A stretch of DNA of 51,167 nucleotides from Chloroflexota bacterium (GTDB taxonomy: Bacteria > Chloroflexota > Dehalococcoidia > SHYB01): NCBI GenBank assembly GCA_016875535.1, contig VGPF01000012.1, forward strand, positions 1 to 51,167, read 5' to 3'. This document shows, one piece after another, positions 1-51,167 of this stretch (positions within the stretch are counted from its first letter, which is position 1; each line of letters starts with the position of its first letter). A program made the translations under genes and the position numbers. The notes beneath the pieces are model-generated. The model was not told the origin of the DNA, did no database searches, and was given only the letters and a program-made list of their open reading frames with translations.

Positions 1-413
1 GCTGCGCCAAGGAGTGCGCCAGCACCTTGGCGGCTACGGCGCCGACGTCGCCTCGGGCCTTGTCCTGCGCCATGACCACGGCAGCCAGTACATGAGCGAC
101 CACTTCCAAGACGAGCTCCGCTTCCTGCGGATTGCCTCCAGTCCCGCTTTCGTGCGGGAGCCGGAGGGCAATGGCTGCGTGGAGCGGTTCATCCGCACCC
201 CCAAGGAGCAACTGCTCCGGGTGCGAACCTTTGAGACCGTGGAGGAGCTGCGCCTCGCGCTCCTTGCCTTCAAGGAGCGGTACAACCGGGAGTGGCTCGT
301 CGAGCGCCATCGCTACGCGACGCCAGAGCAAGCACGCCGTCAGTTGCTCGCTTGCCCTGTGGTTGCCGCATGAATACAATCACATCACTGTCCAAGAAAT
401 CAGGGGCGGTACA
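1..413 (+). mobile_element. IS3-family insertion sequence, right (3') end only
   Basis: The segment holds the end of an IS3-type transposase gene and then a likely right terminal inverted repeat at about 390-413, which ends in CA as IS3 elements do. Its reverse complement (TG...CGCCCC...TTTCTTGGACA) resembles the sequence at about 50946-50972 at the other end of the window, where the 5' end of a related element begins. The stop codon of the neighbouring ccdA reading frame (400-402) lies inside this repeat, so the element appears to have inserted into the 3' end of ccdA. The rest of the element lies outside the window. Confidence 0.75.
2..373 (+). CDS. IS3-family transposase OrfB, C-terminal part (partial)
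   Basis: This is the C-terminal end of a DDE integrase-core transposase (OrfB) of the IS3 family, which cuts and joins the element's ends. The frame is open from the window edge, so the start is missing. Visible are HDHGSQY, which holds the second catalytic Asp, and EPEGNGCVERFIRT, which holds the catalytic Glu at the D-x35-E spacing typical of IS3. The tail ERYNREWLVERHRYATPEQA is the usual end of this subfamily. It stops at TGA 371-373, about 40 bp before the IS end. The matching OrfA type starts at 51014 at the far end of the window. Family assignment is firm; whether a full-length copy is active cannot be judged. Confidence 0.9.
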   Translation: MRQGVRQHLGGYGADVASGLVLRHDHGSQYMSDHFQDELRFLRIASSPAFVREPEGNGCVERFIRTPKEQLLRVRTFETVEELRLALLAFKERYNREWLVERHRYATPEQARRQLLACPVVAA

Positions 414-1182
414 ATCTGTTGAGTTCGGTGACGCTATTGAAGAAGATGAGCAGGCCGACGATTACCAGCAAGAGGCCGCTGGCGATGGTGACGATGGGCA
501 GGAACCGGTTCATCTTCTTCAGGAAGAGCGTGATCTGGCCCAGGGCGGCCCCAGCCAAAAGGAAGGGGATGCTGAGCCCTGCGGCGTAGAAGGTGAGAAG
601 AAGGCTTGCCTTGCCCACGCCGCTCCATGTCCCTGCTGTCCCTTCAGCGGCGGAGTTGTAGGCCAGGGTCAGGATGGCCCCCAGCACCGGCGTGATGCAC
701 GGCGTCCACCCAACGGCGAAGGCGCTCCCTACCCCCGCCGACTTCCAGTAGGAGGGTCGTTCCCCGTGCGGCCCTTGTGGTCGAACCTCACGGTAGTAGA
801 AGCGGTCAATGAAGCTCGCCGCCGGGGCCAGCACTGGCCGCACCACCGGCAACCTGAAGGCCCCGGCCATATAGAGGCCGAAGACGATGAGCACAACGCC
901 CGCCACCCGCGCGATCAGGGCGTCGTAGCCGCCGGCCGTCCCTCCCAGCAGGCCTACCGTGGCCCCAAGGGCGATGAAGACGATGGAGAAGCCGACGACG
1001 AAGGCGATGGAGTGGAGAAAGGTCGTCTTGCCGCCTTGGATCTTGCCGTTCTGCACAGAGACGCCTGAAAGGTGGCCCAGGTAGATCGGCACCAGCGGCA
1101 GCACGCACGGCGAGACGAAGGAGACGACTCCTCCCGCAAATGCGAGCCCCAAGGACGCGATGGAAAGGCTTTCGATGGTCAT
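400..1182 (-). CDS. ccdA: CcdA-type cytochrome c biogenesis membrane protein, 3' end altered by IS
   Basis: A 260-residue polytopic membrane protein of the CcdA/DsbD transmembrane family, which carries electrons from cytoplasmic thioredoxin across the membrane to periplasmic thiol proteins, for example in haem attachment to cytochrome c. The two signature cysteines are visible, Cys26 in FVSPCVLPLVPIYLGH and Cys162 in VGWTPCITPVLG, each in a Pro-rich membrane segment; six hydrophobic helices fit the family. The last four codons (Leu-Tyr-Arg-Pro region) and the TGA stop lie in the terminal repeat of the adjacent IS, so the native C-terminus has probably been replaced. Since helix six is complete, function may be kept. 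No clear ribosome site precedes the ATG at 1182. No cytochrome-biogenesis partner is nearby. Confidence 0.88.
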   Translation of the reverse strand: MTIESLSIASLGLAFAGGVVSFVSPCVLPLVPIYLGHLSGVSVQNGKIQGGKTTFLHSIAFVVGFSIVFIALGATVGLLGGTAGGYDALIARVAGVVLIVFGLYMAGAFRLPVVRPVLAPAASFIDRFYYREVRPQGPHGERPSYWKSAGVGSAFAVGWTPCITPVLGAILTLAYNSAAEGTAGTWSGVGKASLLLTFYAAGLSIPFLLAGAALGQITLFLKKMNRFLPIVTIASGLLLVIVGLLIFFNSVTELNRLYRP

Positions 1183-1235
1183 AGGAGGGGCGTCAGCCCC
1201 TTCTATTGTACGGATTCAGCCACTGGTAGGTTTGA

Positions 1236-1345
1236 ATTCCCTAGCCTCTCCCCTACCCAAGGACGAGCAAGCGTGGAAGGGGTCACTTGGCCGATCTAGA
1301 AAGTGGCCTCGGCTGTGGTCGGCAAAGCGTCCCTTCCTTCGTGTG
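1236..1345 (-). repeat. dispersed ~100-bp repeat, copy 1 (inverted relative to 40683-40795)
   Basis: Read on the minus strand, this matches the plus strand at 40683-40795 over roughly 85 bp with few differences, then more weakly for another 25 bp. Shared blocks include CACACGAAG, GGGACGCTTTGCCGACCA, GCCACTTTCTAGAT and GGCCAAGTGACCCCTTCCAC. Copy 2 lies directly next to a hairpin array; copy 1 has no such array beside it. Confidence 0.8.
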
Positions 1346-1518
1346 CTCCTTTGTATGGGGCAAGAGGGAGAAGTCTCCCTCTCTGCCATCCGCCACTTTC
1401 GCCATCGCGCACCCTTCGCTAGCATCATGCGCGAGACGGTTGGCGCGAGGGCGGCATCTAGACCTTTAGAAGGCCTCCACCAGATTCAACCGGCAGCGCG
1501 ACACCCTGCGGCTCAGGG

Positions 1519-1549
1519 CAGCGCTACAGCAGCGCTACAAAGCGCTACA
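1519..1549. repeat. three AGCGCTACA direct repeats, 10-11 bp apart
   Basis: AGCGCTACA occurs at 1520-1528, 1531-1539 and 1541-1549, each box holding the palindrome AGCGCT. The spacing of one helical turn puts all boxes on one face of the DNA. It lies about 120 bp upstream of the MFS gene start and could be a regulator site. That role is inference only. Confidence 0.5.
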
Positions 1550-1666
1550 AGCGGCAAGTTCCACCACGCCAACAGGTTCAGGGGCGCCGCTACACCGAAT
1601 GCCTCTGCCTTGCGCCCGCCAGTGCAGCGCCCATAATAGTCGCAGGTCTCCCAAGCAAGGCCCCTT

Positions 1667-2932
1667 TTGACGAAACGACGCCCCTTCTCCAACGTCTTCT
1701 ACGGCTGGTGGATCACCTGGGCCTTCTTCGTCATCCTCACCTACTCCGCCGGGACCTTCGTCTATGGCACCCCCGCCATCGTCAACCCTGTGCGGGAAGA
1801 CCTGGGCTGGAGCGTCGGCGCCGTGGCGTTGGCCTTCTCCCTCCAGCGACTACAGAACGGCCTGCTGGCCCCTGTGGTAGGTCAGATCGTGGACAGGTAT
1901 GGCGCGCGCGGGCCTATCTTCTTCGGCACCGTCCTCATGTCGTCGTCCTTCATCGTCCTCGGCTTCACCAGCTCCCTGTGGATGTTCTACATCGGCTTTC
2001 TGATGGGCTCTGTGGGCCTCAGCTTCCAATCGCCCTCGGTGGGCTTTTCCACCGTCACCCACTGGTTCAAGCGGAAGCGCGCCCAGGCCCTCTCCATCGT
2101 TGTCGCCGGGGGCGGCTTCGCGGGCATCCTGGTCCCCGCCGTCGCCTTCCTCATAGATAATCTGGGCTGGCGGCATGCCCTCTTCGTCATGGCCGGAGGC
2201 TTCTGGATCTTCAGCCTCCCCATCCTGCTCATCATCAAGCCCCGGCCTGAGCCATACGGCTACCAGGTGGACGGCGGCCCGCCGCCGCAGGCAACCCCCG
2301 GCGTAGCGACAACCCCTGCCGAAGACGAGCCTGAGGTGAGTTTCAAACAGGCCATGCGCAGCCGCTCATTCTGGTTCCTGGCCTTGGGCTTCGCCTGCAT
2401 CCAGCTCAGCATCACCCCCGTCCTGTCCCTCTCCTTCGCCGCGCTGGAAGATAAGGGCTATTCGCGCAACGTCATCGGCTGGGTGATCGTCGCCTTCACC
2501 CTAGTGAGCGTCTGCGCCCGCTTCTTCATCGGCTGGCTGGCCGATCGCGCGAACAAGCGGTACATCTACACCGTTTGCGCCGTCCTGCAGATCACTGGCC
2601 TCTTCTGCTTCGTCGCCATCGGCAGCGCCTGGACCCTTGTCCCCTTCATCATCACCTTCGGCGCGGGCTATGGCGGCACCCTGCCGCTCCGCCCGGCCAT
2701 GCAGGCCGATTACTTCGGGAGGAAGAGCTTCGGCGCCATCAACGGCATGATCCTCACGGTGCTCAGCCCCGCCGCCGTCGCCTCCCCGGCCATCGTCGGC
2801 CTTCTGCATAACGCCACGGATAGCTACGCGCCGGGCTTCATCCTCCTCGCCGGCGTCAGCGGCTTGGGCATCCCCCTCATCCTGCTCTCCAAGCCCAAGA
2901 AGACGCAGAAGGCCTCCCAAGCGATGGCATAG
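1667..2932 (+). CDS. MFS transporter, oxalate/formate antiporter or monocarboxylate type
   Basis: A 421-residue, 12-helix major facilitator superfamily protein. The opening FYGWWITWAFFVILTYSAG, the LGWS-x-x-x-V-A-x-A-FSLQR segment and the loop GQIVDRYGAR (motif A) are typical of the OFA/monocarboxylate branch, which moves small organic anions. A hydrophilic Pro-rich loop of about 35 residues near residues 200-235 separates the two six-helix halves. The start chosen is TTG at 1667; no strong ribosome site is visible, and a start slightly downstream cannot be excluded. The alcohol dehydrogenase gene follows 35 bp downstream and has its own -10-like TATACT at 2935-2940. Substrate is unknown. Confidence 0.88.
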   Translation: MTKRRPFSNVFYGWWITWAFFVILTYSAGTFVYGTPAIVNPVREDLGWSVGAVALAFSLQRLQNGLLAPVVGQIVDRYGARGPIFFGTVLMSSSFIVLGFTSSLWMFYIGFLMGSVGLSFQSPSVGFSTVTHWFKRKRAQALSIVVAGGGFAGILVPAVAFLIDNLGWRHALFVMAGGFWIFSLPILLIIKPRPEPYGYQVDGGPPPQATPGVATTPAEDEPEVSFKQAMRSRSFWFLALGFACIQLSITPVLSLSFAALEDKGYSRNVIGWVIVAFTLVSVCARFFIGWLADRANKRYIYTVCAVLQITGLFCFVAIGSAWTLVPFIITFGAGYGGTLPLRPAMQADYFGRKSFGAINGMILTVLSPAAVASPAIVGLLHNATDSYAPGFILLAGVSGLGIPLILLSKPKKTQKASQAMA

Positions 2933-2967
2933 GCTATACTCACGCCAGCCTGCCTAGGGAGACGCCG

Positions 2968-4068
2968 ATGAAGACCAAGGCCGCCGTCCTCTACCAGCCG
3001 CGCACGCCGCTCAAGATTGAGGATGTGGAGCTTGGCCCGGTGAAGGATGAGGATGTGCTGGTGCGCATCGTCGCCTCAGGCGTCTGCCACAGCGACCTGC
3101 ACATCTATCACCACGGCGGAGAGCGCTGGCCGCTGCCGATGGTGCTGGGGCACGAGGCGGCGGGCATCGTGGAAGAGGTGGGCGCGATGGTGCGAAGCGT
3201 CCGCCCCGGCGACCATGTGGTCATCAACCTGGCCCCCTATTGCGGCCGCTGCGACGATTGCACCACCGGCAGGATCCACCTCTGCGAGCATAAGCGCGGC
3301 CCCAACGGCTGCCTCTACGATGGCGGCACGCGGCTCGCTAAGGGCGGCAGGCGCATCTATCACTTCGCGAATACGGCCGCCTACGCCAACCACGCCATCA
3401 TCCATGAGAGCAGCGCCATCGCCATCGGCAAGCACATCCCGCTGGAGAAGGCCTGCCTGGTAGGCTGCGCCCTGGCGGCGGGCGTCGGCGCGGCGATGAA
3501 CTCGGCCAAGGTGGAGGCCGGGCAGAGCGTGGCCGTCTTCGGCTGCGGAGGCGTAGGCTTGAACGTCATCCAAGGGGCGCGGCTGGCGGGCGCCTCCGCC
3601 ATCATCGCCGTGGACCTCCTGGAATCCAAGCTGGCCAAGGCCAGCGACTTCGGCGCGACGGAGACGGTGGACGCCTCCATGGAGGACCCGGTGCGGCGCA
3701 TCCAGGAGCTGACGCGCAACCGCGGCGTGGACTATGCCTTTGAGGTCATCGGCCGGGTGGAGACGATCCAGCAGGCCTACCAGGCGATACGCGCCGGCGG
3801 CAAGTGCGTCGTGGTGGGCGTGGTCTCGGACAAGTCCGAGCTTTCCATCGCGCCGACGAGCCTTGTGCAGGATCGCACCATCATCGGCACGCGCTTCGGC
3901 TCCACGCGGGCCCCGCGCGATTTCCCGCTCTACCTGGACCTCTATATGCAGGGCCGCCTGAAGATAGACGAGCTCATCACGCGCTACGCCAGGCTTGAGG
4001 ACGTCAACGAGGCGATCCGCGACCTTGAGCGCGGCACGGCGATCCGCACCGTGATGCTGATGGAGTAG
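2968..4068 (+). CDS. zinc-dependent alcohol dehydrogenase (MDR family)
   Basis: A 366-residue class III-like zinc alcohol dehydrogenase that oxidises an alcohol, or a thiol adduct of an aldehyde, with NAD(P). Catalytic zinc ligands are visible as Cys40 (GVCHSD) and His62-Glu63 (GHEAAG). The structural zinc site has all four cysteines (Cys92, 95, 98 and 106 in CGRCDDCTTGRIHLC). The Rossmann motif GCGGVGLNVIQGA and the Asp after it (AVDLLESK) suggest NAD preference. Ribosome site GGGAG precedes ATG 2968. Related proteins include S-(hydroxymethyl)mycothiol or glutathione dehydrogenases and aryl alcohol dehydrogenases; the exact substrate is not readable. A DinB/MDMPI-like gene lies convergently downstream. 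Confidence 0.93.
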   Translation: MKTKAAVLYQPRTPLKIEDVELGPVKDEDVLVRIVASGVCHSDLHIYHHGGERWPLPMVLGHEAAGIVEEVGAMVRSVRPGDHVVINLAPYCGRCDDCTTGRIHLCEHKRGPNGCLYDGGTRLAKGGRRIYHFANTAAYANHAIIHESSAIAIGKHIPLEKACLVGCALAAGVGAAMNSAKVEAGQSVAVFGCGGVGLNVIQGARLAGASAIIAVDLLESKLAKASDFGATETVDASMEDPVRRIQELTRNRGVDYAFEVIGRVETIQQAYQAIRAGGKCVVVGVVSDKSELSIAPTSLVQDRTIIGTRFGSTRAPRDFPLYLDLYMQGRLKIDELITRYARLEDVNEAIRDLERGTAIRTVMLME

Positions 4069-4088
4069 CGGCAGGTCTTCTAGCGAAC

Positions 4089-4712
4089 CTACACCCAGCC
4101 CTGGGGCAGGCTCTCCCGCCCGGTGAGGGCGAGGAGCAGCATCTCGCCCTTGTTGTGCGCCTGGGCCACATCCGCCATCAGGTGAAGGCAGACCTGCAAG
4201 GCGATAGGCGGCGCCTGCACACTCTGGCCCGTCGCCTTGGCGATATCGAGCGAGTGCACCACCAGCTCCAGGCACCGGCTCGGCAGGTAGTCTATGAGCC
4301 GCATGCCGCGCCCGCCGATGACCGTCATAGGCGCATCGTCCGGCGTCTTCTCCACCAGCGCCTGCACCCGCTTGCGCATCACTGCAATGGCCTTGGCAGG
4401 CTCATCGCCGAGCTCCTTCGCCGCATCCCGGGCGCGCTGCAGGATCTGCGCGTGAAGCGGGCTTGAGGGAGGTATCGCGGACGAAGCCGCGCTGCCGTAA
4501 TAGGCGACTGCGCTCTGGAGGTTGATCGCCTTCGCGGGCGCGGCCAGGTATTGCTCCACGGTGACAAGCCCGCGCGTGGAGTGGCCAATGAGCTCGCGGA
4601 CGGTCCATTCGCCCAGGCCAGGCCCTTCGAAGGAGTCCTTGGTCACACCGCCCACAACCTGCTCCAGAAAGAGGCCGCTCTGCCTATAGCCTTCACGGAT
4701 CGTCTGGTTCAT
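4089..4712 (-). CDS. DinB/MDMPI-like putative metal-dependent protein
   Basis: A 207-residue four-helix-bundle protein like DinB and the N-terminal domain of mycothiol-dependent maleylpyruvate isomerase. Typical features are LGEWTVRELIGHSTRG, with its His as the first likely metal ligand, and ELVVHSLDIAKATG with the late His in the usual V-H-x-x-D context. Such proteins bind Zn or Ni and often use a low-molecular-weight thiol; many members have no known reaction. The start at 4712 is chosen because AAGGAGG lies 8 nt upstream; the frame is open for 15 more codons but those are Arg-rich and lack a ribosome site. It is convergent with the alcohol dehydrogenase. Confidence 0.75.
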   Translation of the reverse strand: MNQTIREGYRQSGLFLEQVVGGVTKDSFEGPGLGEWTVRELIGHSTRGLVTVEQYLAAPAKAINLQSAVAYYGSAASSAIPPSSPLHAQILQRARDAAKELGDEPAKAIAVMRKRVQALVEKTPDDAPMTVIGGRGMRLIDYLPSRCLELVVHSLDIAKATGQSVQAPPIALQVCLHLMADVAQAHNKGEMLLLALTGRESLPQGWV

Positions 4713-4773
4713 CGCCGCCTCCTTGCCGCGCCGTCGCCGTTGACCTGCGTCCAGCATATCGCCGGGGCAATGA

Positions 4774-4804
4774 AAAAAGGGCGAAGGACTCCCTCGCCCT
4801 TTTT
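4774..4804 (-). terminator. Rho-independent terminator after the amidohydrolase gene
   Basis: An 11-bp perfect stem (AAAAAGGGCGA / TCGCCCTTTTT) with a 9-nt loop begins about 20 nt after the amidohydrolase stop. On the minus strand it ends in a run of T, as expected for a terminator of that gene. The plus strand also has five T, but no plus-strand gene needs it. Confidence 0.85.
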
Positions 4805-4825
4805 GTCAGGCCGATAAAGGCGAGC

Positions 4826-5968
4826 TTAGTTCGGGTTGAGGTTGAAGACGCGGACGGCGTTGTCCACCAGCACTTGTTGGCGCTCGGCGGGCGTCCAGTC
4901 TTTCATACACCGTGCGATGTAGTCCTGGGATGCGGGGTAGGTGCAGGTGGGATGCGGGAAATCGGACTCCCACATGATGTTGTTCATGCCGATGACATGC
5001 CGCTGCTGCGCGCCATTGACCTCGAACCAGAAGTTCACATAGAACTGGCGGTGGAAGATCGCGCTCGGCAGGATGTTCATCCCCTCCTGCCAGAGCTTCT
5101 GCCGCTCGTACTGGTGGTCGGCCACTTCCAGCAAGTAGGGCACCCAGCCCATGCCGCTCTCCGATGAGACGATCTTCAGCTTGGGAAAGCGGATGGGGAT
5201 GCCGGAATAGAGCATGGTGCTCATCACGTCCGTGTTCGCGGAGATGGTGCGCGTGGAGCTCGTCGCCAGGCGGAACATGGGGCTCAGGCCCTCCCAGTTG
5301 GGATTGGGGCCGTAGCCCTGGCTGCCGCCGGAGCCGATGTGGAGGTTCACGGAGAGCCCTGCCTCTTGACAGAGGGCCCAGAGCGGGTCCCAGTAGGGGT
5401 CGCAGATATGCTTGTACTTCCACTGCTGCGGCATGGCAAAGCTGATGCCCTTGATGCCCATCTTGAGCGTCCGGTGTACCTCCGCCACCGCCTCGTTCAC
5501 GTCCCACAGCGGCACGATGGCCAGGGTGATGAAGCGGCCGGGGAAGGGCCTAGCGTACTCCTCGATCTGGAAATCGTTGAAGGCGCGGATGCACTCCAGG
5601 TTGAAGTCCATGGGCCACCCCGGGTCCTGGAACGTGTTCCCCGCGATGCCGGCGATATTGCCGAAGAAGGTGTGGACATCCACGCCGTCCTGCTCCATCG
5701 CCTTGACCCGCTCGGCTGGGACGTAGGCGATCTTGGGCACGTCCTCCCATCTGGAGGGAGGCTTGGTGCGGTCCGGCATGGCGCCGTGGACGGAGCCCAG
5801 GGTGCCCATGAAGCGCGGCGCGCCGTAGATGTTCCATGTGTCGTTGCCGTTGGGCAGGCGGACAAGCTGGGGGATATTGCCCCCCCACTTCTTGGCGGAC
5901 ATGCGAGAGGTCCAGGTGTCCGGCGCCTCTTGCAGATGGTCGTCCGTGGAGATGACCTTGTACTTCAT
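4826..5968 (-). CDS. amidohydrolase family 2 protein (ACMSD-like metal-dependent hydrolase or decarboxylase)
   Basis: A 380-residue TIM-barrel protein of the amidohydrolase-2 family, which contains metal-dependent hydrolases and non-oxidative decarboxylases such as ACMSD. Metal-site motifs in order are VISTDDHLQEAP near the N-terminus, LSVNLHIGSGG in the middle and WESDFPHPTCTYP near the end. The ESGMGWVPYLLEVAD segment is standard in this branch. ATG 5968 is preceded by AGGAGGG, and a near-consensus promoter lies at 6014-6042. A second, divergent member of the family is at 13775. Its acyl-CoA dehydrogenase neighbour is divergent, so co-regulation from the shared 190-bp spacer is possible. 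The substrate is unknown. Confidence 0.9.
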   Translation of the reverse strand: MKYKVISTDDHLQEAPDTWTSRMSAKKWGGNIPQLVRLPNGNDTWNIYGAPRFMGTLGSVHGAMPDRTKPPSRWEDVPKIAYVPAERVKAMEQDGVDVHTFFGNIAGIAGNTFQDPGWPMDFNLECIRAFNDFQIEEYARPFPGRFITLAIVPLWDVNEAVAEVHRTLKMGIKGISFAMPQQWKYKHICDPYWDPLWALCQEAGLSVNLHIGSGGSQGYGPNPNWEGLSPMFRLATSSTRTISANTDVMSTMLYSGIPIRFPKLKIVSSESGMGWVPYLLEVADHQYERQKLWQEGMNILPSAIFHRQFYVNFWFEVNGAQQRHVIGMNNIMWESDFPHPTCTYPASQDYIARCMKDWTPAERQQVLVDNAVRVFNLNPN

Positions 5969-6013
5969 CGCACACCCTCCTGTGCCATATTTCCTGCCGC
6001 GTCTCCTGCGCCG

Positions 6014-6042
6014 ATTGTATTGCCGCATCCGGAGGCGGTCAA
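6014..6042 (-). promoter_or_regulatory. sigma70-like promoter for the amidohydrolase gene
   Basis: On the minus strand, TTGACC (6037-6042) and TACAAT (6014-6019) are separated by exactly 17 bp, about 46 bp upstream of the ATG. Confidence 0.7.
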
Positions 6043-6075
6043 CAGATAGGGCGCACGCTATTGCGCGATACTTCC

Positions 6076-6105
6076 TTGCGCCGCAAACCTGGCCCCTGGT
6101 ATAGT
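6076..6105 (+). promoter_or_regulatory. likely promoter for the acyl-CoA dehydrogenase gene
   Basis: TTGCGC (6076-6081), 18 bp, TATAGT (6100-6105), about 52 bp upstream of the ATG at 6158. It diverges from the promoter at 6014-6042. Confidence 0.55.
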
Positions 6106-6157
6106 GCGTGCCTGTTCCCACTCTACCAAACTGCATACGCTCGCCTAGGAGCCACCG

Positions 6158-7330
6158 ATGGACCTGCGATTCACCCCCCAAGAAGAGGCCTTCCGCACGG
6201 AGGTCCGCACCTTCATCAAGAAGGAGATGCCCCCGGCGATCGCCGATGCCATGACGATCCAGGAGGGCAGCGACCCTGATATCTGGGCGCAGGTGCGCGC
6301 CCTGCGAAAGAAGCTTGCCGCCAAGGGCTGGATCGGGATGTCTTGGCCTAAGGAATACGGCGGCATGGGCGCCTCGCTCGTCATGCAGGCCATCTTCAAG
6401 GAAGAGATGGCCTACTGGCGCTGCCCCGGCATAGACCCCCAGGCCTACCAGCTCGGCCCCGCCATCATCATCCACGGCTCGGAGGCGCAAAAGAAGAAGT
6501 TCCTGGGCGCCACCCTGCGGGCGGAGATCACCTGGTGCCAGGGCTTCTCCGAGCCCAACGCCGGGTCAGACCTGGCCAACCTCCAGACCCGCGCGGTGAA
6601 GGACGGCGACGACTTCCTTATCAGCGGCCAGAAGATCTGGACCTCCTACGCCCACGTGGCCGATACCATCCACCTGCTGGCCCGCACTGACCCTGAAGCG
6701 CCCAAGCATCGCGGCATCTCCTACTTCCTCTTCCCCATGAATATCAAGGGCATCACTGTGAAGCCCATCCGCCAGATGGACAACGGCCACGGCTTCAACG
6801 AGGTCTACTTCGATAACGTGCGTGTGCCTAAGGATGCCCTCTTCGGCGAGCTGAACCGAGGCTGGTACGTCGCGACAACGACCCTGGACTTCGAGCGCTC
6901 CAACATCGCCGGCTCCGCAGGAGCGCGCCGCAACCTGGACGACCTCATCGAGTTTTGCAAGACGAACCCCGTGGGCAAGCGCGCTCTGACGAATCCCATC
7001 ATGCGCAACCGCGCCGCCGATCTGGCCATCAAGATCGAAGTGGCGCGCATGATGGCCTACAAAGTCCTCTCCATGCAGAGCGCCGGGAAGGTGCCGAACA
7101 TGGAAGCCTCCGTCGCCAAGCTCTTCTCCTCAGATCTCGGCGCCGAGGTCCAGTGGTTCGCCATCGAACTCCTGGGCATGCTGGGCTCCCTAGATACCGG
7201 AAGCAAGTACGTGCCCCTTAACGGCCAGGCCTGCCGAGGCTACCTGCGCACAGGCTGCAAGGTGGGCGGCGGCTCCCCGGAGATCCAGCGCAACGTCATC
7301 GCTCAGCGCGGCCTGGGCCTGCCCCGGTAA
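6158..7330 (+). CDS. acyl-CoA dehydrogenase family protein
   Basis: A 390-residue flavoprotein of the acyl-CoA dehydrogenase superfamily, which introduces a double bond between C2 and C3 of an acyl-CoA. The family layout is present: helical N-terminal domain, GWIGMSWPKEYGG, the flavin-binding strand WCQGFSEPNAGSDLA, KIWTSYAHVAD, and the C-terminal GGGSPEIQRNVIAQRGLGLP that contacts the flavin pyrophosphate of the partner subunit. The usual late catalytic Glu context (GGxGYxxE) is not evident, as in the FadE-type subunits that work in hetero-oligomers. AGGAG sits before ATG 6158. The gene at 17375 is a paralogue with the same C-terminal motif. Confidence 0.92.
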   Translation: MDLRFTPQEEAFRTEVRTFIKKEMPPAIADAMTIQEGSDPDIWAQVRALRKKLAAKGWIGMSWPKEYGGMGASLVMQAIFKEEMAYWRCPGIDPQAYQLGPAIIIHGSEAQKKKFLGATLRAEITWCQGFSEPNAGSDLANLQTRAVKDGDDFLISGQKIWTSYAHVADTIHLLARTDPEAPKHRGISYFLFPMNIKGITVKPIRQMDNGHGFNEVYFDNVRVPKDALFGELNRGWYVATTTLDFERSNIAGSAGARRNLDDLIEFCKTNPVGKRALTNPIMRNRAADLAIKIEVARMMAYKVLSMQSAGKVPNMEASVAKLFSSDLGAEVQWFAIELLGMLGSLDTGSKYVPLNGQACRGYLRTGCKVGGGSPEIQRNVIAQRGLGLPR

Positions 7331-7338
7331 TCGCCTAG

Positions 7339-9039
<1,701 letters not shown>

Positions 9040-9048
9040 TCTCGGGCA

Positions 9049-9077
9049 TTGCAACGGTGCGGCGCGGCGCGTACTAT
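9049..9077 (+). promoter_or_regulatory. sigma70-like promoter for the RpiB-ABM gene
   Basis: TTGCAA (9049-9054), 17 bp, TACTAT (9072-9077); the ATG follows 39 bp downstream. Confidence 0.6.
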
Positions 9078-9116
9078 TCTGCCTCTGAATCCCTCGTCTC
9101 TTAAACGGAGCCTCCT

Positions 9117-9878
9117 ATGCGCATCGCGATCGGCGGCGATCACGCCGGGTATGGGCTGAAGAACACCGTCGCCGGATGGGTGAAGGCCATGGGCCATGAG
9201 GTCCTCGATGTCGGCGCCCATGCCTACGATGCCCTGGACGACTATCCTGATTTTGCCGCGGCTGTCGCCGAAGCCGTCGCCTCGCGCAAGGCCGAGCGCG
9301 GCATCGTCGTCTGCGGCAGCGGCGTCGGCGCCGGCGTCACCGCCAACAAGGTGCCCGGCGTGCGCGCGGGCGTCTGCCACGATACCTATTCGGCCCACCA
9401 GGGCGTCGAGCACGACGATTTGAACGTGCTGTGCCTGGGCGGCCGTATCATCGGCGTGGAGCCCACCCGGGAGATCGTGGCCGCCTATGTCAACGCCAAG
9501 TTCGTGAGCGGTGAGGCGAAGTACGTGCGCCGCCTCAACAAAGTGAAGGCCGTGGAGGCCCTGGGCACCGCGAAGCCGGGCGATCTGCAAGTGCTCATCG
9601 TCACCTTTGAGGTGAAGCCGGAAAGCCGCCAGGCCTTCTACGAGGCATCCCTTGAGGATGCGCGCAACACCAAGGCCAACGAGCCGGGCTGCCTCCGCTT
9701 TGACGTCATCGAAGATACGCAGAACCCCAATAAGTTCGTCTTTTATGAAGTCTATCGCGATGCCGATGCCATGAAGGCCCATACGCAAGCGCCCTACCTG
9801 GCGAAGTGGGTGGAGGCCACCAGGCCCCTCATCGTCCAGCGCCAGCTTGTCCGCGGGCGCAACATCACCAAGCTCTAA
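9117..9878 (+). CDS. RpiB/LacAB sugar-phosphate isomerase fused to an ABM domain
   Basis: A 253-residue two-domain protein. Residues 1 to about 150 are an RpiB/LacA/LacB sugar-phosphate isomerase: IGGDHAGYGLK at the start, the catalytic Cys66 in VVCGSGVGAGVTANKVPG, and HDTYSAHQGVEHDDLNVLCLGGR. RpiB interconverts ribose- and ribulose-5-phosphate. From about residue 158 to the end lies a complete ABM (antibiotic biosynthesis monooxygenase) alpha-beta barrel domain, LQVLIVTFEVKPESRQAFYE through HTQAPYLAKWVEATRPLI. Normal RpiB proteins have about 145-150 residues, so the second domain is an addition. The next gene encodes a free-standing ABM protein very similar to this one. The frame is continuous through the joint, with no stop or internal ribosome site. 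Confidence 0.9.
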   Translation: MRIAIGGDHAGYGLKNTVAGWVKAMGHEVLDVGAHAYDALDDYPDFAAAVAEAVASRKAERGIVVCGSGVGAGVTANKVPGVRAGVCHDTYSAHQGVEHDDLNVLCLGGRIIGVEPTREIVAAYVNAKFVSGEAKYVRRLNKVKAVEALGTAKPGDLQVLIVTFEVKPESRQAFYEASLEDARNTKANEPGCLRFDVIEDTQNPNKFVFYEVYRDADAMKAHTQAPYLAKWVEATRPLIVQRQLVRGRNITKL

Positions 9879-9892
9879 CAAAGGAGTCCCCG

Positions 9893-10207
9893 ATGTACGT
9901 ACTTGTGGTAGACGTCTACGCCAAGCCCGGCCAGGCCGATGCCCTCCTGCGAGCAAGCCTCGATGATGCCAGAGGCTCCACTCAGAACGAGCCGGGCTGC
10001 CTCCGCTTCGATGTCTACCAAGACCAGGCGGACCCTCAGCATCTCACCTATGTGGAGGTCTATAACGACGAGGCGGCCCTCCAGGCGCACACCAAGATGC
10101 CGCACTTCGCCGCCTGGCGCGCCGCGACGAAAGAGCTCTTCGCCCAGCCGCCCAAGATCGTGCGCGCCCACAACGTCTTCCCCGCGGATGGGGATTGGAA
10201 GCGGTAG
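9893..10207 (+). CDS. ABM-domain protein (putative quinol monooxygenase family)
   Basis: A 104-residue single ABM-domain protein of the YgiN type, a dimeric alpha-beta barrel that in characterised members oxidises quinols or polyketides without a cofactor. It shares most positions with the C-terminal domain of the RpiB fusion just upstream (for example NEPGCLRFDVxxDxxxPxxxxxYEVY-like spacing and AHTKMPHFAAW), so the two arose by duplication. AAGGAG lies 7 nt before ATG 9893, and only 14 bp separate it from the fusion gene, so both are probably in one transcript. Function is inferred from family only. Confidence 0.85.
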   Translation: MYVLVVDVYAKPGQADALLRASLDDARGSTQNEPGCLRFDVYQDQADPQHLTYVEVYNDEAALQAHTKMPHFAAWRAATKELFAQPPKIVRAHNVFPADGDWKR

Positions 10208-10243
10208 GGGAAGCAGGGCCTGCGCCCTCTACAGAGAGCGCCC

Positions 10244-11506
10244 ATGCCCATCTCGCCCGAAGACCGCGCCTCCATCCTCCAAGCCGCCGCCGATCTCCTG
10301 GCGGCCAACCGCAAAAAGGGCCACGATCGCCACTTCAAGCGCGACTACTCCTACGTCTGCCCCTCGCGGTTCGAATACCGGTGGCAGTGGTTCTGGGACT
10401 CCTGCTTCCACGCCATCGCGCTCACGCACATAGACCCAGGCGCCGCCAAACAGGAGCTGCGCACCCTCTGGTCCATCCAACGCCCGGACGGCTTCATTCC
10501 CCATATGGTCTTCTGGGGAACGCGCTTCTGCTCTGGCCCCACAGGCTACATCCAAGGCAAGCCCTCGTGGCGGCCTAAGATGACCGCCCTCATCCAGCCG
10601 CCCGTCCTCGCGCAAGCCGCCCTTCGCGTCGCCGATGCGACCCGGGACAAGGACTTCCTGCGCGAGGCGATTGATCGCTGCAAGCGCTACTACCTCTGGC
10701 TGCTCGATCACCGCGACCCGGATGCCGATGGCCTCATCTCCGTCATCTCCCCGTACGAGACGGGCATGGACCATCTGCCCGCCTACGATGAAGCCCTCGG
10801 CAGCGCCAACCCCTCGCGCTGGGGCCTCCAGGTGCGCGATCGCCTCCTAGACATCGGCAACCTCACCCTGGGGCGCGGCTATCACCTGCCGACGATCTTC
10901 CGCCGCGATGCGTTTAACGTGGAAGATGTGCTCATGAACTGCCTCTACGCCCAGGGCCTGCGCGCCATCGCCGCCATGTGCCGAGCGGCCGGCCAGGAGG
11001 CGGAGGCTACGCCGTTTACCCGCATGGCGGAGCGCACGGAACAAGCCCTCCTTGCCAAGTGCCGTGATGCGCGCACCGGCCTCTTCTGGGGCCTTGCTGG
11101 CAAGAGCGAGCGCCCCCTGCGGACCGTCACCATCGCCAGCCTCATGCCCCTTCTTCTGGATGGCCTGCCCAAGGAGATGGCGACGCGGCTCGTGGAAGAG
11201 CACCTCCTCAACGCCGAAGAGTTCCGGCTGCCCTATCCCGTGCCTACCGTCGCCAAACACGAGCGCGCCTTCAAAGCCGATGAAACCTTCCTTATCTGGC
11301 GCGGACCTACCTGGATCAACACCAACTGGTTCCTTTACCAAGGCCTGCGCAAACACGGCTTTGAGCAGCAGGCGCGCCACATCGCGCAGAAGTCGGCGGA
11401 GCTGGTGCTCAAATCAGGCTTCCGGGAGTACTACAACCCCATCACCGGGCAAGGCTACGGCGCCAAGGAGTTCGGCTGGTCAACGCTCGTTGTAGACATG
11501 CTCTAG
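10244..11506 (+). CDS. GH63/trehalase-like (alpha/alpha)6-barrel glycoside hydrolase
   Basis: A 420-residue protein with the (alpha/alpha)6-barrel features of the GH63/GH37 clan, which includes mannosylglycerate hydrolase and alpha-glucosidases. Characteristic segments are RWQWFWDSCFHAIAL near residues 45-60, WSIQRPDGFIPHM, FLIWRGPTWINTNWFLYQGL near 345 and FREYYNPITGQGYGAKEFGW near the end. The late Tyr-Asn-Pro-x-Thr-Gly-Gln block is where one catalytic acid usually sits in the clan, as Glu of AKEFGW here. No signal peptide is seen, so it acts in the cytoplasm, perhaps on a compatible solute or storage glycoside. It follows the ABM gene by 36 bp and precedes a PEBP gene. Confidence 0.85.
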   Translation: MPISPEDRASILQAAADLLAANRKKGHDRHFKRDYSYVCPSRFEYRWQWFWDSCFHAIALTHIDPGAAKQELRTLWSIQRPDGFIPHMVFWGTRFCSGPTGYIQGKPSWRPKMTALIQPPVLAQAALRVADATRDKDFLREAIDRCKRYYLWLLDHRDPDADGLISVISPYETGMDHLPAYDEALGSANPSRWGLQVRDRLLDIGNLTLGRGYHLPTIFRRDAFNVEDVLMNCLYAQGLRAIAAMCRAAGQEAEATPFTRMAERTEQALLAKCRDARTGLFWGLAGKSERPLRTVTIASLMPLLLDGLPKEMATRLVEEHLLNAEEFRLPYPVPTVAKHERAFKADETFLIWRGPTWINTNWFLYQGLRKHGFEQQARHIAQKSAELVLKSGFREYYNPITGQGYGAKEFGWSTLVVDML

Positions 11507-11582
11507 CCACAGCCCGCATATCCCCCTTGTCCCCATGTGCTAATCTCATTCCCGCGCATCCCATCGCGATCCAGGAGGCACC

Positions 11583-12128
11583 ATGTTCATCCTCACCTCT
11601 CCCGCCATAGAAGACCAGGGCATCTACCCGGACAAGTTCACCATGGCCAAGGGCCAGAACAGCTCCCCGCCGCTCAAGTGGTCCGGCGCGCCCAAGGGCG
11701 CAAAGAGCTACGCCGTCACCCTGGTGGACCCCGATGTTCCCTGGGGCAAGTTCGGCCTCCCCGGCCCGGGCATGGTCCCGGGCGATCTCTTCGTCCACTG
11801 GGTCCTTTATGACGTCCCGGCGAACGTGAAGAGCCTCCCCGAAGGGGCAAGCCCAAAGGGAAAGATCCCCAAGGGCGCGAAGCAGCTGGACAACACCTGC
11901 CTCGAGTTCGGCAAGGACTCGCCCTTCTACCAGTTCCGCCAGGGCTACCTCGGCTCCGCGCCCCCGGCGGGCGATAAGGCCCACCGATACGTCTTCACCG
12001 CCTACGCCCTCAGCAAGGCCAAGCTCCCCCTTGCTCCCGGCGCTCGCTACACCGATTTCATCGCCGCCATCTCCGGGAACGTCCTCGCGCGCTCCAGTTT
12101 CCTCGTCTATTTCGGCGTCAAGGCATAG
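11583..12128 (+). CDS. YbhB/YbcL-type PEBP family protein
   Basis: A 181-residue phosphatidylethanolamine-binding protein of the bacterial YbhB/YbcL (Raf kinase inhibitor-like) family. Visible marks are SPPLKWSGAPKGAKSYAV, the VTLVDPDVPWG ligand-pocket motif, FVHWVLYDVPANVKSLPEG and HRYVFTAYAL near the C-terminus. The biochemical role of bacterial PEBPs is unsettled; they bind small anionic ligands. AGGAGG lies 5 nt before ATG 11583. The metallopeptidase gene starts 6 bp after the stop, so they are likely co-translated. Confidence 0.93.
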   Translation: MFILTSPAIEDQGIYPDKFTMAKGQNSSPPLKWSGAPKGAKSYAVTLVDPDVPWGKFGLPGPGMVPGDLFVHWVLYDVPANVKSLPEGASPKGKIPKGAKQLDNTCLEFGKDSPFYQFRQGYLGSAPPAGDKAHRYVFTAYALSKAKLPLAPGARYTDFIAAISGNVLARSSFLVYFGVKA

Positions 12129-12134
12129 CGGTGC

Positions 12135-12539
12135 ATGCCGCAGCCTGAGGAGTCGGGGAGCCGCATCCACCTCTCGCGGCGCGACTTCGAGAAGGTCGTC
12201 CAAGAGGCGCTGGAGGCCCTTCCTGAGGAGATCGCGGCGATGCTCGATAACGTCGCCGTCTTCGTCGAGGCCTGGCCTTCCCGCGAGCAATTGCGCGAGA
12301 ACGGCCTAAGTGATAAGCACGAGCTCTTCGGCCTCTATGAAGGCGTGCCGCTCACCGAGCGCGACTCGAATTATGGGATGGTCCAGCCCGACCGCATCTT
12401 CATCTTCCAGGGGCCCATCGAGGCCGTCTGCAGGACGCAGGACGGCTTGGTGGATGAGATCCAGCACACCGTCGTCCACGAGCTTGCCCATCACTTCGGC
12501 ATAGACGATGCCAAGCTGGACGAGCTCGGCTACGGGTAA
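12135..12539 (+). CDS. minimal zincin-type metallopeptidase family protein (PF06262-like)
   Basis: A 134-residue protein with HExxH at residues 115-119 (VVHELAHHFGID), followed by the acidic segment DDAKLDELG typical of the small PF06262 metallopeptidase family. The N-terminal half contains the family's FExxVxEALExLPEE helix and LFGLYEGVPLTER. Members are short cytoplasmic putative zinc proteases of unknown substrate; the family is common in Actinobacteria and Chloroflexota. The ATG at 12135 lies 6 bp after the PEBP stop with no independent strong ribosome site, so translation is likely coupled. Confidence 0.87.
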   Translation: MPQPEESGSRIHLSRRDFEKVVQEALEALPEEIAAMLDNVAVFVEAWPSREQLRENGLSDKHELFGLYEGVPLTERDSNYGMVQPDRIFIFQGPIEAVCRTQDGLVDEIQHTVVHELAHHFGIDDAKLDELGYG

Positions 12540-12574
12540 TGAGCTTGTCAATTGCATGCGCTTCGCAACGATGC

Positions 12575-12719
12575 AGCTGCGGGGTTCCCCTCTTCTCCCT
12601 CGATGGGAGAGGAACTCGAGCGAAGCCCGAGAGGAGAGGGTGACGATGCCTGCGTGGCGCGCAGGGGCAGCACGTAAGTGCTTCGCGTCACCTCACCCAG
12701 CCGAATCAAAAAGATTTGG
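12575..12719. repeat. intergenic hairpin cluster between two convergent gene ends
   Basis: The space between converging stop codons contains several separate stem-loops: CTCCC-TCGAT-GGGAG, CCTGCG around a TGG loop, GCAC-GTAA-GTGC near 12672 and CCGAATC-AAAAA-GATTTGG just before 12720. The last ones could terminate transcription from either side. The make-up resembles the hairpin arrays at 22-41 kb, though sequences differ. Confidence 0.55.
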
Positions 12720-13259
12720 TTAGTGCGTGAAGATCGCCTGCCTGCCCGTTGCCTTTACGTAGCGCTCCTCGGAGCGCTTCACCGCGGCGCGGACCTCAGG
12801 CAGCAGCGCAGCGATCCGCTTCGCATCCACCTTCTCGGCAAGCTCCGGCTGGCCCACATGCCGCAGGACGGCGGGCAATCGCTGCGTCAGGCACTGGAAG
12901 GCCCACTCCATCGCATCCCCGGTAACTACCGGGTCTAAGAAGATCCGGTCCTGGGCGTTTTCCTTTTGGAAGACGTAGTGGTAATGCGGCTCTCGATCGA
13001 AGCAATCCAGGCGGAGATGCTCTTTGTACTCCCCGTTCTCCTTGCTGAAGACAAAGATGCTCACGCCGCCATCGTCCGGCTGGTAATTCACCGTCTTCGG
13101 CCGCGTATAGCCCACCTTCACCAGGTACGCGTCAATGATTTCGTTCGTCAGCAGGCGGTAGCCCACGCCGATCGTGATGGCGCCTGCATCGAGATATTCC
13201 GTATGGTCGGGGATCACCGGTATCGGAAGAAAGTTCTGGCGCTTGCCCAGCGTCACCAT
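12720..13259 (-). CDS. conserved hypothetical protein
   Basis: A 179-residue soluble protein I do not recognise. It has no signal peptide, membrane helix or enzyme motif that I can name. The N-terminal two thirds alternate short hydrophobic strands with charged turns (IVVGYRLLTNE-like segment near residue 35, then YLVKVGYTRPKTVNYQPDDG), including HYHYVFQKEN near residue 95; the C-terminal third is helical and ends in VKRSEERYVKATGRQAIF. ATG 13259 is chosen because GGAGG lies 8 nt upstream; a GTG three codons earlier overlaps that site. It stands alone, converging with the metallopeptidase gene. Confidence 0.65.
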   Translation of the reverse strand: MVTLGKRQNFLPIPVIPDHTEYLDAGAITIGVGYRLLTNEIIDAYLVKVGYTRPKTVNYQPDDGGVSIFVFSKENGEYKEHLRLDCFDREPHYHYVFQKENAQDRIFLDPVVTGDAMEWAFQCLTQRLPAVLRHVGQPELAEKVDAKRIAALLPEVRAAVKRSEERYVKATGRQAIFTH

Positions 13260-13444
13260 CGCCGCCACCTCCGAAAAGGCCTCTGGAGAGCCTTTTGGGG
13301 CAGTCTAGCGGCCCTAAAAGGCCCCGTCAACGCCCAAACCGAGGCGTCCTGAGACACCAATTTTTCGGTGCTGAAACTCCTGATTTGCCAGATATGAAAG
13401 CCGTTTCACCGGTTCCTGGGGAAGGGCCAATTTCCCGCCAGGTA

Positions 13445-13475
13445 TTGACGAAACCCTTGTCATATGGGTTAGAAT
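13445..13475 (+). promoter_or_regulatory. promoter upstream of the 67-residue protein gene
   Basis: TTGACG (13445-13450) and TAGAAT (13470-13475), 19 bp apart (18 bp to TTAGAA). TAGAAT with a TTGAC box recurs at 16990-17017, hinting at a common promoter form in this genome. Confidence 0.55.
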
Positions 13476-13531
13476 CTGGAGGAATCGTTCTGCGCCCCAG
13501 GCGTAGGACAAAAATATATAGGAGGACGATA

Positions 13532-13735
13532 GTGGCATACAGCGTGACGAGCAAAAAGGCAGGCAAGGCGTACTTTCTCCATTCGAAGACAGTGACGCTG
13601 CGCGGCGGCAACGGCAAGCAGACCATTTATTGGTTTGCCAGCAAGGCCGGCAAGGGCGCGATGGATGCGCTTCCCGCGGGCTACAAGGTCATCGAGAGCA
13701 AGCGCACCGGCCTGCCGATGCTCAAAAAGGCCTAA
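13532..13735 (+). CDS. small conserved-looking basic protein, 67 residues
   Basis: A 67-residue Lys-rich protein beginning VAYSVTSKKAGKAYFLHSKT and ending RTGLPMLKKA. The start is GTG 13532, set by AGGAGG at 13520-13525 with six-base spacing; the longer frame upstream has no ribosome site. It has a good promoter of its own about 57 bp upstream. The sequence alternates basic and aromatic residues (TIYWFASKAGKGAMDALPAGYKVIE), as in small beta-sheet domains of unknown function. I know no function for it. The amidohydrolase gene begins 39 bp downstream. Confidence 0.75.
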   Translation: MAYSVTSKKAGKAYFLHSKTVTLRGGNGKQTIYWFASKAGKGAMDALPAGYKVIESKRTGLPMLKKA

Positions 13736-13774
13736 CGTTCGGGACAGCCTTCCACAAACATAGCCTCGCACGAA

Positions 13775-14866
13775 ATGCTCAAAGGCTATTACATCATCGA
13801 TGTAGACGGGCATGTGCAGGAGCCTCCGGAGCTCTGGGACAAGCGGATCGACCCCACTCACCGGGCCGACGCTCCAAAGCTCCAGAACGGCAAGCGCATC
13901 TACCGGGGGCGTGACACCAACTTCAAGTTGAGCGACGCGGTCTTCCAGGAGTTCCGCCGGAAGACCGCAGCCCTCTACAAAGAGTACATCGAAATGGGCT
14001 GGGGCCCTGCGTCGCAGATACGGGCGATGGACAAGATGGGTATTGACGAGTCCTTCCTGTATCCGACGCAGGGTCTTTTCATGTGGCACATCCGGGAGAT
14101 GGACCCCGGCACCGGCGCAGCCCTGGTCTGCGCCTATAACGATTGGCTCGCCGAGTTCTGCCGCTACGAGCCCAAGCGCCTCAAGGCCGTCGCCGGCGTC
14201 AGCCTCTACAACCCGAAGGCCGCCCTTGCCGAGGTTAAACGCGCCCATGAGCAGCTCGGCATGCGCGGCGTCTACATCCGCCCCAACCCCGTCGGCGAAC
14301 GGACCCTCGCCAGTCCCGATTACGAGCCACTCTGGGCTTACTGCGAATCGCAAGGTCTGGCCATCGGCGTCCACGAAGGGGCACACGCATCCCTCGCCAC
14401 CGCCGGCCAGGACCGCTTCGACTCCGACTTCGCCCTCTGGTCCTGCTCTCACCCCATGGAGCAGATGATGGCCTTCCTCTCCCTTCTCGAAGGCGGCGTC
14501 CTCCAGCGGCACCCGAAACTCCGTGTCGGCTTCCTCGAGGCGGGCTGCGGCTGGATGCCCTACTGGCTCTGGCGGCTCGACCAGCGCTACAAGAACACCG
14601 GCTTTGAACTGGGCGACAACATGACGATGAAGCCCTCCGATTACTTCCGCCGCCAGTGCTGGGTGGCCCTTGAGGCCGACGAGCCCTACATCGGCGACAT
14701 GATCAAGTGGATCGGCGACGACAAGGTCCTCTTCGCCAGCGACTATCCGCACCCCGACCACGAGCCGGACCTCACCGAGGAGCTTGTGGAACTTGAGAGC
14801 CGCATCTCCAAGCGCACCCTCAAGAAGATCCTCGAAGAGAACCCCAGGGCCTTTTACGGCGGGTAA
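13775..14866 (+). CDS. amidohydrolase family 2 protein
   Basis: A 363-residue amidohydrolase-2 (ACMSD-like) protein, probably a metal-dependent hydrolase or decarboxylase. Metal-site motifs are IIDVDGHVQEPPELW near the N-terminus, LAIGVHEGAHAS in the middle and LFASDYPHPDHEPD near residue 330. LEAGCGWMPYWLWRLD matches the same place in the protein encoded at 4826. The two share the fold and motifs but little else, so their substrates probably differ. No strong ribosome site precedes ATG 13775; it may be read through from the small gene upstream. It converges on the SDR gene with a 3-bp gap. Confidence 0.9.
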   Translation: MLKGYYIIDVDGHVQEPPELWDKRIDPTHRADAPKLQNGKRIYRGRDTNFKLSDAVFQEFRRKTAALYKEYIEMGWGPASQIRAMDKMGIDESFLYPTQGLFMWHIREMDPGTGAALVCAYNDWLAEFCRYEPKRLKAVAGVSLYNPKAALAEVKRAHEQLGMRGVYIRPNPVGERTLASPDYEPLWAYCESQGLAIGVHEGAHASLATAGQDRFDSDFALWSCSHPMEQMMAFLSLLEGGVLQRHPKLRVGFLEAGCGWMPYWLWRLDQRYKNTGFELGDNMTMKPSDYFRRQCWVALEADEPYIGDMIKWIGDDKVLFASDYPHPDHEPDLTEELVELESRISKRTLKKILEENPRAFYGG

Positions 14867-14869
14867 ACC

Positions 14870-15595
14870 CTACAACACGCCGTCCCGGGGCATGACCAGG
14901 AACTCATCCGCCGTTGCCGTGGATGAGAGCTTTAGCGCAGAGAGCACCGTGTGGGCCACGTCGTCCGCCTTCAGCATACGCTCGCGGCCGGGGCCGCCGC
15001 CCGAGGAATCCCAGAGCGGCGTGTCCACCGCGCCGGGGGAAACCGTCATCACGCGGATGCCCTTCTTGCGCACCTCAGCCGCCAGCGCCCGGGAAAAGCC
15101 CAGCAGCCCGTGCTTCGAGGCCGTGTAAGCCGTCGAGCCGTCGAATCCCTGGTGTGAGGCGATGGAGCCGATGTTCACGATGTCGCCGCTGCCGGCCTTC
15201 AGCATCAGCGGCGCCACCTGTCGGCACATCAGGAACGTCCCTTTCAGGTTGCCGTTCAGCATGCTCTCCCACATCTCGTCCGTCGTCTCCGTGATGGGGC
15301 CGAAGGCTGCGCCGCCGGCGGCATTCACCAGAACGTCCACCCTGCCGTAGGCCTTCATCGCCTGGTGGACGATCTGCTTCACATGCGCCGTCTTGGCCAC
15401 ATCCCCAGGGACAACGAGGGCCGCGCCCTTGGCGGGCTTCAGCCGCTTCACGGTATCGTGCAGCTTCGATTCGGTGCGCGCCACCAGGACGACCTTTGCC
15501 CCTTCGCCAAGGAGCGCCTTCGTCACCGCCAGGCCGATGCCGCTCGAAGCGCCCGTGACGATGCAGACCTTCCCGGTGAGCGGAGTTGTGCCCAC
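14870..15595 (-). CDS. short-chain dehydrogenase/reductase, last gene of the PTPS operon
   Basis: A 241-residue classical SDR. The nucleotide motif TGASSGIG is near residues 14-21, NAAGG near residue 92, and the catalytic Ser (NIGSIASHQGF) and YTASK Tyr-Lys pair are present. The start is GTG 15595, whose first base is the last base of the preceding PTPS stop (TAGTG), so the two are translationally coupled. Next to two PTPS-type genes, a sepiapterin-reductase-like role in making a reduced pterin is attractive; sepiapterin reductase is an SDR. Sequence alone cannot exclude another substrate, as SDRs are very varied. Confidence 0.87.
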   Translation of the reverse strand: MGTTPLTGKVCIVTGASSGIGLAVTKALLGEGAKVVLVARTESKLHDTVKRLKPAKGAALVVPGDVAKTAHVKQIVHQAMKAYGRVDVLVNAAGGAAFGPITETTDEMWESMLNGNLKGTFLMCRQVAPLMLKAGSGDIVNIGSIASHQGFDGSTAYTASKHGLLGFSRALAAEVRKKGIRVMTVSPGAVDTPLWDSSGGGPGRERMLKADDVAHTVLSALKLSSTATADEFLVMPRDGVL

Positions 15596-16038
15596 TATCT
15601 GCCACCTGTGTATTCAAAGGCGTTGTCCCGCGTTTCGATCAGGCGCACCTTGTGGAGCTTCGCCCCTGGGATCTTGCCATCAAGAAGCTCCCAGATCTGC
15701 CGGACGATATTCTCGGCAGTCGGCACCTGGTCAACGTAATCTTCCACGTCCAGATTCAGGTGGCGGTGGTCGTATCGCGCCACGACCTTCTTGTGCACCA
15801 GGGCGTCCAGTTTGCCCAGGTCCACGCTCATCCCCGTCACCGGGTCAATCTGCCCCGCGATGGTCACATAGACCTGGTAGTTGTGGCCGTGGCCGTTGGG
15901 ATTGGCGCATTTGCCGAAGATTTCCTGGTTCTGCGCCTCGGAGAGCGCATCGGCGTAGAGGCGGTGCGTCGCCACAAAGCGGTAGCGCCTGGAGAGATAG
16001 ACGGCGCCCGGGGTTATTCCTGCGGCCTGCTTCGCCAT
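15595..16038 (-). CDS. 6-pyruvoyl-tetrahydropterin synthase family protein, copy A
   Basis: A 147-residue PTPS/QueD-family protein. Zinc ligands His25 (ATHR), His50 and His52 (NGHGHNY), the catalytic Cys44 (FGKCANPNGHGHNY), the Asp-His pair in RYDHRHLNLD and the pterin-anchoring Glu in AFEYTGGR are all present. The FGKCxNPNGHGHNY form is that of true PTPS, which removes triphosphate from dihydroneopterin triphosphate, more than that of QueD. ATG 16038 overlaps the stop of copy B by one base, and its own stop overlaps the SDR start. The N-terminus is about 10 residues longer than in copy B. Confidence 0.9.
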   Translation of the reverse strand: MAKQAAGITPGAVYLSRRYRFVATHRLYADALSEAQNQEIFGKCANPNGHGHNYQVYVTIAGQIDPVTGMSVDLGKLDALVHKKVVARYDHRHLNLDVEDYVDQVPTAENIVRQIWELLDGKIPGAKLHKVRLIETRDNAFEYTGGR

Positions 16039-16454
16039 CACCTGCCCCCGAAATATTCGATCGAGAGGTCTTCGTCCTCGTGCAGTTTGATGCCGTGGAG
16101 CCGCGCCCCTTTGGGTAACGCCCTCCCGATCTTGTCCCATAGCACAACGGCGAAGTTCTCCGTGGTGGGGATCTTCCCCTTGAAGTGGGGCATATCCAGG
16201 TTCAGGTGCCGGTGGTCGAACTCTTCGAGCACGTCCAGCACCGCCGCCTTGATATCCACGATGTTGATCACCATGCCGGTAACCGGGTCTATCGGCCCCT
16301 TCACCGTCACCTCGAGCATGTAGTTGTGCCCGTGGCCGTTGGGGTAGGCGCAGGCCCCAAAGACCTCAAGATTCTTCTTCTCCGACCACTCATTTCGGTA
16401 GTAGCGGTGCGAAGCGGAGAACTCAAAGGTTTTCGTAAGCGTTGCTTCCGGCAT
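16038..16454 (-). CDS. 6-pyruvoyl-tetrahydropterin synthase family protein, copy B
   Basis: A 138-residue PTPS/QueD-family protein, first gene of the operon copy B - copy A - SDR. Zinc ligands His16 (SASHR), His41 and His43, catalytic Cys35 (FGACAYPNGHGHNY), EFDHRHLNLD and the C-terminal Glu in LSIEYFGGR are present, so by motif both copies look active. The copies differ strongly outside the motifs, which argues for different jobs or a heteromer rather than a recent duplication. GTP cyclohydrolase I, the usual supplier, is not in the window. No strong ribosome site is seen before ATG 16454. Confidence 0.9.
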   Translation of the reverse strand: MPEATLTKTFEFSASHRYYRNEWSEKKNLEVFGACAYPNGHGHNYMLEVTVKGPIDPVTGMVINIVDIKAAVLDVLEEFDHRHLNLDMPHFKGKIPTTENFAVVLWDKIGRALPKGARLHGIKLHEDEDLSIEYFGGR

Positions 16455-16467
16455 CGTTATGAGCCGC

Positions 16468-16677
16468 CTAGCGGAGATCCTGTTCAGTGAGATTGGCTAA
16501 CTTCATCAGGTGATTCAACAATCCCGTCTTCAGGGGCTTTGCTCCGTGTACCGGCACGGAGAGGCGGATGTTCAGCCCTGGCTTGCCGTAGATGTGATGA
16601 CTACCTTGAATCCTAAGCGGATTCCACCCTCGATGCTCTTATACCCTTGCCAGCTCTCTGCCGGAAACCGCCCTCAT
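16468..16677 (-). pseudogene. hicA: hicA toxin gene with an in-frame stop at codon 13
   Basis: The frame reads as a HicA mRNA interferase from ATG 16677 to TAG 16468: MRAVSGRELARV, then TAA (16639-16641), then EHRGWNPLRIQGSHHIYGKP with the catalytic His of GSHHIY, and on to LKTGLLNHLMKLANLTEQDL. Family members have a Leu at the place of the stop, so one or two base changes would restore a full-length toxin of about 69 residues. The ATG overlaps the hicB stop as ATGA, the usual compact module. No downstream restart keeps the first helix, though the catalytic part is intact. A sequencing error is also possible. Confidence 0.85.
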
Positions 16678-16877
16678 ACGGCGATTTCAACGATCCTATC
16701 TCTACCCGTTACTTTTGGAGTCTTCACTTGCACAGCCAGGCAGCCCTCGATGGCCTCCTGCAGATTTCGCATGAGCTCATCATAGGTCTCGCCCTGCGTA
16801 GCGCAGCCCGGGATAGCAGGAACCTCAGCCCAAAACCCGCCTTCCTCCGCTTCGTGGACGACCACTTTAACTTTCAT
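16674..16877 (-). CDS. hicB: HicB-family antitoxin
   Basis: A 67-residue HicB protein with the partial RNase-H-like fold that binds and blocks HicA. The family pattern is clear: VVHEAEEGGFWAEVPAIPGC, then ATQGETYDELMRNLQEAIEG. It ends after VTGRDRIVEIAV without the C-terminal DNA-binding domain of longer HicB proteins, so it may not autoregulate by itself. Its stop overlaps the start of hicA (ATGA). AAAGG precedes the ATG at 16877. Since the toxin gene is interrupted, the antitoxin may be a remnant or act on a toxin elsewhere. Confidence 0.9.
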   Translation of the reverse strand: MKVKVVVHEAEEGGFWAEVPAIPGCATQGETYDELMRNLQEAIEGCLAVQVKTPKVTGRDRIVEIAV

Positions 16878-16989
16878 GGATTTGCCTTTCGGACGGATAC
16901 TCGCTCAGCGCCGCCTGTGGAATCGGACCTGGCCCGCATCTCGGATTTTAGCATATGGTTTGGCGTATGCCGCCCACCCCGGCAATTCG

Positions 16990-17017
16990 TTGACACGGTC
17001 ACCTCAGGTGTTAGAAT
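16990..17017 (+). promoter_or_regulatory. strong sigma70-like promoter for the RAM-domain gene
   Basis: TTGACA (16990-16995), 16 bp, TAGAAT (17012-17017). The GGAGG ribosome site and ATG of the next gene follow 63 bp downstream. Confidence 0.7.
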
Positions 17018-17080
17018 GGCCTCGCGCCGGATCCCGGTGGCATCAGACGGCGCAAACCTGTGCGAGACAGGGAGGCACCT

Positions 17081-17320
17081 ATGTCTACGCGAGCCTTTGT
17101 CCTCATTGAAACCTCTGTGGGCAAGACGAAGGACGTCCTTGCGGCGCTGACGGGCGTGAAGGGCGTCGCCGGTGTGGACGCCGTCACCGGGCCGTACGAC
17201 CTCATCGCAGTGGTGGAGGCGAAGGACCTGAATTCGGTAGGCGATGTGGTCACCAGCCGGATCCATACGGTCCAGGGGATCGTCCGCACGGTCACCTGCC
17301 TCGCCGTCTCTCTCCCGTAG
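17081..17320 (+). CDS. stand-alone Lrp/AsnC ligand-binding (RAM) domain protein
   Basis: A 79-residue protein made only of the RAM/Lrp-AsnC ligand-binding fold: AFVLIETSVGKTKDVLAALT, the turn GVDAVTGPYDLIAVVEAKDL typical of the effector pocket, and a last strand HTVQGIVRTVTCLAV. It lacks a DNA-binding domain. Such single-domain proteins form ring-like dimers or decamers and bind amino acids or similar effectors; their partners are mostly unknown. GGAGG is 5 nt before ATG 17081, and a good promoter lies upstream. The acyl-CoA dehydrogenase pair follows 54 bp downstream. Confidence 0.9.
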   Translation: MSTRAFVLIETSVGKTKDVLAALTGVKGVAGVDAVTGPYDLIAVVEAKDLNSVGDVVTSRIHTVQGIVRTVTCLAVSLP

Positions 17321-17374
17321 CCGGTGCGTCCTTTGCCGGTTCCCCGCTAGGGCCTGACTGGGTATCCTGCCTGC

Positions 17375-18553
17375 ATGGACTATCGCTTCACTCCTGAAGA
17401 AGAGTCGTTCCGTGCCGAGCTCCGCGCCTTCCTCAACTGCGAAGTGCCCCTGGGACGGACGGGGAAACTTGCGGCGATGCATGAGAGCGGGGACGCCTTT
17501 GAGATGGCGATGCGGAAGAAGCTCGCCGCGAAGGGCTGGCTCACGATGGGCTGGCCCAAGGAGTACGGCGGCCAGGGGGCCTCTCTCCTGCGGCAGACGA
17601 TCTTTATGGAGGAGATGTCCTACCACGATGCGCCCGGCATGGACCTGATGGGCGTGGGCATTGTGGGTCCGACGATCATGAAGTTCGGGAGCGACGCCCA
17701 GAAGAAAGAGCACCTGGGACGAATAGCCCGGGGCGAGGTGATCTGGGCGCAGGGCTTCAGCGAGCCGGGGGCCGGCTCCGACCTGGCAGGCCTTTCCACC
17801 CGCGCCGACCTGAAGGGCGATGTCTTTGTGGTGAACGGCTCCAAGATCTGGTCGAGCGGGGCCCACAAAGCCGATTACCTCTTCCTGATGTGCCGCACAG
17901 ACCAGGCCCTCCCCAAGCACAAGGGCATCAGCGCGCTTCTGGTTGACCTGCGGGCCATCAAGAGGGGTATCACCATCACGCCCATCATCAACATGGCGGG
18001 GATGGACGGCTTCAACCAGATCTTCTTCGACAATATGGAGACGCCGCGGCAGAGCCTCCTGGGAGAACTGAACCAGGGGTGGTACTACGCCATGGCCCTC
18101 CTGGAGAGCGAGCGTTCGAGCTTCATCAACTTCTCCGCCATGGGGCGCTGGATTGTGGAGCGGCTGGTGGAGCTGGTGAGCGCGTCCAGGCAGGAGGTCC
18201 CGGTGCGGAAGACGGCGACGGCCCGGCACAAGCTGGCGGACGCCTGGCTGGAGATGTGCATCGGGCGGAACCTGGCGTACAACGTGGCGTGGATGGCCTC
18301 CGAGGGGAGACGGCCGGACTACCAGGCATCGGTGGCGAAGGTGTTCAATACGGAGGCGTTCAAGAGGTTGGGGGTTTCCAGCATGCAAATCGTAGGAATG
18401 TACGGACAAATTGAGAATCAGGTACGATACGCCCCCTTGATGGGGCGCGTAAACCGCATATACTATAGCTCCGTCGGCATGACCATCGCTGGTGGGGCAA
18501 GCGAGATTCAACGCAACGTGATAGCCTCGCGCGGCCTTGGACTGCCGCGTTAG
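17375..18553 (+). CDS. acyl-CoA dehydrogenase, FadE-type subunit without the usual late catalytic Glu
   Basis: A 392-residue acyl-CoA dehydrogenase superfamily protein. It shows GWLTMGWPKEYGGQGAS, the flavin strand WAQGFSEPGAGSDLAGL, KIWSSGAHKADYLFLM and the C-terminal flavin-pyrophosphate motif GGASEIQRNVIASRGLGLP. The stretch that normally carries the catalytic Glu (GGxGYxxE) reads IVGMYGQIENQ and is not a clear match. The next gene, 30 bp downstream, has the opposite pattern, so the two probably form a heteromeric enzyme like the actinobacterial FadE pairs. No ribosome site is visible before ATG 17375. Confidence 0.92.
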   Translation: MDYRFTPEEESFRAELRAFLNCEVPLGRTGKLAAMHESGDAFEMAMRKKLAAKGWLTMGWPKEYGGQGASLLRQTIFMEEMSYHDAPGMDLMGVGIVGPTIMKFGSDAQKKEHLGRIARGEVIWAQGFSEPGAGSDLAGLSTRADLKGDVFVVNGSKIWSSGAHKADYLFLMCRTDQALPKHKGISALLVDLRAIKRGITITPIINMAGMDGFNQIFFDNMETPRQSLLGELNQGWYYAMALLESERSSFINFSAMGRWIVERLVELVSASRQEVPVRKTATARHKLADAWLEMCIGRNLAYNVAWMASEGRRPDYQASVAKVFNTEAFKRLGVSSMQIVGMYGQIENQVRYAPLMGRVNRIYYSSVGMTIAGGASEIQRNVIASRGLGLPR

Positions 18554-18583
18554 GCGATACGCCAAGAACACAGGAGGCATCGG

Positions 18584-19717
18584 ATGGACCTGGGCCTGAG
18601 CCAAGAGCAAGAGATGATTAAGACTTCGGCGCGCGATTTCCTGGACAAGGAATGCCCGAAGAAGCTTGTGCGCGATATGGAAGAGGACGCCAAGGGCTAC
18701 TCTCCCGAACTCTGGAAGAAGATGGCGAACCTGGGCTGGATGGGCCTGGCCCTTCCCGAGGCCAACGGCGGCACGGGCAACAGCTTCCTGGACCTGTGCG
18801 TCCTGCTGGAAGAGCACGGCCGCTCGCTCCTGCCGGGCCCCTTCTTCTCCACCGTGGTCCTGGGCGCGCTGCCAATCGCCAAGTTCGGCAACGACGCCCA
18901 GAAGAAGAAGCACCTGCCCAAGATCGCCGACGGCAACGAGATCGTGGTCTACTGCCAGACGGAACCGAGCGCGACCTGGGAGGCCAGCGGCGTTGAACTG
19001 ACGGCCAAGAAGGAAGGCGACCACTACGTGCTGAACGGCACGAAGCTCTTCATCCCCCATGCCCACGTGGCCGATACGCTGCTTGTGGTGGCCCGGACGA
19101 GCAAGGGCGCCAAGGCGGAGGACGGCATCACGCTCTTCCTGGCGGACGCCAAGAGCCCCGGCATCAAGTTCGAGGGGCTGAAGACGATCGCCTCCGATCA
19201 TCAGAGCGAGGTGACGTTCAAGGATGTGAAGGTTCCGGCCGCCAATGTCCTGGGCCACGCCGACAAGGGCTGGCAGATCGTGCACGCGATCTCCCTGTGG
19301 GGAGCGGCGGGCAAATGCGCGGAGATGGTGGGCGGCGCGCAGAAGGTCTTGGAGATGAGCGTTGACTATGCGAAGCAGCGCGTGCAGTTCGGCAGGCCGA
19401 TCGGCAGCTTCCAGGCGATCCAGCACCACTGCGCCAATATGGTGACGGATGTGGACGGCTCCCGGTACATCGCCTATGAGGCGATCTGGCGCTTGAGCGA
19501 GGGGCTGGACGCCGAAAAGGAAGTCTCCATGGCGAAGGCCTGGGTGAGCGACGCCTACCGCCGCGTGTGCGCCCTTGGGCACCAGATCCACGGAGGCATC
19601 GGCTTCACGAAGGAACACGATATGCAGCTCTACTTCCGCCGGGCCAAGGCGGCCGAGCTGGCCTTCGGCGACGGGGATTTCCACCGGGAGCTGGTGGCGC
19701 AGAAGATCGGCATCTAG
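18584..19717 (+). CDS. acyl-CoA dehydrogenase, subunit with catalytic Glu but no C-terminal flavin motif
   Basis: A 377-residue acyl-CoA dehydrogenase superfamily protein. N-terminal LSQEQEMIKTSARDFLDKEC, the middle YCQTEPSATWEASGVEL (a degenerate form of the flavin strand) and HQIHGGIGFTKEHDMQLYFR near residue 335 are present; the Glu of GFTKE fits the catalytic base of the family. The C-terminus reads FGDGDFHRELVAQKIGI and lacks the GGxxEIxRNxIA motif found in the neighbouring subunit. Start ATG 18584 has AGGAGG 9 nt upstream. With the gene before it, it likely makes one operon that ends at the terminator near 19770. Confidence 0.92.
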   Translation: MDLGLSQEQEMIKTSARDFLDKECPKKLVRDMEEDAKGYSPELWKKMANLGWMGLALPEANGGTGNSFLDLCVLLEEHGRSLLPGPFFSTVVLGALPIAKFGNDAQKKKHLPKIADGNEIVVYCQTEPSATWEASGVELTAKKEGDHYVLNGTKLFIPHAHVADTLLVVARTSKGAKAEDGITLFLADAKSPGIKFEGLKTIASDHQSEVTFKDVKVPAANVLGHADKGWQIVHAISLWGAAGKCAEMVGGAQKVLEMSVDYAKQRVQFGRPIGSFQAIQHHCANMVTDVDGSRYIAYEAIWRLSEGLDAEKEVSMAKAWVSDAYRRVCALGHQIHGGIGFTKEHDMQLYFRRAKAAELAFGDGDFHRELVAQKIGI

Positions 19718-19738
19718 TCCGCAGCACATGGGAGTTTC

Positions 19739-19773
19739 GAGAGGCCCTGAGCGATCGGGGCCTCTCTTCTTTT
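19739..19773 (+). terminator. Rho-independent terminator after the acyl-CoA dehydrogenase pair
   Basis: A 9-bp stem (GAGAGGCCC / GGGCCTCTC) with a 9-nt loop is followed by TTCTTTT. The HIT gene ribosome site AGGAGG starts right after it. Confidence 0.85.
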
Positions 19774-19786
19774 CAGGAGGCGCGCC

Positions 19787-20134
19787 ATGCCGGCAGACTG
19801 CATCTTCTGCAAGATCGCCACGGGCGAGATCAAGAGCGAGATGGTGGATAGGGATGAGAAGGTCTTTGTGATCAAGGATATCCATCCCCAGGCGCCGGTG
19901 CATCTGCTGGTGATACCGTTCGAGCACATCGCCTCCGTGGCGGAGATCATGAAGGGGAAGGCCGACCTGATCGGGCGCATGACGCTGATGGCGAACAAGG
20001 CGGCGGCGGACGCGGGCATCGCCGGGAAGGGTTACCGGCTGACGATCAATTGCGGCGGCGAGGGCGGGCAGACGGTTGGGCATTTGCATATGCATGTGTT
20101 GGGCGGCCGGCAGATGCGCGGCGGCATGGGGTAG
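19787..20134 (+). CDS. HIT-family (HINT-type) nucleotide-binding hydrolase
   Basis: A 115-residue histidine-triad protein of the HINT branch, which hydrolyses AMP-lysine or related phosphoramidates and binds purine nucleotides. It begins CIFCKIATGEIKSE, with the paired cysteines of many zinc-binding HIT proteins, and carries the triad GGQTVGHLHMHVLGG near the end. HLLVIPFEHIASVAE is the usual central helix region. AGGAGG is 6 nt before ATG 19787. It is preceded by a terminator but without a clear promoter, so it may be read by leak-through. Confidence 0.94.
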   Translation: MPADCIFCKIATGEIKSEMVDRDEKVFVIKDIHPQAPVHLLVIPFEHIASVAEIMKGKADLIGRMTLMANKAAADAGIAGKGYRLTINCGGEGGQTVGHLHMHVLGGRQMRGGMG

Positions 20135-20264
20135 GGCGCACCGCGTGCGCCCTAGCGGGTAGCCCTGAGGGCTTACCTCTACTCGCTCGCGCGGCGCGAG
20201 GGCTAACGACCTTGCGGTATGAACGCAGGGGCGTTTACACGATGGGTGAGCCACCGAGCGTTTC

Positions 20265-20294
20265 TTGTTTGTGACTAGTTTCTTCTGATATACT
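20265..20294 (+). promoter_or_regulatory. promoter of the 49-residue basic protein gene
   Basis: TTGTTT (20265-20270), 18 bp, TATACT (20289-20294), 38 bp upstream of the ATG. The -10 is strong, the -35 modest. Confidence 0.55.
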
Positions 20295-20332
20295 GGCCCC
20301 TGTTCCACGCTATTTCGAAAGGGCATAGGACT

Positions 20333-20482
20333 ATGGCACAAGCACCACAGAAGAAGGGCGCGAAGAAGTTCCGGGGCGCCAGCGGCAAGGGCATCTCCCA
20401 GAAGCGGGCCAACGCAGGTCAGCGGCGCAAGGTGGTGCCGATGGACGTGCTGATGGGTGAGAAGCCCTGGCCGAAAAGCTAG
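20333..20482 (+). CDS. 49-residue very basic Lys/Arg/Gly-rich protein
   Basis: The frame from ATG 20333 to TAG 20480-20482 encodes MAQAPQKKGAKKFRGASGKG, then ISQKRANAGQRRKVVPMDVL and MGEKPWPKS. Of 49 residues about 15 are Lys or Arg and the first 30 look unfolded, as in nucleic-acid- or ribosome-binding tails; the end is a short hydrophobic patch. It has its own promoter and a strong terminator, the layout of a monocistronic, well-expressed gene. AAAGGG and AGGA lie before the ATG. I do not recognise the family; a ribosome- or nucleoid-associated role is only a guess. Confidence 0.7.
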   Translation: MAQAPQKKGAKKFRGASGKGISQKRANAGQRRKVVPMDVLMGEKPWPKS

Positions 20483-20507
20483 CTTTCGTCCGTCGTTGCT
20501 TTTTCAG

Positions 20508-20540
20508 GCTCCCCGTTCATTTACGGGGAGCTTTTCTTTT
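20508..20540 (+). terminator. Rho-independent terminator after the basic small protein gene
   Basis: A 9-bp GC-rich stem (GCTCCCCGT / ACGGGGAGC) with a 6-nt loop is followed by TTTTCTTTT. The opposite strand also ends in A/T-rich sequence, so it could act both ways. Confidence 0.9.
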
Positions 20541-21566
20541 GGCTCACGAGCCTTTTTGGGCAAGCCTTTCACGAGCATCCGCCTGTGGAGGCGCGCCTGC
20601 TTCGAGGGCTCCTTTCGCTGGGGATGGGGGAGGGTGTGCGATCCGCGCGAGATGGGGAAGGGTTCGCATGCAACCGGCCCGACGGGGCTTCCATGGAAGC
20701 GCCTGTCCCGAGATGAGGCGCCCCGGCACCGCACCAGGGCTGCGAACGTCTAACCCGATCGGGGAGCGGGCGGCCTTGAGGGCGCGCCAGCACCAACGAT
20801 CGAAGGGCGACGCCGTACCGGTCCGGCGCGTTCTTCACCGTGCCCTCGGCGACATGGGTCAGCCGGTCACGTTCGCGTGTGAGTGACTGAGAGCGGATCG
20901 CGATCCTCCTCTTGCGCCTTGCCGAGTGCGGCGGCGGAGCTGCGACCGTGTGCCGGTGCACTCGGCGCGGTGGGCAGCTCCGGGGCTTGATTGCATACGA
21001 TGTGGCATAGGCAAAGGCTATTCACCTCTATTTCAATAATACGTATCACTGTCAAGTAGTGAGAGAGCAAGAGAATCTAGGAGTCCATCCACCGATTGCA
21101 CAGATTAGAAGATTAGGGAAGTAGAGAAGAGGACAATCCACAGAGGGCGCAGAGGCAAAAAGGAGCAGGGAGCGCGGTTCCGTAGAGGAAAGCGATCCAG
21201 AGGTGATCCACAGGAGAGTGAGCGGACTGAGGGAAGTGGGAGCCGCGAGTGTTTCGGACAGGGTCTAGGAATCAGTTCGAAATTAGCGGGTGAGACGTGA
21301 ATGGGGAGATGGTGGTCCAACAGGTACAGACAGCGATTTTGACGAGTTTGTGCGGGGATGGCATGTTGCATTTGTGACGAAATTCGCAACGATTCGAGTA
21401 ATGGGGAGGGAGCAATTCGCTAATTAGGCTAACTGGAGGCGGATTGTGACGATAAAGTTCGTAATATTTCGGAGATTTTTTGGGTTTGGAGCAACGTGTC
21501 GGGCGTATTTAGACTGATTCCGTAGTGACCGCAAGAAAAGAGCGGCACTGACGAAGGAGCATCGAG
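20541..21566. other. about 1 kb without a convincing gene
   Basis: The first half (to about 21000) is GC-rich and full of inverted repeats; the second (about 21000-21560) is clearly more AT- and purine-rich than the surroundings. Frames of up to 130 codons are open on both strands in the GC-rich half, but they have no ribosome sites, odd Arg/Pro/Ser-rich composition and no family likeness. Notable items are the palindrome TTCCATGGAA near 20690, the interleaved stems at 20921-20982, and broken pieces of a CCACAGATT-type repeat (near 21090, 21137 and 21197) that recurs at 29548 and 35112. Confidence 0.6.
20866..20982 (+). other. possible structured RNA: hairpins plus two interleaved 9-bp stems
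   Basis: GCCGAGTGC (20921-20929) pairs perfectly with GCACTCGGC (20958-20966). CGGAGCTGC (20935-20943) pairs perfectly with GCAGCTCCG (20974-20982). The stems are interleaved, so they form either a pseudoknot or two exclusive structures. Just upstream are the palindrome GGATCGCGATCC (20895-20906) and CACG-TTCG-CGTG (20868-20879). The strand is undetermined. No known RNA family (RNase P, tmRNA, SRP, 6S) was recognised. Confidence 0.3.
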
Positions 21567-21725
21567 ATGAGCGCGATCGTTGAGACGGTGGAAGAGCCGA
21601 AGGGGTATGACCCGGAAGTGGCGGCGTTGCTCGAGGAGATCGGTGAGATGCACCTGGGGAATGCGCGGGCGACACGTCGGGACGACCTCTCTACCTGGAC
21701 ATCGGCCACCTACTTCGGCATCTAA
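21567..21725 (+). CDS. 52-residue peptide of unknown function
   Basis: ATG 21567 to TAA 21723-21725 encodes 52 residues: an acidic helical first part (MSAIVETVEEPKGYDPEVAA, LLEEIGEMHLGN), a short basic hinge (ARATRRDD) and a Ser/Thr/aromatic tail (LSTWTSATYFGI). AAGGAG is 9 nt upstream. An acidic amphipathic leader followed by a small-residue and aromatic tail is the general look of a RiPP precursor, but no modifying enzyme is nearby, so this stays a speculation. A small ABM-like gene follows 61 bp downstream and may share its transcript. I know no family for it. Confidence 0.6.
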   Translation: MSAIVETVEEPKGYDPEVAALLEEIGEMHLGNARATRRDDLSTWTSATYFGI

Positions 21726-21786
21726 ATAAGCGGCATCAGGGAGTGGCGACCCGAAGAGGCGCTAACTCAAGGAAGGACTTATCCAA

Positions 21787-22104
21787 ATGAAAATCGTACG
21801 TGAAACGATCATCCGCCCCGCGAAGGGGTACGAGAAGGAAGTGGCGGCGACGCTGGAAGAGCTGGGCGATTTCCTGGCAACGCAGCCGGGGTTCATCGAG
21901 GGGTATACGCTCGATGGGATCAACGAGGCGGGACTTCTCGCGCGCATCAGCGTGTGGGAGAGTCGCGACCTTGCGGACCGGAGCGCGATGCTGGACCACA
22001 CGATCGCGCTGCGGGCAAAGCTGCAGCGGATGGCGCAGCCTGGGACGCAGGAGCTGTTGCTCGAGATTGTCTCGGAGCGGCATGCGGAAGCGGTCGCCGC
22101 GTAA
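21787..22104 (+). CDS. small dimeric alpha-beta barrel (ABM-like) protein
   Basis: A 105-residue protein with the beta-alpha-beta-beta-alpha-beta pattern of the ferredoxin-like dimeric alpha-beta barrel fold: MKIVRETIIRPAKGYEKEVA, a helix, GFIEGYTLDGINEAGLLARI, SVWESRDLADRSAMLDHTIA and a final strand QELLLEIVSERH. ABM, heme-degrading and EthD-type proteins share this fold. Likeness to the ABM proteins at 9-10 kb is only in fold. AAGGAAGGA precedes ATG 21787 at 10 nt. Its own terminator follows at 22140. No catalytic residues can be named. Confidence 0.78.
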   Translation: MKIVRETIIRPAKGYEKEVAATLEELGDFLATQPGFIEGYTLDGINEAGLLARISVWESRDLADRSAMLDHTIALRAKLQRMAQPGTQELLLEIVSERHAEAVAA

Positions 22105-22139
22105 GACAAAGACAAATACATAGAGTCGAGGAATGAGAG

Positions 22140-22169
22140 ACGCCCCGGGAAGCCGGGGCGTTTCTGTTT
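22140..22169 (+). terminator. Rho-independent terminator after the alpha-beta barrel gene
   Basis: A 9-bp stem (ACGCCCCGG / CCGGGGCGT) closed by GAAG is followed by TTCTGTTT. Confidence 0.88.
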
Positions 22170-22246
22170 GGGGGGGTTGGTGGGTAGGGGCGCGCGTTTC
22201 GGTGCGGCTCCGATGCAGCATGCGGAGTGAAGACACACGCGGAGTG

Positions 22247-22402
22247 AGGGCGCGCGCTCCGGTGAAGCACACGGAGTCCTTCAGAAAGGACCGCGTTCGT
22301 CCGATGGAATCGGACCGCCCCTACAGAGGAGGTGGATTGCGGGGCAACCCAGGCGGCGTAGGCCCTGCGTCGCAGCGATTGGGATAGCTGATTCTCAAGC
22401 TT
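22247..22402. repeat. hairpin array A
   Basis: A composite intergenic repeat next to the stop of the minus-strand cyclase gene. It contains GTCCTT-CAGA-AAGGAC (22276-22291) and GTCCGAT-GGA-ATCGGAC (22299-22315), then the block ACCGCCCCTAC, a partly decayed TTGC-GGG-GCAACCC and the GCGTAGGCCC block. Arrays C and D carry the same blocks in the same order; B has the later ones. Confidence 0.85.
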
Positions 22403-22404
22403 CG

Positions 22405-23400
22405 CTATTTGATGGCGACGGGGCTGATGGGGCTGCCGACGGCGTTGGTGATGTTGAGGGGAGGGGCGGAGAGGAAGAATTCGTAGACGCCGTCTTGGGC
22501 GCAGTCTTGGGAGAGGACATCGAGCTTCCAGTATTCGCCGACCTGCATGCCGAGGTTGCGGATGACCTGGACGTGCCAGGGGAAGGCGCGGGGACCCTTC
22601 GAATCTTCGAATGGCGTGACTTCGGCGGCGGAGTTGTCCACGGCGATGGCGGCGACCTGCTTTTCGTGGAGCCAGCCGGCTGAGGAGACGCCCATGCCGG
22701 GCTCGCCGCCGCGTATCCAGGCCATGCGCTCGTTGAGGGGAACCTTGGGCCAGCGCTCGAGGTGGCCGGTGCGGATGAGGAGGATATCGCCGCGCTTGAT
22801 CTGGACGTTCTGCTTTTTTGCGCAGCCTTCGAGGTCCTGGGCGGTAACGGGCATGCCGGGGGTCATGAAGTCGAGGCCTTTGTAGCGGGCGATGTCCAAG
22901 AGGACGCCTCGGCCGACGAGGTGTTCGCGAAGCTGGTGGATGCCGAGGTGGCTGAGGCCCTGGGAGGCGGAGACATCGCCGCCCCAGAAGCCGTTGTACA
23001 TGACGTCTTCATAACAGAAGTGGGAGAGGCCGTCCCACTGGGTGGAGCATTGGAGGGGCATGGTGATCCAATCGTCGTTGACCTGGAGGCCTGGGTAGTA
23101 GAGCTTTTCGGTAGGGAGGAGCATGCCATCGGCGCTGGTGGAGGACATCCACTTGATGGGGGTGGCGCGGTTGAAGGGAGCGGAGGGGTCTATGTTGAGG
23201 GCGAGGTTGATGACTTTGCCGCGCTTGACGAGCTTGGTGGCGGCGATGACGGTCTGGGGGTCTATGTAGTTGAGGGTGCCACGCTCGTCGTCGGGGCCCC
23301 ATTTGCCCCAGTTGTTGACGTCTTTGTTGACGTAGCCCATGACTTTGCCTTTGGCGTCCACGGTGTACGTGGGTGGTGTCCAGCGCAGTTTTTCAGTCAT
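22405..23400 (-). CDS. cyclase family protein (PF04199, kynurenine-formamidase-like)
   Basis: A 331-residue member of the cyclase/kynurenine formamidase-like family, metal-dependent hydrolases of amide or lactone bonds. The metal-site block is the variant QCSTQWDGLSHFCYED near residue 120, where the classic form reads HxGTHxDxxxH; this Gln-Trp variant is common in a large subgroup of the family. Other marks are VGRGVLLDIARYKGLD and LIRTGHLERWPKVPL. ATG 23400 is chosen for the GGAGG 6 nt upstream; the frame is open for 21 more codons without a ribosome site. Its 3' end abuts hairpin array A. Confidence 0.87.
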   Translation of the reverse strand: MTEKLRWTPPTYTVDAKGKVMGYVNKDVNNWGKWGPDDERGTLNYIDPQTVIAATKLVKRGKVINLALNIDPSAPFNRATPIKWMSSTSADGMLLPTEKLYYPGLQVNDDWITMPLQCSTQWDGLSHFCYEDVMYNGFWGGDVSASQGLSHLGIHQLREHLVGRGVLLDIARYKGLDFMTPGMPVTAQDLEGCAKKQNVQIKRGDILLIRTGHLERWPKVPLNERMAWIRGGEPGMGVSSAGWLHEKQVAAIAVDNSAAEVTPFEDSKGPRAFPWHVQVIRNLGMQVGEYWKLDVLSQDCAQDGVYEFFLSAPPLNITNAVGSPISPVAIK

Positions 23401-23520
23401 GGGGGCCTCCGTTAGGTGGCGTTCGATTGGGAATAGCGGGGCTATAGTAGCGGAAGCAGGCAAATGTGGGAACGGGGGAGAGGGGGCGAGCTCAGCCCGG
23501 TTCTTGGGTTACTTTAGAAG

Positions 23521-23862
23521 GAGCCGTAGCTCATAGGGATGAGCACACGCCATCAGAATGGCCAAGAGAAGAGGGGATAAAGAGACCTCACCCCCGATGC
23601 GGCATCGGGGTCTCGAGGACTCGACCTGTGCGTGCCCTCTTGTAGCTCTAAGAAGAGCAGTAGCTCATAGGAATGAGCACACGCCATAGGAATGGCTCTC
23701 CCGGACGCTCCGATGAATCGAAGCTGGGAGAGGGTAGGCGCGCGCCGCGTTCGTCCGATGGAATCGGACCGCCCCTACGGGATGTGGGTTGCGGGGCAAC
23801 CCGGTCAGCGTAGGCCCGTTCGTCGTGGTGATTAGGTATCACCGCTCCTCATGGCGACAGAG
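23521..23862. repeat. hairpin array B
   Basis: The 466-bp gap between two minus-strand genes holds at least nine separate stem-loops: GCTCAT-AGGG-ATGAGC (23529-23544), GCCAT-CAGA-ATGGC (23549), CCCCGATG-CGG-CATCGGGG (23592), GCTCT-AAGA-AGAGC (23645), GCTCAT-AGGA-ATGAGC (23663), GCCAT-AGGA-ATGGC (23683), GTCCGAT-GGA-ATCGGAC (23753), GGGTTGC-GGG-GCAACCC (23776) and GGTGAT-TAGGT-ATCACC (23827). It ends with CTCATGGCGACAG 6 bp before the GH57-like stop codon. Nothing is evident in 23401-23520. Confidence 0.9.
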
Positions 23863-23866
23863 GGGG

Positions 23867-24694
23867 TTAGAAGGCGAGGGTGTCCCAGGTGCTCCAGGAG
23901 GCGGGGACGGGGGAGACTTCTTCGGTGGGGTGGACGGCGTGGAGAAGCTCGGAGACGGTGACCATCTGCATGGGTGTGTGTTTGATCATTTCGGCGAGGA
24001 GCTCGCGCGGCTGGGTGCGGCGCATGCCGTAGATATCGGCCTCGATGCCGGTGAAGAGGTAGGCGTTGTGCTCGCCGCGGGCGCGGATGGCTTCGTGCAT
24101 GGCTTTCGTATCGGCGAAGTTGCCGTAGAGGATGCCGGTGCTGATGGAGCGATCGCGGAAGATGACCTGGAGGCCGAGGCTGCTGTTCATCTTATAGGTG
24201 CGGTCGGCCTTGGCAGTGCCGGGTCTGCCGCTGTGCCCCATCTCGTCCATGACGACCCACCTATAGCCGTGGCTTTTGATGATGGGCGCGAGGGCAGGGG
24301 TGTAGGACATCTCTGGGGGGAAGAAGCCGACGGGCTTGTAGAGCTCGCCGAAGTACTTGCGGCAGGCGGCGGTGTTCTGCTCGATGAGGGCGGCGGCTTC
24401 GTCGGGCGGGAGGGTGTTGAGGGGCTTGCCGCCGAAGGCGCTGGCGGTGAGCTCGATCTGGCCCCGTTTCACGAGAGCGGCGAGGCGGCGCATGACTTCG
24501 GCGTGGCCGACGGCATCGAGGCGCTCGGCGAGCCGGCCATCGAAGTTGACGGTGAGGTGGGCCTTGGGGGTGGCTTCGAAGAGATCGAAGAGGGGGAGGT
24601 AGCAGACGGTAGCGGCCTTGCGGATGATGTCGTCGCTTTTGAACTCGGGCTGGAAGCAGTTGATGAGATGGCACCAGTACAAGGGGCGTGGCAC
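23867..24694 (-). CDS. GH57-like glycoside hydrolase or polysaccharide deacetylase-fold protein
   Basis: A protein of about 275 residues with the N-terminal (beta/alpha)7-barrel pattern of GH57: LYWCHLINCFQPEFK at the start, YLPLFDLFEATPKAHLTVNF, then IELTASAFGGKPLNTLPPDE and VGFFPPEMSYTPALAPIIK, whose Glu matches the GH57 nucleophile region, followed by GYRWVVMDEMGHSG. GH57 enzymes act on alpha-glucans; related proteins are uncharacterised. It is shorter than most GH57 catalytic domains (300-400). The start is uncertain: GTG 24694 overlaps an AGGAG, and TTG 24682 lies 11 nt after it. The frame is open far upstream, across the divergent crotonase gene, which is an artefact. Confidence 0.75.
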   Translation of the reverse strand: MPRPLYWCHLINCFQPEFKSDDIIRKAATVCYLPLFDLFEATPKAHLTVNFDGRLAERLDAVGHAEVMRRLAALVKRGQIELTASAFGGKPLNTLPPDEAAALIEQNTAACRKYFGELYKPVGFFPPEMSYTPALAPIIKSHGYRWVVMDEMGHSGRPGTAKADRTYKMNSSLGLQVIFRDRSISTGILYGNFADTKAMHEAIRARGEHNAYLFTGIEADIYGMRRTQPRELLAEMIKHTPMQMVTVSELLHAVHPTEEVSPVPASWSTWDTLAF

Positions 24695-24822
24695 TCCTAA
24701 GGCTCGATGCAATTGTGGCGGAAGGCATTCTACAGACAGCGGGGGCGCCGGACAAGGCGAACGGGATACGGGCGATGTACCCCACGATTTGAGCAGCCGC
24801 CAGGGCCTACGCTGCAGGGCGA

Positions 24823-24850
24823 TTGACCCTAGTTCTTTCCCAGGTATAAT
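24823..24850 (+). promoter_or_regulatory. sigma70-like promoter for the crotonase/CoA-transferase operon
   Basis: TTGACC (24823-24828), 16 bp, TATAAT (24845-24850), with a perfect -10. The crotonase ATG follows 70 bp downstream. Confidence 0.75.
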
Positions 24851-24920
24851 AGCCAGCGCCGACGGCCCATTTCCTGATAGCAGGCTGGGCTTTGCCCACA
24901 GCGCGCCAGAGGAGGCGGCG

Positions 24921-25724
24921 ATGCAGAACTTCAAGACGATCTTGTACGACAAATCGGAAGGCATCGCCACCATCACGCTGAACCGCCCGGAGGTGCTGAA
25001 CGCGCTGAACTGGGTGATGAACGAGGAGCTGCAGGCGGCGTGGGCGGACATCAAGAAGGACCCGAAGACAATCGTGGCCATCGTGACGGGGGCGGGGGAT
25101 CGGGCTTTCTGCACGGGGATTGATGTGAAGGGGATGGCGAACGATTCGCCGCCGATCCGGAAGCCGGACGAGAAGCACCGGGACCTGTATTTCACGGCTA
25201 TCCACACGCAATGCTGGAAGCCGGTGATCACGGCGATCAACGGGATGACGGTGGGCGGCGGGCTGCACTTTGTGGCGGACAGCGACATCGTGATCGCGGC
25301 GGACCACGCGACCTTTTTCGATACGCACGTGAAGGTGGGACTCGTCTCCGGGCATGAGCCGATCGGCCTGGTGCGGCGGATGCCGTTCGAGGCGGTGATG
25401 CGGATGTCGCTCATGGGGGGACAGGAGCGGATGAGCGCGCAACGGGCCTTTGAGCTGGGGATGATCAGCGAAGTAGTGCCGAAGGACCGGCTGATGGCGC
25501 GGGCGCGGGAGATCGCGAAGATGCTGCTGACGAACTCGCCGCAATCCATGATTGACTCGAAGAAGGCGATCTGGGGGAGCCTGAACTACGGGCGCGAAGA
25601 GGGGATGGAGTATGGGTGGAAGGTGATCGGCGAGCACAACGTGCATGCGGACGTGCGCGAAGGGTCGCTGGCCTTTGTGGAGCGCCGGAAGCCGGTATGG
25701 CAGGCGCCGAAGGCAGAACATTGA
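24921..25724 (+). CDS. enoyl-CoA hydratase/isomerase (crotonase) family protein
   Basis: A 267-residue crotonase-fold protein. ITLNRPEVLNALNWVMNEEL, AFCTGIDVKGMAND and ITAINGMTVGGGLHFVADSD (oxyanion-hole glycines) are standard. The two catalytic glutamates of classical hydratases are not there: the first position reads His in GGGLHF and the second falls in FFDTHVKVG. This form is common in a crotonase subgroup, so hydration by the Glu/Glu mechanism should not be assumed. AGGAGG is 5 nt before ATG 24921 and a strong promoter lies upstream. A CoA-transferase gene follows within about 22 bp, so they are likely one operon. Confidence 0.92.
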   Translation: MQNFKTILYDKSEGIATITLNRPEVLNALNWVMNEELQAAWADIKKDPKTIVAIVTGAGDRAFCTGIDVKGMANDSPPIRKPDEKHRDLYFTAIHTQCWKPVITAINGMTVGGGLHFVADSDIVIAADHATFFDTHVKVGLVSGHEPIGLVRRMPFEAVMRMSLMGGQERMSAQRAFELGMISEVVPKDRLMARAREIAKMLLTNSPQSMIDSKKAIWGSLNYGREEGMEYGWKVIGEHNVHADVREGSLAFVERRKPVWQAPKAEH

Positions 25725-25746
25725 TCAGGGCGTGATCAGCACACCG

Positions 25747-26961
25747 ATGGAACATTCAGCCCTGGCCGGAATACGGGTCCTTGACCTGACGCACCACATC
25801 GCGGGGCCGTGCGCGACGAAGCTGCTGGCGGACTACGGCGCGGATGTGGTGAAGGTGGAGCGGCCGGAGGGGGACCCGGCGCGAGGCATCGGCCCCTTTT
25901 CTCAGGACCTGCCGGGGCCGGAGCGCAGCGGGTCGTTCCTGGACCTGAACACGAACAAGCGCAGCATCACGCTGAACTTGAAGTCGTCGCTTGGGGTGGA
26001 GATCGCGAAGGAGCTGGCGCGTGAGGCGGAGATCGTGGTGGAGAGCTTCAAGCCGGGGACGATGGAGCGGCTTGGCCTTGGGTACGACGTGCTGCGGGAG
26101 AGCAATCCGCTCGTTACCCTGACGTCCATCTCCAACTACGGGCAGACGGGGCCGTACCGCGACTTTCTAGGCACCGACATGGTGCTGTACGCGGCCGGAG
26201 GGCCGATGTGGGGGAATGCGCCGCTGGGGCGCTATCCGCTGCGGCTGCCGGCGAGCACGACGCAGTTCCATGCGGGCTATATGGCGGCGGTGGCGACGAT
26301 GATCGGCTATTACGGAGCGCGGTATAACGGGATCGGCCAACACATTGATTCTTCGATCTTCGAATCGGAGGCGGGAAGCGTGGACCGGCGGCTGACGGGA
26401 CTGCTGCGCTACCAGTATCAGGGGATCGTCATCGAACGGACGGTGCCTCGAGGGCAAGGGTTCCCGTGCGGGGTCTTCGCATGCAAGGACGGCTATGTAA
26501 ACATCTGGGGCGGGATGCAGTTCTACCCGAACAGCGTGCGGATGATGGGGATGCCGGATCTGGCGAACGACGCACGCTTCAACACGCGGGAGCAGCAGGC
26601 GAACGAAGACCGGAGGTCTGAGTTCGAGGCGGAGTTCTTCTACCCGTGGGTGCTGGAGAAGACGAAGCAAGAGGTGCTGGACCTGGCGCGGAAGAACGGG
26701 GTGCTGTGCGGCGCGCTGTTCACGGTGCAGGACTTGATCGAAAGTCCGCATTCGAAGGCGCGGAACTTTTTCGTGGACGTGACGCACGCGGAGACGGGGA
26801 CGGCGCAGTATCCGGGTCCGCTGTTCAAGATGGCGCGAACGCCATCGGAGGGATGGAGGGCGGCTCCGCTCTTAGGCGAGCATAACGAGGATGTGTATTG
26901 CCGCCAATTGGGCTTCAGCAAGCAGGACCTGGTGCATATGCGGCAGGCGGGGGTGATTTAG
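25747..26961 (+). CDS. family III CoA-transferase (CaiB/BaiF), catalytic Asp replaced by Gln
   Basis: A 404-residue family III CoA-transferase. Family features: LAGIRVLDLTHHIAGPCATK, LLADYGADVVKVERPEGDPA, NTNKRSITLNLKSSLGVEI and VVESFKPGTMERLGLGYDVL, then GIGQHIDSSI (the GxGQ...S block). Active members carry an Asp exactly 20 residues before the residue that starts the (R)TGxGQ motif; here that residue is Gln (TTQFHAG). It probably cannot form the aspartyl-CoA intermediate alone. The next gene encodes an Asp-containing homologue, suggesting a heteromer. ATG 25747 was chosen; GTG 25732 is the alternative, and neither has a strong ribosome site. Confidence 0.92.
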   Translation: MEHSALAGIRVLDLTHHIAGPCATKLLADYGADVVKVERPEGDPARGIGPFSQDLPGPERSGSFLDLNTNKRSITLNLKSSLGVEIAKELAREAEIVVESFKPGTMERLGLGYDVLRESNPLVTLTSISNYGQTGPYRDFLGTDMVLYAAGGPMWGNAPLGRYPLRLPASTTQFHAGYMAAVATMIGYYGARYNGIGQHIDSSIFESEAGSVDRRLTGLLRYQYQGIVIERTVPRGQGFPCGVFACKDGYVNIWGGMQFYPNSVRMMGMPDLANDARFNTREQQANEDRRSEFEAEFFYPWVLEKTKQEVLDLARKNGVLCGALFTVQDLIESPHSKARNFFVDVTHAETGTAQYPGPLFKMARTPSEGWRAAPLLGEHNEDVYCRQLGFSKQDLVHMRQAGVI

Positions 26962-26976
26962 TGGCAAGAGAAGAAC

Positions 26977-27015
26977 ACCCTCTCCTCATTCCCCTCCCAT
27001 CGAGGGAGAGAGGGT
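26977..27015. repeat. intergenic hairpin between the two CoA-transferase genes
   Basis: ACCCTCTC (26977-26984) pairs with GAGAGGGT (27008-27015), enclosing CCCTC-CCATC-GAGGG. It has no T tract. The inner stem with the ATCGAGGGAGAG block resembles the element near 12590. Confidence 0.5.
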
Positions 27016-27028
27016 TGGAGGCTTTGGT

Positions 27029-28327
27029 TTGAGGCTCCCGCTGGAAGGCATCCGCGTTTTGGCGAACACGTATACGTGGGCCGGGCCCTACGCCGGGATG
27101 ATCCTGGCCGATATGGGGGCCGAGGTCATCCTCATCGAGTCCACGCAGCGATGGCAGTGGAATACGCGCGGCTTTATGGCGCGGCCTTCCAAGGCGCTGG
27201 TGGCGACGCTGGGATCCATCGGCGGGGCGTATGTGGACAAAGACCCCGGGGAGCGGCCGTGGAACCGCCATGCGATGTTCAATTCGGCGGCGCGGAACAA
27301 GTACAGCTTCACGGTGGACCTGCTGAAGCCGGAGGGCGTGGAGATCGTGCGCCGGCTGGCCTCCATATCCGACGTGTTGATCGAGAACAGCACGCCGGGA
27401 GTGATGGACAAGCTGGGGGTGGGCTATGAAGCGCTGCGGCAGGTGAAGCCGGACCTTGTCTTTGTCTCATCGAGCGGGATGGGGGCGCGGGGGCCGTTCG
27501 CGGGGCACCGAGGGTTCGGGACGCAGATGGAGGACCTTTCCGGGTTCACGTGGCTGCGTGCCTACCCGGACGGGGAACCGACGGATACGCCGATGACGAA
27601 CCATTCGGACGCCTCAGCAGGGGCGGGGATCGTGCTGGCGGTGATGCACGCGCTGGCGCACCGGAACCGGACGGGCGAGGGGCAGTGGGTGGACTGCTCG
27701 CAGTCAGAGAAGCTCATCAACCAGGTGGGCGAGGTGGTGATGGACTATACGATGAACGGGCGGGTGGAGGGGACGCTGGGGAACCGCCACCGCTCGATGG
27801 CGCCGCACGGGGCGTACCCCTGCGCGGGGCAGGACAAGTGGATCGCGATCGCGGTCTCCAGCGACAGACAGTGGGAGGCGCTGAAGGGGCTGATGGGGAG
27901 CCCGACGTGGGCGGAGGACCGGAGATTCCGGACGAGCCTGGGGCGGTGGAAGAACCAGGACGACCTGGACAAGGGGATCAGCGAGTGGACGCGGAGGCAA
28001 TCGCACCAGGAGCTGTTCCTGCGCTGCCAGGCGGCCGGCGTGCCCGCGGGGGCGCTGTGCGACGAGGCGGAGATCAGCAAGGACCCGCAGCTGTGGGCGC
28101 GGGACTTTTTTGTGCCGATCACGAGCCCGGAGGCGGGGACGCACCTGCATGTAGGGCCGCTGTGGCAATCGTCAAGCGTGCAATTCGCAGTCAGGAAACC
28201 TGATGTACGGCTAGGCGAGGACAATGCGTTTGTGTATAAAGAGGTGCTGGGCGTGGCAGAGGAGACGTACGGGCGCCTAGAGCGCGAAGGGCACATCGGG
28301 ATGGACTATGTGCCGCATGTGACGTAG
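27029..28327 (+). CDS. family III CoA-transferase with catalytic Asp
   Basis: A 432-residue family III CoA-transferase, transferring CoA between carboxylic acids through an enzyme-bound acyl anhydride and aspartyl-CoA. It shows LEGIRVLANTYTWAGPYAGM, ILADMGAEVILIES, FTVDLLKPEGVEIVRRL, and MTNHSDASAGAGI with the catalytic Asp exactly 20 residues before RTGEGQ. The N-terminal part carries an extra segment (residues 35-75, GSIGGAYVDKDPGERPWNR) not in its neighbour. The start is TTG 27029, 67 bp after the previous stop; no strong ribosome site. Together with the Gln-type protein upstream it may form an alpha-beta enzyme. Confidence 0.92.
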   Translation: MRLPLEGIRVLANTYTWAGPYAGMILADMGAEVILIESTQRWQWNTRGFMARPSKALVATLGSIGGAYVDKDPGERPWNRHAMFNSAARNKYSFTVDLLKPEGVEIVRRLASISDVLIENSTPGVMDKLGVGYEALRQVKPDLVFVSSSGMGARGPFAGHRGFGTQMEDLSGFTWLRAYPDGEPTDTPMTNHSDASAGAGIVLAVMHALAHRNRTGEGQWVDCSQSEKLINQVGEVVMDYTMNGRVEGTLGNRHRSMAPHGAYPCAGQDKWIAIAVSSDRQWEALKGLMGSPTWAEDRRFRTSLGRWKNQDDLDKGISEWTRRQSHQELFLRCQAAGVPAGALCDEAEISKDPQLWARDFFVPITSPEAGTHLHVGPLWQSSSVQFAVRKPDVRLGEDNAFVYKEVLGVAEETYGRLEREGHIGMDYVPHVT

Positions 28328-28350
28328 CAATATCTTTCAGGAGGACGCAG

Positions 28351-29535
28351 TTGAGCAGCAATCCGTACTACAAAAAAGGCGCGATCGTGGGCGCGTATGA
28401 GCATCCTTCGCGGTCCATGCCGGGGAAGACGGCGATGCAGCTGCAGGCGGAGTGCCTGGTGGCGGCGCTGGACGACGCGGGGCTGACGCTGCAGGACCTG
28501 GACGGGCTGTGCGCCACGCGCATCCCCGGCTTGCAGCCGATCTCGTTTGCTGAATACCTGGGCATCTACCCGCAGTACCTGGAGTCCACGCAGGTGGGAG
28601 GCTCTTCCTACGTGCTGTATGTGCTGCACGCGATGGAGGCGATAGCGGCGGGGCGGGCGAAGTGCATCGGCATCGCGTACGGGAGCCTGCCGACCTCCGA
28701 GGGGCGCAAGATCGGGACGCGCGGGATGGGCGGCGGAGGAGGCGGCGCAGAGGTGCCGCGGGAGGACCAGTTCGAATCGCCTTACGGGCTGACGCTGATC
28801 GGGGCGTATGCCCTGAGCACGCGGCGGCATATGTATCAGTACGGGACGACGGCGGAGCAGCTGGCGGAAGTGGCGGTGACGATGCGGAAGCATGCAGGGA
28901 ACAACCCGAGCGCGAAGTACCGGGACCCGATCACGGTGGACGACGTGCTGAAGTCGCGCTATATCTGCGACCCGCTGCACCTGCTGGACTGCTGCATCAT
29001 CAGCGACGGCGGGGGAGCGGTGATCGTGGCGCACCCGGACGTGGTGAAGAAGTGCAAGACGAAGCCGGTCTATGTGATGGGGGGAGCGGAGACGAGCATG
29101 CACACGTCCAGCGGGCACCGGGACTACACGGTTTCGGCGGCGGCGCAATCGGGGCCGCTGGCGTTCAAGATGGCGGGCCTTTCGCCGAAGGACGTGGACT
29201 TTCTGATGATTTACGACGCCTTCACGATCAACGTCCTCATCACGCTGGAGGACCTGGGTTTCTGCAAGAAGGGCGAAGGCGGGCCCTTTGTGCAAGGCGG
29301 GCGCATCAGCGTGGGGGGGCAGCTGCCGATCAACCCGGACGGCGGCGGGCTCTCTTCATGCCACCCCGGCATGCGCGGGATGTTCCTGCTGGTGGAGGCG
29401 GTGAAGCAGCTGCGGGGAGACTTCAAGGGGACGCCGCGCCAGGTGAAGGACCCGGAGGTGGGGCTGGTGAACGGCATCGGCGGGTATATGGGGACGCGGC
29501 ACAATACGACGACGCTGCTGCTTTCGAACAAGTAG
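28351..29535 (+). CDS. thiolase-fold protein without the nucleophilic Cys (Ltp2/SCP-x-like)
   Basis: A 394-residue thiolase-superfamily protein of the lipid-transfer/SCP-x type. It starts KGAIVGAYEHPSRSM, has LQAECLVAALDDAGLTLQDLDG, LLDCCIISDGGGAVIVA, DFLMIYDAFTINVLITLEDL and the C-terminal SSCHPGMRGMFLLVEAV. Where thiolases have the acyl-accepting Cys the protein reads TQVGGSSYVLYVLHAMEAI, with no Cys. The same is true of Ltp2-type aldolases, which cleave steroid side chains as complexes with a DUF35 protein, and a DUF35 gene follows here. A retro-aldol role is therefore plausible. TTG 28351 is set by AGGAGG at 28340. Confidence 0.88.
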   Translation: MSSNPYYKKGAIVGAYEHPSRSMPGKTAMQLQAECLVAALDDAGLTLQDLDGLCATRIPGLQPISFAEYLGIYPQYLESTQVGGSSYVLYVLHAMEAIAAGRAKCIGIAYGSLPTSEGRKIGTRGMGGGGGGAEVPREDQFESPYGLTLIGAYALSTRRHMYQYGTTAEQLAEVAVTMRKHAGNNPSAKYRDPITVDDVLKSRYICDPLHLLDCCIISDGGGAVIVAHPDVVKKCKTKPVYVMGGAETSMHTSSGHRDYTVSAAAQSGPLAFKMAGLSPKDVDFLMIYDAFTINVLITLEDLGFCKKGEGGPFVQGGRISVGGQLPINPDGGGLSSCHPGMRGMFLLVEAVKQLRGDFKGTPRQVKDPEVGLVNGIGGYMGTRHNTTTLLLSNK

Positions 29536-29652
29536 GGGTAGGGAGTTTATCCACAGATTGCACAGGCGGGGAAGATTTAATACCACTGAGGACACGGATT
29601 ATCAGCTTGGCAAGAGAGGGCGGCGGGAAGGCCGCCCGGAGGAAGTGACGCG

Positions 29653-30078
29653 ATGACGACGCAACCGCCGGTGAAGAAGTATGCAAAGACGCTGCCGGTC
29701 ATAGACGACGAGAGCGAGCCGTTCTGGAAGGGGTGCAAGGAGCATAAGCTGCTCATCCAGAAGAACATGTCCACCGGGAAGCTGTTCTTCTACCCCCGGG
29801 CCATGGCGCCGGGGGACCCGAAGGCGAAGGTGGAGTGGGTGCAGGTGAGCGGGAAGGGGAAGGTGCACACGTTCACGGTGATCCGGCAGAACATCGCGCC
29901 GGGGTTCCGGGACGAGCTGCCGTACATCGTGGCGATCATCGAGCTGGATGAAGGGGTGCAGATGATGAGCAATATCGTGGGATGCAAGCCGGAAGAGGTG
30001 AGCATCGGGATGGCGGTGAAGGTGCAGTTTGAGGATGTGAACGAAGAGATCTCACTTCCGAAGTTCGTGAAGGCATAG
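29653..30078 (+). CDS. DUF35/OB-fold acyl-CoA-associated protein, zinc ribbon degenerate
   Basis: A 141-residue DUF35-family protein (rubredoxin-like zinc ribbon plus OB fold), a class that partners thiolases, hydratases or aldolases on CoA thioesters. The N-terminal helix (SEPFWKGCKEHKLLIQKNMS) and the OB-fold (GKGKVHTFTVIRQNIAPGF, PYIVAIIELDEGVQMMSNIV) are clear. The zinc ribbon's four cysteines are absent: the place of CxxC...CxxC reads NMSTGKLFFYPRAMAPGDPK. GGAGG lies about 10 nt before ATG 29653. It follows the thiolase-like gene by 117 bp and precedes an SDR. Confidence 0.85.
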   Translation: MTTQPPVKKYAKTLPVIDDESEPFWKGCKEHKLLIQKNMSTGKLFFYPRAMAPGDPKAKVEWVQVSGKGKVHTFTVIRQNIAPGFRDELPYIVAIIELDEGVQMMSNIVGCKPEEVSIGMAVKVQFEDVNEEISLPKFVKA

Positions 30079-30132
30079 TATCATCGCACCGCCCCAGGGT
30101 GGGCGCTGCAGAAAGCACGTTTAGGAGGCAAC

Positions 30133-31023
30133 ATGGGCATCCTTGAAGGCAAGTGCGCCGTGATCACCGGCTCGGGCCGGGGTTTGGGCAAGGCGTACGC
30201 GGAGCTGTTCGCGAAGGAAGGCGCGAAGGTGGTGGTGAACGACGTTGACCGGGACGTGGCGGAGGAGACGGCGGCAGGGATCAAGAAGGCGGGGGGAACC
30301 GTCGTGGTCAGCGCGGAGAGCGTGTACCCGTACGAATCGGCGGGGAAGATCATCCAGAAGTGCGTTGACTCGTTCGGGCGCATTGACATCCTGGTGAATA
30401 ACGCGGGCATCGTGCGCGATAAAACGGTGTGGAATATGACGGTGGAGGAGTTCGACGCTGTGATCAACGTCCACCTGAAGGGGACGTTCTATTGCGGGCA
30501 GCATGCGATCCGCCTGATGCGCGCGCAGCGGAGCGGTGTCATCATGAACATCGTGTCCGGGGCGCACCACGGGAACTTCGGCCAATCGAACTATTCGGCG
30601 GCGAAGGGCGGCATCGCTTCGATGACCTATACATGGGCGGTTGAGCTGGCGCGGTCCAACATCCGCGTCAACTGCGTGGCGCCCAGCGGCGATACGCGGA
30701 TGACGCAGAGCATCCCTGATGCACAAAAGAACCCGAACAGGCGCGCGCTGCCTCCGGAGTGGACGGCGCCGCTGATCGCCTATCTGTGCAGCGACGAGGC
30801 GTTCTGGGTGCACGGCCAGGCGTTCAATTCAACGGGGGAGCTGTACCGGATCATGCGCCAGCCGACGTACCACACGGGCATCTTCAAGCCGGGCGGATGG
30901 GACATCCCTTCGCTGAAGGAAGTGTTCAAGCGAGTCTACTTCGGCCAGCTGGAGAACTATGGGTTGGGCAAGCCGCCATATGCCTATTACAACGGCCTGC
31001 CGAAGCCTGAGGAGAAGCAGTAG
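30133..31023 (+). CDS. SDR, 3-hydroxyacyl-CoA dehydrogenase-like
   Basis: A 296-residue classical SDR with TGSGRGLG at residues 12-19, VVVNDVDRD (an Asp preferring NAD), NNAGIVRDKTVWNMTVEEFD and the catalytic IVSGAHH Ser and YSAAKGG Tyr-Lys. The NNAGIxRDKxxxxMxxxEFD stretch is that of the multifunctional enzyme type 2 (peroxisomal beta-oxidation) dehydrogenase branch, in keeping with a 3-hydroxyacyl-CoA role beside the crotonase and thiolase-like genes. A 40-residue C-terminal tail after the core is extra. AGGAGG lies 5 nt before ATG 30133. Confidence 0.9.
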   Translation: MGILEGKCAVITGSGRGLGKAYAELFAKEGAKVVVNDVDRDVAEETAAGIKKAGGTVVVSAESVYPYESAGKIIQKCVDSFGRIDILVNNAGIVRDKTVWNMTVEEFDAVINVHLKGTFYCGQHAIRLMRAQRSGVIMNIVSGAHHGNFGQSNYSAAKGGIASMTYTWAVELARSNIRVNCVAPSGDTRMTQSIPDAQKNPNRRALPPEWTAPLIAYLCSDEAFWVHGQAFNSTGELYRIMRQPTYHTGIFKPGGWDIPSLKEVFKRVYFGQLENYGLGKPPYAYYNGLPKPEEKQ

Positions 31024-31078
31024 TCGCTCGGCGCGACGGCCAGCAGTCTCGCGGCACGAGGCGCGATTTGTGCGAGTG

Positions 31079-31111
31079 AAGGGGCGCTCCCAAAAAGGGG
31101 CGCCCCTTTTT
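31079..31111 (+). terminator. Rho-independent terminator after the catabolic operon
   Basis: AAGGGGCGC (31079-31087) pairs with GCGCCCCTT (31100-31108), followed by a T run. The inner AAAAAGGGGCGCCCCTTTTT is itself a perfect palindrome. It ends the run that starts near 24850. Confidence 0.9.
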
Positions 31112-31124
31112 GGTTGAGGATGGG

Positions 31125-31262
31125 GAACCTATCCCTTGGTCCCTTCCCTGCGAGTGGTTCCGGCAGACCGGGCCGAAGGTCCGGCCTGCGGACAGAATCT
31201 TCGAAAGGGATAGGGGCTGCTTGAGCAACCCAGTCTGTGTTGGGTTGCGGAGGCAACCCGGA
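31125..31262. repeat. hairpin-rich intergenic repeat (array G)
   Basis: CCTATCCCTT (about 31127) pairs with AAGGGATAGG (about 31206) around a smaller GGCC-GAAGGT-CCGGCC-type hairpin shared with array E. Downstream is GGGTTGC-GGAG-GCAACCC (31242-31259), the same stem as in array B with a one-base-longer loop. It lies between the terminator and the LLM gene. Confidence 0.75.
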
Positions 31263-31285
31263 CAGGGGCAGATGGAGGGGAACCG

Positions 31286-32221
31286 ATGAAGGTGCGGATA
31301 GGCGTGGGACTAATGGGATGGCCGTTCCCGAGGCGCGAGGCGGCGCCGCTGTGGGAGTGGGTGGACTTTTGCGAGGGATCGGCGGTTGATTCAATATGGC
31401 TGGCGGACAGGGTGGTGGCGCCTACGATCAGCTTAGAGTCCATGACGTTCATGGGGGCGCTGGCGGCACGCACGAGGCGGATGAAGTTCGGGAATAGCGT
31501 GCTCGCGCTGCCGCTGCGGAACCCCGTGGTGCTGGCGAAGGAGATCGCGACGGTGGATTTCATCTCGGGCGGGCGGATGCTGCCCGCCGTGGGGATCGGG
31601 ACGGACAACGCGGCGGAGTTCGAGGCGACGGGAACGGATATCAAGGAGCGGGCGGGCCGAACGGATGAGGCGATGGCGCTGATGCGTCGGCTGTGGACGG
31701 AGAACGAGGTGACGTTCCAGGGGAAGTATTACAAGACGACGAAGGTGACGGTGGAGCCTAAGCCGGTGCAGAAGCCTGCGCCGCCGATCTGGATCGGCGG
31801 GAGGACGGAGGCGGCCTTCCGCCGGGCGGGGCGGTTGGGGGATGGGTGGATGGCCTCGCTGGTGACGCCGGAGGAGGCGGGACGAGGGATCGAGGCGATA
31901 CGGCGGCATGCGAGGGAGGCGGGTCGCACGGTGCCGGAGGACCACTACGGGGCCATCGTGAGCTATCTTTTCGCAAAGAGCCGGGAGGAGGCGGAGCGGA
32001 CGGCGGCGCAGTACGGGATAGGGGCGCGATCACGGCCGGAAGTGCCAATAGGCAAGCTGAATGCGCTGGGAACGGCGGAGGATATAGCGGCGCTCATCGG
32101 GGAATATGTGAAGCGCGGGGTGACGAAGTTCGTGATGCGGGCGGCATGTCCGCCGGAGCAGACGATGGAGCAGACGCGGCGGCTGGCGGAGGAGGTTGTG
32201 CCGGGGTGGCACAAGGGGTAG
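31286..32221 (+). CDS. LLM-class (F420/FMN-dependent) oxidoreductase
   Basis: A 311-residue TIM-barrel protein of the luciferase-like monooxygenase class, probably F420-dependent. It has VDFCEGSAVDSIWLADRV, the strand KFGNSVLALPLRNPVVLAKE, TVDFISGGRMLPAVGIGTDN, and PPIWIGGRTEAAFRRAGRLGDGW, all standard for the F420 branch. Members reduce or oxidise varied substrates. GGAGGGG precedes ATG 31286. It is separated from the catabolic operon by a terminator, and its 3' side abuts hairpin array C. The DUF385 protein at 36.5 kb is another sign of F420 use. Confidence 0.92.
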   Translation: MKVRIGVGLMGWPFPRREAAPLWEWVDFCEGSAVDSIWLADRVVAPTISLESMTFMGALAARTRRMKFGNSVLALPLRNPVVLAKEIATVDFISGGRMLPAVGIGTDNAAEFEATGTDIKERAGRTDEAMALMRRLWTENEVTFQGKYYKTTKVTVEPKPVQKPAPPIWIGGRTEAAFRRAGRLGDGWMASLVTPEEAGRGIEAIRRHAREAGRTVPEDHYGAIVSYLFAKSREEAERTAAQYGIGARSRPEVPIGKLNALGTAEDIAALIGEYVKRGVTKFVMRAACPPEQTMEQTRRLAEEVVPGWHKG

Positions 32222-32234
32222 CGCAGGAATCCGG

Positions 32235-32428
32235 GGAGGGCGCTCCGGTGCGGCACACGGTCCGAGAGGCTCGGACTCGTAGGAACGAGAGTCCTTCAGA
32301 AAGGACCGCGTTCGTCCGATGGAATCGGACCGCCCCTACATGGGTTTGGGGTTGCTTTGTAACCCAGGGACGTAGGCCCTTCGTCGCAGCAGTTGGCATA
32401 GCTGCTTCTCAGGGTGACGGAGGGGGGA
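32235..32428. repeat. hairpin array C
   Basis: Stem-loops: GTCCGAG-AGG-CTCGGAC (32260-32276), CTCGT-AGGA-ACGAG (32276-32289), GTCCTT-CAGA-AAGGAC (32291-32306), GTCCGAT-GGA-ATCGGAC (32314-32330) and GGGTTGC-TTT-GTAACCC (32349-32365, one G-T pair). The first two sit between blocks that are directly joined in arrays A and D. It ends with CTCAGGGTGACGG 13 bp before the RraA-type stop codon. Confidence 0.88.
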
Positions 32429-32433
32429 GAGGG

Positions 32434-33126
32434 TTATGAGCGGCGCTGGGTCATCATTTCGTGGAATTTTTCGGGGGAGGGGGCGCTGCGGGCCATCTGG
32501 ATGATGCGCTGTTCTTTCTCTTCGATAGCAGTCGCGGCGTCGGCGACTTTGGCGGCAATGGAGAGGGGGATGTTGGCGACGCCGTGCTTATCGCCGTGGA
32601 GGAGGTCGCCGGGGTTGACGACCATGCCGCCGACGCGGACGGGAAGGCCGAAGCTCACCAGGTGGACGTAAGCGTGGGAGACGAGGACTTCCTTGGCGAA
32701 GAAGTGGAAGCCTGCGCGCTCGACTTCGTCCAAGTCGCGGACGCCGCCATCGGTGACGGTGCCGATGACGCCGAGGGCCTTGTGGATGCTGGCGTTGACT
32801 TCGCCCCAGAAGGAGCCGATGGGGTTGGGGTAGTCTTCATCATGGATGACGAGGATGCGCGGCGCAGGGATGCTCAGGATGTGATCCCAGAGGTCGGCGC
32901 TCTTGACGCGGGGCGGGTTAGGGCCGGGCTCGCGGGCGGAGATGGTGGCGGTGACGGCATAGCCGGTCATAACGCCGAGTTTGGGGAGGATGCACTTAAT
33001 CTCAGGGGTCATGAAGCCTTCGCTGTAGGGGATGACGTTGAAGGTTTCGATGGCGTTGCAGATGGTGGGCGAGGTGATTTTGGCGAGTCGGGCCAGTTGA
33101 TCGGCGGTCAATGGAGCTTCGGGCAT
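32434..33126 (-). CDS. RraA/HMG-aldolase-like family protein
   Basis: A 230-residue RraA-family protein. The metal- and substrate-binding block IGTVTDGGVRDLDEVERAGF fits the class II pyruvate aldolase branch (HMG/CHA aldolases), where the Arg and Asp are catalytic and a divalent metal is held by the Asp. It also has TSPTICNAIETFNVIPYSEG near the start and VNPGDLLHGDKHGVANIP. Length is about 60 residues more than the small E. coli RraA, as in the aldolases. Upstream RNA-side sites are not clear. It precedes array C and lies downstream of the 2-hydroxyacid dehydrogenase on the same strand. Confidence 0.88.
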   Translation of the reverse strand: MPEAPLTADQLARLAKITSPTICNAIETFNVIPYSEGFMTPEIKCILPKLGVMTGYAVTATISAREPGPNPPRVKSADLWDHILSIPAPRILVIHDEDYPNPIGSFWGEVNASIHKALGVIGTVTDGGVRDLDEVERAGFHFFAKEVLVSHAYVHLVSFGLPVRVGGMVVNPGDLLHGDKHGVANIPLSIAAKVADAATAIEEKEQRIIQMARSAPSPEKFHEMMTQRRS

Positions 33127-33241
33127 ATGGGTCTCCTTTTTGGGCAGCCCTGAGGGCGACCATTTTTTGCTCGGGTGGCCCTAAGGGCTTACCCATACCA
33201 AGATTCTTCGGGGAGGGCTTTAGGCCGTTACCTACCAAGGG

Positions 33242-34252
33242 TTAGGGAAGGGTTCGTTTGAAGAGGCGGGCACGGGGCTTCACATCCGGGTTGGCGATGT
33301 TGAGGGGCCATTCGCCGCGAAGGGCGCGGAGGACTTCCTCGCAAAGCTGCTTGCGCAGTCGAGCGTTGGCGACGGGGGACTGGGAGCCGGAGTGGGGGGT
33401 CATGAGGACGTTGGGCATGCTGACCAAGGGACTATCGGGCGGGAGGGGCTCTTTTTCAAAGACGTCCAGCCCGGCCCCGGCGATCCGGCCCGACTTCAGC
33501 GCTTCGATGAGAGCGGCTTCGTCCACCACAGGGCCCCTGGCGGTGTTGATGAGGAAGCAGGTCTTTTTCATCTTAGCGAACTGCTCCCGGCCGATGAGGC
33601 GCCGCGTGGAGGGCAAGAGGGGAACATTGAGGGAGATGTAGTCGCTGGTGGAGAGCAATTCATCGAAGGAGACGGGTTTCATGCCCTTGGCGGCGATCTG
33701 CTCCGGCTTGAGGACGGCATCGTAGGCGACGACATCCATGGCGAAGGCCTTGCCCTTTTGCGCCACGGCCATGCCGATGCGCCCGAGGCCGATGACGCCG
33801 AGGCGCTCCTGCTGGATGGAGCGGATTTTAGGGATGAAATCGCGAAGGGGCCACTGGCCCTTGTGGACGGCGGCGTCCATGGGGATGAGCTGTTTGGCGA
33901 ATGCGATAAGGAAGGCGAAGACGGAGTTGGAGACCTCTTCGGCGCAGTAATCGGGGACGTAGATGACGGCGATGCCGTGCTCGGTGGCGGCGGCGATGTC
34001 CACGTTATCGTAGCCGACGCCATAGCGGGCCACGGCGATGGTCTTGGGGAGGTTCTCCATTGCCTTGCGGGTGATGGGGACAAGGCCGTTGAGGATGATA
34101 TGGGCATCCTTCGCGAGTTCGATGAGGTCGGCGTCAGAGGCGCAACGCTTGCCGGTGACGCTAACGCCGTGAGCGCCGAGGGTCTTGGCCTCAGCGGAGT
34201 TGGCGATGAATTCGGGAGGAGAATCGGAGTGGACGGCAAGGATGGGTGTCAT
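33242..34252 (-). CDS. D-isomer-specific 2-hydroxyacid dehydrogenase
   Basis: A 336-residue NAD-dependent dehydrogenase of the phosphoglycerate dehydrogenase/CtBP type. The nucleotide motif LGVIGLGRIGMAVA is near residue 150; the catalytic Arg (INTARGPVVDEAAL), Glu (GLDVFEKEPLP) and His (LMTPHSGSQSP) are present. The AxYGVGYDNVDIAAATEHGI segment is standard. Substrate is not readable; glyoxylate, hydroxypyruvate and 3-phosphoglycerate are options. It is followed by a 115-bp spacer with GCCCT-GA-GGGC and GCCCT-AA-GGGC hairpins, then the RraA-type gene, with which it may share a pathway. Confidence 0.92.
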   Translation of the reverse strand: MTPILAVHSDSPPEFIANSAEAKTLGAHGVSVTGKRCASDADLIELAKDAHIILNGLVPITRKAMENLPKTIAVARYGVGYDNVDIAAATEHGIAVIYVPDYCAEEVSNSVFAFLIAFAKQLIPMDAAVHKGQWPLRDFIPKIRSIQQERLGVIGLGRIGMAVAQKGKAFAMDVVAYDAVLKPEQIAAKGMKPVSFDELLSTSDYISLNVPLLPSTRRLIGREQFAKMKKTCFLINTARGPVVDEAALIEALKSGRIAGAGLDVFEKEPLPPDSPLVSMPNVLMTPHSGSQSPVANARLRKQLCEEVLRALRGEWPLNIANPDVKPRARLFKRTLP

Positions 34253-34342
34253 AGAAGGCGTACACCTCGGCGTGATCCGCTTATGTGACTACCAGGGACA
34301 AAACGGTGGGATAAGGAGCGTTTCGGTTCAGCATGCGGGCTC

Positions 34343-35098
34343 CTAGATGCGGTCTACGGTCCTGCCGCCATCAACGACCATCATGAGGCCGGTGGTGTAG
34401 TCGCTTTCGCTGGAGCAGAGGTAAAGGAGGGCGCCGATGAGATCAGAGGGGTGGCCCATGCGCTTGAGGGGCTGGCCTTCCACAAGGCGGCCTATGTATT
34501 GCTTGGGGAGGGTGACCATGGTCGCCTCGGTATCTATGGGCCCGGGGGCGATGCCGTTGACGTTGATGTTGTCCTTGCCCAGCTCCACGGCGAAGCCGCG
34601 CATGAGGCCGAGGACGCCAAGCTTGGAGAGGGCGTAGGGGCTGCTGGCGGCGGAGTAGGCGGCGCCGGAGGACTGGAAGATAACCTTTCCCTTGCCGCGC
34701 TTGCGCATGGCGGGGATTACGGCGCGGGTCATGAGGATCTGCCCGGTGAGGTTCACGGCCATGAACCGGTTGTAGTAGTCCATGGGGACGGTGGTGAAGG
34801 TGTCCATGCGCATGCTGTGGTAGATGGCGGCATTGTTGACCAGGATATCTATGCCGCCGTAGAGCTTTTCCGTCTTTTCCGCGACATCCATGCAGTTCTT
34901 TTCGTCGGCGACATCGAGTCGCATGAAGGTAGCGCGTTTGCGCATGCGGGAGATGGAGTTGGCAACCGCTTTGCCTTTTTCTTCGTTGATATCGGCGAGG
35001 ACGACGGAGGCGCCCTGGCCGGCGAGGGCATAGGCGTAGGCTTCGCCGATGCCCTGGGAGGCACCGGTGACTATGGCGACTTTTCCTTTGAGTTTCAT
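34343..35098 (-). CDS. short-chain dehydrogenase/reductase
   Basis: A 251-residue classical SDR with TGASQGIG, VLADINEEKG (Asp after beta-2, NAD type), NNAAIYHSM, the catalytic QSSGAAYS Ser and YALSKLG Tyr-Lys, and the usual PGPIDTEATM and VDGGRTVD ends. ATG 35098 is preceded by GGAG; eight upstream codons are open but without a ribosome site. It is the first of three minus-strand genes (SDR, 2-hydroxyacid dehydrogenase, RraA-type) that may act in one hydroxyacid pathway. It could oxidise a secondary alcohol or a hydroxyacyl compound. Confidence 0.9.
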   Translation of the reverse strand: MKLKGKVAIVTGASQGIGEAYAYALAGQGASVVLADINEEKGKAVANSISRMRKRATFMRLDVADEKNCMDVAEKTEKLYGGIDILVNNAAIYHSMRMDTFTTVPMDYYNRFMAVNLTGQILMTRAVIPAMRKRGKGKVIFQSSGAAYSAASSPYALSKLGVLGLMRGFAVELGKDNINVNGIAPGPIDTEATMVTLPKQYIGRLVEGQPLKRMGHPSDLIGALLYLCSSESDYTTGLMMVVDGGRTVDRI

Positions 35099-35282
35099 GG
35101 CAGCTCCGGGGAGTTTATCCACAGATCACGGGGGTTTTCGGAAGGAATTTCGGATTTCATCCACCGATTTTCACAGGTTGCAGAGATTGGGAGATGCGGC
35201 TGGAGAGGAAGGGGCATTCGGAAGCTGGCGGGATGGTAGCATTGGGGCTAGGGTGCGTCAACGGAAGGAGGAGGAAGAGGAT

Positions 35283-35672
35283 TCACTCCCGATGCGGCAT
35301 CGGGGTCTCGAGGACTCGACATGGGAGTGCCCTCTCGTTGCTCGAAGACGAGCAGTAGCTCATAGGAATGAGCACAAGCTATCAGAATGGCTCTCCCGGA
35401 CGCTTCCCGAGTTGCACTGGGAAGCTGGGAGAGGGTAGGGGCACAGGGTGTGCCCGGCGGGGAGGGCTGGCCGCTCCGATGTATCGGAGCCCTGTGGGAA
35501 GCCAGGGAGGGCGCTCCGGTGCGGCACTCGGAGTCCTTCGGAAAGGACCGCGTTCGTCCGATGGAATCGGACCGCCCCTACGGGAGAATGTAGGTTGCGG
35601 GGACAAGCCGGGGAGCGTAGGCCCGTTCGTCGTGGCGATTGGGAATCGCCGCGCCTCAGGGCGACAGGGGAA
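35283..35672. repeat. hairpin array D (with flanking degenerate CCACAGATT repeat)
   Basis: At least eight stem-loops lie in the 579-bp gap: GCTCG-AAGA-CGAGC (35340-35353), GCTCAT-AGGA-ATGAGC (35358), AGCTAT-CAGA-ATGGCT (35377), GCTCCGAT-GT-ATCGGAGC (35473), GTCCTT-CGGA-AAGGAC (35533), GTCCGAT-GGA-ATCGGAC (35556) and GGCGATT-GGG-AATCGCC (35634), plus GATG-CGG-CATC near 35291. It ends with CTCAGGGCGACAG 10 bp before the metallophosphoesterase stop. From 35108 to 35180 there are pieces of a TTATCCACAGAT / CCACCGATTTTCACAGG repeat. Confidence 0.9.
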
Positions 35673-35677
35673 GACTG

Positions 35678-36532
35678 CTATGTGCGGTGAAGTTCGATGA
35701 GGGTGATTTCCGGACGGGCGCAGAAGCGGATGGGAAGCATGCTGGCGCCGAGGCCGGGGCTGACGTGCATGAGGGAGTCGCCGTGCTTGTGGATGCCGGA
35801 GGCGGGTCTGAGGGGGTGGATGGTGCCGGTGAAGGGGACGCCAAGGAGAGGGATGCGGACCTGGCCATCGTGAGCGTGGCCGCTGAGGGTGAGGGCGATG
35901 CTGCGCTGGGCGACATGGGGAAAGAGATCGGGGGAGTGGCTGAGGAGGATGACGGGGAGACCGGAGGGAACGCCCTGGAGGGCAGCCGGGAGGTCATCGG
36001 CCTTGTTGTAGCGATCGTCTAAGCCTGCGAGGACGAAGCTCGCGCCGCTACGGGTGAGGACGACGTGGCGGTTGACGAGGAAGGTGAGGCCCGCGTGGCT
36101 GAGCGCGCGGAGGTTGCCCGCAGCATCTATGCCCTTGCCGCGAAACCTGCCGGGGATTGGGATGCCGAGGCGATAGTTCATGTGCTCGTGATTTCCGGGG
36201 ACGGCGTAGACGGTCTTGCCGTTGGCGAAATCGCGCATGGCGGTGCACGCCTGCTCCAGGCCCTGGCCGTTGGAGAGGAAATCGCCGGTGACGATGTAGA
36301 GATCGGCATGGAGGCCGGCGGCACGGCGAAGGTGCTTGCGCGAAGGGGTAGGACGCCTGCCGATATGGAGGTCGGAGATGTGGAGGATGGTGAAGCCATC
36401 AAGGGCGGCGGGCCAAGAGGGGAGGCCGAGGACGCGGCGGCGGATGCGGAGCCGGTTGGGCTCCACGAGGCGGGCGTAAAGGGCGAGGGCGACCAGGAGG
36501 AGGACGAGCGGGAGGAGGATGGCGAGGAGCAT
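35678..36532 (-). CDS. membrane-anchored metallophosphoesterase (YaeI-like)
   Basis: A 284-residue calcineurin-like phosphoesterase. One N-terminal hydrophobic helix (LLAILLPLVLLLVALALYAR) anchors it in the membrane. Metal-site motifs in order are LHISDLHIGR, VTGDFLSNGQ, AVPGNHEHM, LLSHSPDLF and LTLSGHAHDGQV, all intact. E. coli YaeI is a related phosphodiesterase; members often act on UDP-linked lipids, but the substrate is open. It is the last gene of a minus-strand set (Nudix, PNPOx-like, DUF385, phosphoesterase), separated from DUF385 by 6 bp. Confidence 0.92.
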   Translation of the reverse strand: MLLAILLPLVLLLVALALYARLVEPNRLRIRRRVLGLPSWPAALDGFTILHISDLHIGRRPTPSRKHLRRAAGLHADLYIVTGDFLSNGQGLEQACTAMRDFANGKTVYAVPGNHEHMNYRLGIPIPGRFRGKGIDAAGNLRALSHAGLTFLVNRHVVLTRSGASFVLAGLDDRYNKADDLPAALQGVPSGLPVILLSHSPDLFPHVAQRSIALTLSGHAHDGQVRIPLLGVPFTGTIHPLRPASGIHKHGDSLMHVSPGLGASMLPIRFCARPEITLIELHRT

Positions 36533-36538
36533 CGGGAG

Positions 36539-36910
36539 TCAGCGACCGAGGAGGACGACTTCGACGAGGGGACAGCTCTTGATCCACTTCTTCACCGGGC
36601 CATCGCCCAGCTCGTTATCCGTGAATTTCGAGAGAACGGCGAGGCGCTCTTTCTTCTCGAGGATGGGGCGGGCGCGGGCGGGAAGATCGGCCTTGGCCTT
36701 CTTTTTGACGTGCAGGGTCATCTCCTGGTTCTTGAGCATGTTGGCGTACCAATCGCGCTTGCCGGGCGGCCCGGTGATGTAGAGCTTGCCATCGCGCATG
36801 TGGGTCCATATCTCGATGCGCCTTGGCTTGCCGCTCTTCCGGCCGATGGTGGTGATGTCCACGATCTTTGTGCCCTCGAGGGCTCTGAGGATGGCTGGGT
36901 CTACGGGCAT
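36539..36910 (-). CDS. DUF385/Ddn-like putative F420H2-dependent protein
   Basis: A 123-residue protein with the F420H2-dependent nitroreductase-family core: IVDITTIGRKSGKPRRIEIW, LYITGPPGKRDWYANMLKNQ, then MTLHVKKKAKADLPARARPI. The family uses deazaflavin F420 to reduce quinones and other compounds. The ATG at 36910 overlaps the upstream stop (TGATG), so translation is coupled. With the LLM enzyme at 31.3 kb it suggests that the organism makes F420. Confidence 0.85.
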   Translation of the reverse strand: MPVDPAILRALEGTKIVDITTIGRKSGKPRRIEIWTHMRDGKLYITGPPGKRDWYANMLKNQEMTLHVKKKAKADLPARARPILEKKERLAVLSKFTDNELGDGPVKKWIKSCPLVEVVLLGR

Positions 36911-37464
36911 CAGGCGTTCCCATCTGAGAGTCCGGCGAGGCCGTCTATGCTCTGGACGTTGTTCTTCCGTTGATAGTCGCGGATGCCCTCGGGGCCTTTG
37001 CGCTCCACCCACTGGACGAGCTGTTTGCGCTCGCCGGCGTAGGTGAAGAGGGGGACGCCATAGCCGCAGGAGTCCGAGATACGGTGGAGGCGGACGCGGA
37101 TGATGGAGCGGACGCCATCAAGGCGGGGGAAGCGGGCGAGGAGGCTCTGGAAGTCGGGGGAGGAAGGCTCGACGACCTCGCCGCGGCCGTGGAGGCGAAC
37201 GATGTTGGGTGGGCCATCAAAGGCGCAGAGCATGATGACGATGCGCCCGTTCTCTTTGAGGTGGGCGATGGTCTCCGCGCCGCTGCCGGGGAGATCGAGG
37301 TAGGCGACGGTTGTATCGTCCAGGATGGCGAAGGTATCGAGGCCTTTGGGCGAGAGGTTGATGTGGCCCTGGCCGGAGAGAGGCGCGGTGGCGACGAAGA
37401 AGAGCTTCTGGCGGCGGATGAAGGCGGCCAATCGTTCATCGAGGACGGGGTGCAGTTTGCCCAT
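36910..37464 (-). CDS. pyridoxamine 5'-phosphate oxidase-fold protein
   Basis: A 184-residue split-barrel FMN/F420-binding protein of the PNPOx family. It has LAAFIRRQKLFFVATAPLSG, HINLSPKGLDTFAILDDTTV (the usual N-L-S-P-K-G block), AYLDLPGSGAETIAHLKENG and IIMLCAFDGPPNIVRLHGRG. This form, with the SPKG motif, is a common uncharacterised branch, not the true vitamin B6 oxidase. Its stop overlaps the DUF385 start. The Nudix gene lies 12 bp upstream. The cofactor is not certain. Confidence 0.87.
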   Translation of the reverse strand: MGKLHPVLDERLAAFIRRQKLFFVATAPLSGQGHINLSPKGLDTFAILDDTTVAYLDLPGSGAETIAHLKENGRIVIMLCAFDGPPNIVRLHGRGEVVEPSSPDFQSLLARFPRLDGVRSIIRVRLHRISDSCGYGVPLFTYAGERKQLVQWVERKGPEGIRDYQRKNNVQSIDGLAGLSDGNA

Positions 37465-37476
37465 GGGATTCTCCCA

Positions 37477-38043
37477 CTAGAAGAGCGGCTTGAGCAGGTC
37501 AAGAAAGCGATTGGTCATGTGGGCGGTTGCGCCCCAGATCATGTGCTCGCCGAAGCGGTAGGACTGAATCTTGATGCGCTGGCCCGTCGGGTCGTCGGGG
37601 TGAGGGGCAAGGTTGCGCGGGTCGCGCAGGTGAGAGAGGGGGACTTCGAGGACCTTGTCCACCTCGCGGGCCTGGGGGATGAAGGGGTAGGGGTCGCGCT
37701 GGATGCGGGCGACGACGGGGGTGACGACGAACTTGCTCCGCGTCACGATATCGTCCATGAGGCCGAGGACGGTGATGTCGTCGGGCTCGATTCCGACCTC
37801 TTCGAAGCTTTCGCGAAGGGCCGTCTCCACAAGCGTGGCATCTTCCGGGTCTTTGCCGCCGCCGGGGAAGGAGATCTCGCCCTTGTGGTGCTCGACGTGG
37901 GAGGTGCGGACGGTGTAGACGATCTTGTAATCGGGCGGCGGGCCGAAGAGGCCGATGAGGACGGCGGCGATGGGGCGGCCTTCGCTGGGGATACGGACAC
38001 GGGACCGCCGGTTGAGCAGGCGCTCAAGTTCAGAGAGGTCCAT
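37477..38043 (-). CDS. Nudix hydrolase, CoA-pyrophosphatase type
   Basis: A 188-residue Nudix protein. HVEHHKGEISFPGGGKDPED followed by LVETALRESFEEVGIEPDD combines the UPF0035/CoA motif (H-x-G-E-I-S-F-P-G-G) with the Nudix RExxEExGI block, which marks CoA pyrophosphatases of the YeaB/NUDT7 group that cut CoA or acyl-CoA into 3',5'-ADP and phosphopantetheine. That fits the CoA-rich setting, perhaps clearing unwanted acyl-CoA. It is the first gene of the minus-strand set and is divergent from a fused CoA-transferase gene. Confidence 0.92.
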   Translation of the reverse strand: MDLSELERLLNRRSRVRIPSEGRPIAAVLIGLFGPPPDYKIVYTVRTSHVEHHKGEISFPGGGKDPEDATLVETALRESFEEVGIEPDDITVLGLMDDIVTRSKFVVTPVVARIQRDPYPFIPQAREVDKVLEVPLSHLRDPRNLAPHPDDPTGQRIKIQSYRFGEHMIWGATAHMTNRFLDLLKPLF

Positions 38044-38073
38044 GGGGGCATGATACCACGCGCACGATTACGA

Positions 38074-38101
38074 TTGCGGGACAGGTTCACCATGCTATAC
38101 T
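38074..38101 (+). promoter_or_regulatory. promoter of the first fused CoA-transferase gene
   Basis: TTGCGG (38074-38079), 16 bp, TATACT (38096-38101), 30 bp upstream of the ATG. AGGAGC is the ribosome site. Confidence 0.6.
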
Positions 38102-38131
38102 CCCGCCAATTTCCACAGGAGCAAGACGCGT

Positions 38132-40546
38132 ATGTCCGGCCCCTGCCAAGGCCTTCGGATTGTTGACTTCACGAGCGCCTTCCCCGGCGCGCTGGCGACG
38201 ATGGTGCTGGCCGATGCGGGAGCGGAGGTGGTGAAGGTGGAGCCGCCGGGAGGCGACCCGACGCGGAGGCAGTATGCCTCCATCATGTGGCATCGGGGGA
38301 AGAAGAGCGTTGTCCTTGACCTGAAATCGGCGCAGGGGCAGGCCGACGCGAAGCGGCTGGCGGCGAGCGCGGACGCGGTCATTGAGTCGTTCAGGCCGGG
38401 GGTGGCGAAACGGCTGGGCATCGGCTATGAGGCGCTGGCGAAGGAGAATCCGGGGCTGGTCTATTGCAGTATCACGGGCTTCGGCGAGAAGGGGCCTCTG
38501 GCGAATGTAAAGGGCTACGAGCACATCATCCATGCCACGGCGGGCCGGATGGACCAGGTGTGGGGCATCATCGAGAAGGACGGGCCGAACTATTCGGCGC
38601 TGCCCATTGCCGGGTACGGGGCGGCGATGCTGGCGGTGCAGGGCACGTTGGCGGCGCTCATCGTGCGGGGGCAGACAGGGCGCGGCCAGCGGGTGACGAC
38701 GAGCATGGTGCAGGCGCTGATGACCTTTGACCTGACGAGCTGGATCGCGGCCCAGCTAGAGGGGCAAGGGGCGGCGCCGTTCCGTCGGGGCTATGCCGGC
38801 GGGCCGATCCCGCCGTACATGACGGCGCTGACCAAAGACGGCTACTGGCTGCAGCTAGCCAACCTGACGGTGGATACGATGTGGAACTACATGCGTGTCC
38901 TCGGCCTGGAGTGGATGCTGAAGGACGAGCGCTACAAGACGATGCCGAACTTCACCGACCCGAAGCGCGAGGCAGAGGTCCAGCGGGCATGCCTGGAAAA
39001 GATCCTGGAAAAGACGCGGGACGAGTGGATGGGCATCTTTATGAGGTCGGACGTGGCGTGCGAGCCGTTCCGCACGACGCAGGAGGGGATGCAGCACCCG
39101 CAGGCGATCCATAACGGCAACACGGTGCAGATTGCGGACCCGCGAGTGGGGGCGACGACGCAGCTGGGGCCCATCGGCAGGCTGACGGCAACGCCGCTAA
39201 CGCCTGCAAGGCCCGCGCCGGAGGTGGGGCAGGACCAGGAGCTGCTGCGGGCAGCTCAGCCCGCGCGGCGCATAGCGGCAAGGGGAGGCGGCGTGCCGAA
39301 ACATCCGCTGAGCGGCGTCACTGTCCTGGAGTTCGCCTCATTCATCGCCACGCCCGTCGTGACCTGCCTCCTTTCAGACCTTGGGGCGCGGGTCATCAAG
39401 GTGGAGCCGGTGACGGGCGATCTGTACCGGGCCATCGGCTGGCCCAGGATGTGCAAGACGCTCCAGGGGAAAGAGGCGCTGGCGATAGACATCAAGTCGC
39501 CGAGGGCGCGCCGGGCGATGGAGCGGCTTATCGCGAAGGCGGACGTGCTGATCCACAACTACCGCCCCGGTGCGCCGCTACGGCTGGGGATAGATTATGA
39601 GAGCGCGCGGAAGATTAAGCCGAACATCGTCTACGTCTATGCCGGGGCGTATGGCTCCACCGGGCCGCACTCGCACCGGACGGGTTTTCACCCTATCGCA
39701 GGGGCGATCACAGGCGGCCCGCGCTACGCGCTGGGCAAAGCCTATCCCACATCAAAGGGCAATAACCTGAGCGATATCCAGGAGAAGAGCAATATCCTGC
39801 GCCGGGCGAACGAATCGAATCCAGACCCGACGGCGGCGCTGGCCACGGCTTCGGCGACGATGCTGGCGCTCTATCACCAGCGCATGACGGGAGAGGGGCA
39901 GTATGTGGAGACCTCTATGCTGGGGGGCAACCTTTTTGTGAACGCGGACGACGGGCTTTCGTACAAGGGAAAGCCTGAGCGCCCCGTGCCCGACGAGCAA
40001 CTGAACGGCCTTTCGGCGCAGTACCGCCTCTATAGGACTAGGCAGGGCTGGGTCTTTTTGGCCTGCCCCAAGGAGAGCGAACTGCGGGCCTTCGCGAAGG
40101 TGGCGGGCTGCGAGCGGCTCCTGGCTGACCCGCGCTTCGCGACGGAGCAATCGCGAGGGGCGAACGACGCGGCGCTGGGCGAGGAGTTAGAGCGAGTCTT
40201 TGCCTCGCGGACGGCGGCCGAGTGGGAGCGTCTGCTCACCGCGGCGGACGTGCCGTGCGTGGAGGTGGCGGAGTTCGATCACGGGAAGTGGCTGAATGTG
40301 TCGCCGTGGGTGAAGGAGGCTGGATTCTTTGTGCCGACCTCCCACCCAAGCCTGGGCGGGAAGTACTTTCGCCACGGGCCGCCGTGGAGCTTTTCGGAGA
40401 CGCCGCCGACGTGGGGGCCGAGCATCTACCTGGGCGAGCATACGAGGGCAATCCTCAAAGAGGTGGGGTACGACGAGGAGACGATCGAGGAGATGGCGGC
40501 GGCGGGGAGCATCGTCTGCCACCAGCCGGAGGCGGCGAAGGCGTAG
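38132..40546 (+). CDS. two-domain family III CoA-transferase (degenerate half plus intact half)
   Basis: An 804-residue protein made of two family III CoA-transferase domains, residues 1 to about 370 and about 392 to 795; normal members have 380-440. Domain 1 shows GLRIVDFTSAFPGALAT and EVVKVEPPGGDPTRR, but at the catalytic Asp position, 20 residues before (Q)TGRGQ, it has Gly (PIAGYGAA). Domain 2 (HPLSGVTVLEFASFIATPVV onward) has Asp there (NPDPTAAL, before MTGEGQ). At the joint, AGGGGAGG stands 4 nt before an in-frame GTG (39293, codon 388), so the second half may once have been, or still be, started separately. ATG 38132 has AGGAG upstream. Confidence 0.93.
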   Translation: MSGPCQGLRIVDFTSAFPGALATMVLADAGAEVVKVEPPGGDPTRRQYASIMWHRGKKSVVLDLKSAQGQADAKRLAASADAVIESFRPGVAKRLGIGYEALAKENPGLVYCSITGFGEKGPLANVKGYEHIIHATAGRMDQVWGIIEKDGPNYSALPIAGYGAAMLAVQGTLAALIVRGQTGRGQRVTTSMVQALMTFDLTSWIAAQLEGQGAAPFRRGYAGGPIPPYMTALTKDGYWLQLANLTVDTMWNYMRVLGLEWMLKDERYKTMPNFTDPKREAEVQRACLEKILEKTRDEWMGIFMRSDVACEPFRTTQEGMQHPQAIHNGNTVQIADPRVGATTQLGPIGRLTATPLTPARPAPEVGQDQELLRAAQPARRIAARGGGVPKHPLSGVTVLEFASFIATPVVTCLLSDLGARVIKVEPVTGDLYRAIGWPRMCKTLQGKEALAIDIKSPRARRAMERLIAKADVLIHNYRPGAPLRLGIDYESARKIKPNIVYVYAGAYGSTGPHSHRTGFHPIAGAITGGPRYALGKAYPTSKGNNLSDIQEKSNILRRANESNPDPTAALATASATMLALYHQRMTGEGQYVETSMLGGNLFVNADDGLSYKGKPERPVPDEQLNGLSAQYRLYRTRQGWVFLACPKESELRAFAKVAGCERLLADPRFATEQSRGANDAALGEELERVFASRTAAEWERLLTAADVPCVEVAEFDHGKWLNVSPWVKEAGFFVPTSHPSLGGKYFRHGPPWSFSETPPTWGPSIYLGEHTRAILKEVGYDEETIEEMAAAGSIVCHQPEAAKA

Positions 40547-40556
40547 GGAGACCTCT

Positions 40557-40683
40557 CTCCCGATGTGTAATCGAGGCCGAAGGTCCGGCCTGAGGACAGA
40601 TCTCAAGGACTCGACCTCTTATCCCTCTTGTTGCTCTCAGAAGAGCACAGCTCATAAGAATGAGCACATGCCATCAGAATGGC
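40557..40683. repeat. hairpin array E
   Basis: Between the convergent stops of two CoA-transferase genes: AGGCCG-AAGGTC-CGGCCT (40574-40591), then three tightly spaced hairpins GCTCT-CAGA-AGAGC (40633-40646), GCTCAT-AAGA-ATGAGC (40650-40665) and GCCAT-CAGA-ATGGC (40670-40683). The stems differ completely while the loops are CAGA, AAGA and CAGA. Confidence 0.9.
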
Positions 40684-40795
40684 ACACGAAGGGAGGGACG
40701 CTTTGCCGACCAGAGCCGACGCCACTTTCTAGATAGGCCAAGTGACCCCTTCCACACTTGCTCGTCTTCAGGCTACGGAAGAGGCCAGGGGATAA
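40683..40795 (+). repeat. dispersed ~100-bp repeat, copy 2
   Basis: Matches the minus strand of 1236-1345. It begins at the last bases of the final hairpin of array E and runs to a few bases before the stop codon of the next minus-strand gene. Confidence 0.8.
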
Positions 40796-40801
40796 GGCGG
40801 C

Positions 40802-42049
40802 CTAGGTCGCCTCGTAATAGCCGACGATGCCTTCAGCGAGGAGTAGGTCGTACTCTTCCTGGGTGTAGCTCAAGATGGAGCGGTAGACATGGTCGTTATC
40901 CCCGCCTAGGAGCGGGGCGTGGCGGCGGAGCTGGGCGGGCGTCGTGGAGAGGCGCGCGGCGGGAAGCTCGGCGTGATAGCGGCCCATCACGGGGTGCTCA
41001 AGCCACTGGTAGTGCCCAAGGGCGTTGAGCTGCTTGTCCTCAAAGAGGGCCTGCTGGTTGTGGACGGCCCCGGCAGTGATGCCGTTGGCCTGCAGGAGCT
41101 CCATGAGCGGCACGGGCGCATAGCCCTTGGTCCATGCGCCGATGTGCGCGTCCAGGGCCTCTGTGTTGCGGCAGCGCGATTGGTGCGTGGCGAAGCGCTG
41201 GTCCTTGGCCCAGGCAGGATCGCCCATGAGCCGCACCAGCGTGGCCCACTCGGCATCGTTGAAGACGGCGATGGCGCACCAGGCGTCGTCGCCGATGCAG
41301 GGGTAGGCGCCGTGGGGGGCGGCGTAAGGGACATCGGTCTCCATGAGCTTATTGCCTTCGCGGTTCCAGACGCGCCCGTTGACGGTGTAGTCCAGCACGG
41401 ATGCGCCCAGGTAGTGGATGGTGCCTTCAAGCTGGGCGGCGTCTATGTACTGGCCCTGGCCGGTGCGCTGGCGGTAATCGAGGGCGGCGGCGAGGGCGAA
41501 GGTGGTGTAGACGGGGGCGAGCCAGTCCGGGTAGGGGATGGTGGCGCAGCCGGGAGGGCGATCGGGCCAGCCGCCGAGCTGGGCGATGCCGGCCAGGCCC
41601 ATGATCATGGGCCCGTAGCCGCGCGATTGGGCGTGGGGGCCGGTCTGCCCCTGGAGGGTGAGGCTAACCATGATGACGCTGGGGTTGATGGCGCGGGACC
41701 CTTCGTAGTCCAGCCCCCACTTTTTCATGGTGCCGGGGATGTAGTTCTCCACGATGACATCGGTCCACTTCACGAGCCTTCGGCCCACTTCCAGGCCCTG
41801 GGGGGTGTTGAGGTCCACGGTGATGCCGAGCTTGTTGTTGTTGCAGGCGGCGAAGTAGTGGCTGCCGTTGACGTTGAACTTGCCGCCCTTGATGGGCGGC
41901 GAGTTGCGCAGGATATCGTAGCGCTGGTGGTGCTCCACCTTGATGACGGTGGCGCCGAAGTTGCCGAGCCACTGCGCCGTGAGGGGCCCTGCGCCGATCC
42001 AGGAGAAGTCTATGACTTTGAGGCCTTCGAAGGGCAGGGGCGTGGTCAT
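40802..42049 (-). CDS. family III CoA-transferase with catalytic Asp
   Basis: A 415-residue family III CoA-transferase. FEGLKVIDFSWIGAGPLTAQ, NFGATVIKVEHHQRYDILRN, GITVDLNTPQGLEVGRRLVK and VIVENYIPGTMKKWGLDYEG are standard; the catalytic Asp is in IPYPDWLAPVY, exactly 20 residues before RTGQGQ. It starts at ATG 42049, one base after the stop of the preceding gene, so they are translationally linked. The preceding gene product lacks the Asp. Substrate is unknown; succinyl-CoA or another acyl-CoA donor to a carboxylic acid is typical. Confidence 0.93.
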   Translation of the reverse strand: MTTPLPFEGLKVIDFSWIGAGPLTAQWLGNFGATVIKVEHHQRYDILRNSPPIKGGKFNVNGSHYFAACNNNKLGITVDLNTPQGLEVGRRLVKWTDVIVENYIPGTMKKWGLDYEGSRAINPSVIMVSLTLQGQTGPHAQSRGYGPMIMGLAGIAQLGGWPDRPPGCATIPYPDWLAPVYTTFALAAALDYRQRTGQGQYIDAAQLEGTIHYLGASVLDYTVNGRVWNREGNKLMETDVPYAAPHGAYPCIGDDAWCAIAVFNDAEWATLVRLMGDPAWAKDQRFATHQSRCRNTEALDAHIGAWTKGYAPVPLMELLQANGITAGAVHNQQALFEDKQLNALGHYQWLEHPVMGRYHAELPAARLSTTPAQLRRHAPLLGGDNDHVYRSILSYTQEEYDLLLAEGIVGYYEAT

Positions 42050-42050
42050 T

Positions 42051-43331
42051 TCAGAGCACCTTCGCCGCACGCAGGTCGCGAAGCTCGCTCTCGCTGATGC
42101 CGAGCTCGTCGCGATAGATCTCGGTATTGTGCTCGCCGATGAGCGGGGCGCGGCGGGAGATGCGCATGGGCGTGCCGGAGAGCTTCACATGGCCGCCGGG
42201 GTACCGGATGGTGGTCCCCAGCTCCGGGTGCGGCACGTCTATCCAGTACTCCCGCGCCTCCAGCTGCCTGCTGTGCAGGAGATCGTCCGAGGCGTTGACG
42301 GGAAAGACGGGCAGGGCGTGCTTGACGGCCAGCTCCAGGATTTCTTCCTTAGTGTGGCGCATCTGCCATTTTGTGAAGACGTCATAGACGTAGTCCAGCT
42401 CGGCTTGGGTGCATTGCCACTGTCCCGGCCCGGGGGGGAATGAGGTGGCGGATTCCCATTTAGGGTCCAGGAGGTCTTCCGCCACGCCCTCCTTGGCCAT
42501 CAGGTCGCGGAGTACCGGGAACTTATCCCAGCCAAGGACGCCGGTATTGGCGGTGTAGCCGTCCTTGCAAGGGAGCATGACGTGCCACTTGATGAAGCGG
42601 AAGTTGAGGGAGCCGCCCTCCCGCCGGATGCCGCTCTTCTCCACGGTCCACCAGCTGACGATGGTGCCCGGGCCGTTGAGGTTGAAGGTGACGGCCTCTT
42701 GCATGGAGACGTCCAGCAGCTGGCCGATGCCGGTGCGGGTGCGGTGGTAGAGAGCGAGGGCCGTGCCGAGCGCCCCCTGGCTGCTGGCGTGGAAGTAGGC
42801 CTGGGGGGCGCGGAAGACGATGGGCGGTCTGTCCGGGTCGCCCATGAGGTACATAAGGCCGCCAAGGGCCATGCCGGTGATGTCCGCCCAGCGATAGTTG
42901 GCGTAGGGGCCGTCCAGCCCGTAGCCGGTGATGGAGGTGTAGATGAGGTTGGGGTAGCGCCTGCGGACCGCCGCCTCGTCCATGCCCAGGGCTTGGGCCT
43001 CCTTGCGCGTCCAGCTGGTGACGATGACCTGGGCTGTGGGCAGGAGCTTTTCCATGATGCGCCGCCCTTGTGGCTTGGAGAGGTCCAGCGTGACGCCGCG
43101 CTTGCTGGTGTTGGCGGAGAACCAGCGCAGGCTCTTGTCGGGGTCGCGCTGGTCCTTGTAGTAGGGGCCGATGAAGCGGACAGGATCGCCGCCGGGCGGC
43201 TCGATCTTGATGACATCGGCCCCCATATCGCCGAGCATCTTGCCGCAGTAATGGCCGATCTCCCCAGTAAGGTCCAGGACTCGGTAGCCGGCGAGGGCCA
43301 GAGGCGTCTGCGGCTTAGCTATCTTTTCCAA
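42051..43331 (-). CDS. family III CoA-transferase, catalytic Asp replaced by Tyr
   Basis: A 426-residue family III CoA-transferase: LAGYRVLDLTGEIGHYCGKM, DMGADVIKIEPPGGDPVRFI, RGVTLDLSKPQGRRIMEKLL, IVTSWTRKEAQALGMDEAAV and RTGIGQLLDVSM. At the position 20 residues before RTGIGQ it has Tyr (PQAYFHASSQGAL) and no Asp nearby. The start TTG 43331 is preferred because AAGGAG lies 9 nt upstream. An ATG at 43379 would force a 65-bp overlap with the previous gene. It sits between two Asp-containing homologues in one operon of three and may be a non-catalytic subunit. Confidence 0.9.
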   Translation of the reverse strand: MEKIAKPQTPLALAGYRVLDLTGEIGHYCGKMLGDMGADVIKIEPPGGDPVRFIGPYYKDQRDPDKSLRWFSANTSKRGVTLDLSKPQGRRIMEKLLPTAQVIVTSWTRKEAQALGMDEAAVRRRYPNLIYTSITGYGLDGPYANYRWADITGMALGGLMYLMGDPDRPPIVFRAPQAYFHASSQGALGTALALYHRTRTGIGQLLDVSMQEAVTFNLNGPGTIVSWWTVEKSGIRREGGSLNFRFIKWHVMLPCKDGYTANTGVLGWDKFPVLRDLMAKEGVAEDLLDPKWESATSFPPGPGQWQCTQAELDYVYDVFTKWQMRHTKEEILELAVKHALPVFPVNASDDLLHSRQLEAREYWIDVPHPELGTTIRYPGGHVKLSGTPMRISRRAPLIGEHNTEIYRDELGISESELRDLRAAKVL

Positions 43332-44469
43332 CGGCGCCTGCTCCTTGGAGTGCGCGGACCTCTGCGGCGGTGAAGCCATATTCTCGCAGAACCTGAGAGG
43401 TGAAACGTATCCCTTGCAGTTTGGCGAGGGGCGCGCGCACGGGCGATCGGACGAGCTTGACGCCCTTAGGCGCTCCCGGCCTCACGATGCGCTTGCCCAG
43501 GGGCGAGGCGAGGGTCTCTGCCGTTGTGAGCACCGGAGAGATGCAGACGTCCTGCCCCTCAAATAGGCGCGTCCATTCCTCCAGCGTCTTTTGTTTGAAC
43601 GCCTTGGCGAACTCGCCACGGACGGCCGGAAGCTCGTCCTTGGAGACGAAGCGCTTGGTCTCCAAGTCCGGCCTGCCGATGAGGCGGCAGAGGTTGGCGT
43701 AGAAGCCTGCTTCGATAGCGCCGACGGAGAGGTGGCGGCCGTCCTTGGTCTCATAGAGGCCGTACCATGGGTAGCGCCCGGTGAAGTGGATGGCGCCCTT
43801 GTTGCGCGAATCGCCGGTGCGCCAGGAGTGCTCGAACTCGGCCGCCATGAGGAAGAGCGGCCCGTCCACGATGGCGAGGTCCAGGAACTGGCCTTTGCCT
43901 GTGCGTTGGCGCAGCTGGATGGCCGCCAGGATGTTGATAGCGGCGTTGAGCCCTGCCGTGCAATCGGCCACGGTGACGCCTTCGGTGGCGGGCGGGCCTC
44001 CCGGATCGCCGCTAAGGTTCAGGACGCCGGCATCGGCCAGGTAGTTGAGGTCGTGCCCCGGGCGCATCCGCCAGGCGCCTTGTTGCCCGTAACCGCTGAT
44101 GGCGGCGTAGATGAGTTTTTTGTTTTTTCTTGCCAAGGACTTGAAGCCGATGCCGAGTCGGTCCGCGACATCAGGGCGGAAGCCCTCCAGGATGACATCT
44201 GCCTTGCGGGCCAGGAGGTGATAGACCTCGCGTCCTTTTGGCTGCTTCAAGTCAAGGCGGCACTCGGAGGTTCCCGCCTTGAGGGAGTCCGTGGAAATCA
44301 TGCCGCCCAGGCCCTCGTACTTGGGGTCCACGGTCCCTTCGCCCACACGCTCGATGCGCACGATGCGCGCGCCGAGATCTCGAAGGATGGCCATACAGTA
44401 GAGGCCGGGATAGGTGTGGCCGATGGAGAGGACGCGAAGACCATCGAGGGCGTGGCGGGCTGTTGGCAT
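43315..44469 (-). CDS. family III CoA-transferase with catalytic Asp
   Basis: A 384-residue family III CoA-transferase, close to alpha-methylacyl-CoA racemase and CaiB in size. It has LDGLRVLSIGHTYPGLYCMA, DLGARIVRIERVGEGTVDPK, CRLDLKQPKGREVYHLLARK and GFRPDVADRLGIGFKSLARK. The catalytic Asp lies in VADCTAGLNAA, 20 residues before RTGKGQ, within the classical GPPxxxGVxVxDxxAG context. The start ATG 44469 has no clear ribosome site. Its stop overlaps the next gene by 17 bp, so the three genes 44469-40802 form one tightly packed operon. A racemase role is possible, since racemases share this fold. Confidence 0.92.
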   Translation of the reverse strand: MPTARHALDGLRVLSIGHTYPGLYCMAILRDLGARIVRIERVGEGTVDPKYEGLGGMISTDSLKAGTSECRLDLKQPKGREVYHLLARKADVILEGFRPDVADRLGIGFKSLARKNKKLIYAAISGYGQQGAWRMRPGHDLNYLADAGVLNLSGDPGGPPATEGVTVADCTAGLNAAINILAAIQLRQRTGKGQFLDLAIVDGPLFLMAAEFEHSWRTGDSRNKGAIHFTGRYPWYGLYETKDGRHLSVGAIEAGFYANLCRLIGRPDLETKRFVSKDELPAVRGEFAKAFKQKTLEEWTRLFEGQDVCISPVLTTAETLASPLGKRIVRPGAPKGVKLVRSPVRAPLAKLQGIRFTSQVLREYGFTAAEVRALQGAGAVGKDS

Positions 44470-44528
44470 AGCGTGTGCGGCGAGTCTATGGGCGGCTTCC
44501 GCCAGGTGTCAAGAAGCAACGGAGGAAA

Positions 44529-44557
44529 TTGACACACTACCGGGGCGATGCTATCTT
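44529..44557 (+). promoter_or_regulatory. promoter of the second fused CoA-transferase gene
   Basis: TTGACA (44529-44534), 17 bp, TATCTT (44552-44557), 33 bp before the ATG. It lies in the short space between divergent CoA-transferase genes. Confidence 0.65.
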
Positions 44558-44590
44558 CCCGGCGCTCCCTTCACTACTGGAGGCATCACG

Positions 44591-46954
44591 ATGCCAAGCG
44601 CGCTCCACGGCCTTCGCGTCCTCGATCTCACCCACGGCATGGCCGGCCCCCTTGTGGGCATGATGATGGCCGATAACGGCGCCGAGGTCATCAAGGTTGA
44701 CCCGCCCGGAGGCCCGCGCATCGCCTATCCGGCGGGCGAGACCGCTTGGCACCGCGGCAAGAAGAGCGTTCACCTCAACCTCAAGTCCAAGGCCGGCCTG
44801 GCCGATTTCCTGCGGCTGGCCGATACGACCGATATCGTCCTGGAATCGTTTCGCCCCGGCGTCACCAAGCGCCTGGGCATTGACTACGCGAGGCTGAGCC
44901 GCCGAAACCCACGATTGGTCTACACGAGCATCACGGGCTACGGCTCCACGGGCCGGCTGGCGGACCGGCCTGGCTATGAGGCGCTGGTACAGGCGCGCAC
45001 GGGCTTCCAATCGGAGCAGCCGCTGTGCGAAGGCCAGCCCTCCGTGAAGCGCTCCGGCCCCATCATGATCGGCGTGCCGTATGTGAACATCGGGGCCTTT
45101 TTCATGGCGATCTACGGCACCCTGGCGGCGCTGGACGTGCGCGAGCGAATGGGCGAGGGTCAACTGGTGGAGACCTCGCTTTTCTTGGGCGCCATGGCGA
45201 ACTACACGATGAACTGGTGGGGCGCCGAGCGCTATCAGGTGCACTCCCCCGGATCCTGGGTAAACGGCGAGCGCATCCCCTGGCTTCCCACGATCTATGA
45301 ATCGAAGGACGGCGTCTGGTTCTTCGGCATGGGCACCCGGCGGTTCAAGGATGAGTTCGCCAAGCTCCTGGACCTCAAAGAGGGCTATATGAACGTGCCG
45401 CTGGATGTGCCCATCGCGCGCCAGCGGGAGATCTATTGGGAGCTGTGCGAGGCGTATAAGAAGAAGACCTGGAAAGAGCTGGAAGACATCTTCACCAAGA
45501 CGGACTGCATCTGGCTGCCTGTGCAGAAATCGGAAGAGGCCTTTGCCGATGACCAGATCCAACATAACAAGTTCATCGTCGAAGTGAACGACCCACGTTA
45601 CGGCAAGATCCGGCAGGTGGGCGTGCCGTTCACGATGAGGAAGACGCCTCCGAAGGTGCAGGGCCCAGCACCGCTGCCCGGCCAGCATACGGCGAATGTT
45701 TTGGCCTCTACTCCAACGGCAAAGCCGTCCGCGGGAAAGGGGACGCCGCGGGCCAAGATGAACCGCCTGGCCTTGGAGCACGTGAAGGTGCTGGACATGG
45801 GCGATTTCCTTGCCGGCCCCCTTGGCCCGCAGCTCCTGGCCGATCTGGGCGCGAACGTTATCAAGCTGGAGCGCACCACCGGCGACCCGATGCGCCACGC
45901 CTGGGCCTTCTACGGCTGCCAGCGCGGCAAGCGAGCCATCGCGGTGGACCTCTATTCTCCGGAGGGCCAGCAGATCGCGCATACGTTAGCGGCGGAGGCG
46001 GACATCGTCCACCACAACTGGAGGCCGGGCGTTGCCGAACGGCTCAAGGTGGACTACGAAACGATCAAGAAGGTCAACCCGAACGTTATCTATTGCCACA
46101 ATGTGCCCTTCGGCTTTGATGGGCCAAAGGCAGAACGCGGCGGCCTGGACCAGATCATGCAGGCCTACACGGGCGCGCTCCGCCGGGACTCCGGCGAGGG
46201 CAACCCGCCGACGACCTGGCTGCGGAGCGGCCTGTGCGATTACGTGCAGGCGATGATGGGGGGCCTGTCCATGCTCTTGGCCCTGTACCACCGCGAACGC
46301 ACCGGCGAGGGGCAGTTCGTGGGCTCACGGATGCTGGACGCGGCGCTGTGGATACACTCGGATGTCTCCTTAGGCGGCAAAGGGACGCCCAAGCGGCCTG
46401 ATTTGGATAGCAAACTCTACGGCTTCGGTCCGCTCTACCGCCTCTACGAGACGCGCGAAGGTTGGATCTGCCTTGCGGCAGTGCAGGAGAAGGAGTGGCA
46501 AGGGCTGTGCAAAGCAATCGGCCAGCCGGGACTCGCCAAAGAGGCCCGCTTTGCCGATGCGTCGGCGCGCGGGCGCAATGCGGCGGCCCTGGCGCAACTG
46601 CTGGAGCAGGCCTTCAAATCGCGCACGGCAGAGGCATGGCTGGCGGCGCTTGATGCAGCGCGTGTTCCCGCCGAGATATCCAAGGTCCACTATGGCTATG
46701 ACGGGGTTGACCTGCCTAAGAGCCCGGAGGCGCGGGAGAACGGCTGGGTGGCAGAGTACCCTCACGCCGCCTACGGCAAGATGTGGCAGACGGGCATCGG
46801 CTCGAGGCTCTCCAAAACGCCGGGGCAGGCGGTGCTCGCGCCGCCGATCCTTGGCCAGCACACGCGGGAAATCATGGCCTCCATCGGCTATAGCCAATCG
46901 GCCATCGCCGACCTGAAGGGGCGCGGCGTCATAAAATGGACGGAGCCAAGCTAG
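44591..46954 (+). CDS. two-domain family III CoA-transferase (degenerate half plus intact half)
   Basis: A 787-residue protein with two family III CoA-transferase domains, residues 1 to about 370 and 390 to 787, joined by an Ala/Pro/Lys/Thr-rich linker (ASTPTAKPSAGKGTPRAK). Domain 1 (LHGLRVLDLTHGMAGPLVGM) has Asn at the catalytic Asp position (GVPYVNIGAFF, 20 residues before RMGEGQ). Domain 2 (EHVKVLDMGDFLAGPLGPQL) has Asp (SGLCDYVQAMM, 20 before RTGEGQ). Domain 2 opens with an in-frame ATG (45758, codon 390) after a distant AAAGGGGA. ATG 44591 with TGGAGG upstream is the chosen start. It mirrors the fused protein at 38132, but the two fusions are not close copies. Confidence 0.93.
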   Translation: MPSALHGLRVLDLTHGMAGPLVGMMMADNGAEVIKVDPPGGPRIAYPAGETAWHRGKKSVHLNLKSKAGLADFLRLADTTDIVLESFRPGVTKRLGIDYARLSRRNPRLVYTSITGYGSTGRLADRPGYEALVQARTGFQSEQPLCEGQPSVKRSGPIMIGVPYVNIGAFFMAIYGTLAALDVRERMGEGQLVETSLFLGAMANYTMNWWGAERYQVHSPGSWVNGERIPWLPTIYESKDGVWFFGMGTRRFKDEFAKLLDLKEGYMNVPLDVPIARQREIYWELCEAYKKKTWKELEDIFTKTDCIWLPVQKSEEAFADDQIQHNKFIVEVNDPRYGKIRQVGVPFTMRKTPPKVQGPAPLPGQHTANVLASTPTAKPSAGKGTPRAKMNRLALEHVKVLDMGDFLAGPLGPQLLADLGANVIKLERTTGDPMRHAWAFYGCQRGKRAIAVDLYSPEGQQIAHTLAAEADIVHHNWRPGVAERLKVDYETIKKVNPNVIYCHNVPFGFDGPKAERGGLDQIMQAYTGALRRDSGEGNPPTTWLRSGLCDYVQAMMGGLSMLLALYHRERTGEGQFVGSRMLDAALWIHSDVSLGGKGTPKRPDLDSKLYGFGPLYRLYETREGWICLAAVQEKEWQGLCKAIGQPGLAKEARFADASARGRNAAALAQLLEQAFKSRTAEAWLAALDAARVPAEISKVHYGYDGVDLPKSPEARENGWVAEYPHAAYGKMWQTGIGSRLSKTPGQAVLAPPILGQHTREIMASIGYSQSAIADLKGRGVIKWTEPS

Positions 46955-47394
46955 CCAGCCTGGCTGATGGGAGCCGCCAGCGACGCCCGAAGAGCCTGAG
47001 GCTCTTCTACGGTTAGGCAGCGGATGCCGTTCCAGTATCGCGCCAGCCGTGTGCGGTGCTTTGTGTATCCCGCCTGCGCGAGGGCGCGAGAGAAGGCGAT
47101 GCGGCTGATGGGCTCCATCGCATGGTTGCGGCACCACCGCTCATAGACGGCATAGAGGCGCGCTGCGGGCACGAACGCCCCTGGGCTCGAAACACAGCAC
47201 TCCCGTACAAATCGCGTCAGGCTGTTTGCCTGAAATACCTCAGGCGCAGGTTGGCTCACCTTGGGTGCTTGCAGGGCCCGCCCGCAGGCGGAGCATTTCC
47301 ACTCATCGCCTTCCAGCCAAAGGGTTCCTTGGCAATGGCGACAGCGCTGGCGTGTCAGGATGAGGGTTCGCGGTACAAAGTTGTGCGCAAGCAT
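46951..47394 (-). CDS. zinc ribbon plus phage-primase-C-terminal-like winged helix protein
   Basis: A 147-residue protein in two parts. Residues 15-45 form a zinc ribbon with two CxxC pairs (CRHCQGTLWLEGDEWKCSAC). Residues 58-130 look like the winged-helix domain at the C-terminus of phage and plasmid D5/P4-type primases: TRFVRECCVSSPGAFVPAAR, LYAVYERWCRNHAMEPISRI, AFSRALAQAGYTKHRTRLAR and the final strand YWNGIRCL. No helicase or primase domain is attached. It is probably a DNA-binding protein, perhaps a regulator taken from a mobile element. Its stop shares CTAG with the convergent CoA-transferase stop. Two direct repeats lie 26-63 bp upstream of its start. Confidence 0.72.
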   Translation of the reverse strand: MLAHNFVPRTLILTRQRCRHCQGTLWLEGDEWKCSACGRALQAPKVSQPAPEVFQANSLTRFVRECCVSSPGAFVPAARLYAVYERWCRNHAMEPISRIAFSRALAQAGYTKHRTRLARYWNGIRCLTVEEPQALRASLAAPISQAG

Positions 47395-47419
47395 TTGAGT
47401 TCCAAGATAAACTCGGCAT

Positions 47420-47457
47420 GTTACAGCCGCGTAAATGTGCCGTTACAGCAATGTAAA
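47420..47457. promoter_or_regulatory. tandem operator-like repeats GTTACAGCnnnGTAAA
   Basis: Two copies, at 47420-47435 and 47442-47457, start 22 bp apart, two helical turns. Each contains the inverted pair TTAC...GTAA. They lie between the divergent zinc-ribbon/winged-helix gene and the peroxiredoxin gene, upstream of the latter's promoter. Confidence 0.6.
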
Positions 47458-47476
47458 CACTGGTCTTTGTAGGGCG

Positions 47477-47504
47477 TTGGGAGCGAGGCTCTTCATGCTA
47501 CAAT
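47477..47504 (+). promoter_or_regulatory. promoter of the peroxiredoxin gene
   Basis: TTGGGA (47477-47482), 16 bp, TACAAT (47499-47504), about 58 bp before the ATG. Confidence 0.55.
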
Positions 47505-47562
47505 TGCGCGGTTGATCCCAACCGTCCGCCAGAGGCGGACGTCATTCTAGATGGAGGATTGC

Positions 47563-48039
47563 ATGTCAGTGGACGTAGGACAGCCCGCACCGGACTTCAG
47601 CCTGTACGATGCGGAGACGAAGAAGCAGCGGAAGCTCAGCGAGTTCAAGGGGAAGAATGTGGTTCTGGCGTTCTTCCCCGGTGCCTTCACCGGCGTTTGC
47701 ACCAAGGAGGCCTGCACCTTCCGGGACAGCGCCGCCCAGCTCAACAGCTTGAATGCGCAGGTGGTTGGCGTGACAGTGGATTCGCCATTCGCTCAGAAAG
47801 CGTGGGCGGATGCGAATAAGCTCGGCTTTCCCTTGCTGAGCGATTTCGGCAAGCAGGTGATCCAGCAGTATGGGGCCGGGTTCAAGAACCTGGCCGGGCT
47901 GGAGGGCTATGTCTCCGCCACGCGCGCTGTGTTTGTCATTGATAAGGGCGGCGTAGTGCGCATGAAGTGGATCGCGCCGAACCCGGGCATCGAGCCGGAT
48001 TATGCGGCGGTCCAAGCAACCCTTGCCGGCTTAAAGTAG
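47563..48039 (+). CDS. peroxiredoxin, PrxQ/BCP-like
   Basis: A 158-residue thioredoxin-fold peroxiredoxin that reduces hydrogen peroxide and organic peroxides. The peroxidatic Cys46 in FFPGAFTGVCTKEAC is followed five residues later by Cys51, the CxxxxC spacing of PrxQ/BCP enzymes, in which the second Cys resolves the disulfide. VVGVTVDSPFAQKAWADANK and ATRAVFVIDKGGVVRMKWI are standard, although the overall sequence is also like AhpE. ATG 47563 is chosen because GGAGG sits 5 nt upstream, inside a frame opened by an earlier ATG at 47551. It ends at a bidirectional terminator. Confidence 0.93.
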   Translation: MSVDVGQPAPDFSLYDAETKKQRKLSEFKGKNVVLAFFPGAFTGVCTKEACTFRDSAAQLNSLNAQVVGVTVDSPFAQKAWADANKLGFPLLSDFGKQVIQQYGAGFKNLAGLEGYVSATRAVFVIDKGGVVRMKWIAPNPGIEPDYAAVQATLAGLK

Positions 48040-48066
48040 CCTCAGTCACAGCTGGACGGGATATAC

Positions 48067-48096
48067 AACGGCCCCCGGCGATCGCCGGGGGCCGTT
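48067..48096. terminator. bidirectional terminator, 30-bp perfect palindrome
   Basis: A perfect inverted repeat with 15-bp arms (AACGGCCCCCGGCGA and its complement) lies between the convergent peroxiredoxin and response-regulator genes. T-rich bases follow it on the plus strand. Confidence 0.88.
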
Positions 48097-48119
48097 TCCA
48101 TTCCGGGAGGCGGGAGCGA

Positions 48120-48832
48120 CTATTCGGGCGGGGCGTGGGGCGCTTCGCCGCCGAGCTCGAAGCTGTAGCCGACGCCGCGGTGGGAGCGGATGATTTTTGG
48201 TGGGACGGCATCATCGCCGAGCTTGAGGCGGAGGCGGCGGACGGCATCTTGATAGCGGCGGGGTCCATCTGGTCAACGCCCCAGACGGACTCGGCCAATT
48301 CCTTGTGGGTGGCCACCTTTCCATCGCGGCTGGCGAGATGGGCCAGGAGGTTCCATTCCGTGGGCGCAAGGCTGACTTCCTGGCCGTCCACCTTGAGGAT
48401 ATGGCCTGCGAAATCAATGGAGATGCCGCTGCCCTTGACAACGCCGTCATCGGCGATGGAGTTTTTCCGTGCGCCCCGGCGCATCACAGCGCGGATGCGG
48501 GCTAGGAGCTCATTGTGGGAGAATGGCTTGACGATATAGTCGTCCGCGCCGCCCTCCAGGCCTTTGACGCGGGACTTCTCCTCGCCCCGGCCAGTGACGA
48601 TGATGATAGGCACGGTGGACGACTTGCGGATCTGCTCCAGGACGTCCATGCCATCAATATCGGGCAGGCCGAGGTCCAGCAGGACGAGGTCTGGGTTCTC
48701 AGTCTTGAAGAAGTTCAGGCCGGTCGCTCCGCTTTGTGCGGTAATCAGGTTGCTATCCGGCCATCGCACGGAGAGGCAAAGGGTGATGATATCCAGGACT
48801 TCCCGGGTATCTTCGATGACAAGGACTTTCAC
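48120..48832 (-). pseudogene. OmpR/PhoB-type response regulator, frameshifted in the DNA-binding domain
   Basis: The receiver domain is intact: VLVIEDTREVLDIITLCLS, the phospho-acceptor Asp in LVLLDLGLPDIDGMDV, the conserved Thr in IIIVTGRGEE and Lys in DDYIVKPFSHNELLAR. The winged-helix domain starts normally (APTEWNLLAHLASRDGKVAT, KELAESVWGVDQMDPA) and then shifts frame at about 48258. In the -1 frame it goes on YQDAVRRLRLKLGDDAVPPK, IIRSHRGVGYSFELGGEAP and stops at 48120. One missing C (GCCGC for GCCCGC) would restore the family sequence DPARYQDAVRRLR. As written, the recognition helix is lost. It is 11 bp downstream of the kinase gene. Confidence 0.88.
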
Positions 48833-48843
48833 TGCATTTCCCT

Positions 48844-50954
48844 CTAAGCCTTTGCCGGCCCGTCAATGGGGATACTGAACGAGAAGATATTACCCTCTCC
48901 GTCCGCGCTTTGCACGCCGATCTTTCCGCCATGGGCCTCGATGATCTGGCGTGCCAGGGAGAGGCCCAGCCCCAGCCCCTGCTGTTCCTGCCGGTCCTGC
49001 GCCGCTACGAAATAGGGCTCAAAGAGCTTGGCCTGGCCCTCCTTAGAGATCGTCTTTCCGTGGTCGCGGATGCGGACGGTGACAAAGGTGTTGTCCCCGA
49101 AGGCTTGGACGGATATGTGCTTGCCTGGGGGGGGTTCGCCCTGATGGCGTTCAAGAGCAGGGTGGAGACTACTTGGCGCAGGCGCGGCCCATCGCCGGTA
49201 ACCTTGGGCAGCGGATCGCGGATCTCAAGTTGAGTGGATTCGCCACGGCGTTTCGCCTCTGCATCGCGAAGGTCGCAGAGCTCAGTAAGCAAGACCTTTG
49301 TGTCTATCTCAGCAAGGTCTAGCGGCAGGGTGCGCGCCTGGAAGGCGGCCACATCGAGCATATCGTCGATGCGGCGGCGTAGAACGTCGGCGCCAGACTT
49401 GATGTTGGAGAGGAGCTTGCCTTCCTGGGAGTCCGGCTCCGGCTCCAGCACGTCCTCCAGGAGACCGGCCGATGCAGCGACAGGGGTGAGCGGGGTCCTA
49501 AGTTCATGAGAGAGGACGCGCAGGAACTTGAGGCGCGCGGCGTCCTCCCGCTCCTGAGCAAGTTTACGCTCGGTGATATCGCGCACCATGACCAGACCCT
49601 CGTCGCGCTGGCATACCACATAGCGCGCCTCGAACCAGTGGATCTGGTTGTTATCCAGCGATTGGTACTCCATGATTCGGGAGGAGCCGGTATCGAGCGT
49701 CATCTGGATATTGCGGACATGATCGGCGACGTACTCAGGCGGGATAACGTCGCTTCCCGCCTTCTCCACGATGCGGGTGTTCGGTAGGCGCGATTCGAAC
49801 TGCCTGGCGCCGGCGAAGGCAAGGGTCCTGCCTTCCCGGTTGGCGCGGAAGAGGACGTCCGGCACGGCGACGAGGATGGCGCGGTTGACGGCTTCGCTTT
49901 CAAGGAGGGCCTCTTGCGCCTGGGCGCGCTCGGCCTGGGAGCGCTCTATGGCTGCGAGCATATCGTTGATGGCGGTGCCGACGCTGGTGATTTCGTCGCT
50001 TCCCGGGACGGTGACGCGGCTGGACGGGCTCCCACTGACGGCGATCTCGCGCAGGCCGTTGCTGAGACGCTCCACGCGCGAGAGGACGAGGCGGTCGAGA
50101 AGGACGAGAACGACGAAGCCGAAGACGAAGAGGCTGGCGATAAGGGCGATGATGACAAAGAGGACAGTGGTGTTGCCTTGGGCCAGGGCGCCGCGCGGGA
50201 TATCAGCGCGGAGGATGAGACCAGGTGCGCCGGAAATATCGTTGATCACGGCATAGCCGCCGATGGTATCCGAGCTGACCTTCTTGGTGTAGAGCCCTTT
50301 CTCATCGGCCTGCTCGATAGCCTTGCGGAAGTCCCCCGGCAGGCTGGGGTTCTTGGCGTTTCTCGCTTCGACATTAAAGAGGGTGGTCTCCTTCAGGCTG
50401 GCCACCACGCCCTTGTCCACAAAGCGGCCGAAGATGACGGCTCCCCGTATCGGGCCCATCTCAGTGCTTGTCAGCACGGGATGGGAAGTGATGAGCATCG
50501 GCCCTTCCGGCAAAGAGAGAAGTCCGGCGATGCCGCTCTTGAGGCCTGTATGGGAGACCAGCGGCTGGCCTGGGGCCAACAGCGGCCTCAGGCCTTGCGG
50601 TACCTGGGTCGGGATTCCATCGTCCTGGTTGAAACCGCCGCTATAGACGATGCTTGCTTCGGCGTTAGTGTAGACGATGACGCTGAGCCCAAGGCGCAAG
50701 TAGGTCTCGTTCACCAGGTTGGCGCTGATGAAGTCCGGGTTTTGACCCTCCACAAAGCTCAGCGCTTCATCCCACGCGCCCCAATCAATGTTCGTGTTCT
50801 TGATATTGTCTAGGAAACGGTTGAAAACGCCGATGACCCGTTCGATGTCTCGCTTGGATTCCGTTTCTTCACGGCTGCGAAAACCATCGAGCACAATGAC
50901 GCGAGAGCTGCCGTAGAGGACGACGAAGAGAACGATGATGAGCGCTCCCCCGCC
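48844..50954 (-). pseudogene. CHASE4-HAMP-PAS histidine kinase, 5' end cut by an IS and frameshifted in the ATPase domain
   Basis: A membrane histidine kinase: the remains of a first membrane helix (LIIVLFVVLYGSS), an external CHASE4 sensor domain (NTNIDWGAWDEALSF, VNETYLRLGLSVIVYTN), a second helix (TVLFVIIALIASLFVFGFVV), HAMP, PAS, and the phospho-acceptor His in LRVLSHELRTPLTPV. In the ATPase domain the frame breaks in a run of eight C (plus strand G 49127-49134) after STLLLNAIR. The other frame continues FVTVRIRDHGKTISKEGQAK, LGLGLSLARQIIEAHGGKIG to the stop at 48844. A ninth C would repair it. At the 5' side the frame runs into an IS end at about 50946, so the native start is gone. Confidence 0.87.
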
Positions 50955-51167
50955 CTAGGATTTTCTTGGACACGGAATTGGGGCATGATGCCACAAACTC
51001 TAAGGAGGTGTCCATGATGGATGGAAAGGGCGAGGGAGCACTTGATCGAGGCCGCGTTGAGCGAGGGAGATTCTCCTCTCGGCGCAAGAGCGGAGCGGTG
51101 ATGCGGCTGCTGCATGGGGAAGAGTTGGACGCGCTGTCCCGGGAGTTGGGCGTCACGGCGGCGACCC
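50946..51167 (+). mobile_element. IS3-family insertion sequence, left (5') end only
   Basis: A terminal-repeat-like sequence at about 50946-50972 (CGCCC, TAGGATTT, TCTTGGACA) resembles the reverse complement of the IS end at 390-413. The transposase OrfA gene starts 42 bp further in. The element lies across the 5' end of the histidine kinase gene. Its 3' part is outside the window. The exact outer boundary (50939-50950) and any target-site duplication cannot be fixed without the other end. Confidence 0.7.
51014..51167 (+). CDS. IS3-family transposase OrfA, N-terminal part (partial)
   Basis: A frame from ATG 51014 to the window edge, 51 codons, with AAGGAGGTG 3 nt upstream. After a Gly/Arg-rich lead it reads RFSSRRKSGAVMRLLHGEEL, DALSRELGVTAAT, the helix-turn-helix of IS3-type OrfA proteins that bind the element's ends. 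This OrfA type is usually found with the OrfB type seen at 2-373, so both window edges probably carry the same or closely related element. Early codons 1-15 are variable in this family; the second ATG at 51017 is an equal alternative. Confidence 0.85.
   Translation, partial: MMDGKGEGALDRGRVERGRFSSRRKSGAVMRLLHGEELDALSRELGVTAAT

Follow-up and report, generated by a model that had tools for sequence, protein, structure and literature searches.

How does a single polypeptide work that carries two family III CoA-transferase domains, when only one of them possesses the catalytic aspartate of the family? The question is raised by two plus-strand genes of the window, the whole stretch of 51,167 nucleotides analysed here from a member of the Dehalococcoidia (Chloroflexota). 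The first gene (38132..40546) encodes P0001, a fused protein of 804 amino acids, and the second (44591..46954) encodes P0002, which has 787 amino acids and an uncertain start codon, the reading frame staying open up to 44414. Both proteins match PF02515 twice, over two domains with E 2.7e-170 and 567 bits for P0001 and E 2e-177 and 590 bits for P0002, against a curated cut-off of 23.3. In P0001, the N-terminal CoA_transf_3 domain (38147..39235, plus strand) has Gly161 at the nucleophile position (codon GGG, 38612..38614), and the C-terminal domain (39308..40444) has Asp565 (codon GAC, 39824..39826), the predicted covalent nucleophile. In P0002, the corresponding residues are Asn166 (codon AAC, 45086..45088) in the N-terminal domain (44603..45691) and Asp550 (codon GAT, 46238..46240), again the predicted covalent nucleophile, in the C-terminal domain (45773..46864), all on the plus strand. 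The aspartate that characterizes family III (CaiB/BaiF, PF02515) is present in both C-halves and missing from both N-halves. This asymmetry, first noticed in a sequence-only reading of the window, is confirmed by the codons and by the alignments.

The site was located as the residue 20 positions before the (R)TGxGQ motif, which gives the four residues named above. Two independent alignments, by profile HMM and by MAFFT, agree on which residue occupies the nucleophile column in 194 of 194 domains, and this column contains Asp178 of BbsF, to which the title of PDB entry 9fol assigns the CoA adduct. No acidic residue (Asp or Glu) was found within three positions of Gly161 or Asn166. A misalignment or a concealed neighbouring Asp or Glu can therefore be ruled out. 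The AlphaFold2 models (pLDDT 91.7 and pTM 0.95 for P0001; pLDDT 87.5 and pTM 0.92 for P0002) agree with this: Gly161 and Asp565 both lie near the beginning of an equivalent long helix (159-182 and 564-586), as do Asn166 and Asp550 (164-187 and 548-571). Judged by sequence and secondary structure, namely by the aligned column and the helix start, no other Asp or Glu of the N-half takes the position of the nucleophile. An artefact, whether from comparing the wrong residue, from misassembly or from a frameshift fusing two genes, has practically no probability. The genome is a draft of 86 contigs, but the frames are open without stops, and the existence of orthologous fusions in other genomes, with 81-84% and 61% identity, refutes it. 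In the orthologue with 84% identity, the residue matching Asn166 of P0002 is Ser.

The pattern extends far beyond these two proteins. Nearly all domains of the window's genome were examined, together with the fusions of relatives, among them a named Lake Baikal Dehalococcoidia assembly (G039:C54). For the window's genome, the set was obtained by searching it completely for the family, and the fusions were found by their similarity to P0001 and P0002; the sample of fusions is therefore not a neutral one. Among 47 fusions from the class Dehalococcoidia, 12 of them from the window's genome, Asp is found in the C-half of all 47 and in the N-half of none, so that the pattern predicted for orthologues is kept. 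The N-half has instead Ser (19), Thr (8), Gly (6), Ala (5), Glu (3), Val (2) or, once each, Asn, Gln, Tyr and Phe. Outside the class, 76 fusions were collected from nine genomes (Pseudomonadota, Actinomycetota, Myxococcota) and two plasmids; 75 have Asp in the C-half, seven have it in the N-half, and 68 show the asymmetric arrangement with Asp in the C-half only. Taken together, 122 of 123 fusions, both window proteins included, have the C-half Asp, as have all 34 of the fusions that were aligned, with Gly, Ser, Thr, Ala or Asn in their N-halves. By Fisher tests, p is about 1e-27 for the fusions of the class and 1e-33 for the others; both values are exaggerated by relatedness, although the pattern recurs in separate lineages. 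The asymmetry is far from chance. It is not obligatory for a fused enzyme, since seven of the 76 fusions elsewhere have Asp in both halves. The sole Asp-less fusion among the 76, L239 (G041:C29:73900-76700), carries Glu at the nucleophile site in each of its halves. Two related Myxococcota fusions with a near-identical C-half site context, L164 (G046) and L163 (G045), differ in that one is Asp/Asp and the other His/Asp, perhaps a case of recent loss or of a two-site form.

The same division of roles is found in genes that are not fused. By a 200-base rule for pairing, the genome of the window contains 31 tandem two-gene pairs, of which 25 have a single Asp: 23 have the degenerate gene followed by the Asp-bearing one and two have the reversed order. 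The other six are Asp/Asp, and no pair is without Asp. Unpaired genes of this genome have Asp in 14 of 18 cases, and single-gene homologues in named genomes of other phyla in 67 of 68. The Asp/Asp pairs of this genome (G000) are located at C1:87673-90127, C5:67643-70146, C13:38003-40536, C17:19167-21915, C22:19832-22295 and C29:20080-22538; their six first genes belong to one subclade of the BbsE-like group, intermingled with Asp-less genes.

In the window itself, all nine PF02515 domains can be compared, and Asp occupies the nucleophile position in five of them, as had been counted from the sequence. The four others have Gly (P0001 N-half), Asn (P0002 N-half), Gln (25645..26961, plus strand) and Tyr (42051..43379, minus strand). 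Each of the last two, which are stand-alone genes of the BbsE clade, lies directly upstream, on the same strand, of an Asp-bearing stand-alone gene of the BbsF clade, at 27029..28327 (plus) and 40802..42070 (minus), respectively. Therefore, the same pairing is also present in the window in two-gene form, which the sequence-only reading had missed. The remaining Asp-bearing family III gene, at 43315..44469 on the minus strand, is unpaired. The gene neighbourhood, with acyl-CoA dehydrogenases, a thiolase and an RraA-like aldolase, gave no clue to the substrate. At 36970-38166 (plus strand), an open frame of 398 amino acids runs antisense to smaller minus-strand genes, one of which has a NUDIX-like motif by eye; this open frame is most likely a GC-rich antisense artefact.

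On these grounds, P0001 and P0002 are best regarded as family III acyl-CoA:carboxylate CoA-transferases, each of which would be a covalent pseudo-heterodimer with one working site; we put the probability of this reading at about 80%. In ordinary enzymes of the family, the active site is built by two subunits. In YfdE, Asp173 and His233 of each active site are contributed by different subunits (PMC3720670), and the active sites of the castenholzii MCT are shared between subunits in like manner (PMC9196870). By analogy, the two halves of the fused chains most likely wrap around each other as the subunits do in ordinary dimers of the family. If the halves pair in this way, the only competent site is made up of the large domain of the C-half and the small domain of the N-half. 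The site of the N-half, having no nucleophile, would be catalytically silent, and the N-half would be retained as a scaffold and to supply, with its small domain, a wall of the working site that may tune acid specificity. Both models match solved family III chains over about the length of one half, with SUGCT (9br6) as the best Foldseek match, and the single-chain pTM values given above imply, at the level of prediction, a defined arrangement of the N-half relative to the C-half. The interlock, the single active site per chain and the role of the N-half small domain are what we infer; the proposal of a covalent pseudo-heterodimer is in turn favoured by the residue asymmetry, its persistence in orthologues, the adjacent two-gene halves and the counterpart in BbsEF. 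The term "half-of-sites", used for it earlier, is a loose label: what is predicted is one competent site per pseudo-dimer and not alternating reactivity of two.

It could be imagined instead that the fused chains dimerize like with like, so that a C-C dimer with two working sites would carry the N-halves along as an inert N-N appendage. Like subunits do indeed pair in the ordinary homodimers of family III (PMC3720670). This possibility seems improbable, as the two-gene forms keep a degenerate and an active gene adjacent, as the parallel diversification of N- and C-halves described below fits an obligate N-C pairing, and as the pTM values point to a defined arrangement within one chain.

The conservation of the degenerate half was assessed as mean pairwise identity over 34 fusions, with domain limits taken by analogy from MCT. 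Over the first stretch of the large domain, identity is 45% in the N-half (residues 5-200) and 44% in the C-half (residues 392-604). The small domain has 28% in the N-half, the least conserved segment of all, versus 36% in the C-half, and the column-bootstrap interval of this difference excludes zero. Of the positions that active domains conserve, the nucleophile is the only one to be replaced throughout the N-halves; most of the others, namely G34, A35, E41, R50, K76, D100, G137 and R197 (BbsF numbering), are kept there. A simple decay of the N-half is rejected by the equal conservation of the large domains and by this single replaced column, from which it follows that the degenerate half is under constraint. 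The weak conservation of its small domain, the part expected to line the working site, counts somewhat against the pseudo-heterodimer, since it fits a divergent acid specificity and equally a relaxed constraint. One further position has changed in parallel with the loss of the nucleophile: the Asn of the NFRPG motif (BbsF position 105) drifts to Ser in both degenerate groups, being retained in 19% of each versus 89-95% of the active partners (95% in the C-halves of the P0001/P0002 type). Similar changes therefore took place in both degenerate lineages.

This constraint can be read in other ways. The N-half might contain an active second site, which would use another residue (Ser, Thr, Tyr or Glu) or a direct non-covalent mechanism, maybe as a lyase, isomerase or hydrolase. 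Its large domain is as well conserved as that of the active half, Ser and Thr predominate at the N-half site within the lineage (27 of 47), and the two-domain relative DddD joins CoA transfer to a lyase step (PMC6006322). We nevertheless give this explanation little credence. The residue is highly variable (S, T, G, A, E, V, N, Q, Y, F), the window proteins themselves have Gly or Asn, neither of which is a usual nucleophile, and the motif Asn has drifted to Ser in both degenerate groups. Furthermore, in PtmU4 the replacement of the C-domain Asp by Ala, Glu or Asn costs 125-400 fold (PMC6006322).

Alternatively, the degenerate site could bind CoA or acyl-CoA without reacting, in a regulatory or structural capacity, the N-half being a regulatory pseudoenzyme. 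Such a role would be compatible with the pseudo-heterodimer and is in accordance with the retention in N-halves of most positions conserved in active domains, and with a comparison of the two sites segment by segment, in which the dead one (N-large 45%, C-small 36%) is conserved no less than the living one (C-large 44%, N-small 28%). It is rather unlikely all the same, for the motif Asn is mostly lost (19% of N-halves versus 95% of C-halves), its probable equivalent in MCT adjoins the pantetheine (PMC9196870), and the conservation is equally well explained by the dimer interface.

The origin of the arrangement was studied with a broad tree of 194 domains and a careful tree of 63 domains. The broad tree has four groups, namely the N-halves of the P0001/P0002 type, their C-halves, the BbsE-like first genes and the BbsF-like second genes. 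In the careful tree, the N-halves come together with 92/93 support, the BbsE-like genes with 100/98 and the BbsF-like genes with 100/100, while 13 of the 14 C-halves are grouped at 99/99, with the long-branch G029C7 just outside. The P0001/P0002 system separates from the BbsEF system with 97/94 support. N- and C-halves form two matching clades that diversify in parallel. P0001 and P0002 lie within one N-clade and one C-clade, and thus belong to one old lineage. Of the suggestion that the arrangement is either old or arose twice, the first part stands; separate origins of the two window fusions are ruled out.

Matters are different for the degenerate partners as a whole. A single origin of all of them is rejected (AU p = 5e-7), which means that the nucleophile was lost at least twice. 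Other fusions of the window's genome, such as those on contigs 24 and 51, lie inside the BbsEF-like groups and had a separate origin, from BbsEF-type pairs. Conversely, the P0002 lineage includes two-gene forms. The genes of one of them (G003:C91) have 61 and 62% identity to P0002. In another (G000:C25), the first gene has a complete C-terminal tail, and the second, which begins TAAGGAGGACGCCATG, has its own start, located after TAAGGAGGACGCC. That such split relatives are frameshift artefacts is rejected for the inspected cases by a full C-terminal tail or own start codons, in one case with a strong Shine-Dalgarno sequence. The same enzyme thus occurs both fused and split, and nothing else in the sequences argues as strongly for a joint action of the two halves.

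Comparison with known systems shows what is partly known already. P0001 and P0002 are further examples of a described, widespread two-domain architecture that is not peculiar to the window. PtmU4, described in 2018 as a two-domain family III CoA-transferase with a conserved catalytic Asp in the C-terminal domain, likewise has one chain, two CoA_transf_3 domains and a linker between them; mutation of this residue, Asp430, lowers activity 125-400 fold, and 2401 bacterial members of the type were counted (PMC6006322). Unlike the function considered here, PtmU4 makes thiocarboxylic acids from natural-product substrates. The novelty is therefore less than had been suggested, at least for the architecture with its C-terminal Asp. 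By its description, DddD, the DMSP CoA-transferase/lyase, also has two tandem family III domains, but differs in its DMSP lyase activity and has been placed apart from other two-domain enzymes (PMC6006322). In SAR202, an expansion of the family was noted in 2017, as were some CoA-transferases whose top Swiss-Prot hit is DddD (PMC5395668).

BbsEF, the succinyl-CoA:(R)-benzylsuccinate CoA-transferase (PDB 9fn0, 9fol, 9fun), shows the same arrangement in two-chain form. The comparison with heteromeric two-gene enzymes made from the sequence was apt, as BbsEF has been solved as two chains, one subunit with Asp (BbsF Asp178) and one with Tyr (BbsE Tyr171, the Tyr being taken from the PDB sequence). 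It shares with the fused proteins the combination of one Asp-bearing and one nucleophile-less partner, and its fold matches both models. It differs in consisting of two chains and in belonging to another lineage, the halves of P0001 and P0002 falling outside the BbsE and BbsF clades. FRC, YfdW, YfdE and SUGCT resemble each half in fold and motifs, but have identical subunits with Asp in each and two working sites. In the literature searched, which is incomplete, no statement of the residue rule over fusions and pairs was found; the near-universality of the rule, the convergence behind it and the occurrence of one enzyme both split and fused seem to be unstated there, and no priority is claimed.

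The genome of the window (2.5 Mb, 98% complete) contains about 109 PF02515 matches, many of which are arranged in tandem pairs or fusions, and thus shows an extreme expansion of CoA-transferases. It is possible, though somewhat short of probable, that a general rule holds for heteromeric enzymes of the family: convergent loss of the nucleophile from the partner encoded first, in two or more heteromer lineages, so that one-site pseudo-heterodimers are normal in some bacteria, with the degenerate partner retained because its small domain builds the substrate wall of the living site and makes that wall diverse. The annotation "CoA transferase" masks many genes that encode just half an active enzyme, and, many PF02515 genes being half an enzyme, gene counts such as that of this genome give too high a figure for working sites. 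That one and the same residue was lost convergently in one partner, and that split and fused forms of one enzyme exist side by side, makes the group a good natural experiment on the evolution of asymmetric pseudo-dimers. A testable rule is also provided by which, for any gene of this kind, its partner and its nucleophile can be located.
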